A stretch of DNA of 35,761 nt from assembly GCA_022729755.1 (NCBI GenBank), contig DZAZ01000013.1, forward strand, positions 1 to 35,761. Reading direction: 5' to 3'. How positions within the stretch are numbered: position 1 is the stretch's first letter; every line of letters begins with the position of its first letter. Position numbers and translations under genes: made by a program. This DNA is from Helicobacter cetorum (GTDB lineage: Bacteria > Campylobacterota > Campylobacteria > Campylobacterales > BB28). This document shows positions 1 to 35,761 of this stretch, one piece after another. The notes below the pieces were generated by a model. That model was given only the letters and a program-made list of their open reading frames with translations. It searched no databases and was not told the DNA's origin.

Positions 1-1946
1 CAAAATGGGAGAGAGTGCTGGAGGAAAATTCACTGCTTTGCAATTTTGAAATTTTTTATACTCCGCGAAGATTGACTTTATGGCATCGTGAATTTAGTGT
101 TAAACAAGCAAATAAAACTGAAGAGTTAATTGGTGCTCCGATTGAGGTGGCTTTTAAAGATGGCAAACCCACAAATGCAGGGCTTGGTTTTGCAAAAAAA
201 TGTGGTGTTGATATAAGTGAGATTGGCACAACTAAAAAGGGTGATAAAGAGGTTTTGTATTTCAAAAAAGAGATTGAAGGGCTTGAGGCTAAAGCTGTTA
301 TTGGAAATATGGTTGAGAGTTTTTTAAAATCACTTAACTTTGGAAAATCTATGAGATGGGTTGATAAAGATACGAGCTTTATTCGACCTATTCGCTCAAT
401 TGCTTGTATGTTAGGCGAGGAAGTTGTGGAGTTTGAGAGTTTTGGGGTAAAAAGCTCAAATTATGCTTTTGCTCACCGTCAAGTTTCATATGAGCCATTT
501 TATTTTAATTATGCAGGAGATTATTTTTGCAATCTTGAAAAAAATGGAGTAATTTTATATCAAGATGAGCGAGAAAAGAGAATTTTAAGCCAATTTAACG
601 AACTTGAAAAAACTCATAATATTAAAATTGAAATTGATGAAGAGTTACTTGCTGAAGTTGTGGCAATAACAGAGTATCCAACGGCATTAATTGGGAGTTT
701 TGATGAGAAATTTTTGAAACTTCCAAAAGAGGTAATTATTACTTCAATGAAATCTCATCAACGATATTTTGCAGTTTATAAAAATAATGAAATCACAAAT
801 AATTTTATAGTTGTCTCAAATGCAAAAGCTGATAATTTTGAAAAAATCATCAAAGGTAATGAAAAAGTTCTTCGAGCTAGGCTTTCAGATGGGCTTTTCT
901 TTTATGAAAATGACCTTAAAAACGGCTTTAATACTCAAAAATTAAGTGAATTAATTTTTGTGGCTGGACTTGGTTCAATGGCTAATAAGCTTGAGAGAGA
1001 AGTGCAAATTGGTGAAGTGCTTTTTGATAAATATTGGCAAAAAATTGAAAGTAATTTAGATGAGCTGAAAAAAGCGATTAAACTCTCAAAAGCTGATTTA
1101 ATGAGTGAAATGGTTTATGAATTTACTGAACTTCAGGGAATTATGGGCTATTATTATGCTAAGAATTTTGGCGAAAATCACTTTGTTTATAATGCTATAA
1201 GAGAGCAGTATTTACCAACTGGAGAAGAGAGCGAACTTCCTAGCAATTATTTTAGCTCAATGGTGGCACTTTCGCATAAACTTGATAATATTATGGGGCT
1301 TTTTAGTATCGATAAAATTCCAACAGGCTCAAAAGACCCATTTGCCCTAAGAAGAAGTGCTATTGGAGTGATTAGAATTGTGTTAGAAAAAGAGTTAAAT
1401 TTTAACTTAAATAGAGTTGTTGAGAGAATTAAAAACAGTTACAGCAAATTTGATACAAACAGTGTAATTGAGTTTTTCTTAGAGAGAATGTATCAAATAT
1501 TTAACAATATAAATCCTTCAATTATCAAAGCGGTAATTGATAGCGGGGAACGAGATATTTTGATAATTTCTAAAAAGACAAAAGCACTAAATAAAATCGT
1601 TGAGAGTGAGAGTTTTAAAGAAGTATTTACAACTTTCAAAAGAGTTGCAAATATTACTAAAGATGTCAATTTAGATGAGAGTTTAACTATCAAAAGTGAA
1701 CTTTTTGAAAAAGATGAAGAGAGAGTTTTATTTGATAAATTTAATAAAATTATTTCGATTAAATATAATAATTATGAAGATGAACTTGATGCACTCTTTG
1801 GCTTAAAACCTGAACTTGATAATTTCTTTGATAATGTTATGGTAAATGCTGAAGATGAAGCAATTAAGACAAATAGAAAGAATTTGATAGCTTCAATTTA
1901 TAAAGCTTTCAAATCGATTGCAGATATTAAAGAGATTAGTATTTAA
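1..1946 (+). CDS. glyS: Glycyl-tRNA synthetase beta subunit, 5' end cut by the window edge
   Basis: Beta chain of the alpha2beta2 bacterial glycine-tRNA ligase, which with GlyQ charges tRNA-Gly in the cytosol. The reading frame is open from base 3 and reads KWERVLEENSLL before the first possible GTG at 15, so that GTG is internal and the gene begins upstream. About 645 residues are present against roughly 670-690 for the family, so only a few tens of residues are missing. The family signature YTPRRL lies near the left end. Further in are TSMKSHQRYFAV, KADNFEKIIKGNEKVLRARLSD and the segment ending in GSKDPFALRRSA, all typical of GlyS; the C-terminal helical anticodon-binding region is complete. 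It converges on rseP with 10 bases between the stops. A tRNA-Gly gene lies 3.3 kb to the right, which may be chance. Confidence 0.96.
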   Translation, partial: KWERVLEENSLLCNFEIFYTPRRLTLWHREFSVKQANKTEELIGAPIEVAFKDGKPTNAGLGFAKKCGVDISEIGTTKKGDKEVLYFKKEIEGLEAKAVIGNMVESFLKSLNFGKSMRWVDKDTSFIRPIRSIACMLGEEVVEFESFGVKSSNYAFAHRQVSYEPFYFNYAGDYFCNLEKNGVILYQDEREKRILSQFNELEKTHNIKIEIDEELLAEVVAITEYPTALIGSFDEKFLKLPKEVIITSMKSHQRYFAVYKNNEITNNFIVVSNAKADNFEKIIKGNEKVLRARLSDGLFFYENDLKNGFNTQKLSELIFVAGLGSMANKLEREVQIGEVLFDKYWQKIESNLDELKKAIKLSKADLMSEMVYEFTELQGIMGYYYAKNFGENHFVYNAIREQYLPTGEESELPSNYFSSMVALSHKLDNIMGLFSIDKIPTGSKDPFALRRSAIGVIRIVLEKELNFNLNRVVERIKNSYSKFDTNSVIEFFLERMYQIFNNINPSIIKAVIDSGERDILIISKKTKALNKIVESESFKEVFTTFKRVANITKDVNLDESLTIKSELFEKDEERVLFDKFNKIISIKYNNYEDELDALFGLKPELDNFFDNVMVNAEDEAIKTNRKNLIASIYKAFKSIADIKEISI

Positions 1947-1956
1947 CTCTCTCTCT

Positions 1957-3009
1957 TTACATACTCAAAATTCTATTTATATCGTTATAAAGCCCCAAAA
2001 ACATCAAACTAAATAGTATTATCCATCCAGCAATAGTTAATTTATAAACAACCTCGATACTTGGTACTTTTCTAGTTATTAACTCATATAAATTAAATAT
2101 AATATGTCCTCCATCAAGTGCAGGAATTGGAAGTAAATTTAAAACCCCTAAATTGACTGAAATCAGAGCAGTTAGCGATAAAAGAGCGATAAAGTTTGCA
2201 CTAACTTCTGAAGTTATTTGAACAATTGAGATAACTCCTCCAACCTCTTGAAGTGGTACAACTCCCTCGATTAATTTTTGAATTCCAAGTACAATCATTT
2301 TACTAGCTTCAATCGTTTTATCAATTCCAAAGCTAACGGCTTCTATTGGAGAGTAATAAATTTTGATAGTTTCGCCTGAAGGGATAATTCCTACCATTCT
2401 TTTTTCAATAATTTCTCCAAATATATTTTTAGTTTCGCTAACTTTTGGAGTTACTTTTAAATTTAAAATTTCACTTCCTCTTTGGATTGTAAAAATTAAA
2501 GTTCCGTGCGAATTTTGAATATATTTTGATAATTCATCCCAAGTTGTGATATTTTGATTATTAATTGCTACAACTTTATCTTTTTCTTGAAGTGTCGCTT
2601 CAAATGCTGGAGAATTTTCATTAATTTTTCCAATAGTTGGAGTTAAAGTGTTGCTTCCTGCAATTCCAATAATAAAATATAAGATAAAAGCTAATAAAAA
2701 ATTAGCAAAAGGTCCACCAAATAAAATAACAATTCTTTGCCAAGCGGGTTTTGTATTGTAACTATCATTTGTATAAATAATTTTTTTTGGGTCTAAATCA
2801 TCTTGCCCTTTCATTTTTACATATCCACCAAGAGGTATTATACTTAGGGCATATTCTGTACCTTTATAAACTTTTGTAAATATTTTTTTTCCAAAACCAA
2901 TACTAAAAACTTCAACTTTTACTCCAAAAAATCTTGCAGCTAAAAAGTGTCCAAGTTCGTGAAAGAATATCAAAAATGATAAAACTAAAAGTGATGTAAT
3001 AAATCCCAT
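1957..3009 (-). CDS. rseP: Site-2 protease RseP (M50 zinc metalloprotease)
   Basis: Intramembrane zinc metalloprotease that cuts membrane-bound anti-sigma factors or remnant signal peptides. The HELGH zinc motif sits at residues 17-21 in the first membrane helix. A single PDZ-like domain lies around residues 120-200 (ENSPAFEATLQEKDKVVAIN), and the third metal ligand motif LPIPALDGGHIIF is near residue 295, followed by a last membrane helix. Length of 350 aa is usual for the one-PDZ form. The ATG has a CGGAG ribosome binding site. It lies 41 bases downstream of comEC on the same strand, so the two are probably cotranscribed. No anti-sigma factor gene is nearby, so its substrate cannot be read from context. 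Confidence 0.95.
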   Translation of the reverse strand: MGFITSLLVLSFLIFFHELGHFLAARFFGVKVEVFSIGFGKKIFTKVYKGTEYALSIIPLGGYVKMKGQDDLDPKKIIYTNDSYNTKPAWQRIVILFGGPFANFLLAFILYFIIGIAGSNTLTPTIGKINENSPAFEATLQEKDKVVAINNQNITTWDELSKYIQNSHGTLIFTIQRGSEILNLKVTPKVSETKNIFGEIIEKRMVGIIPSGETIKIYYSPIEAVSFGIDKTIEASKMIVLGIQKLIEGVVPLQEVGGVISIVQITSEVSANFIALLSLTALISVNLGVLNLLPIPALDGGHIIFNLYELITRKVPSIEVVYKLTIAGWIILFSLMFLGLYNDINRILSM

Positions 3010-3050
3010 TATTTCTCCGTATCGTTAATTTGTGCTTAAAAGCGACGGTA

Positions 3051-4307
3051 TTATATCAAAAATTTAAATCCTATTTCATACAAAAGCACCACATTAAAGA
3101 GATAAAAAATCCATTTTTTAAATATCGAAGCGAAAGCTAAAATAAAATATAAAATTAAAAAATACTCTGAAATTTCGGCATATTTTAATTCTATTTTTAA
3201 AGTTAAAAGTTTAATCAAAATAAAATCAAATAAAAAACCAAAATTAAAACTATGCAAAAGCAACTCTAAAGGAAAAAAAATTCCAAAAATCATACTTAAA
3301 GGTATTGAAAAAAGCTGATAAATCGAGGCTTGATGAAACAAATAGTAACTTAATGGCAACATTGCGATAAATAAAAAAAAATGAATAAATAAAAATATTT
3401 GATACTTTTTTAAATCTCTAAAATGATGCAAAAATAAAAATATAAAAAAGACACCAGCAACAGAGAGCCAAAAACCAATTGAAAAAACTATTTTTGGAAA
3501 AAATGCGATAATACTCACAATAGTTATAGTTAAATTTGTAAATGCGATAATTTTTATAGCCTTAAGCAAAAATAAAAAAGTAATCATACTCATTACAAAA
3601 GCCCTAATTAACGAAGGAATAAAACCTGTTAAAAGTAAATATAAAAATAAAATTATAAAAATTATAAAACTAACATCAATCAATCTATTTCTATATGGAA
3701 AAAATTTATCTTGAAAAAATTTATAAGGATAACTTAAGACAAAAAATAAAAATCCCCATAAAACTCCTAAATGATAACCACTAATTGCGATTAAATGGGC
3801 AATACCTAAACCATTTACATTTTCTCTTAAACTCTTTGAAATATTTGTACCTAAAAAAATAGCTGAAAAAAACTCTTTTAAAACTTCATCGCTATGTTGA
3901 GCTTTTAAATACTCTGAAATTTGGTACTTTGGGCTTTTTTCTCGCAAAAGTTTGATATCAAAACTAAAAGTGTAAAAACCTCTTAAATAATCTAAAAAAG
4001 TTAAATCTTTAAGTTTATTTGGTAAAATTTTTAAATTAACTTTTCTCTCTTTAATATCTTTTAAATTCTCCCAAGTTGTGGTGTAAAAATCGAATTTATC
4101 TGAACTTAATTTCAAAACAAAATATGATTTTTTATTTTTGAATTTTTTATATTGATTAATAACTGTAGCTTCAACTTTTAAAAATGAATTTTCTTTAAAA
4201 TTTTTAAATTCAAAATATTTAGTCGTTAAATTAAAAGTAAAAATGCTAAAAAGTAGTAAAAAAAGTAGCAAAAAATCTTTAAAATTTAACTCATATTTTA
4301 ATAACAT
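3051..4307 (-). CDS. comEC: ComEC/Rec2 DNA-uptake channel, short form
   Basis: Inner-membrane channel that brings single-stranded DNA into the cytoplasm during natural transformation. Residues 168-187 (LGIAHLIAISGYHLGVLWGF) match the conserved competence-domain motif HLLAISGLH. The protein starts with a hydrophobic segment, then a soluble OB-like part (about 40-125), then many membrane helices rich in Phe, Leu and Ile. At 418 aa it lacks the C-terminal metallo-beta-lactamase domain of the Bacillus protein. Short forms like this are usual in Campylobacterota, so I do not read it as truncation. ATG start with AGGA 5 bases upstream; TATAAT -10 just before. The pseudopilins at 13.5-15.1 kb could act in the same uptake process. 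Confidence 0.9.
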   Translation of the reverse strand: MLLKYELNFKDFLLLFLLLFSIFTFNLTTKYFEFKNFKENSFLKVEATVINQYKKFKNKKSYFVLKLSSDKFDFYTTTWENLKDIKERKVNLKILPNKLKDLTFLDYLRGFYTFSFDIKLLREKSPKYQISEYLKAQHSDEVLKEFFSAIFLGTNISKSLRENVNGLGIAHLIAISGYHLGVLWGFLFFVLSYPYKFFQDKFFPYRNRLIDVSFIIFIILFLYLLLTGFIPSLIRAFVMSMITFLFLLKAIKIIAFTNLTITIVSIIAFFPKIVFSIGFWLSVAGVFFIFLFLHHFRDLKKYQIFLFIHFFLFIAMLPLSYYLFHQASIYQLFSIPLSMIFGIFFPLELLLHSFNFGFLFDFILIKLLTLKIELKYAEISEYFLILYFILAFASIFKKWIFYLFNVVLLYEIGFKFLI

Positions 4308-4336
4308 AATTTTCCTAATAAATTATTAAGCAGATT

Positions 4337-4342
4337 ATTATA
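4337..4342 (-). promoter_or_regulatory. -10 box for comEC-rseP
   Basis: A perfect TATAAT on the minus strand lies 30 bases ahead of the comEC start, in the 66-base divergent gap shared with the iron-sulfur gene. No good -35 box is visible, as is common for this phylum. The rightward gene may use an overlapping box in the same gap. Confidence 0.5.
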
Positions 4343-4373
4343 ACAATTGCAACTAAAAACGAATGGTAAAAAG

Positions 4374-5078
4374 ATGAAAATTAAGATAAAAAGAGATGAA
4401 AAATTTGAGAGTTTTGAATTAAATTTAAGCGATATAACTTTGCTTCAAGCTTTAATATTTATAAAAGAAAACATCGATTCGAGTTTAACTTTTAGACACT
4501 CTTGTAGAAGTGGAGTTTGTGGTAGTTGTGCGGTAAGAGTAAATGAAAAAGAGGTTTTAGCTTGTGAATATAAATTGCAAGATGGTGATATTATCACTCC
4601 TCTTAAAAATTTAAAATTAATTAAAGATTTAGCACTAGATTATGAGAATGCAATAAATACACTGAAAAATAGGGTATTTTTGCAAGAATATAATAGTGCA
4701 AAAGTTACAAGTGAAGATGAAAGTTTATATAAAATTCAAACTACTTGTATTTTGTGCTATAACTGTTATAGTGCTTGTCCTGTTTATGAGATAAATCCGA
4801 ACTTCTTAGCTCCTTTTAGCTTAAGTAGAATTCACAGGTATATTCAAGATAATAGAGAAGAGAATAAAAAAGATAAAATTGATTTAATTCAAACAAATGG
4901 TATTTGGGATTGTACACTTTGTGGGAATTGCTCACTCGCTTGTCCTAAGGGAATTGACATAAAAGGTGATATTAATATACTTAGAAATAAAAGTTTTATG
5001 TATGGTTATAATAACCCACATTTAGCAAATTTTGGTAGTTTTAATAATCAAGAGATTAATTTTGGTAGTTTTAGTTAA
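4374..5078 (+). CDS. Orphan succinate dehydrogenase/fumarate reductase-type iron-sulfur subunit
   Basis: FrdB/SdhB-family electron-transfer protein, 234 aa from the ATG at 4374. An upstream in-frame TTG at 4347 exists, but the sequence before the ATG does not look like family N-terminus. The N-terminal ferredoxin domain holds the [2Fe-2S] ligands C44, C49, C52 and C64 (HSCRSGVCGSCAVRV). The C-terminal domain has two CxxCxxCxxxCP motifs: C125/C128/C131/C135 and C180/C183/C186/C190. In classical SdhB/FrdB the second motif has a non-Cys residue at the place of C183 and holds [3Fe-4S]; here all four are Cys, which favours [4Fe-4S]. No flavoprotein or membrane-anchor subunit is adjacent, so its partner must be elsewhere or it is not a classical complex II subunit. 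The tail repeats NFGSF twice. Confidence 0.85.
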   Translation: MKIKIKRDEKFESFELNLSDITLLQALIFIKENIDSSLTFRHSCRSGVCGSCAVRVNEKEVLACEYKLQDGDIITPLKNLKLIKDLALDYENAINTLKNRVFLQEYNSAKVTSEDESLYKIQTTCILCYNCYSACPVYEINPNFLAPFSLSRIHRYIQDNREENKKDKIDLIQTNGIWDCTLCGNCSLACPKGIDIKGDINILRNKSFMYGYNNPHLANFGSFNNQEINFGSFS

Positions 5079-5094
5079 TTTTTTTTTCAAAAAA

Positions 5095-5103
5095 TGCTAT
5101 AAT
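5095..5103 (+). promoter_or_regulatory. Extended -10 promoter for the candidate small RNA
   Basis: TGC followed by a perfect TATAAT (5098-5103), an extended -10 element behind a run of T residues. A start 6-8 bases downstream would fall at about 5110-5111, exactly where the left arm of a 12-bp inverted repeat begins. No start codon with a ribosome binding site follows before the tRNA. Confidence 0.55.
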
Positions 5104-5109
5104 AAAAAT

Positions 5110-5178
5110 CGAAGGAAGAAAGAAAACTTTTGACTCTATTCCTCCCCTTCCCTTTTTTATTTTTGACTTTCTTCCTTC
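5110..5178 (+). ncRNA. Candidate small RNA with 12-bp closing stem and CU-rich loop
   Basis: The arms GAAGGAAGAAAG (5111-5122) and CTTTCTTCCTTC (5167-5178) are perfectly complementary. The 44-base loop contains a pyrimidine-rich stretch with CCTCCCC that could pair with a Shine-Dalgarno sequence. A strong extended -10 is placed so that the transcript would begin at the left arm. CU-rich unpaired loops that bind G-rich leaders are known from small RNAs of the phylum, such as Helicobacter RepG; the link here is only analogy. The right arm is not followed by a T-tract. The 3' end could lie further on, for example at the weak CACTTTTT/AAAAGGTG dyad at about 5199-5215. I know of no named family matching it. 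Confidence 0.45.
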
Positions 5179-5244
5179 AAATTAAGCAATAATCATTCCA
5201 CTTTTTAAAAGGTGTAATTTAAGTTGAGTTTTATATTTTTTAGT

Positions 5245-5250
5245 TATAAT
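5245..5250 (+). promoter_or_regulatory. -10 box for tRNA-Gly
   Basis: Perfect TATAAT placed 17 bases before the mature tRNA 5' end. A TTGAGT at 5224-5229 resembles a -35 box, but the spacing of 15 is short. Confidence 0.5.
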
Positions 5251-5267
5251 TCCAGTTCTTTAATGAT

Positions 5268-5344
5268 GCGGAAGTAGCTCAGTTGGCTAGAGCATCAGCC
5301 TTCCAAGCTGAGGGTCGCCGGTTCGAACCCGGTTTTCCGCTCCA
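5268..5344 (+). tRNA. tRNA-Gly (anticodon TCC)
   Basis: A 77-base cloverleaf. The acceptor GCGGAAG pairs with TTTCCGC, ending in discriminator T and encoded CCA. The D arm is GCTC..GAGC, the anticodon stem TCAGC/GCTGA, the loop CTTCCAA with TCC at 5302-5304, and the T arm GCCGG-TTCGAAC-CCGGT. It reads GGA and, by wobble, GGG glycine codons. It stands alone between its own -10 box and the glmM promoter. Confidence 0.97.
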
Positions 5345-5404
5345 TTTTATTTAATCCACAAATTTTAAAAAATCAAATCTAATCTTTTTAGTAAAAAACT
5401 TTGT

Positions 5405-5410
5405 TATAAT
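5405..5410 (+). promoter_or_regulatory. -10 box for glmM
   Basis: TATAAT 20 bases ahead of the glmM ATG, giving a very short leader; AAAAAAGG at about 5417-5423 serves as the ribosome binding site. It shows that glmM need not be read from the tRNA promoter. Confidence 0.45.
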
Positions 5411-5430
5411 TTTGATAAAAAAGGCTTTAT

Positions 5431-6765
5431 ATGAAACTATTTGGAACTGATGGTGTTAGGGGAAAAGCTGGAAAAGATATCACGGCAATTTTAGCTCTTC
5501 GTTTAGCAATGGCTGCTGGAATTTACTTTAGAAAAACTTCAAAAACAAATAAAATTTTAGTTGGAAAAGATACTAGAAGAAGTGGTTATATGATAGAAAA
5601 TGCGATTGTAAGTGGACTTACAGCCGTTGGATATAATGTAATCCAAATTGGACCTATGCCAACCCCTGCAATCGCATTTTTAAGCGAAGATTTAAGATGT
5701 GATGCTGGAATTATGATTAGTGCAAGTCACAACCCATATTATGATAATGGAATTAAATTTTTTGATAAATTTGGTAATAAATTAAATGTAAAAGATGAAG
5801 CAAATATCGAAAAAATTTATAACGATTTAACTTTAATTGATAATTCTCAAGAAATTGATATAAAAATCGGCTCATCTAAAAGAATTGATGATGTAATTGG
5901 TAGATACATTGTACATATTAAAAATTCATTTCCAAAAAATTTAACTCTAAACGGAGTTAGAATTGTAATAGATTGTGCAAATGGAGCTGGATATAAAGTT
6001 GCACCAACTATTTTTAGCGAACTTGGAGCTGATGTTATCGTTATAAACGATGAACCAAATGGATTTAATATTAATGAAAAAAGTGGAGCAATTTCACCTT
6101 CAGTTTTAGCTGATAAAGTTATTGAATACCGAGCTGACATCGGTTTTGCACTTGATGGAGATGCTGATAGACTTGTTGTAGTTGATGAAAAAGGTGCAAT
6201 TATCGATGGGGATAATTTAATTGGGGCTTTAAGTGTATTTTTAAAAAATCAAGAAAAATTAAAAAATTCAGCAATAGTAGCTACAGTTATGAGTAATAAA
6301 GCATTAGAGGATTTTTTAAATTCTCATAATATTAACTTATTGCGATGTGATGTTGGAGATAAATATGTGCTTGAAGAGATGCAAAAAAATTCACTTAATT
6401 TTGGAGGAGAACAAAGTGGACATATTATTTTTAGCGACTTTGCAAAGACAGGAGATGGGCTTTTGAGTGCATTACAGACTATTGCTTATGTTATTAAAAG
6501 TGGAAAAAATGCAAGTGAAATTTTAAATCCATTCAAACTTTATCCTCAAATTCTTAAAAATTTAAGTGTAGAAGAGAAAATCCCTCTAAATCAAATAAAA
6601 GGTTTAGATAAAATATTAAAAGAGATAGAGAGTAAAAATATTAGGCATTTAATTAGATATTCAGGAACTGAAAATAAGCTTAGAATTTTACTTGAAGGCA
6701 AAGATGATAAGTTAGTTCAAAGTGAAATGGATAAATTAATAGCTTTTTTTAAGGCTAAAATTTAA
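5431..6765 (+). CDS. glmM: Phosphoglucosamine mutase
   Basis: Cytosolic enzyme that converts glucosamine-6-phosphate to glucosamine-1-phosphate, on the route to UDP-GlcNAc for peptidoglycan and lipopolysaccharide. At 444 aa it has the normal GlmM length. Visible motifs in order: FGTDGVRG at 4-11; the phosphoserine loop MISASHNP with catalytic S99; the magnesium loop DGDADR near residue 240; the sugar-binding loop GGEQSGH near 330; and the phosphate-binding [15 protein letters not shown] at the C-terminus. The GlmM-type SASHNP and the length separate it from the larger phosphomannomutases. It is a single gene with its own -10 box and a weak hairpin terminator after the stop. Confidence 0.97.
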
Positions 6766-6788
6766 AAAGTTGCAATAAGTAACTTTTT
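6764..6788 (+). terminator. Weak hairpin terminator of glmM
   Basis: AAAAAGTT (6764-6771) and AACTTTTT (6781-6788) form an 8-bp, AT-rich stem with a 9-base loop. It overlaps the glmM stop and ends in a T run. Confidence 0.45.
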
Positions 6789-6850
6789 ATTAACTCTTCA
6801 TTTACATTAATTAATATACAATATAAGATATCAAAAAACGGAGGTATAAA

Positions 6851-7318
6851 ATGAAAAAATTATTAATAGCAACAGGTTTAGCAACTCTTTTAGCTTCAAG
6901 TGCATTTGCTTGTAAGCACGGAAATATGCCAATGGAAGGAGAAATGGGTTGTAAAGCTCATAAAATGGATGAAATGAAGAAAGATGAAACTTCAAAACTT
7001 GTCTATCAATTATTAGGTGCATTTGCAAAAACAGCTCCAAGTGAAGAACAAATCACAAAAGCAAAAGAGGCCGTAGAAAATTTTGAAGATGCAATGGAAA
7101 AAGTTGAGGCAAGTAAAAAATTTCCAATTCAAACACTTCAAGATGATAAATTTGATAAAAATGTGTTTGCTTCGATTTGTTTAGAAACAGCTGCTCAAAA
7201 ACTTCAAGCAAAGGCTGATTTAGTGGATAAAATTTACTCAATGTTAGATACAACTCAAAAAAGAGAGTTTAAAAGGGAATTTGCTTCAAAACAAGTTATG
7301 AAAGAGTTAAAAAATTAA
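6851..7318 (+). CDS. Small periplasmic Spy/CpxP-like protein with Met/His/Cys-rich N-terminus
   Basis: A 155-aa exported protein. A clear signal peptide (MKKLLIATGLATLLASSAFA) is followed directly by a Cys. The mature start is rich in potential soft-metal ligands, CKHGNMPMEGEMGCKAHKM. The rest is predicted helical and charged, ending with LDTTQKREF, which matches the LTxxQ motif of the Spy/CpxP/ZraP family of periplasmic chaperones and metal sensors. This makes an envelope-stress or metal-binding role plausible, but not shown. The Cys after AFA could also be read as a poor lipobox. GGAGG lies 6 bases before the ATG, and TATAAG at 6822-6827 may be the -10. It faces asd, whose terminator hairpin touches its stop. 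Confidence 0.7.
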   Translation: MKKLLIATGLATLLASSAFACKHGNMPMEGEMGCKAHKMDEMKKDETSKLVYQLLGAFAKTAPSEEQITKAKEAVENFEDAMEKVEASKKFPIQTLQDDKFDKNVFASICLETAAQKLQAKADLVDKIYSMLDTTQKREFKREFASKQVMKELKN

Positions 7319-7346
7319 AAAAAAAGATGGAATTAATTTTCCATCT
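7318..7346 (-). terminator. Rho-independent terminator of asd
   Basis: On the minus strand AGATGGAA and TTCCATCT (7339-7346 and 7325-7332) make a perfect 8-bp stem with a 6-base loop. It is followed by a run of at least eight T residues. The hairpin includes the asd stop codon. The opposite direction lacks the T-run. Confidence 0.7.
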
Positions 7347-8358
7347 CTATAAACTTTTGTGCAATTCTAACCGCATTTGTGGCTGCTCCAACTCTTAAAT
7401 TATCTGCAACTATCCAAAGATGAAGAATATTATCTCTATGCAAATCTGCCCTAATTCTGCCTACAAAAGTTTCATTCTTTTCACTACACATAAATGGCAT
7501 TGGATACATACTCTCTTTTGGATTATCAATTACCACTATATTTTGAGCATTTTTTAAAATTTCTCTAGCTTTATTTGCATTGATAGGATTTTCAAAAGTA
7601 ATAGTTACAGTTTCAGAGTGACCTCGTAAAACTGGAACTCTAACACAAGTTGCACTAACTTCAATATTTTTATTTAAAATTTTCTTAGTCTCTTCAACCA
7701 TTTTAATTTCTTCTTTTGTGTAATCATTATCCATAAATTTATCAATTTGAGGGATTAAATTTAGTACGATTTGATGAGGAAAAGCTTTAATTTCAGTTTC
7801 GTCCAATTTAAAAGCAAAAAATGCTTGCATTTGATTTATAAGCTCTTCCATCGCTTTTTTTCCAGCTCCACTTGTAGCTTGATAAGTTGATACATCAACT
7901 CTTTTGATACTAAAAAAATCATCAAGCGGCTTAAGAACTTGCACCATTTGAATAGTTGAGCAATTTGGATTTGCAACAATTCCCTTATTTCGCCACTTAG
8001 CAATCTCTTGAGGATTAACTTCAGGCACAACCAAAGGAATGTCGCTAAACATTCTAAAATGGCTTGTATTATCAATCACAATTGCCCCAGCTTCAGCGGC
8101 AAATGGAGCAAAATGAGCTGAAATCGAACCTCCTGCACTAAAAAGTGCAATCTCAACATCTTCTTTTTCAAATACATCTTCAGTTAATTCTAAAACTTCA
8201 ATTAATCTTCCATTAAATTCAATATCTTTACCAGCACTATTTTTACTTGCAAGTGGAATTAATCTATTTATTGGAAAATTTACTTCTTCTAAAACTCTCA
8301 TCATCTCTTCGCCAACTGCACCTGTTGCCCCAACTATTGCTACATTGTATTTTTTCAA
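7333..8358 (-). CDS. asd: Aspartate-semialdehyde dehydrogenase
   Basis: Reduces beta-aspartyl phosphate with NADPH to aspartate semialdehyde, the branch point to lysine/diaminopimelate, methionine and threonine. The 341-aa protein shows the nucleotide-binding GATGAVGEEM at 10-19, the active-site Cys133 in NPNCSTIQM, the SGAGKKAMEEL segment near 165-178, and the catalytic His in RVPVLRGHSE near 247. The start codon is TTG; AAAGGAT 6 bases upstream supports it, and no ATG or GTG fits better. It is a single gene between two rightward genes. Confidence 0.96.
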   Translation of the reverse strand: MKKYNVAIVGATGAVGEEMMRVLEEVNFPINRLIPLASKNSAGKDIEFNGRLIEVLELTEDVFEKEDVEIALFSAGGSISAHFAPFAAEAGAIVIDNTSHFRMFSDIPLVVPEVNPQEIAKWRNKGIVANPNCSTIQMVQVLKPLDDFFSIKRVDVSTYQATSGAGKKAMEELINQMQAFFAFKLDETEIKAFPHQIVLNLIPQIDKFMDNDYTKEEIKMVEETKKILNKNIEVSATCVRVPVLRGHSETVTITFENPINANKAREILKNAQNIVVIDNPKESMYPMPFMCSEKNETFVGRIRADLHRDNILHLWIVADNLRVGAATNAVRIAQKFIEMEN

Positions 8359-8471
8359 GATTTATCCTTTATTCAAATTTATTTTTTTTATTTTATAGTG
8401 CAATTTTATCTAAATTCTTATTTAAAGTGCTGAAAAAGTAAATTACTCTTTTATTTTTGAATAAGGTGTTG

Positions 8472-8477
8472 TATAAT
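8472..8477 (+). promoter_or_regulatory. -10 box for the nuoE-like/L,D-transpeptidase pair
   Basis: Perfect TATAAT 24 bases before the ATG at 8502. It lies inside the longer open frame that begins at TTG 8457, which argues that the coding region begins at 8502 rather than at the TTG. Confidence 0.45.
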
Positions 8478-8501
8478 AAAACAAAAAAAGTAAAGTCTGT
8501 A

Positions 8502-8975
8502 ATGATAAAACTATTAAAAACAAATGAAGAATTTAATTTTAATCTTGAAAATGAAGAGAAGTTCAATAAATTAAAACTTTCTTATCCAACAAAAAGAGCT
8601 TTAATACTTCCATCACTTTGGTTAATACAGCAACAAGATGGCTTTATTAGTGAAGAAGCAATTTTATACATTGCAACTAAATTAGAGCTTTCAGCGATGG
8701 AAGTTTTATCGATTGCATCGTTTTATGCGATGTTTAATTTTGAGCCAAAAGCGAAATATCACATAAAAATTTGTAAAACATTATCTTGCCAATTGCGAGG
8801 AAGTGAAGAGTTAATTCAATTTTTAAAGCTTCAAAATAATAAAAATTTTTCACTAAGTGAAGTTGAGTGTTTGGGGCATTGTGAAGTTGCACCAACTATT
8901 CAAATAAATGAAGAATTTTATAAAAATATGGATATAGAAAAATTAAATAAATTATTAAGTGAGTTAAAGTTATGA
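8502..8975 (+). CDS. NuoE-like thioredoxin-fold [2Fe-2S] protein, stand-alone
   Basis: Similar to the 24-kDa subunit NuoE/HoxE of complex I and of NAD-linked hydrogenases and formate dehydrogenases. From the ATG it has 157 aa. An N-terminal helical part (YPTKRALILPSLWLIQQQDGFI) is typical of the family. The thioredoxin-like domain carries the four [2Fe-2S] ligands as CKTLSC (C-x4-C) and ECLGHC (C-x3-C), followed by EVAPTIQI. No NuoF or other diaphorase subunit is adjacent; in most Campylobacterota complex I lacks the NuoE/NuoF NADH module. Its partner and electron donor are therefore unknown. The start was set by the -10 box inside the longer frame. The stop overlaps the next start (ATGA), so the two genes are translationally coupled. 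Confidence 0.8.
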   Translation: MIKLLKTNEEFNFNLENEEKFNKLKLSYPTKRALILPSLWLIQQQDGFISEEAILYIATKLELSAMEVLSIASFYAMFNFEPKAKYHIKICKTLSCQLRGSEELIQFLKLQNNKNFSLSEVECLGHCEVAPTIQINEEFYKNMDIEKLNKLLSELKL

Positions 8976-9679
8976 AAAAAAGCTTCTTAATCGCGATTTT
9001 TAGCACATTATTAGTTGCAGAGTGTGAGATAAGTAATAATACTTTAACACTCACTTCACTTCCAGAAAATACAAAACAATTAATTGTCGTAACAACTAAA
9101 GATATGAATTCGACAAGTGGAATTTTGCAAAGATATGAAAAAAGCCAAAAGTGGCAAAAAGTGGGTGAAAAAGTCGAAGTAATACTGGGTCAAAATGGTT
9201 TAGCTTTTGGAAGAGGAATTTGCAAATTAAATCAAGTGGATAATTTAAAAATTGAAGGCGATAAAAAATCTCCTGCTGGAATTTTTGAGCTTGGAAGTGC
9301 ATTTGGATATGAGAGTGAAAAGTTTAAATATGAGTATATTCAATCAAGCAAAAATTTAAAATGTATCGATGATTCAAATTCAATTAATTATAATAAGATT
9401 TTATATGATAATCATATCAAAAGAGATTATAAAAGCTTTGAAGATATGAAGCGAAAAGATGATTTATATGCACTTGGAATTGCGATTATGCACAATAAAG
9501 AAGCCGTTAAAAACGGTGGTTCTTGTATATTTATGCACATAAAAAATATTAATCCAACTCTTGGTTGTACTGCTATGAAAAAAGAGGAGTTAAGAGAAAT
9601 AATTAATTGGTTAAGAGTTGAGAAAGAGCCTTTATTCATTCAATTACCTCAAAATATTTTTCAATCCATCTCTTTTTAA
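8972..9679 (+). CDS. YkuD-type L,D-transpeptidase-like protein
   Basis: Exported 235-aa protein with a signal peptide over residues 1-17. The YkuD-like fold is suggested by GDKKSPAGIFELGSAFG (96-112), the usual substrate-loop motif. The active-site region has H189 in FMHI and the nucleophile C199 in LGCTAM. These proteins form or cut L,D-bonds in peptidoglycan or process its peptides in the periplasm. The motif is shorter than the classical HGT..SHGC form, so the exact activity is open. It overlaps the upstream NuoE-like gene by 4 bases, an odd pairing, and its 3' end overlaps the convergent cbiO by 36 bases. Confidence 0.8.
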   Translation: MKKSFLIAIFSTLLVAECEISNNTLTLTSLPENTKQLIVVTTKDMNSTSGILQRYEKSQKWQKVGEKVEVILGQNGLAFGRGICKLNQVDNLKIEGDKKSPAGIFELGSAFGYESEKFKYEYIQSSKNLKCIDDSNSINYNKILYDNHIKRDYKSFEDMKRKDDLYALGIAIMHNKEAVKNGGSCIFMHIKNINPTLGCTAMKKEELREIINWLRVEKEPLFIQLPQNIFQSISF

Positions 9680-10297
9680 CTCATAAATACTCGATACTAT
9701 TGGCTTTACAAACTCTAGATCGTGAGTGATAATGACTACTGTTTTATCCAAATTTATTAAAATATCTTGAATGTTTAAAATAGACTTTTTATCTAAATAA
9801 TTACTTGGCTCATCTAATAAAACAATTTCAGGTTCAGTTATTAAAATAGATAAAAGTGCTACTAATTTCTTTTCACCGCCTGAAAGATGGGTAGGAATTC
9901 TATTTTGAAGATGTAAAATTCCAAATTGTTTTAAAAAATTATCTGTTTTTAAAAAAGCTTTTTCTTCACTCATATTTTGATTTATTAAATTAAATGCTAC
10001 CTCTTCCAAAACTGATGGAGTTATAAATTGGTCATCTGGGTCTTGAAATAAAAATCCTATCTTTTTTCTAGCATTTTTAAAATCAACACTATTTTTAAGT
10101 TTATTGTGAAAAATTTCAATTTCTCCAGTAAAATTTTTTAATCCTACAATTGCCCTTAAAAGAGTAGTTTTTCCAATTCCATTTTCTCCGATAATTGCAA
10201 TTTTTTCTTTGTGAGTTAAATTTAAATTTACATTTTCAAATAAAATTTTTTCCTCATTTTTGATAGAAATATTTTTTAAAGTTATGGAACAACTCAA
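9644..10297 (-). CDS. cbiO: Energy-coupling factor/cobalt-nickel ABC transporter ATPase
   Basis: ATP-binding subunit that drives metal import by the CbiM-CbiQ membrane complex. The 217-aa protein has Walker A GENGIGKTT near residues 38-46, the Q-loop FLFQDPDDQF typical of CbiO/EcfA, the signature LSGGEKK, and Walker B VLLDEPSN followed by the switch histidine in ITHD. The start is TTG, with AAAGGA 5 bases upstream. It is last in a leftward operon, 9 bases after cbiQ. Its final codons overlap the end of the convergent L,D-transpeptidase gene. Which metal is moved cannot be decided from this subunit. Confidence 0.92.
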   Translation of the reverse strand: MSCSITLKNISIKNEEKILFENVNLNLTHKEKIAIIGENGIGKTTLLRAIVGLKNFTGEIEIFHNKLKNSVDFKNARKKIGFLFQDPDDQFITPSVLEEVAFNLINQNMSEEKAFLKTDNFLKQFGILHLQNRIPTHLSGGEKKLVALLSILITEPEIVLLDEPSNYLDKKSILNIQDILINLDKTVVIITHDLEFVKPIVSSIYELKRDGLKNILR

Positions 10298-10306
10298 AAT
10301 TTTCCT

Positions 10307-10954
10307 TTAAAAAAAAGTTATAAAAATTAGTGATAATAATAATAAAAACTCATTTAATTTAAATTTGATTTTTTCTCTTGGTTTCAGTCTCTTTTCAGGG
10401 CTTCGTAGTGAGATTGTATCACTTAATCGTTCGGCTCGTTGAAATGTTTTTATGATTAATATTGCAAAAATATATCCATAAGTTTTAAAAGTAAAATAGT
10501 GTAATTTTGGCTCAAAATTTTTTAATATTAAAACTTCTTGCAACTTTTTAACCTCTTTTTGCAAAATTTCTATACTTTTTATTACAAAAAACAGAAGCAT
10601 TGTCAAATTTTTTGGCAAAAATAAATTGTTAAATCCTTGATAAATTTTGTATCCATCTAAATCATTTAAAATAATAGTAGAAAAAATTATAATTAAATTT
10701 GCTCGTAAAAATATAAGTAAAGCTAAATCCAAATTATTCTCAAAAATAATTAAAGTTAAAGTTGTCATAAAAATAAATAAATTTAATTTGACTGTTTTTA
10801 GAAAAATTTTTATAAATGAAGGTTTTAAGATAAAAAAAGCAATTAAAATAGGCAAAATATACATTAATAAAAGTGTAGCTTTAAAAGCTATAAAAAAAGA
10901 AAAATAAATCAAAAAAACTAACTTAAAGCTAGTATCTAAGCTATTTGAAAGCAT
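10307..10954 (-). CDS. cbiQ: Energy-coupling factor transmembrane subunit
   Basis: Membrane T-component linking CbiM to the ATPase. The 215-aa sequence is highly hydrophobic, with four to five likely helices. It carries the coupling-helix signature near the C-terminus, AERLSDTISLRSPEK, close to the family pattern with two short Ala-Arg-Gly-like motifs. Its ATG directly follows the cbiM stop (TAA|ATG), and cbiO follows after 9 bases, so the three are one translational unit. The lower motif conservation of this family makes the position in the operon an important part of the call. Confidence 0.85.
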   Translation of the reverse strand: MLSNSLDTSFKLVFLIYFSFFIAFKATLLLMYILPILIAFFILKPSFIKIFLKTVKLNLFIFMTTLTLIIFENNLDLALLIFLRANLIIIFSTIILNDLDGYKIYQGFNNLFLPKNLTMLLFFVIKSIEILQKEVKKLQEVLILKNFEPKLHYFTFKTYGYIFAILIIKTFQRAERLSDTISLRSPEKRLKPREKIKFKLNEFLLLLSLIFITFF

Positions 10955-11536
10955 TTAAATTTTCAAATTTAATTTTTTTAAAAATGAAAATATAAATATT
11001 GAAATAATTCCTTCAATAAGTGCTAAAGGTAAATTTAAGCTAAAGGCCAATTTAGAAATTGCCAAAAATTCACTACTGCTAAGCCACAAAGAAATTGCTA
11101 AAAATAACGAAGCAACTAAAATTGGAATAAAACCTAACAAAAAATATAAAAGCTTTTCGTGTAATTTATCTTTTAAAATTGTATTTAAATAATATCCACT
11201 TATCGCACCAAGGCTAATATTTAAAGCATTTATACCAAGACTTGAAATTCCACCAAAACCTAAAAGTAAAGCTTGTAACAACAGTGCAATAAAAAGTGCT
11301 AAAAAGACATCTTTTCCTAAAAATACTCCAATAATTCCAAGTAACATAAAGTGAATTGAAGTTACACCAATGGGAATATAAACCATAGAGGCAACAAAAA
11401 ATAGAGCCGAAATGAGGGCTATTTTTGAAATATTTTCCTCTTTTAATTTAAAAATTGAATAACTTAAAATTAAAGCACTAACACCCCAACCAGAAATGGC
11501 AACACTCATCGATAAAACACCTTCACTTATGTGCAT
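10955..11536 (-). CDS. cbiM: CbiM/NikM-type metal substrate-binding membrane protein
   Basis: Substrate component of an ECF importer for cobalt or nickel. The protein begins MHISEGVLS. In this family the amino terminus and His2 bind the metal together with a His in the second conserved motif, here H62 in TSIHFMLLG. The 193 aa form about six to seven membrane helices. Its ATG lies one base after the stop of the HIT gene. No CbiN- or NikN/NikL-like small subunit is seen next to it, as would be expected for many CbiMNQO systems. Cobalt and nickel cannot be told apart here; nickel would suit hydrogenases and cobalt would suit B12. Confidence 0.9.
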   Translation of the reverse strand: MHISEGVLSMSVAISGWGVSALILSYSIFKLKEENISKIALISALFFVASMVYIPIGVTSIHFMLLGIIGVFLGKDVFLALFIALLLQALLLGFGGISSLGINALNISLGAISGYYLNTILKDKLHEKLLYFLLGFIPILVASLFLAISLWLSSSEFLAISKLAFSLNLPLALIEGIISIFIFSFLKKLNLKI

Positions 11537-11537
11537 A

Positions 11538-11870
11538 TTAAATAAAATTTCCCCATTTTAATTTTGCACCTGCAATTAAATGAAAATGCAAATGCTTCAC
11601 CTCTTGCCCACCATTATTACCAACATTTGTAAGCAATCTATAACCATCTTTACTAATACCAGCCTCTTTTGTAACTTTTTTTATAAATTCACTCATTAAA
11701 GCCATAACTTCACTCGGTGTATCTTCAAAACTCTCATAGTGAGCCTTTGGAATAATCAAAATATGAGTCGGAGCTTGTGGATTAATATCATAAAAAGCTA
11801 AAAAACTTTCATTTTCTAAAAGCTTTTTTGGTGGAATTTCATTATTTACTATTTTGCAAAAAATACACAT
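11538..11870 (-). CDS. HIT-family (HINT-type) purine nucleoside phosphoramidase
   Basis: Small cytosolic nucleotide hydrolase of the histidine-triad family. The 110-aa length and the closing motif HLHFHLI (H93, H95, H97; H95 expected to be the nucleophile) are diagnostic. The N-terminal CIFCKI and AFYDINPQAPTHILIIPK are standard for the HINT branch. It is inserted between torD and cbiM in the leftward operon, with AAGGAT before its ATG. The in vivo substrate is usually unknown in this family, and the operon gives no direct hint. Confidence 0.93.
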   Translation of the reverse strand: MCIFCKIVNNEIPPKKLLENESFLAFYDINPQAPTHILIIPKAHYESFEDTPSEVMALMSEFIKKVTKEAGISKDGYRLLTNVGNNGGQEVKHLHFHLIAGAKLKWGNFI

Positions 11871-11898
11871 TTTTTATCCTTTTTAATTTTTTATTTTT

Positions 11899-12501
11899 TT
11901 ATAACTCTTCAAAATCGCTTAATAAAAACTCCATTGTCATCTCTGCTAAATCGTAATAAAGTGGAGTTTTTGCTTCACTTTTCATATTGATTAAAAACAT
12001 TGGTGCAAAAGTTAATAAATGTTTTTGCATAAACTCTTTTTGAATTTCTCTTAAATTTTTTATTGCTTCAGTATCGTTTTGATTAAAAGCTTTAAGTTCA
12101 GCATCAACCAAAAGCGACATAAATTCGCACTCAATAGCAATATGGTCAGGTGAAATAGCTCTAGCTTGTGTTAAATCTACACGAAAATCGTAATTATTAT
12201 AAAATTCAACCAAAGGATTTTCACCACCAGAATTTATCATTTGGTCATCTCGTTTATAAAAACTCTCATATGGAATTAAATGAATTAAAAGTAAATTTGT
12301 AAAATCTACATTAAAATACTCTTCAATCAATTTTTGAGCTTGAATAGTTCCAAACTTATCCCACTCTTTTAAATTTGGAAAAAGTGAAAGCACATCTTCA
12401 TTATTTTTCAAAAAATTTAAAGTTTCTAAATCCATCTCAAGTAATAAAAGCCTTGAAATTAATCCATACATATTTCTTCTAGCTTCTAATTTTTCACCCA
12501 T
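11899..12501 (-). CDS. TorD/DmsD-family molybdoenzyme chaperone
   Basis: Cytosolic all-helical chaperone family that binds Tat signal peptides or apo-forms of molybdenum or tungsten oxidoreductases such as formate dehydrogenase or TMAO/DMSO/nitrate reductases. The 200-aa protein has the family motifs LIPYESFYKRDDQ near residues 75-88 and PDHIAIECEFM near 118-128, followed by the EFMQKHLLTFAPMF helix near 155-168. No client oxidoreductase gene is in the window. It is the first gene of a leftward operon with the HIT protein (28-base gap) and the cbiMQO metal importer. ATG start with AAAGG upstream; TATAAT at 12526-12521. Confidence 0.85.
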   Translation of the reverse strand: MGEKLEARRNMYGLISRLLLLEMDLETLNFLKNNEDVLSLFPNLKEWDKFGTIQAQKLIEEYFNVDFTNLLLIHLIPYESFYKRDDQMINSGGENPLVEFYNNYDFRVDLTQARAISPDHIAIECEFMSLLVDAELKAFNQNDTEAIKNLREIQKEFMQKHLLTFAPMFLINMKSEAKTPLYYDLAEMTMEFLLSDFEEL

Positions 12502-12520
12502 TTATAACCTTTTTTAGGGA

Positions 12521-12526
12521 ATTATA
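12521..12526 (-). promoter_or_regulatory. -10 box for the torD-HIT-cbiMQO operon
   Basis: TATAAT on the minus strand 20 bases ahead of the torD ATG. It is the only obvious promoter for the five leftward genes down to cbiO. Confidence 0.5.
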
Positions 12527-12535
12527 AGAATTAAA

Positions 12536-12572
12536 AGCTTAAATTGACTTTTATTTTAATAAAATTTAAGCT
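12536..12572. repeat. Bulged inverted repeat between torD and miaA
   Basis: AGCTTAAA (12536-12543) pairs with TTTAAGCT (12565-12572), and TTTTATT (12549-12555) pairs with AATAAAA (12558-12564). This gives a 15-bp stem with a TTGAC bulge and a 2-base loop. It lies in a divergent gap, where a terminator is not needed. It may be a regulator site or simply AT-rich symmetry. Confidence 0.5.
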
Positions 12573-12596
12573 AGAAAATAAAATGGAGATAAAAAG

Positions 12597-13481
12597 TTGC
12601 TAAAAAAAGAGATAGCTATTATTGGGGCTAGCGCTTCAGGTAAAAGTGATTTGGCTATAAAAATTGCAAAAAAGATAGATGCTTATATTTTGTCACTTGA
12701 CTCGCTTAGTATTTATAAAGAGATAGATATTGTTTCTGCAAAACCAAATATTGAAGAAAAAGCCGAAATTAAGCACTTTGGAATTGATGAAATTTATCCA
12801 AATGAAGATTTTAATGTTGCAACTTTTTTTAAAATTTATCAACAAGCTAAAAAAGAAGCATCAGAAAATGATAAAAATTTAATAATAGTTGGTGGAAGCA
12901 GTTTTTATTTAAAAACAATGATAGATGGGCTTAGTGAAATAAAAATTAGTGATTTAACAAAAGAGATTGTAAAAAAAGAGATGAATAATTTAGAAAATGC
13001 TTATCAAAAATTGCAAAAAATTGATAGTGAATATGCGAAAAAACTCTATTCAAATGACAGTTATCGAATAGAAAAAGCATTAAGTATTTATTATGAGAGT
13101 GCTAAAACACCAAGTATATTTTTTAATGAAGCAAAAAAAAATGCACCACTTTCAAATATTTGCATTTATGAAATAGAGATTGATAGAGCTTTACTTAGAG
13201 AAAGAATTACAAAAAGAACTGAAAAAATGTTAAAGTTAGGCTTAATCGATGAAGTTTTTTATCTTGAAAAAAAATACACAAGAAGCCCAAATTCTATGGG
13301 AGCAATTGGCATAAAAGAAACTTTAGCATATTTTGATGGAATTTATAGCTTAAGTGAATTGAAAGAGAAAATAATCACAAATACAGCTAGACTTGCAAAA
13401 AGACAGACAACTTTCAATAAAACTCAATTTAGTAATGTGATTAGGGGGAAAGTAAGCGATTTAATGGAGTTATTTAGTTAG
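12597..13481 (+). CDS. miaA: tRNA dimethylallyltransferase
   Basis: Adds the isopentenyl group to N6 of A37 in tRNAs reading codons that begin with U. The 294-aa protein has the P-loop GASASGKS at 10-17, then SLDSLSIYKEIDIVSAKP in place of the usual DSMQVYKGLDIGTAKP, the GGSSFYLKTMIDGL loop near 100-113, and the ending GAIGIKETLAYF plus AKRQTTFNKTQF. The divergence in the second motif is mild and typical of the phylum. Start is TTG with GGAG 8 bases upstream; the nearby ATG at 12583 is out of frame. The stop overlaps the convergent pseudopilin gene by 12 bases. Confidence 0.93.
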   Translation: MLKKEIAIIGASASGKSDLAIKIAKKIDAYILSLDSLSIYKEIDIVSAKPNIEEKAEIKHFGIDEIYPNEDFNVATFFKIYQQAKKEASENDKNLIIVGGSSFYLKTMIDGLSEIKISDLTKEIVKKEMNNLENAYQKLQKIDSEYAKKLYSNDSYRIEKALSIYYESAKTPSIFFNEAKKNAPLSNICIYEIEIDRALLRERITKRTEKMLKLGLIDEVFYLEKKYTRSPNSMGAIGIKETLAYFDGIYSLSELKEKIITNTARLAKRQTTFNKTQFSNVIRGKVSDLMELFS

Positions 13482-14159
13482 AGTAAGACAATCAGCACTT
13501 GAAGTATTACAAGTAAAAGTACCATTTGTATTATTGTAAGTAAAAATTACAGTTTTAGTATTTGAAATTCGGTATTCATATGTTTCAGGCGAAAAATCTT
13601 TTTCAGTAGAACGATAACTTCCTGTTGCCATCCAACCACCATCAGAAGCACTTGAAATTATAGGTTCTTTTAAAATACCATCGAAAAGTGGAGTACCAAC
13701 AACATCATAATTTGATGATGTAACTTGTGTTTCATTCAAATCAACAGGATATCTTCCGCCTCCACAACCTCCACCACTAAGCAAATTTTGACCAGCTCTC
13801 ATATTTATTCCATTCTTTATTGCTGCCACCTGATTTTTACCTTTTGCAATATAAGCATCTTCTTTTGTGCCTATTAATTTTGGAACTGCAACACTTGCTA
13901 AAATTCCTAAAACCACAATTACAAAAACTAACTCTATCATTGTGAAAGCTTTTTTAATACCAATTTTGTTTTGTTTTTCTTCAATAAACCTCATTGTAAG
14001 TCCATATGTTGTACAGTTTTGAGTAACTTCATCTTTTAACTTTTTTATATACTCATCTACATCATCAATTTTATTAATTCTATTTTTTAATATATCTTTT
14101 TCAGAATTTTGCAACTCTTTTATAAGATTTTTTTTGTTTTTAATTTTTAGTTTTTCCAT
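13470..14159 (-). CDS. Pseudopilin with a long N-terminal extension
   Basis: The type IV pilin/type II secretion N-terminal signature KKAFTMIELVFVIVVLGIL is present, but it begins about 70 residues into the protein. The probable cleavage is A71|F72 with E76 as the conserved +5 Glu. The ATG at 14159 has AAGG 8 bases upstream and follows the preceding gene's stop at once, so this start is well supported; a GTG at 14168 overlaps that stop. Residues 1-70 are lysine-rich, probably helical and cytoplasmic, and resemble nothing I recognise. In the phylum the leader is usually just MKKAF; here the Met is Ile. M56 would give a 16-residue leader, but has no clear ribosome binding site. The C-terminal part has a Gly/Cys loop (GGGCGGG) and two Cys near the end, a pseudopilin-like globular domain. 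Confidence 0.8.
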   Translation of the reverse strand: MEKLKIKNKKNLIKELQNSEKDILKNRINKIDDVDEYIKKLKDEVTQNCTTYGLTMRFIEEKQNKIGIKKAFTMIELVFVIVVLGILASVAVPKLIGTKEDAYIAKGKNQVAAIKNGINMRAGQNLLSGGGCGGGRYPVDLNETQVTSSNYDVVGTPLFDGILKEPIISSASDGGWMATGSYRSTEKDFSPETYEYRISNTKTVIFTYNNTNGTFTCNTSSADCLTLTK

Positions 14160-14164
14160 AAATG

Positions 14165-14623
14165 TCACCTTGCCACACTTTCATCAAAATTAACTCTATA
14201 TGTAATTGTTTTATTGTCTTCTTGTATATTTTGATTTAAAGCTTTTGAAAATTCATTTAAAAGTTTAAAATTACTAGATTCCAGAGTTATTAATACTCCA
14301 TTTTTATCATTTTCAATTATATGTTTTTGAAATTTAATACTTAAATCTTTATCGTTTGAATATTCTAAAAGTTCATCTTTATCTTCTATTAAATCAAAGC
14401 CCTGAAATTCAACATTATTTTTTAAATCAATATTTTGAGTTACCATATAATTTGTTTGGATATTTTGAAGTGAAGTTTGAATAGAAGAGTGAATTGAAGT
14501 AACTTTCGCATCGTCAACAACTCCTATCCATTTTTTTATTTTATCAGCCATAGCAATATATAAAAGCCCAATCACTATTAAAACTGTTAAAAATTCGATT
14601 AGTGAAAAAGCTTTTTTATTCAT
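14165..14623 (-). CDS. Pseudopilin-like protein
   Basis: A 152-aa protein with a short leader, MNKKA|FSLIEFLTVLIVIGLL, with Glu at +5 of the mature form. The rest is a mostly helical, charged periplasmic domain without cysteines. It is the middle gene of three leftward pseudopilin genes: 6 bases after the first, and its stop overlaps a possible GTG start of the third. This tight packing suggests one assembly, either a type II secretion-like pseudopilus or the competence pseudopilus; the sequence does not decide which. Confidence 0.82.
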   Translation of the reverse strand: MNKKAFSLIEFLTVLIVIGLLYIAMADKIKKWIGVVDDAKVTSIHSSIQTSLQNIQTNYMVTQNIDLKNNVEFQGFDLIEDKDELLEYSNDKDLSIKFQKHIIENDKNGVLITLESSNFKLLNEFSKALNQNIQEDNKTITYRVNFDESVAR

Positions 14624-14629
14624 ATTTCA

Positions 14630-15106
14630 TTACCAAACAATACTTGCACCTTGCATACTTATACTTTGGTCTCTGATACCCATATCATATAATGTACCAC
14701 AAACACCCGTACTTGTAGCAATTCCCTTCATATCTATAACCAAATTTGGTCCTGAAGTTGAAGTTCCAGCTACAAATAATCCAGTAGAAAGATTTGTGTC
14801 ATCTGTAATCATTATCTCAATACAACTTCCAGCAGTTGTTGTTAATTTATCTTGAATATGTGTATCTGCATTTACAACATTCCAAGTATTTGAATTTAAA
14901 GATGGTACAGCTTGAGTAATGCTAGCCTGTTTTTGAGCTAAATAAAGTGCTGGAATAGCTTGAGTAATAGTCCCAATATCACTTTTAATTCCAGAAGCCG
15001 TAGCATCATCTCTTGTTGCTGCTAATTTTGGAAGTGCAATTGAAGCTAAAATACCCAAAATAACAATCACGAAAATCAATTCAATCATAGAAAAACCACG
15101 CTTCAC
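14630..15106 (-). CDS. Type IV pilin-like/pseudopilin major subunit candidate
   Basis: A 158-aa protein with the leader MKRG|FSMIELIFVIVILGIL: Gly at -1 and Glu at +5, the best prepilin peptidase site of the three. After the membrane helix come KLAATRDDATASGIKSDIG and a Thr/Ser/Gly-rich globular domain with two Cys (SCIEI and GVCGTL), which may form a disulfide. It starts at GTG with AAGGAG 5 bases upstream; the overlapping ATG at 15108 runs out of frame. It is first in the cluster, with about 90 bases of AT-rich leader after the small gene upstream. Confidence 0.87.
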   Translation of the reverse strand: MKRGFSMIELIFVIVILGILASIALPKLAATRDDATASGIKSDIGTITQAIPALYLAQKQASITQAVPSLNSNTWNVVNADTHIQDKLTTTAGSCIEIMITDDTNLSTGLFVAGTSTSGPNLVIDMKGIATSTGVCGTLYDMGIRDQSISMQGASIVW

Positions 15107-15196
15107 ATTGACTCCTTTTTATAAAAGATTTTTATGTACATGATAATTTTTTCATAAATTACCTAATAATACATTTAATTTATTTACTTAAATGAA

Positions 15197-15415
15197 TTAT
15201 TTTTGCTTTATTTTCTCATAAATATCTTTTATGTTTTCCAACAATGTATAATATTCATAACACTTATTCAAATAGGCAGAAAGTAAACTTTTTGTACTTG
15301 CATTTTGAGTTTGAAAAAAATCCTTTAAAATATCTTTTTCAATTTCATCAGCAAATTTACTAGGAAGGGATATATCATATTTTCTACCATCAATTGTAAT
15401 TGTAACTTTTTTCAT
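15197..15415 (-). CDS. Small conserved-looking protein, possibly ZapA-like
   Basis: A 72-aa protein. The N-terminus VTITIDGRKYDISLPSKFAD looks like the short beta-hairpin start of ZapA-type cell-division proteins, followed by a helical part ending in KDIYEKIKQK. The match is by pattern only, and the second half differs from ZapA. Its ATG is 3 bases after the stop of the coiled-coil gene upstream, so they are translationally coupled. The pair faces away from uvrB. I do not assign a function with certainty. Confidence 0.6.
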   Translation of the reverse strand: MKKVTITIDGRKYDISLPSKFADEIEKDILKDFFQTQNASTKSLLSAYLNKCYEYYTLLENIKDIYEKIKQK

Positions 15416-15418
15416 AAA

Positions 15419-15712
15419 TTAACCAAGAACTTGCTCAATTTTACCCAAAATGTCTGCTACTTCTAACTCTTTTAATTGTAAAGATTCTTCCAATCTTCTA
15501 ATTTCACTATCTTTTGCTTCACTTCCTGCTTTTGCAGTCGTTAACTCATTTCTAACTCTTTCAAGTTCTTCTCTTAAACCGTGATTTTCCTCTTCTACTC
15601 TTCTTTTTTCGTTTTGTACACTATCAAATCTCTCTAAGAGAGAGCCTATTCTATGACTTAATTTTTCAGTAATTGAACCACTTTCACTAACTTGTATATG
15701 TTGATTTTCCAT
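15419..15712 (-). CDS. Short coiled-coil protein, possibly ZapB-like
   Basis: A 97-aa acidic protein that is almost wholly heptad-like from about residue 15 to 95 (EKLSHRIGSLLERFD, then RRVEEENHGLREELERVRNE). There is no signal peptide or membrane segment. Size and coiled coil resemble ZapB or other FtsZ-ring associated proteins, and the following gene has a ZapA-like N-terminus; this is an inference from shape and pairing. ATG with AAAGGAAAA upstream. It is divergent from uvrB across 71 bases. Confidence 0.6.
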   Translation of the reverse strand: MENQHIQVSESGSITEKLSHRIGSLLERFDSVQNEKRRVEEENHGLREELERVRNELTTAKAGSEAKDSEIRRLEESLQLKELEVADILGKIEQVLG

Positions 15713-15745
15713 TTATTTTCCTTTTTTTATTCTATAAAATAATAA

Positions 15746-15754
15746 TGTTATAAT
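15746..15754 (+). promoter_or_regulatory. Extended -10 promoter for uvrB
   Basis: TGT followed by TATAAT (15749-15754), 29 bases before the uvrB GTG. No LexA box is visible, consistent with the lack of a classical SOS system in most of the phylum. Confidence 0.5.
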
Positions 15755-15783
15755 TTTATCAACTTTTGATAAAAAGGTAAAGA

Positions 15784-17769
15784 GTGAATAAATTTAAATT
15801 AAATTCAAAATTTAAACCAGCAGGTGACCAACCAAATGCAATAGAAAGTTTAACTAATTCTATTACAAAAAATAATAAATATCAAACTTTGATAGGTGTT
15901 ACAGGAAGTGGTAAAACTTTCACAATGGCTAATATTATAGAAAGACTTCAAATTCCTACACTAATTATGACACATAATAAAACTTTAGCTTCACAACTTT
16001 ACAGCGAATTTAAGTCGTTTTTTCCAAATAATCATATTGAGTATTTTATAAGTTATTATGATTATTATCAACCTGAAGCTTACATTGCAAGACAAGATTT
16101 ATATATAGAAAAAGATAGTTCAATAAATGCCGAACTTGAGCGATTGCGAGTAAGTGCAACAGCTAGTTTATTAGAATTTGATGATGTTATTATTGTTGCT
16201 TCAGTTTCGGCTATTTATGGGCTTGGAAGTCCATATGAATATAAAAAAATGGTGCAACAACTTGAAATTGGACAAGAAATTAATCAAAGAGAATTGATGA
16301 AACGATTAATTTCAATGGGATATTCAAGAAATGATAACTATTTTGACAGAGGTGATTTTAGAGTAAATGGAGATGTAATTGATATATTTTTGGCTTATAG
16401 TGAAGATGAAGCTTTGAGAGTTGAATTTTTTGGAGATGAGATAGAAGCGATTTATAGCATTGAAGTAATTTCTAATCAAAAAATTAAAGAATTCAAAGCA
16501 ATTACAATTTATGCAGCAAATCAATTTATCGTAGAAGAAGAGCGATTAGCAATTGCAAAAAAAGAGATAGAACAAGAATTAGAAAAAAAATTAGAGTTTT
16601 ATAAAAATGAAAATAGAATGGTTGAATATCAGAGGCTTAAACAAAAATGTGAATTTGACTTAGAAATGATAGAAACTACTGGAATCTGCAAAGGCATTGA
16701 AAATTATTCAAGATATTTGACTGGTAAAAAAGAGGGGGAAACTCCATATTCAATGCTTGATTATTTTGAGATAAAAGGCAAAGAATATTTAGTAATAATC
16801 GATGAGTCTCACGTTAGTTTGCCACAATTTCGAGGAATGTATGCAGGAGATAGAAGTAGAAAAGAAGCACTGGTAGAGTATGGTTTTAGGCTTCCAAGTG
16901 CATTAGATAATCGTCCACTTAAATTTAATGAGTTTATAAATAAAGCTCCACATTATCTATTTGTTTCAGCAACTCCATCAAATGAAGAGTTAGAACTTTC
17001 AAAAAATAATATTGCTGAACAAATTATTAGACCAACTGGATTACTTGAACCAAAAATAGAAATAAAACCTATAAAAGAGCAAATTAACTTACTTCTTGAA
17101 GCTATAAAAATAACAATAGAAAAAAATGAGAGAGTTTTAGTAACAGTTTTAACTAAAAAAATGGCTGAAGAGTTGAGTAAATACTATCTTAATTTAGGCA
17201 TTAAAGTTGAATATATGCACTCTGAAATTGATGTAATTGAGCGAAATCAAATTATTAGAGGCTTAAGGACAGGAAAATTTGATGTACTTATTGGAATAAA
17301 TTTATTAAGAGAAGGACTTGATATTCCTGAAGTTAGCTTAGTTGCTATTTTAGATGCTGATAAAGAGGGATTTTTAAGAAGTGAAACTGCACTAATTCAA
17401 ACAATTGGAAGAGCTGCTAGAAATGTAAACTCTAAAGTTATACTTTTTGCCGATAAAATGACTAAATCTATACAAAAAGCTATTGAAATAATAGAGCATA
17501 GACGAGCTAAGCAAATTGAATTTAATAAAAAACACAATATTAGCCCTAAAACCACAGAAAGAAGGCTCGATGAAAATTTAAAAGAAGAGAGTGAGAGTTT
17601 AAACTTAAGTAAATCTTTGAAAAATAACTTTAATTCAAATTTAAGTAAGATAGAAAAAAAAGCTATTATTAAAGAACTTTCTATTAAAATGTTTGCAGAG
17701 GCTAAAAAATTAAATTTTGAAGAAGCCGCAAAATTAAGAGATGAAATAGAAAAAATCAAAAAATCTTAA
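15784..17769 (+). CDS. uvrB: Excinuclease ABC subunit B
   Basis: DNA-damage verification helicase of nucleotide excision repair; it works with UvrA and UvrC. The 661-aa protein has Walker [10 protein letters not shown] near residue 40, the beta-hairpin region [20 protein letters not shown] (about 94-113) that inserts between strands, Walker B/DESH near 340, [11 protein letters not shown] (motif III), and helicase motifs V and VI ([22 protein letters not shown]). It ends with the UVR domain ([19 protein letters not shown]), which binds UvrC. Start is GTG, with AAGG 6 bases upstream. It is followed 24 bases later by the csd3-like gene on the same strand. Confidence 0.98.
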
Positions 17770-17793
17770 AAAAAACTACTATAGGATTTGTGT

Positions 17794-18984
17794 ATGAAAA
17801 GGATTTTCTTTTTGTTTTTACTTTGTTTTACAACACTGTTTGGTGCTCATGTAGAAGAGCTAAAGTGGGGAAATGGTGAAACATTTCTAACATTTTTAGA
17901 GAAATACTCTATCCCAACTAGTATTTATTACGATGATTTAGATAGAGAGGATAAAGAGTTAGTAGCAGAAATAAGGGCAACTCAACCATATCATATTTTA
18001 AAAGATAGTAAAGATGAGTTTGAACAAGCTCTAATTCCAATTAGTGAAGAGATGCAAATTCATATTTCTAAAGATGATAATAGTTTTAAAGTCAGTATTA
18101 TTCCAATTAATTATGAATTAAAAGAGCAATCTTTAACTCTCTCACTTACCTCTTCTCCATATCAAGATATCGTCAATACTACTGGAAATGTCGCACTTGC
18201 CAATGAGTTTATTTCAGCTTATGGAAAAAGCATAGATTTTAGAAAAGAGTTACAAAAAAGCGATAAATTAGCAGTACTTTATACTCAAAAATATAGACTT
18301 GGTAAACTTTTTGGTGAACCTAAAATCGAAGCTACTATGATTGAAACAAAAGGTAAAGAAAATTATCTATTTTTATATAGTGATGGCAGGTATTATAGCG
18401 ATGAAGGTATTGCACTTGATGGTACATTTTTGACAGTTCCACTTCAATATAAACGAATTTCATCAAACTTTACACTCAAAAGATGGCATCCTGTTTTACA
18501 CAGATTTAGAGCTCATTTAGGTGTTGATTATGCAGCTCCAACTGGAACTCCAATAAAATCAGCAGGTGAGGGTCAAGTTATTTTTAAAGGTACAAAGGGT
18601 GGGTATGGTAATACTGTAATTATCGCTCATGCTGATAGTTTTCAAACTCTTTATGGACATTTAAATGATTACAAAAATGGATTAAAAGTTGGAACAAAAG
18701 TAAAACAAGGCGATTTAATCGGATATGTTGGCTCGACTGGACTTAGTACTGGAGCTCATTTACACTTTGGTGTTTATAAAAATGCAAAAGCTATAAACCC
18801 TGAAAATGCAGTTGAAATAGCAAAAGAATTAGCTCCTCAAAACAAAAAAGAGTTCTTAGTAATGGCAAAAGAAAATAAAAATTCAATTAAAAGTGCAATT
18901 GCCAACAATTTAACTCCTCAAAAAGTTAGAAAAGATTTTATGTATTTAGTTAGAATTGACTCTCAAAATTCAATTCAAAACTAA
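17794..18984 (+). CDS. M23 peptidoglycan peptidase of the Csd3/Pgp3 type
   Basis: Exported zinc peptidase (396 aa) resembling Helicobacter Csd3 and Campylobacter Pgp3, DD-endopeptidase/carboxypeptidases that shape the helical cell. A signal peptide covers residues 1-17. Residues about 20-220 form the N-terminal regulatory region of that family. The LytM domain shows all ligands: H241 and D245 in HLGVDY, H289 in LYGHL, and H324 in AHLHFG. The start was moved to the ATG at 17794: AGGA lies 7 bases before it, whereas the TTG at 17788 lacks this. It follows uvrB closely and may be cotranscribed. The size and full-length domain plan, not only the M23 domain, support the Csd3 call. Confidence 0.87.
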   Translation: MKRIFFLFLLCFTTLFGAHVEELKWGNGETFLTFLEKYSIPTSIYYDDLDREDKELVAEIRATQPYHILKDSKDEFEQALIPISEEMQIHISKDDNSFKVSIIPINYELKEQSLTLSLTSSPYQDIVNTTGNVALANEFISAYGKSIDFRKELQKSDKLAVLYTQKYRLGKLFGEPKIEATMIETKGKENYLFLYSDGRYYSDEGIALDGTFLTVPLQYKRISSNFTLKRWHPVLHRFRAHLGVDYAAPTGTPIKSAGEGQVIFKGTKGGYGNTVIIAHADSFQTLYGHLNDYKNGLKVGTKVKQGDLIGYVGSTGLSTGAHLHFGVYKNAKAINPENAVEIAKELAPQNKKEFLVMAKENKNSIKSAIANNLTPQKVRKDFMYLVRIDSQNSIQN

Positions 18985-19024
18985 AATTTTTTATCTAATT
19001 TTCTCACTTTTTTTAAATTTAATC

Positions 19025-19053
19025 TTGACAAATTAATTTCTTTAGGCTATAAT
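19025..19053 (+). promoter_or_regulatory. Consensus sigma-70 promoter of tRNA-Met
   Basis: TTGACA (19025-19030) and TATAAT (19048-19053), both perfect, with 17 bases between. This is the only fully consensus -35/-10 pair I saw in the window. It ends 20 bases before the tRNA, suiting a strong stable-RNA gene. Confidence 0.85.
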
Positions 19054-19073
19054 TTCATCCACATAAGAAAGAT

Positions 19074-19150
19074 GGCTAGATAGCTCAGCTGGCTAGAGCG
19101 CTGGTCTCATAAGCCGGAGGTCGGGAGTTCGAGTCTCCCTCTCGCTACCA
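19074..19150 (+). tRNA. tRNA-Met (anticodon CAT), unusual acceptor stem
   Basis: A 77-base cloverleaf with encoded CCA. The D arm is GCTC..GAGC. The anticodon stem CTGGT/GCCGG closes the loop CTCATAA, with CAT at 19108-19110. The T arm is GGGAG-TTCGAGT-CTCCC. The acceptor strands are GGCTAGA and TCTCGCT, which leave a G-U at 1-72 and a T-C mismatch at 4-69; the other five pairs hold. It lacks the three G-C pairs in the anticodon stem expected of an initiator, so elongator Met is favoured; a tRNA-Ile2 with modified CAT cannot be ruled out. It is driven by a consensus promoter. Confidence 0.88.
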
Positions 19151-19286
19151 TTTAATTTTTATGCTTCATTTTTTATAAATCCAATATTTTTTAAATATAT
19201 TTATCTAATTAACTTAAATAAAATAATTAATCATTGTTTTTAAATTAAGAAAATTAAATTTTTAATACTTGAGATGATTTTTTTGT

Positions 19287-19292
19287 TATAAT
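19287..19292 (+). promoter_or_regulatory. -10 box for the FBPase-like gene
   Basis: TATAAT 31 bases ahead of the ATG, with AAAAAGGAT as ribosome binding site between them. The rest of the 172-base gap after tRNA-Met is AT-rich and shows nothing else. Confidence 0.45.
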
Positions 19293-19322
19293 AAAGTTAG
19301 TTAAATCTAAAAAGGATAATTT

Positions 19323-20078
19323 ATGGATTTTGTAGTTGAAGCTATAAAAAATGCAGTAGTTGAAATAGATGAAGCTATTTTAAATTTTAATTTTTTCGAT
19401 AGTGGTTTGTTTGATGAGGCTGTGAATGAAATTATAAAAAAGCACTTTTCAAAAGTTGAAACTATCAAACACATAATTAGAAAAAAAGATAAAAAAGAGA
19501 TAAAAATTAATGAAGATGGGCAATTTATTATAACTTATATTGATATAGATGATATGGATAATACCCAAATCAATTGGAGTTTTGGTTCACTTTTTATTGT
19601 TTATAAAAATTCTATTTCAAAAGATAATATCAATGAAGTAATTTATGCTGTTTATGGACCTAGAACTGAACTTGTTGTAACAAAGGATGCACCTGAAGTT
19701 TTTATTTTAGAAAGTAATAAAACCTTTAATTCTAAAAAATTTGTAACAATACAAGAAAAAGGTAAAATTGTCTCTTTTGGAAGTTATCTTTTTACACTAG
19801 AGCCAAAATATGAAGAGTTAATTCAATCACTTATAAATGAAGAGTATAGACTTCGTCACTCTCACTCACTAATTATGGATATAAATTTTATATTTTTAAA
19901 ACACGGTGGACTTTTACTACTTGACCCTCGACGACTTGACCCAATTTTTGACCTATTTGGATTTGAATATCTATTTGAAAAAGCAGGAACAAATAAACTT
20001 GAAAACTCTATCGACAATCCCGTGTTTTTTGGCTCAAATTATGAAGTAAATAAAGTAAAAGAGTTAAGAAAAAGTTAA
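19323..20078 (+). CDS. Fructose-1,6-bisphosphatase class I homologue lacking catalytic motifs
   Basis: A 251-aa intact protein whose order of segments follows class I FBPase: HFSKVETIKHI (41-51), WSFGSLFIVYK, AVYGPRTELVVT (110-121), EKGKIVSFGS, YRLRHSHSLIMDINFIFLKHGG (175-196), FEYLFEKAG and the terminal FFGSNYEV. The metal and phosphate sites are not kept. The DPLDGSS loop reads IDIDDMD (73-79), losing the first Asp and the Gly-Ser pair; the SEE acidic pair before it reads as RKKDK; and an N-terminal segment with KLD-type ligands is missing. Activity as FBPase is thus unlikely. It may be a paralogue that became a regulator, or a slowly decaying copy, though there is no frameshift or stop. 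It has its own -10 and a good AAGGAT ribosome binding site. Confidence 0.75.
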   Translation: MDFVVEAIKNAVVEIDEAILNFNFFDSGLFDEAVNEIIKKHFSKVETIKHIIRKKDKKEIKINEDGQFIITYIDIDDMDNTQINWSFGSLFIVYKNSISKDNINEVIYAVYGPRTELVVTKDAPEVFILESNKTFNSKKFVTIQEKGKIVSFGSYLFTLEPKYEELIQSLINEEYRLRHSHSLIMDINFIFLKHGGLLLLDPRRLDPIFDLFGFEYLFEKAGTNKLENSIDNPVFFGSNYEVNKVKELRKS

Positions 20079-20161
20079 TTTTTTTTGCTTACTTTTTGTC
20101 TAAGTTCTATTTTGATATACTCTTTTAAATTACATAATCACAGATTGTAGCAAGGAAATTG

Positions 20162-21253
20162 ATGACTTTACAACCATTAAAAATTGGAAAATACACTCTC
20201 AAATATCCCATTATACAGGGAGGTATGGGAGTTGGAATTAGTTGGGATAAATTAGCTGGAAATGTTTCACTTGAAGGTGGACTTGGAGTTATCAGTTGTG
20301 TTGGAACTGGATATTATGAAAATCAAAAATATGTAGAAAATCAATCATTTCAAAGACCACTTGATACTATAAATTTTTATTCACAAAAAGCTCTTGTCAA
20401 AATATTTGAAAATGCTAGAAAAATTTGTGCAGATGCTCCACTTGGTGCAAATATACTTTATGCAATAAATGATTATGCAAGAGTTGTAAAAGATGCTTGT
20501 GAAGCTGGAGCAAACATCATAATTACTGGTGCTGGATTACCACTAAATTTACCTGAACTTACAATTAATTTTAAAGATGTGGCACTTGTACCAATTGTCT
20601 CAAGTGCAAAAGCACTTAAATTAATTTGCAAAAGATGGCAACAAAGATACAATAGATTGCCTGATGCTGTTATTTTAGAAGGTCCACTTAGTGGTGGGCA
20701 TCAAGGATTTAAATTTGAAGATTGCACAAAAGAAGAGTATCAGCTTGAGAATTTAATTCCAAATGTTGTAGCTGAAGCCAAAAAATGGGGAGATATTCCA
20801 GTTATTGCAGCTGGAGGAATTTGGGATAAAAACGATATAGAAAAAGTTATGAAACTAGGTGCCAGCGGTGTTCAAATGGGAACGAGATTTATCGGAACCT
20901 TTGAATGCGATGCAAATGATGAATTTAAAGAAATTTTAATAAAAGCAACAAAAGATGATATTACTCTCTTAAAATCGCCTGTTGGCTATCCTGCAAGAGG
21001 AGTAAAAACAAATCTTTTTAATTTAATCGAAAATAAAACTGCTCCATCAATAAAATGTATCAGCAATTGTGTATCACCTTGTAATCGTGGCGAAGAGGCT
21101 AAAGCTGTCGGTTATTGCATTGCCGACAGATTGAGCGATGCATTTATTGGAGACAAGGAAAAAGGCTTATTTTTCAGTGGTTCTAATGGATTTAAAATAG
21201 AAAAAATAATTTCCGTAAAAGAGTTAATAAGGAGGTTAGTAAACGGTGAATAG
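20162..21253 (+). CDS. fabX: FabX-type decanoyl-ACP dehydrogenase/isomerase (nitronate monooxygenase family)
   Basis: FMN-dependent protein of 363 aa. General annotation would be nitronate monooxygenase (2-nitropropane dioxygenase), but the features fit Helicobacter FabX, which puts the double bond into fatty acids in organisms lacking FabA/FabB-type routes. Seen: PIIQGGMGVGISWDKLAGNV at 16-35; the active-site His180 in LEGPLSGGHQGF; the flavin phosphate loop AAGGIWD and LGASGVQMGTRF; and a C-terminal Cys cluster CISNCVSPCNRGEEAKAVGYC that suits the [4Fe-4S] site of FabX and is absent from true nitronate monooxygenases. Start is the ATG at 20162 behind AAGGA. The following amidase gene begins 8 bases before its stop, so the two form an operon. 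Confidence 0.82.
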   Translation: MTLQPLKIGKYTLKYPIIQGGMGVGISWDKLAGNVSLEGGLGVISCVGTGYYENQKYVENQSFQRPLDTINFYSQKALVKIFENARKICADAPLGANILYAINDYARVVKDACEAGANIIITGAGLPLNLPELTINFKDVALVPIVSSAKALKLICKRWQQRYNRLPDAVILEGPLSGGHQGFKFEDCTKEEYQLENLIPNVVAEAKKWGDIPVIAAGGIWDKNDIEKVMKLGASGVQMGTRFIGTFECDANDEFKEILIKATKDDITLLKSPVGYPARGVKTNLFNLIENKTAPSIKCISNCVSPCNRGEEAKAVGYCIADRLSDAFIGDKEKGLFFSGSNGFKIEKIISVKELIRRLVNGE

Positions 21254-22349
21254 AAAAAGCTTTTTGAAATTTAGTCTATTTCTTTTTCTAACTTTTATTA
21301 CTAATATGTGGGCAAAATCTAATAAAGAACTTAAAATTAATAAAATAGAAATACTTGATAGCGAAATTTTTATTTATTTTGATGATGTTATTTTAGATTC
21401 AGATGTAAAAAGCATTGAAGTAAATGATAAAAAAAGAGGTAATTATAAAAGAATTATTGATTTAAGTGCACAACTTGCCATTGAGCCAATTCTTCAAAAT
21501 CATAATTTAATTAAGCAAATTAGAATTTCGCAATTTCAAAGTAATGTAGTAAGAATCGTTTTAAGCGATGATAAAGAGATGAATTTAAAATATGATTTCA
21601 GCGAAAGTATTTTTAAAATTGCACTCGATAAAGCTCCACAAATAGCTTCAATTAGTAGAAAAATTAACACAAAAGGTAAAATTGTAGTAATTGATGCGGG
21701 TCACGGTGGAAAAGATTCTGGAGCTGTGGCTGATAGAAAACTAGAAAAAGTTTGTGTTTTAGACATCGCCTTAAAAACTAGAGCTGAATTAAAAGCGAAA
21801 GGTTATCAAGTCTATTTAACAAGAGAAAATGATAATTTTATCGACTTGCAAAATAGAACAAAATTAGCAAATAAACAAAGGGCTGATATTTTTATCTCTA
21901 TTCACGCAAATGCCGTTCCAAGAGGACAATCTACAAGTTTAAATGGAATAGAAACTTATTTTCTCTCACCAGCTAGAAGTGAAAAAGCAAAAAGAATTGC
22001 AGCACTTGAAAATAAACAAACTCTAAAAGATGTAAATCAATTTTCGCAAAATGTACTTTTAAATGTTTTAAATCACCGAAGAATTATCGAATCAAATAAA
22101 CTAGCAATAGATGTACAAAGATATATGCTCTCAAGCTTAAAAGATAAATTCAAACAAATAACTGACGGTGGTGTAAGAGAAGCCCCATTTTGGGTACTTG
22201 TTGGAGCTCAAATGCCTGCTGTATTAATTGAAGTTGGTTATATTACAAATGCTAATGATAGAAAAATGCTTTTTAGCGATACATATCAATCTCAATTAGC
22301 AAGAGGAATTGCAGATGGAGTTGAAGGCTATTTCATAAAAAATAGCTAA
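21246..22349 (+). CDS. N-acetylmuramoyl-L-alanine amidase (Amidase_3)
   Basis: Periplasmic zinc amidase that removes peptide stems from peptidoglycan at cell separation, AmiA/AmiC family. The 367-aa protein has a signal peptide (about 1-23), an AMIN-like region (about 30-130) for envelope targeting, and the catalytic domain from about 145. Zinc ligands: H153 in DAGHGG, E167 in KLEKV and H220 in SIHAN; the catalytic Glu is E329 in LIEVGYITN. A helix inserted at about 240-305 is typical of autoinhibited amidases of this class. Start is GTG with GGAGG 10 bases upstream, overlapping the end of fabX by 8 bases. It converges on hemE with a 6-base gap. Confidence 0.93.
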   Translation: MNRKSFLKFSLFLFLTFITNMWAKSNKELKINKIEILDSEIFIYFDDVILDSDVKSIEVNDKKRGNYKRIIDLSAQLAIEPILQNHNLIKQIRISQFQSNVVRIVLSDDKEMNLKYDFSESIFKIALDKAPQIASISRKINTKGKIVVIDAGHGGKDSGAVADRKLEKVCVLDIALKTRAELKAKGYQVYLTRENDNFIDLQNRTKLANKQRADIFISIHANAVPRGQSTSLNGIETYFLSPARSEKAKRIAALENKQTLKDVNQFSQNVLLNVLNHRRIIESNKLAIDVQRYMLSSLKDKFKQITDGGVREAPFWVLVGAQMPAVLIEVGYITNANDRKMLFSDTYQSQLARGIADGVEGYFIKNS

Positions 22350-22355
22350 AAACTC

Positions 22356-23378
22356 TTAATCCCTTTTACTTAACTCATGCACTCTTTTAACTAAATATTT
22401 TGCATTCTCAACTGGTAAATCTGGTATCATTCCGTGTCCGAGATTAAAAATATGTCCCTCTTTTCCCATCACATCAAATATTTTACTAAGCCCAATATCT
22501 ATCGCTTCTTTCGAGTAAAGTCTTGCTGGTTCAAGATTTCCTTGAAGCACATATTTACTTCCAAGTTTTTCTTTTGCAAGTTCAATCGGAGTAGACCAAT
22601 CAACTCCAAAAACATCAAAATTTCCATCAATTCTATCAAGATAACCACTAATTCCTTTTGGAAAAACAATAATCGGAATATGAGGATATTTCGGCTTAAT
22701 ATAATCACAAATCTCTTTAATATATTTCCAACTAAATTCAAAATAAACATCTTCTTCAAGTGCCGAAGCCCACGAGTCAAATATTTGAATAGCATCAACA
22801 CCTGATTGAATTTGTTTTTCTAAATATAATTTCACTGAATGAGTTGTGATTTTTAAGAGTTTATGAATAAAATCTGGATTTTTATAAATCTCTTTTTTGA
22901 TGATATTATAAGTTTTTGTGCCTTGACCCTCAACCATATAAGTTGCAAGTGTCCAAGGAGCACCACTAAAACCGATTAAAGGCTTATCGTTATGAAGTTT
23001 TTCTTTGATTAATTTAATCGTATCATAAACATAAGTTAATTTTTCAGTACAATTCTCATCTAATTTGCATAAATTTGACTCATCTTTTATTGGAGAGCTA
23101 AAAACTGGACCTTCACCTTTTATAAAGCTTAAATCCATTCCCATTTCAAGTGGCACAACTAAAATATCACTAAACAAAATCGCTGCATCAACTCCTAAAA
23201 TATCAACTGGTTGAAGTGTAACTTCGGCAGCTAATTCAGGGGCTTTGCAAAGGCTCAAAAAATCACCAGCTTGATTTCTAACTTTCATATATTCAGGCAA
23301 ATATCTCCCAGCTTGTCTCATCATCCAAATAGGAGTGTATGGGGTTTGCTTTCTAAAACAAGCATCAATAAAAATCAT
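22356..23378 (-). CDS. hemE: Uroporphyrinogen decarboxylase
   Basis: Cytosolic heme-pathway enzyme that turns uroporphyrinogen III into coproporphyrinogen III. The 340-aa protein has the substrate-binding [15 protein letters not shown] near residues 16-30, [15 protein letters not shown] near 70-85 with the catalytic Asp, [16 protein letters not shown] near 140-155, and the C-terminal [20 protein letters not shown]. The ATG at 23378 is preferred because GGAG lies 8 bases before it; the TTG at 23390 overlaps that ribosome binding site. It follows the two-component genes on the same strand after a 107-base gap, so common transcription is uncertain. Confidence 0.97.
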
Positions 23379-23485
23379 TTTTCTCTCCAATATTTTTAAA
23401 TTTTTACTTTATTTTAGCAAGTTAATACTTTAAACACTCTATGTGAACTTAAATTTTAAAAAAAATTGACTATGTTATAATTATG

Positions 23486-24502
23486 TCAAAAAAATTCAAC
23501 TATCCCTTCAATATCCCCATCTTTTTTAATTAAAATATTTAAAATTTGATTAAATGAAACTACGATTGCATCAGATTCAAACATTTCATTTCTTGAATAT
23601 ATCCCTTTTTGAGTAAGTGATTTCAACCAATTATCTAAATTTTTTGGAACTGCTTCTAAAAATGCCACTAAAAGTTCCACATCTTTTTCTAAAATAACAT
23701 CTATATTTTCTCTCATTTCATTTATGAAATTTTTAAATATTATTTCTATCTTTAAAAATAAATCAATTTTAAAAGTTGTGTTTGTAACTAATTTTATAAT
23801 CTTTTCAAGTTCGTTAATAAAATTAATTAAAGACTTTCTCTTATCTGACATAACAGAGGGTATCATTGAATCTAAATAATCAATCATATCTTTTATGTCA
23901 CTAATGCTTTCATCAAGAAATAAAACAGATTGAAGTAAGATAGGAGTTTTTTCTTCTCTAACACTTGGCTTAAACCACTCATAATCCAAATTACTCTCTT
24001 TAGTATCAAAAACTATTATAGCTTTTTGAACTAAATTAAATCGTTGTTCCTTTTCTAAATTTTCTATTTTTTCTTTTAGTTTTTTTTGATATTCAGATAT
24101 TAGTGTTTCTAAATAAATAGTTTTTATAATATTAAATATAGTATCAAGCAAAATTTTTGGGTCAATTGGTTTTAAGATAAATTTATCAATTCCTATATTT
24201 ATAAGTTCAATCAATTTATCAGAATCGTTATGAGCTGATAAAACCATAATGTGTTGATTATAATCAACCTCTTTTATGTATTTAGCAAGTTCAATTCCAT
24301 TCATTTTTGGCATTTTTATATCTGTTAAGACTATATTAAAAACTCCATTTGCATATTTTTCTTTAGCTTCTAATCCATTTTCTGCTAAAGTTACACTTTT
24401 AAATTTCTTCTCCAAAATTTGTTTTAAGTTTTCTCGTGCAATCTCTTCATCTTCAACTACTAAAATATTTATATTAGACTTTGCAAAAGCTTTTAAATTC
24501 AT
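23486..24502 (-). CDS. Response regulator with an unrecognised helical output region
   Basis: A 338-aa protein. Residues 11-125 form a receiver domain: acidic pocket E17/D18, phosphoacceptor D61 in VLTDIKMPKM, SAHND for the conserved Ser/Thr, and KPID for the Lys. The rest (about 130-338) has no DNA-binding, GGDEF, EAL or HD-GYP motif; it is probably helical, beginning with a coiled coil (YQKKLKEKIENLEKEQRF) and with many acidic/hydrophobic helices. Such a region could be a dimerising or phosphotransfer module, but I do not recognise it. The start ATG overlaps the stop of the upstream REC-histidine kinase by 4 bases, so this protein is a likely phosphorylation target of that kinase. Both receivers are similar and may be duplicates. 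Confidence 0.85.
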   Translation of the reverse strand: MNLKAFAKSNINILVVEDEEIARENLKQILEKKFKSVTLAENGLEAKEKYANGVFNIVLTDIKMPKMNGIELAKYIKEVDYNQHIMVLSAHNDSDKLIELINIGIDKFILKPIDPKILLDTIFNIIKTIYLETLISEYQKKLKEKIENLEKEQRFNLVQKAIIVFDTKESNLDYEWFKPSVREEKTPILLQSVLFLDESISDIKDMIDYLDSMIPSVMSDKRKSLINFINELEKIIKLVTNTTFKIDLFLKIEIIFKNFINEMRENIDVILEKDVELLVAFLEAVPKNLDNWLKSLTQKGIYSRNEMFESDAIVVSFNQILNILIKKDGDIEGIVEFF

Positions 24503-25626
24503 AAATTTTCCTTTTTAAAAAGTATATCTTTAGGAAATATTAAAGAAACTTGAAATCCATAATTTATATTATTCAACTCAATTTCACCTTTAAACTCTTG
24601 TTCCATTAAAAAATTTGATACAAAAAGTCCTAATCCTTTTCCATTTAAATCCTCTTTTGTTGAGAAATAAGGCTGAAGCATTTCCTCGATTGTTACATCA
24701 TTTTTAACTCCTCCTGCATTATCCTCTATAACTATAAAGTTATCTTCTAAGCTTATTTTTATATATGGATTTTTTGTTTTATTTTTATTATGTGCTTCGA
24801 CTGAATTTACCATTATGTGATTTATGATTTGAAAAAATAAATTTTTATCACCGTTTATGTAATAATCATCTAAATTAAAATAATCTATTTTCACATTTAA
24901 TGGTTTGTAAATAGCCTCTGTAATAAACAAAATTGTTTCAATGGCCTCTTTTAAGTTGAAGTTTTTAGATATGGATTTGTAATTTGATGTAAATATATTA
25001 ATCGTCGTTGAAAGGTTATTCACTGTTTTTGTAATTATATCTACATTTTTTTGAAGCTCTTCAAGTGTTAATTTACTATCTTGAAAATCATTTAGTGTAA
25101 TTTCAACTAAAAGTGAAATTAGACTAAGAGGTTGTCTCCAATGATGTGCTATATCGTGAAGCAAATCTGCTTTAGCACTAAGTAAAGCTTGTTGAAGCAT
25201 CACTTTATCTTTTTTTTTTAATTCTTTTTTCATTAATATATTTTCACTATTTTTAGAGATTGTATTTAAAAGTAAAATTGGGTCAATTGGCTTTATTACA
25301 TAAGATTTAACTCCATTCTCAATAGAATTTATTAAAAAACTTGTCTCATTATGTGCAGTTGTTATAATCACAACTACATCTTTATCTATCTCTTGAATAA
25401 GCTTTGTCATTTCAAGCCCACCCATCTTTGGCATAGAAATATCTGTAAGCACAATATCTGGTTTATATTGTTTATATAACTCAAAACCTTCAACTCCATT
25501 TTCTGCAATAAAAAACTTATTACACTTTGGTTTTAAAATTTTACTAACTTGTTCTCTTGTAATCTCTTCATCTTCAACATACAAAAGATTTATTTTTTTT
25601 AAAACTTCATTTCTATTTCTTTGCAT
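24499..25626 (-). CDS. Soluble REC-histidine kinase
   Basis: A 375-aa cytosolic protein with an N-terminal receiver (about 12-130; D19, D62 in VLTDISMPKM, TTAHN, KPID) joined to a histidine kinase. The dimerisation helix carries LHDIAHHWRQPLSLI, the Campylobacterota-type phosphoacceptor site. The ATPase domain shows the N-box NHIMVNSVEAHN, the G1 box VIEDNAGGV and the G2 box GKGLGLFVSN. There is no membrane or PAS sensor, so its input would be phosphorylation of its own receiver by another kinase; the three-PAS kinase upstream is a candidate. It is coupled by a 4-base overlap to the response regulator. ATG with AAGGAG upstream. Confidence 0.9.
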   Translation of the reverse strand: MQRNRNEVLKKINLLYVEDEEITREQVSKILKPKCNKFFIAENGVEGFELYKQYKPDIVLTDISMPKMGGLEMTKLIQEIDKDVVVIITTAHNETSFLINSIENGVKSYVIKPIDPILLLNTISKNSENILMKKELKKKDKVMLQQALLSAKADLLHDIAHHWRQPLSLISLLVEITLNDFQDSKLTLEELQKNVDIITKTVNNLSTTINIFTSNYKSISKNFNLKEAIETILFITEAIYKPLNVKIDYFNLDDYYINGDKNLFFQIINHIMVNSVEAHNKNKTKNPYIKISLEDNFIVIEDNAGGVKNDVTIEEMLQPYFSTKEDLNGKGLGLFVSNFLMEQEFKGEIELNNINYGFQVSLIFPKDILFKKENL

Positions 25627-25764
25627 AAAATCTCCTTTAAGATATTAAAATATCATTAGAAAATAAATATTCACTTAGCAAGTGACAACTAATATTAAAG
25701 CCCTACTTACTTAATTAAGAAACAAGAAAAGATAAAAACAATTTTTAAAATTAAATAATTAAAG

Positions 25765-25770
25765 ATTATA
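25765..25770 (-). promoter_or_regulatory. -10 box for the REC-kinase/response regulator operon
   Basis: Minus-strand TATAAT preceded by T-tracts at about 10-base spacing, the usual Campylobacterota promoter look. It leaves a leader of about 130 bases before the ATG. The same 308-base gap (25627-25934) also holds the hairpin at 25829-25867; I see no gene in it. Confidence 0.5.
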
Positions 25771-25828
25771 GTAAAAAAAAGTGAAAAAATTGTGAAAAAA
25801 TAGAAATATCTTAAATATTTTCAAAAAC

Positions 25829-25867
25829 AATGTTCAATTGATGTTTACAATAATCACATCAAACATT
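25829..25867 (-). terminator. Hairpin terminator of the three-PAS kinase
   Basis: TTGATGT (25838-25844) pairs with ACATCAA (25856-25862), and AATGT (25829-25833) with ACATT (25863-25867), with a 4-base bulge on one side and an 11-base loop. Read leftward it is followed by GTTTTTG, as for a modest intrinsic terminator after the kinase stop at 25935. Without the T-tract reading it could be a regulator site. Confidence 0.45.
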
Positions 25868-25934
25868 CAGGAATTGGGAAAAACTTCGATAAAAACTATT
25901 GATTTGTTGAAGTGGAAAAAAGAGTATTTATTTT

Positions 25935-27923
25935 TTAATTTTCGCTATCTTCATTAATTTCTATTGTGAATTTTGCCCCTTTAGTTGAATTTTTCACATA
26001 AATTTTTCCACCCATATTATTTTCAATTATCATTTTAGACATATAAAGTCCAATACCTGTCCCTTTATTATTCTCTTTTGTTGTGAAATATGGTTCAAAA
26101 ACTCTATTTATTATTTTATCATCAACTCCTCCAGCACTATCTTCAATAGAAATTACAATTAAATTATCCTTTTTATTAATAAAAATATCTATATCTGCTT
26201 CAATAAGTCCTCTATCTAATACCACATCTTTTGCATTTGTTATTAAATTTAAAATTACATGTTTAAACTCATTTTCATATCCAAAAATATAAATTTTCTC
26301 TTTATAATTTGAATAGATATTAATAGAGATAGAGTTGTTTTTAAGTTGAGCTGAAAGAATTGAAAGTGCATCTTTAATCGCTTTTTGGAGATGAAAAGAT
26401 TCTTTTTTCTTAGATGGCTTAAAAAAGTTTCTAAAATCGTCAATATAAGCAGACATTTGATTTATAAGTTTTCTTGCACTTCCATAATGCTTATCTACCT
26501 CCTCTTTTGAAATATTATTTTCTGATATTCCATCATAAATATTAAAAAGAATTAAACCTAAATTATTTAAAGGTTGTCTCCATTGATGTGCTATTGCCCC
26601 TATCATTTCTCCCATAGATGCCATTTTGCTTTGTTGTACTAAAATATTTTCTTGCTCTCTTCTCTTTTCGATTTCAGTTTTAACTATATCCTCAAGGTGT
26701 TTTCTATAATTTTCAACCTCTGTTATATCATTGAAAACTATCACATTTCTATGCTCTCCATAAAATTCTATGCTATTTGAATGAACCAAAAAGATAAAGT
26801 TTTTATCGCCTCTTTTGATTAACACTTTATCTTTTTTACCTTTTTCTTTTTTAATACTTTCAAGCCAATCTTTCCCAATCGAAGCCGATATAAAACCATC
26901 TTCATTGCTTTCTGCAAAAAATTCATAAACACAATTGTGATATTTTAAAAAATCTTCTACACTTTTATACTCACTAAAAAAATCAAAAAATGCTTTATTT
27001 GCATCTAGCAAATATACTCCATTATTTACAATCACAATATTTCTTTGAGTATCAAGTATTACCCTTAAGTGTTTTTGATTCATTTCAAGTTCAAGTTGTG
27101 TCTTTTTCAAATCTGTAATATCTTGAAGAATACCTATTAGATAAGAAGCTTTTCCATTTTCCTCAAATACAACTTCACCCTGATTTTTCACATATTTTAC
27201 TTTCTTATTTTTAAGAACTATTCTATATGTAATACTATATTTTGAGTTATTCTCTAATGTCTTTTTAATTACACTTTTTACATTTTCTAAATCATATTCA
27301 TGAATATAACTTAAAAATTTTTCAAAAGTTGGCTCAAAAGATTTAACTTCCTCTTCAAAAATTGAATAAATTTCATCACTCCACCACAGTTTAGATGTAG
27401 TTAAATTAAGTTCTAAATTTCCAATATGACCAATATGTTGAGCTTCTTCAAAAGATTTTTTAATTCTGTTAAGCTCTATCTCTTGTTTTATATCCTCATC
27501 AATATCAATATAAAGTCCAACCATTCTAATAGTTTTTTTATCATCAAATATAGCTCTCCCTCGAAATAAAATCCATCTATAATCGTCTTTTTTTGTCTTC
27601 ATTCTAAATTTAACCTCAAAATATTCACTATTTTTATTTAAGTGTCTTTCTAAGTTATTATTTATTTTATCTATATCATCTGTATGAATTAGGCTATACC
27701 AAGTTTTGTAATTATTCTCTATCTCACTATTACTAAAACCTAATATATCCTCCAACCTATGTGAAAAATATATTTTATTAGCCTCTAAATTCCAATCCCA
27801 AATACCAACATCACTACCAAGAAGTGCTAGTTTAAATCTCTCTTCACTCTCAAATATTTTTTTAGTTTTTAATTTTTCATCTTTTTCATCTATATATATT
27901 GTAATTTCCTCTTTAAATTGCAT
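25935..27923 (-). CDS. Cytosolic histidine kinase with three PAS domains
   Basis: A 662-aa sensor kinase without membrane helices. Three PAS units precede the kinase: about 30-145 (GIWDWNLEANKIYFS, with the PAC motif DYRWILFRGRAIFD), about 160-275 (GNLELNLTTSKLWWSDEIY), and about 285-405 (LDTQRNIVIVNNGVYLLDAN). A short coiled coil leads to the phosphoacceptor in GAIAHQWRQPLNNLGL; the ATPase domain has NLITNAKDVV, SIEDSAGGVDD and GTGIGLYMSK. No heme- or flavin-binding motif is certain, so the signal is unknown. It ends 308 bases before the REC-kinase operon on the same strand and could feed that system. ATG with GGAGAGG upstream; a TATAAT and a strong palindrome lie ahead. Confidence 0.92.
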   Translation of the reverse strand: MQFKEEITIYIDEKDEKLKTKKIFESEERFKLALLGSDVGIWDWNLEANKIYFSHRLEDILGFSNSEIENNYKTWYSLIHTDDIDKINNNLERHLNKNSEYFEVKFRMKTKKDDYRWILFRGRAIFDDKKTIRMVGLYIDIDEDIKQEIELNRIKKSFEEAQHIGHIGNLELNLTTSKLWWSDEIYSIFEEEVKSFEPTFEKFLSYIHEYDLENVKSVIKKTLENNSKYSITYRIVLKNKKVKYVKNQGEVVFEENGKASYLIGILQDITDLKKTQLELEMNQKHLRVILDTQRNIVIVNNGVYLLDANKAFFDFFSEYKSVEDFLKYHNCVYEFFAESNEDGFISASIGKDWLESIKKEKGKKDKVLIKRGDKNFIFLVHSNSIEFYGEHRNVIVFNDITEVENYRKHLEDIVKTEIEKRREQENILVQQSKMASMGEMIGAIAHQWRQPLNNLGLILFNIYDGISENNISKEEVDKHYGSARKLINQMSAYIDDFRNFFKPSKKKESFHLQKAIKDALSILSAQLKNNSISINIYSNYKEKIYIFGYENEFKHVILNLITNAKDVVLDRGLIEADIDIFINKKDNLIVISIEDSAGGVDDKIINRVFEPYFTTKENNKGTGIGLYMSKMIIENNMGGKIYVKNSTKGAKFTIEINEDSEN

Positions 27924-27960
27924 ATTCTATTTTTCCTCTCCAAATAAAAATATTTCAGCA

Positions 27961-27966
27961 ATTATA
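27961..27966 (-). promoter_or_regulatory. -10 box for the three-PAS kinase
   Basis: Minus-strand TATAAT, 37 bases before the ATG. The 11-bp palindrome at 27984-28008 covers the place where a -35 element would be. Confidence 0.5.
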
Positions 27967-27983
27967 GTAGGGGATTGGATACA

Positions 27984-28008
27984 AATAACTATATTTAATA
28001 TAGTTATT
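27984..28008. promoter_or_regulatory. Perfect 11-bp palindrome between the PAS kinase and luxS, possible operator
   Basis: AATAACTATAT (27984-27994) and ATATAGTTATT (27998-28008) are exact reverse complements around TTA. The gap is divergent, so a terminator role is unlikely. It sits at about -30 to -55 relative to the kinase start and about 50 bases before luxS. The regulator is unknown. Confidence 0.5.
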
Positions 28009-28056
28009 AAATGTTTTAAGTCATAATTCAAATAAATTTAGCAATAGGAGTTTAGT

Positions 28057-28587
28057 ATGCCAGTACTTGATAGTTTTATGGTAGACCATACCAAAATGAC
28101 GGCACCCGCAGTTAGAGTCGCAAAAAAAATGCAAACACCAAAAGGCGATAAAATAACTGTATTTGACTTAAGATTTTATAAGCCAAATGAAAATTTAATG
28201 AGTGGAAAAGCAATTCATACACTTGAGCATTTATTTGCAAGTTTTATTAGAGAACATTTAAACTCTAAAAATGTCGAAATTATCGATGTTTCTCCGATGG
28301 GTTGTAGAACTGGATTTTATATGAGTTTAATTGGTGAGCCAACTGAAGAAGTTGTTGCGAAAGCTTGGAAAAAAGCTATGAAAAGTATTTTGGAAGTAAA
28401 AGAGCAAAGTAATATTCCTGAACTGAATATTTTTCAATGTGGAACTTGCAAAATGCACTCACTTAAAAAAGCTCAAAAAGTGGCTAAATATGTGCTTAGT
28501 AGTGGTATTGGTGTTATGAAAAATGAAGATTTAGCACTAAGTGATGAAAACTTGAAAAAAATAGAAGAGAATAGCGGAAATTGCTAA
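28057..28587 (+). CDS. luxS: S-ribosylhomocysteine lyase (AI-2 synthase)
   Basis: Cleaves S-ribosylhomocysteine to homocysteine and DPD, the precursor of autoinducer-2, within the activated methyl cycle. The 176-aa protein is full length. The metal motif HTLEH gives H54 and H58 with the catalytic E57; C83 in [10 protein letters not shown] is the catalytic Cys, and C128 in FQCGTCKMH the third metal ligand. The early [10 protein letters not shown] segment is typical. ATG with TAGGAG upstream. A small acidic gene follows after 38 bases and is probably cotranscribed. No AI-2 receptor gene is in the window. Confidence 0.97.
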
Positions 28588-28625
28588 TTCTCCTACTTTA
28601 TATAAATCAATTAAAAAGGAAATAA

Positions 28626-28892
28626 ATGTCAAATATTCAGAGATTAGAAGAGTTATTAAAAGATGAAGTGTTAGTCGAAATTGAAGATTCAATTGATGAA
28701 ATTTTTGAATTAATTGCTTCAAATCAAGCAAGTGATGAAGACAAAGAAGAACTTGAAGATTTAAAAGAGTTACATCTTGGATTTAAAGAGATGTTAGACG
28801 AACTTCAAGCTGGTGAAATTGATGAAGATGAAGCATTGGAAATTATAAATGATATTTTAGAGATGATGAATGAAGAAGATGAAGAGGATTAA
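28626..28892 (+). CDS. Small, strongly acidic helical protein of unknown function
   Basis: An 88-aa cytosolic protein with over a third Asp and Glu and very few basic residues. It has no Cys, signal peptide or membrane segment and is predicted almost wholly helical; the second half (AGEIDEDEALEIINDILEMM) could form a helical hairpin. AAAAGGAAATAA precedes the ATG, and it follows luxS after 38 bases. The clear ribosome binding site and composition support a real gene. I recognise no family; a nucleic-acid-mimic or adaptor role would be only a guess. It converges on the next gene with one base between. Confidence 0.75.
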   Translation: MSNIQRLEELLKDEVLVEIEDSIDEIFELIASNQASDEDKEELEDLKELHLGFKEMLDELQAGEIDEDEALEIINDILEMMNEEDEED

Positions 28893-28893
28893 T

Positions 28894-29235
28894 TTACTCT
28901 AATCTTATCTCAAATTCCCCCTCTTGCTTAAGCAATTTTATATGTACATTTTTGGCTTTTTCCCAAGCAACTTTACCAAAATAAGATAAAGCCACACTTT
29001 TAACTTTTTCATCTACCAAAAACTCTCGTTTTCCACCTGCTACACTTTGACTTAAAAAGCAGTAAAATTTTATGTCACTATCATCAAGCTCAATATTAGC
29101 TAACAAATCATCGTGATTACTCAAATCTATAATTTCAACCAAATCTATATCTGCAATTTCACTTTTCCCTATCAATGTGTCAAGTAAAACTTTATTTTTT
29201 TTAGGGTTTAAAGTGTCAAATTCAATACTTTTCAT
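28894..29235 (-). CDS. Hypothetical protein
   Basis: A 113-aa soluble protein without signal peptide. The N-terminal half is acidic (DTLIGKSEIADIDLVEIIDL). A central FYCFLSQSVAGGKREFLVDEK segment looks like a compact alpha/beta fold, followed by YFGKVAWEKAKNVHIKLL. I do not recognise a family or catalytic motif. AGAAGGAA before the ATG supports translation. It lies 21 bases downstream of the small exported protein on the same strand and may share its transcript. Confidence 0.65.
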   Translation of the reverse strand: MKSIEFDTLNPKKNKVLLDTLIGKSEIADIDLVEIIDLSNHDDLLANIELDDSDIKFYCFLSQSVAGGKREFLVDEKVKSVALSYFGKVAWEKAKNVHIKLLKQEGEFEIRLE

Positions 29236-29256
29236 TTTCCTTCTCTTAAATTGATT

Positions 29257-29508
29257 TTATTTCGTTTCTGATTTTTTTATTACTGTTGGCTTCTCAATTT
29301 TTTCGTGATTTTGTGTAGTTTGCGTCTCTGGTGCTTCAGAGCGAAACTCAAGCTTTTCAGCCTCTGGTAAATCTATATACTCTTGAATGTATCTCTCAAC
29401 CAATACCCCCTCTTCAGTATTAAGCTTTTCGCTATTTTCATCAAACTCTTCAGCAAAAACACTCACACAAGCAAGAATAAACAAAGCCAAAAATAGCTTT
29501 TTCAACAT
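29257..29508 (-). CDS. Small exported protein of unknown function
   Basis: An 83-aa protein starting at the ATG at 29508; AAGGAG lies 8 bases ahead, inside the longer TTG-started frame, which decides the start. The signal peptide MLKKLFLALFILACVSVFA is cut before EEFDENSEKL. The mature 64 residues are acidic and end in a Thr/Gln/Lys-rich, probably unstructured tail. The single Cys lies inside the signal peptide, so a lipoprotein is unlikely. No family recognised. A TATAAT sits upstream on the minus strand. Confidence 0.7.
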   Translation of the reverse strand: MLKKLFLALFILACVSVFAEEFDENSEKLNTEEGVLVERYIQEYIDLPEAEKLEFRSEAPETQTTQNHEKIEKPTVIKKSETK

Positions 29509-29544
29509 TTTGAAAACTCCTTTATTTTTACTCAATATCGAAAT

Positions 29545-29550
29545 ATTATA
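29545..29550 (-). promoter_or_regulatory. -10 box for the small exported protein
   Basis: Minus-strand TATAAT 37 bases before the ATG at 29508, in the 204-base divergent gap with mrp. The mrp side has AAGGAGG but no equally clear -10. Confidence 0.45.
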
Positions 29551-29712
29551 CTATCAAAAATCAGAAAAATTGCTAAATTTTTGTTTAAATTATTACAAAA
29601 ATTTCTGTTTTTGGAATTAATTTAACCTATTTTTAATTTTTTAAGTAGTATTTTACACTCGTAAAAATAAATAAGACTAAATTAGTATTATTTAAATTTT
29701 AAGGAGGATTTT

Positions 29713-30906
29713 ATGAATGAATTACAAGTAAAAGAAATTTTATCAACTGTAATGTATCCAGGATTTCAAAAAGATATAGTTACATTTAATTTTGTAAAAG
29801 ATATAAAAATAGATGCTAATGTTGTATCAATCGATTTAGAAATAACCTCATCAGCCCAAGAAGTTGAACAAATGCTAAGAGGTGAAATTGGCTTTAAATT
29901 AAAAGAGGCTGGTGCTAGTGAAGTTAACATTAGCATTAATAAACCAAAACAAGCAAGAGAAACAAGCTCAAGAGGTAAAAATTTAGCTCCTCAAATCAAA
30001 AATTTTGTAATGGTAAGTAGTGGTAAAGGTGGAGTTGGAAAATCAACTACAACTGTAAATTTAGCAATCGCACTTGCAATGCAGGGTAAAAAAGTAGGAA
30101 TTTTAGATGCCGATGTTTATGGACCAAATATTCCTAGAATGATGGGCTTAATCGGAGAAAAGCCACAAGTTGAGGGAAATAGTGTATTACCACTTGAGGC
30201 TTATGGAGTTGAAGTTATTTCGATGGGTTCGCTGATGGAAGAGGGACAATCGCTTATTTGGAGAGGTGCTATGGTTATGAAAGTAATCGAGCAATTACTT
30301 CAAGATATAAGTTGGGGAACTCTTGATGTGCTAATTATCGATATGCCTCCAGGTACTGGTGATGCACAACTTACTTTAGCTCAAAGTGTGCCTGTTAGTG
30401 CTGGAATTAATGTTACAACTCCACAAATGGTTTCGCTTGATGATAGTAAAAGAAGTCTTGATATGTTTGTAAAACTTCACATTCCAATAGCTGGAATAGT
30501 TGAAAATATGAGTGGTTTTATTTGTCCAGAAACTAACAAAGAGTATAACATTTTTGGTAAAGGTACAACTGAAGCTGTTGCAAAAGAGTACGACACTAAA
30601 GTTTTAGCACAAATTCCAATTGAACCATCAATTAGAGAGGGCGGAGATGAGGGTAAACCTATAACATATCACTATCCAGAAAGCCAAAGTGCAAAGAAAT
30701 ATATGAAATTTGCAAGTGAACTTTGGGAATTTATCGAAAAAATAAACGAAGAAGGTGGAGTAAGTAACGAAGCAATTCAACCTACAATCGGTGGTGCTTC
30801 AGCTTGTTCAACTCCAAAACAAGAACATTCACACTCTCACGGAGGCGGCGGGGGATGTGGAACTCACGGAGGAAGTGGTCAAGGTGGTTGTGGTTGTGGA
30901 CACTAA
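29713..30906 (+). CDS. mrp: Mrp/ApbC iron-sulfur carrier P-loop ATPase with Gly/His/Cys tail
   Basis: Cytosolic scaffold or carrier that binds and passes Fe-S clusters. The 397-aa protein begins with a MIP18/DUF59 domain (about 4-78). The deviant Walker A GKGGVGKST is at 104-112, followed by DADVYGPNIPRMMG, WRGAMVMK and IDMPPGTGDAQLT. Where most Mrp proteins have the CxxC that bridges a cluster in the dimer, this one has CPET: C271 is kept and the second Cys is lost. The C-terminus after about 362 is rich in Gly, His and Cys, with C365, C382, C393, C395 and five His, and may bind metal or cluster. AAGGAGG precedes the ATG. rsmE follows after 60 bases. Confidence 0.94.
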   Translation: MNELQVKEILSTVMYPGFQKDIVTFNFVKDIKIDANVVSIDLEITSSAQEVEQMLRGEIGFKLKEAGASEVNISINKPKQARETSSRGKNLAPQIKNFVMVSSGKGGVGKSTTTVNLAIALAMQGKKVGILDADVYGPNIPRMMGLIGEKPQVEGNSVLPLEAYGVEVISMGSLMEEGQSLIWRGAMVMKVIEQLLQDISWGTLDVLIIDMPPGTGDAQLTLAQSVPVSAGINVTTPQMVSLDDSKRSLDMFVKLHIPIAGIVENMSGFICPETNKEYNIFGKGTTEAVAKEYDTKVLAQIPIEPSIREGGDEGKPITYHYPESQSAKKYMKFASELWEFIEKINEEGGVSNEAIQPTIGGASACSTPKQEHSHSHGGGGGCGTHGGSGQGGCGCGH

Positions 30907-30966
30907 TTCCACTTTCTCTCTTCATTTAAAATAACCAAAAAATCAAAGCTTTTAAAAGGATGGAAT

Positions 30967-31635
30967 TTGCAATTTATATTTGATGAAAAAGCAGGTGAAA
31001 AATTTTTAATAGTAGAAAACGAGACTTATAAATATTTATTTAAAGTTAGAAGACACAAATTAAACGAAAATATAAATTTTAGAAATTTGATAGATAAAAA
31101 TATTTATAAATATAAAATAGTTGATATAAATAAAAAAGAGGCTAAATTAGAGTTAAAAGAAAGTAGCGAAAATGAGGTAATCTCTAATCGACATTTAGAG
31201 ATTGCTTGGTGTATGATTGAGCCTAAAATTATCGAAAAAAATTTGCCATATTTAAATGAAATTGGTGTAAGTAAAATTAGTTTTATCTATTGTGAGAGAA
31301 GTCAAAAAAATTTTAAGTTAAATTTTGAAAGATTGAAAAATATTTTGATAAATTCAAATATTCAATGTGGTAGAACAAATTTAATGGAGTTTGAAGTTTT
31401 TAATTCACTAAAAGAGTTTATCTCAAAAAGAGATAACTTATTTATACTTGATTTTTGCGATAATAAAATAGAAAAAAATATGGATATAAAAACTATTTTA
31501 ATCGGAAGCGAGGGAGGTTTTAGTGAAAATGAGAGAGAAAAATTAAATAAATTTAATAAAGTTGGATTTGATACAAATTTAATTTTAAGAAGTGAAACAG
31601 CAGTTGTCTCTATTGCTTCTAAAATTTTAATTTAA
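30967..31635 (+). CDS. rsmE: 16S rRNA m3U1498 methyltransferase
   Basis: SPOUT-class RNA methyltransferase acting on U1498 of 16S rRNA in the 30S subunit. The 222-aa protein has an N-terminal PUA-like domain (about 1-70) and the SPOUT knot with IGSEGGFSENE near residues 177-187 and LRSETAVVSIASKILI at the C-terminus, which forms the S-adenosylmethionine pocket. The start is TTG, with AAAAGGA 6 bases upstream; no ATG fits. It follows mrp and is ended by a hairpin that also looks like a CIRCE half-site pair. Confidence 0.92.
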   Translation: MQFIFDEKAGEKFLIVENETYKYLFKVRRHKLNENINFRNLIDKNIYKYKIVDINKKEAKLELKESSENEVISNRHLEIAWCMIEPKIIEKNLPYLNEIGVSKISFIYCERSQKNFKLNFERLKNILINSNIQCGRTNLMEFEVFNSLKEFISKRDNLFILDFCDNKIEKNMDIKTILIGSEGGFSENEREKLNKFNKVGFDTNLILRSETAVVSIASKILI

Positions 31636-31638
31636 TAT

Positions 31639-31671
31639 TTAGCACTTAAAACACTTTTTTGCTAATTTTTT
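31639..31671 (+). terminator. Hairpin terminator after rsmE, resembling a CIRCE element
   Basis: TTAGCA (31639-31644) pairs with TGCTAA (31660-31665), and the loop can add AAAA/TTTT; it is followed by TTTTT and begins 4 bases after the rsmE stop. The same bases form TTAGCACTT-N9-TTTTGCTAA, the spacing of the HrcA operator CIRCE (TTAGCACTC-N9-GAGTGCTAA), with a strong left and weak right half. Terminator is the simpler reading. Confidence 0.55.
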
Positions 31672-31735
31672 ATAAAGTTGATAGTGTTAACTATAACTTA
31701 ATTAACGAAAATAATTTAATTTTAAACTTTTTTAA

Positions 31736-31741
31736 TATAAT
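31736..31741 (+). promoter_or_regulatory. -10 box for htpG
   Basis: TATAAT 33 bases before the TTG start, behind T-rich DNA. The 138-base gap also contains the rsmE hairpin and an imperfect dyad at 31676-31698. Confidence 0.5.
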
Positions 31742-31773
31742 ATTACAAATAAAAAAATACTAAGGAGACTAAA

Positions 31774-33636
31774 TTGGCAAAACATCAATTTCAAACAGAA
31801 GTAAATCAACTACTGCATTTAATGATACATTCACTCTATTCAAATAAAGAGATATTCTTAAGAGAATTGATTTCAAATGCTTCTGATGCGATGGATAAAC
31901 TTAAATTTTTGACTTTAACTGACGAAAATTATAAATATTTAAATTTCAATCCTAGAATTTTAATCACTTTTAATAAAGAGGCAAAAACTTTAACTATTAG
32001 TGATAGTGGGATTGGAATGAATAGTGAGGATTTAGTTGAAAATCTTGGAACTATTGCAAAAAGTGGAACTAAATCATTTTTGGAAAAATTAACTGGCGAT
32101 GCAAAAAGAGATTCAAATTTAATTGGTCAATTTGGAGTTGGATTTTATTCAGCATTTATGGTTGCAAATAAAATTGAAGTTTTAAGTAAAAAAGCTACTG
32201 AAGACAGTGCACACAAGTGGATTAGTGAGGGTAATGGCGAATATGAGATAGTTGAAGCACTTAAAGAAAATTTTGGAACAGAAATTACACTTTATTTAAA
32301 AGATGATGAAGATGAGTTTTTGAGTGAATATAGAATTAAAAATGTGATTGAAAAATACTCAAATCATATTCCTTTTGCGATTGATTTAAAATACACAACT
32401 AGCGAAAAAATAAAAGAGGGCGAAAAAGAAGAAGATAAAGAGGTAGAAAAAGTTGAACAAATCAACAAAGCTTCGGCACTTTGGAGAATGAGTAAAAGTG
32501 AACTTAAAGATGAAGATTATTTTGATTTTTATAAAACAATTTCGCACGATAGCGATGAGCCACTTTTATACTCTCACAATAAAGTTGAGGGAACTCAAGA
32601 GTATACAACCCTATTTTATGTGCCTAAAAAAGCCCCGTTTGATATGTTTAGAGTAGATTATCAATCTGGAATAAAATTATATATTCAAAGAGTTTTTATA
32701 ACTGATGATGATAAAGAGTTAATGCCAACTTATTTAAGATTTTTAAAAGGTGTAATTGATTCTGAAGATTTACCATTAAATGTAAGTAGGGAAATTTTAC
32801 AACAAAATAAAGTTTTGGAAAAAATTAAAACAACTTCAGTTAAAAAAGTGCTTAGTGAATTTAAAAAATTAGCTGATAATGATAAAGAAAAATATAGCTT
32901 ATTTTGGAAAGAGTATGGAAAAGTGCTAAAAGAGGGACTTTATAGCGATTATGCAAATAAAGAAGCACTTTTAGAAATTATGAGATTTAAATCTTTAAAT
33001 AGTAATGATTTAATTTCGTTAGCTGAATACAAAGAGAGTATGAAGATAGACCAAAAAGATATATATTTTATTACGGGTGAAAATGAGAGTGTACTCAAAA
33101 ATTCGCCACTTCTTGAAGTGTTTAAAGAAAAAGGAATTGATGTTTTAATTTTAAATGATGATGTGGATGCAATTGTAATGCCAGCAGTTCACGAATATAA
33201 AGAGACACCAATTAAACCAATTCAAGAGGCAAAATTTGATGAAAAAGAGTTAGATGTAAGTGAGTATCAAGAAATTTTAAATAAAATTAAAAATATCTTA
33301 AAAGATGATGTAAAAGATGTAAAAATTTCTCAAAGACTTTCACAAGCTCCTAGCTGTATAACATTTGATGCAAATGACCCAGATTACCAGATGCAAAGAA
33401 TGTTTGCACAAATGGGACAAATGGCTAATATGCCAAAAGTAAAACCGATACTTGAAATTAATCCAAAAAGTGAAATTTTTACAAAATTAAAAACAAACAC
33501 AGATGTAGATAGCGATACTTTCAATGATATTACAAATTTATTACTTGACCAAGCTAAAATGCTTGAGGGTGGAAAAGTCGAAAATATCGTAGAATTTAAT
33601 GCAAGATTAAATAGAATTATGACAAAAGCAATTTAG
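31774..33636 (+). CDS. htpG: Molecular chaperone HtpG (Hsp90)
   Basis: Cytosolic ATP-dependent Hsp90 dimer that helps client proteins fold under stress. The 620-aa protein has the GHKL ATPase motifs KEIFLRELISNASDAMDKL (about 24-42), DSGIGMNSEDLVENLGTIAKSG (about 75-96; the DxGxG loop and lid) and GQFGVGFYSAFMV (about 118-130). The middle domain has PLNVSREILQQNKVL with the catalytic Arg, and the C-terminal dimerisation domain is present. Start is TTG with AAGGAG 6 bases upstream, next to a TATAAT. It ends in a hairpin shared with the convergent TIGR02757 gene. Confidence 0.98.
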   Translation: MAKHQFQTEVNQLLHLMIHSLYSNKEIFLRELISNASDAMDKLKFLTLTDENYKYLNFNPRILITFNKEAKTLTISDSGIGMNSEDLVENLGTIAKSGTKSFLEKLTGDAKRDSNLIGQFGVGFYSAFMVANKIEVLSKKATEDSAHKWISEGNGEYEIVEALKENFGTEITLYLKDDEDEFLSEYRIKNVIEKYSNHIPFAIDLKYTTSEKIKEGEKEEDKEVEKVEQINKASALWRMSKSELKDEDYFDFYKTISHDSDEPLLYSHNKVEGTQEYTTLFYVPKKAPFDMFRVDYQSGIKLYIQRVFITDDDKELMPTYLRFLKGVIDSEDLPLNVSREILQQNKVLEKIKTTSVKKVLSEFKKLADNDKEKYSLFWKEYGKVLKEGLYSDYANKEALLEIMRFKSLNSNDLISLAEYKESMKIDQKDIYFITGENESVLKNSPLLEVFKEKGIDVLILNDDVDAIVMPAVHEYKETPIKPIQEAKFDEKELDVSEYQEILNKIKNILKDDVKDVKISQRLSQAPSCITFDANDPDYQMQRMFAQMGQMANMPKVKPILEINPKSEIFTKLKTNTDVDSDTFNDITNLLLDQAKMLEGGKVENIVEFNARLNRIMTKAI

Positions 33637-33645
33637 CTTTTTGTC
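33621..33645. terminator. Bidirectional terminator between htpG and the TIGR02757 gene
   Basis: GACAAAAGC (33621-33629) and GCTTTTTGTC (33636-33645) form a 9-bp stem with one extra T and a 6-base loop. It spans the htpG stop and abuts the opposite stop, so it can serve both directions. Confidence 0.6.
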
Positions 33646-34383
33646 TTAAACTTTCATCTCTTGCCCTAATCTATAAAGTGCAAAATCGTATTTTATCGGG
33701 TCAAGTGGGTCAAACTCCCTCAATTTCTCCGTTATTAACATCGCCGATTTTAAATCATAACTTTTTCGATTTAATAAACCAAGCTTTTGCGAAACTTTAA
33801 AAGTGTGAGTATCAAGGGGCAATATTAAATCTTTTTTATCAACTCTACTCCATAATCCCAAATCCAAATTATCCTTTCTAACCATCCATCTTAAATACAT
33901 ATTCCACCGTTTATATGGCGAAGTTTTATCCAAACTTCCAACCAAAAAGTTATAACCTTGCGAAGTGTAACGATTAATTTCATATATTTTAGATATTAAT
34001 CTTTCTAATCCTTTAAGTACTAAATTTTGCTCTTTATACCCACTATAAAAAATATTTTCTAAACTATCAATATCTTTTAATCGCTTAATAGTTATAAAAA
34101 ATTCAGCCACATCAACCGAAGTTTGAAATCTATAATAGTGATTTTTCAACTCTTTATAAATTGTTTCATCTTTTTCATTTAATAAATCAAAATTCAAACT
34201 TCTCAAAAATTTAACTATTAATGAAGCTTTTCCATAAGCAAACAATGCACAAATTAAGCCAATATACTCATCATTATACTTTCTAGCAACCATCAAAGGG
34301 TCAGGCTTCTCCTCGCTAAGTTCATCATAAGAGTTTCTAAAATTTATCTCTTTATCCAATCTCTCTTTTAATGCTAAATCCAT
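33646..34383 (-). CDS. TIGR02757/DUF2400 family protein
   Basis: A 245-aa member of a conserved bacterial family related to helix-hairpin-helix DNA glycosylases; its biological role is not established. Visible family motifs are YNDEYIGLICALFAYG near residues 38-53, the core SPYKRWNMYLRWMVRKDN near 155-172, then LGLWSRVDKKDLILPLDTHTFKVSQKLGLL near 175-205. The Asp of LDTH corresponds to the catalytic Asp position of the glycosylase fold. It starts at ATG after AAAAAGGCGAATT, and is a single leftward gene between htpG and the epimerase. Confidence 0.88.
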   Translation of the reverse strand: MDLALKERLDKEINFRNSYDELSEEKPDPLMVARKYNDEYIGLICALFAYGKASLIVKFLRSLNFDLLNEKDETIYKELKNHYYRFQTSVDVAEFFITIKRLKDIDSLENIFYSGYKEQNLVLKGLERLISKIYEINRYTSQGYNFLVGSLDKTSPYKRWNMYLRWMVRKDNLDLGLWSRVDKKDLILPLDTHTFKVSQKLGLLNRKSYDLKSAMLITEKLREFDPLDPIKYDFALYRLGQEMKV

Positions 34384-34468
34384 AATTCGCCTTTTTGTTA
34401 AATAAAATTTATTCTATATGAGTTTGTCTTAAGTTTCAATGTTCTAAAATCTACAAAAAGGAGTTTTT

Positions 34469-35323
34469 ATGAAAATAGCAATAAGTGGTGCTAATGGATT
34501 TGTGGGACGAAGTTTAATAGGTTTTTTAAAAGATTTTAATTATGAATTTATAATGATTAATAGAGGTGATTTTAATTTAAACATCGATGAATTTAGCCAA
34601 AAATTAAATGGTGTTGATGTAATTGTCAATTTAGCAGGAGCTCCAATCATCAAAAGATGGAGCGAAAAGTATAAAAAAGAACTCTATTCAAGTAGAATTG
34701 AAACTACAAAAAAAATTTCACAAGCTATAAAAAAAATGGATTTAAAACCAAAACTTTTTATTTCAACTTCGGCAGTTGGAATTTATGATAATAAAAGAGT
34801 TCACAGTGAAGATGATTTTGAATATTCAAATGACTTTTTGTCAAAACTTTGCCAAGATTGGGAAGCCCAAGCCTTAAAATCAAAAGAGGATACAAATATA
34901 AAAGTTGCAATTTTTAGATTAGGAGTAGTTTTAGATAAAAATGATGGGGCTTTATCTAAAATGTTGCCTCCATTTAAGTTAGGAATTGGCGGAACTATCG
35001 GAGATGGTATGCAAGGCTTTTCATTTATTCACTTAAAAGATTTGCTTAGAGCTTTTAAATTTGTGATAGAAAATAATTTAGATGGAGTTTTTAACCTTTC
35101 AACACCAGAACCAACAACAAACAAAGGCTTAACTAAGACTTTAGGTAAAGCATTAAATCGCCCAACTTTCCTACCTCTTCCAGCATTTATTTTAAATTTA
35201 ATTTATGGAGAGGGTGCTAAAGTTTTAACAGATGGTCAACAAATGATACCAAAAAGATTGATGCAAGAGGGATTTGAATTTGAGTTTAAAAATATAACTC
35301 AAACTATTGAAAATATAGTTTGA
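34469..35323 (+). CDS. TIGR01777-family NAD(P)-binding epimerase
   Basis: A 284-aa atypical short-chain dehydrogenase, like E. coli YfcH; substrate unknown. The N-terminal Rossmann motif SGANGFVGRSL is at 6-16, VNLAGAPIIKRWSEKYK near 53-69, the STSAVGIYDN segment with the Tyr of the active site near 108-117, RLGVVLDKNDGALSKMLPPF near 150-169, and the C-terminal LPLPAFIL and GEGAKVLTDGQ motifs, which define this family. ATG start with AAAAAGGAG upstream. A 12-bp perfect hairpin covers its stop codon. Right after it the sequence changes to mobile-element and toxin-antitoxin remnants. Confidence 0.92.
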   Translation: MKIAISGANGFVGRSLIGFLKDFNYEFIMINRGDFNLNIDEFSQKLNGVDVIVNLAGAPIIKRWSEKYKKELYSSRIETTKKISQAIKKMDLKPKLFISTSAVGIYDNKRVHSEDDFEYSNDFLSKLCQDWEAQALKSKEDTNIKVAIFRLGVVLDKNDGALSKMLPPFKLGIGGTIGDGMQGFSFIHLKDLLRAFKFVIENNLDGVFNLSTPEPTTNKGLTKTLGKALNRPTFLPLPAFILNLIYGEGAKVLTDGQQMIPKRLMQEGFEFEFKNITQTIENIV

Positions 35324-35326
35324 GTT
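35296..35326. terminator. Hairpin over the epimerase stop codon
   Basis: AACTCAAACTAT (35296-35307) and ATAGTTTGAGTT (35315-35326) are exact reverse complements with a 7-base loop. Rightward it is followed by GGGCATTTTCTG, a poor T-tract; leftward by ATATTTTTAAAC. It probably ends the epimerase transcript and any leftward reading from the IS side. Confidence 0.55.
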
Positions 35327-35400
35327 GGGCATTTTCTGTTTATTTGATTATTGAAATTTCTTAAATCTTTAATGGCACTTTTTCTAATTTGAATTTTCAT
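35299..35400 (-). pseudogene. Remnant of a RelE/ParE-type toxin gene
   Basis: Starting at the ATG at 35400 the frame reads MKIQIRKSAIKDLRNFNNQI, like the start of RelE/ParE toxins (strand, then the basic helix with K-A-x-K-D-L). It then continues about 13 unrelated residues to a TGA inside the epimerase 3' end. RelE toxins are about 85-95 aa, so only the first quarter remains; the catalytic or gyrase-binding C-terminus is missing. The ATG lies inside the last codons of the antitoxin-like frame, the usual overlap of such operons. The break seems to lie near 35335. It is too short for normal ORF calling. Confidence 0.55.
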
Positions 35401-35521
35401 TTTTCAAATACTCATCAAATGCTATACTCTCTTCATCTCTTGTTTTTTTTAAAAGTTTTAAATCACAAATATCATCACTACACTCAAGCCTAATACCAAT
35501 TCTCACAAATAATTCAATAAG
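35384..35521 (-). pseudogene. Remnant of the cognate antitoxin gene
   Basis: The frame open from 35521 to the TAG at 35384-35386 includes RLECSDDICDLKLLKKTRDE followed by ESIAFDEYLKNENSN. A C-terminus with DLxLLxx...SIxFDEYLK is typical of RelB/Phd-like antitoxins, the part that wraps the toxin. No DNA-binding domain or start codon is left: upstream lies the end of the IS630 transposase, so the element probably inserted in or beside this gene. The toxin-like ATG overlaps its end. The call rests on pattern and gene overlap, not on a database match. Confidence 0.5.
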
Positions 35522-35761
35522 TTAACTTAACCGCATTCATAATATAATCGTATTGCGAAATATTTTTGATACTATCATTTGTTATTTTATCCAAAATTTC
35601 AGAAACTTCATCCATCAAATTTTGCAAACTATTGAAAATCTTCGATTTAATGGGCTTTTTGATATCTTGCCACAATCTTTCAATCGGATTTAAATCAGGT
35701 GAATATGGTGGTAAAAAAATAAAAGAGACATTCTCTGGAACTTTTAAGGCTTTTGCGCTGT
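35514..35761 (-). mobile_element. IS630-family transposase, 3' end only
   Basis: The last 81 residues of a DDE transposase are readable in the frame starting at 35759 and ending at TGA 35514-35516; the gene continues past the window edge. The stretch VPENVSFIFLPPYSPDLNPI followed by ERLWQDIK is the hallmark of IS630/Tc1-mariner transposases and holds the final catalytic Glu (NPIERLW). The remaining part, rich in Ile, Asn and Lys, ends with a short helical tail. The exact IS end and inverted repeat cannot be placed without the other end; it probably lies between 35480 and 35513. It abuts the antitoxin remnant. Confidence 0.9.

Follow-up and report, generated by a model that had tools for sequence, protein, structure and literature searches.

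The fructose-bisphosphatase-like gene and its surroundings

The window, by which we mean the whole stretch of 35,761 nucleotides analysed here, carries a forward-strand gene (Table 1) that opens with ATG and continues for 251 codons with zero internal stops. It is preceded by a tRNA-Met gene and has a nitronate-monooxygenase-like gene on its other side. The sequence-only reading of this DNA had described an open frame with its own promoter and ribosome binding site. The frame and the ribosome-binding-site-like stretch both stand, but a promoter of its own is not established and was dropped, its support being not above chance (10 sites in the promoter scan vs 8.5 expected). The promoter-like site nearest the gene matches at 9/12 positions, and a perfect 12/12 promoter lies upstream of the tRNA-Met gene. 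Elsewhere in the window, the open reading frame list shows type IV pilin-like N-termini on three adjoining genes.

Pfam FBPase and FBPase_C (PF00316/PF18913) match the protein weakly, at 22 bits each and below cut-off, and the NCBIfam class 1 fructose-bisphosphatase (FBPase) model NF006784 scores 140 bits (E 6e-41) against a curated cut-off of 395. An orthologue with an open frame and 70% identity occurs in a Campylobacteraceae MAG (JADGEE, isolate BB28), the only genus mate available. When this pair was compared with canonical Campylobacterales FBPases using hhalign, the alignment spanned 248 residues with a probability of 100% and an E-value of 1e-44, so the similarity is not due to chance. 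Taken with the Pfam and NCBIfam matches, this alignment indicates that the entire window protein derives from FBPase, as had been proposed, and that it shares full-length fold homology with the class I family. The top single-sequence PDB matches are the sedoheptulose-1,7-bisphosphatases 7b2o (E 6e-9) and 5iz3 (E 1e-8). An AlphaFold model of the window and genus-mate pair reached a pLDDT of 33.5 and was unusable.

Table 1. Positions of the features discussed in the window (pig FBPase numbering for the residues replaced)
Feature	Position	Strand	Basis
Class I FBPase paralogue gene, very likely catalytically dead, 251 aa	19323..20078	+	frame, profile comparison, 70% orthologue in genus mate
Ribosome-binding-site-like stretch AAAAAGGA	19310..19317	+	5' of ATG, direct sequence reading
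8-residue deletion removing the loop with D68, K71 and K72	19395..19415 (approximate; ~residues 25-31)	+	alignments
R53-K54-K55 replacing S-E-E (metal ligands E97, E98)	19479..19487	+	alignment; invariant in genus mate
YIDIDDMDN (72-80) replacing YDPLDGSSL; only D76, the D121 equivalent, kept	19536..19562	+	alignment; invariant in genus mate
R178-H-S-H-S-L183: R243 kept, Y244->H, G246->H, M248->L; 6-phosphate subsite partly kept	19854..19871	+	alignment
D210 replacing metal ligand E280	19950..19952	+	alignment
Perfect 12/12 promoter upstream of the tRNA-Met gene	19025-19053		promoter scan
Three adjoining genes whose products begin like type IV pilins (AFTMIELVFVIVVLGILAS and similar)	13470-15106	-	open reading frame list

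Catalytic residues and selection

Residue numbers refer to the solved pig FBPase and were carried over via the genus mate's canonical enzyme. S-E97-E98 and Y-D118-P-L120-D121-G-S-S are intact in 47/47 canonical Campylobacterales FBPases in the alignment. At the five metal-ligand positions E97, E98, D118, D121 and E280, the window protein has K, K, I, D and D; D118 corresponds to I73 and GSS122-124 to DMD77-79. The sequence-only reading was therefore correct in stating that the SEE pair is gone (it is now RKK), that DPLDGSS has become IDIDDMD and that the N-terminal metal-ligand stretch is shortened, the deletion covering pig D68-K72; we would add only that the aspartate equivalent to D121 stays. 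Neither DPLDGSS nor the D68-D74 catalytic loop is present in its canonical form, and an aspartate is possibly left at the D74 position, where the alignment is uncertain. Among the remaining positions, the R243 equivalent is present, K274 corresponds to R in the window protein and to K in the genus mate, and neither Y244, Y264 nor the residue at Y215 has been kept. With these replacements most of the metal/1-phosphate site is missing, and the native FBPase mechanism has very likely been lost from the window protein.

A second, canonical fbp, for which the sequence-only reading had called for a search, was found in the window's genome, where it retains both DPLDGSS and SEE and is divided between contigs C20 and C28, at their ends. 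The genus mate has the canonical gene whole, on C41, with matching order of the flanking genes; in this genus it sits beside mobB and metG, away from the dead copy (as we call, for short, a paralogue with its catalytic residues replaced). PFK and glycogen synthase were also found in both genomes, and PFK in the window's genome clusters with GAPDH and PGI, as well as with pyruvate kinase, by similarity and reading. The dead gene adjoins PFK or glycogen genes in neither genome. In the genus mate it starts three bases after a hydrogenase-like/ferredoxin pair, at L035:709-2969, comprising a Complex1_49kDa/NiFe-hydrogenase-like subunit gene and a ferredoxin-like gene.

Between the window and the genus mate, the dead copy has a dN/dS of 0.28 (95% 0.19-0.40). 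This is clearly below 1 and falls inside the span seen for functional genes in the neighbourhood; canonical fbp gave 0.14-0.17, PFK 0.22 and the other genes compared 0.12 to 0.45. Over residues 71-91 the two proteins differ by one amino acid, while four other codons are silently changed. Because of this ratio, and because few parts of the protein are better conserved than the rewritten segments, we conclude that the gene is under constraint and not in decay: the dead FBPase gene is intact through natural selection. The window protein thus combines loss of catalytic residues with purifying selection and with an active paralogue encoded in the same genome, which lends support to the earlier suggestion of a pseudoenzyme.

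Dead FBPases elsewhere in the Campylobacterales

The window pair's own profile, run over 399 genomes of the order, gave >510 bits for the pair and <=156 for every other match. Two FBPases nevertheless occur in 11 genomes outside the window's genus, and in 11/11 one is canonical and one dead. The 11 dead copies form one well-supported clade, and their own profile scores dead copies at >=483 bits and canonical enzymes at <=276. They carry GKDKK-like residues in place of SEE, VAIDNVE-like in place of DPLDGSS and SDSL in place of SGGM, and are under strong purifying selection (dN/dS 0.08 and 0.12 in the two pairs tested). We found no description of an inactive FBPase or FBPase pseudoenzyme in openly licensed papers, nor of the dead clade. 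The window protein had no match in the plasmid collection and no relatives in the viral collections. The phage collection gave one weak match, an FBPase-like hypothetical protein with 27% identity to the window protein at PQ159902.1:32260-32796 (a Helicobacter pylori phage record), where the gene may belong to the phage as cargo or come from flanking host DNA.

Eight of the 11 dead-clade genes lie in glycogen/glycolysis clusters. In five genomes (G119, G225, G295, G356 and G374), alpha-glucan phosphorylase lies upstream, a DUF4912 protein and a GH57 branching enzyme follow, and the dead gene comes directly after the GH57 gene; the cluster also includes glycogen synthase and PFK, split around the dead gene in G295. 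Three more lie within one or two genes of PFK: immediately after it in G368 and G380, with PFK the second gene away in G367. In G011, G095 and G266, no glycogen or PFK neighbour was seen within the stretch available. The DUF4912 protein is itself conserved (~215 aa; L093:10205-10852, minus strand, between phosphorylase/PGM and GH57) and occupies the same place in the glycogen clusters with dead FBPases of G119, G225, G295 and G356. In G095, only 3-4 bases separate the dead FBPase gene from the start of the next one, which encodes a protein with an ARMT1-like damage-control phosphatase domain (L089:8790-9644).

Counting the window's genus, all 13 genomes with a dead copy carry a canonical FBPase and 11/13 carry glycogen synthase. 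PFK is present in 13/13, vs 181/399 in the order (Fisher 2.7e-5, uncorrected for relatedness). Within family f8 (46 genomes, by hand count), a dead copy occurs in 8/10 genomes with PFK vs 0/36 without it (1.7e-7, likewise uncorrected for relatedness), and 6/6 genomes with glycogen synthase carry one. Dead copy and PFK are jointly present or absent in all three f8 genera that allow comparison: G266 has both and G042 neither (g33), G119 both and G243 neither (g55), and five sisters both and G252 neither (g73). The relation is one-way, as 168/181 PFK-bearing genomes have no dead copy, some of them with glycogen synthase (e.g. G004). The restriction of dead copies to relatives carrying PFK, often inside the PFK gene cluster, suggests a control role, and the link to sugar-phosphate flux raised in the sequence-only reading gains support from dead paralogues that occur only alongside PFK and canonical FBPase.

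The dead clade and the window protein are alike in several respects: both have the class I FBPase fold, lysine for E97 and a rewritten DPLDGSS, both keep D121 and R243, and both always share their genome with canonical FBPase and PFK. In contrast to the window protein, the dead-clade proteins are ~280 aa long and lack its deletions, their replacement residues differ at most sites, and the glycogen/PFK clusters that hold most of their genes have no equivalent around the window gene. The tree puts the two groups on the same side of one branch (support 100/97, with a long-branch warning), and they stay together after 81 canonical-invariant columns are dropped (94/94, both branches long). Our first reading of this tree, common descent, was not backed by similarity or shared-residue tests and is now no more than a candidate reading. 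Against the tree, the window protein resembles the dead clade (31% identity) no more than it does canonical FBPases (33%), only 4/22 replaced columns have a residue common to both where 2.3 are expected (P 0.19), R124 and F262 are kept at positions where T and Y have become fixed in the dead clade, and the genomic contexts differ. We therefore put the chance that the window lineage and the 11-member clade lost catalysis separately, as two inventions that may differ in role, at only a little short of even.

Possible roles and comparison with known systems

Class I FBPases are tetramers. Our tentatively preferred reading, which we hold as plausible but short of even, is that the dead copy is a regulatory pseudoenzyme restraining the genuine FBPase in cells where PFK runs the opposite reaction. 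An FBPase fold no longer able to hydrolyse fructose-1,6-bisphosphate would have been retained for regulating the genuine enzyme; the dead copy would most likely bind or co-assemble with canonical FBPase subunits and lower or tune their activity during glycogen breakdown through PFK, and PFK and FBPase would be spared from cancelling each other. As the window and genus-mate genes are not beside PFK or glycogen genes, the argument from context is, for the window protein, borrowed from the dead clade, with which common origin is not established.

An unlikely alternative is that the remnant 6-phosphate subsite serves as a ligand sensor, binding fructose-6-phosphate or a related sugar phosphate, and that the target of regulation is then PFK or a glycogen enzyme and not FBPase. 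In its favour, the window pair and 11/11 dead-clade proteins retain R243, R or K stands at K274 in the pair and K in 6/11 of the clade, and three dead genes are next to or near PFK. Against it, both groups have lost Y244, Y264 and the residue aligned with Y215, and nothing sets a sensor apart from control of FBPase. We also regard as unlikely a changed enzyme, in which the new acidic stretch (D74, D76, D77 and D79, plus D210) binds metal otherwise and acts on a different phosphate ester. The window pair shares all four aspartates, which fall within six residues, the dead clade likewise has D or E at S124, and a rearranged metal site is compatible with the sequence; set against this, the window protein has lysines at E97 and E98 and isoleucine at D118, and it lacks the catalytic loop D68-K72. 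Very improbable, finally, is a recent duplicate drifting towards loss: the shortened protein on a long branch and a dN/dS about twice that of canonical fbp would suit a pseudogene-to-be, but the frame is open in two species at 70% identity, the ratio is still well below 1, and the replaced active-site segments are nearly invariant amid silent changes. The tree test likewise speaks against recent duplication within the genus: a topology that joins the dead copy to the canonical FBPase of its own genus is disfavoured (p-AU 0.03), which makes a recent duplicate unlikely.

Compared with class I FBPases, the window protein is homologous over 248 residues and keeps the D121 and R243 equivalents along with many structural glycines, whereas E97, E98, D118, the phosphate-binding segment at GSS124, Y244 and Y264 are replaced, and the D68-K72 loop and a C-terminal segment are deleted. 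The sedoheptulose-1,7-bisphosphatases 7b2o and 5iz3 keep the catalytic Asp-rich loop (fDPLDGSS), which the window protein does not. The second FBPase copies of these bacteria match class 1 FBPase along the full length yet lack the catalytic residues, so it would be wrong to score them as another gluconeogenic enzyme.

Regulatory pseudoenzymes, inactive paralogues that control their active relatives, offer a parallel to our preferred reading: here too the active site is lost, fold and constraint are retained and an active paralogue is present in the genome, with control of that paralogue as the predicted element in the window's case. How cells balance PFK against FBPase is a textbook case of metabolic control, which in known organisms relies mostly on small-molecule effectors and on covalent or redox control. 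More speculatively, and with no great likelihood in our view, Campylobacterales that burn stored glycogen via PFK may repeatedly have turned a dead FBPase into a specialised control subunit that averts futile cycling between PFK and FBPase. Such a subunit would do with a protein what small-molecule effectors otherwise do, and the window lineage would be an independent second case. Keeping a dead FBPase alongside a living one, and solely in genomes with PFK, would be a sign that a pseudoenzyme controls the PFK/FBPase step.
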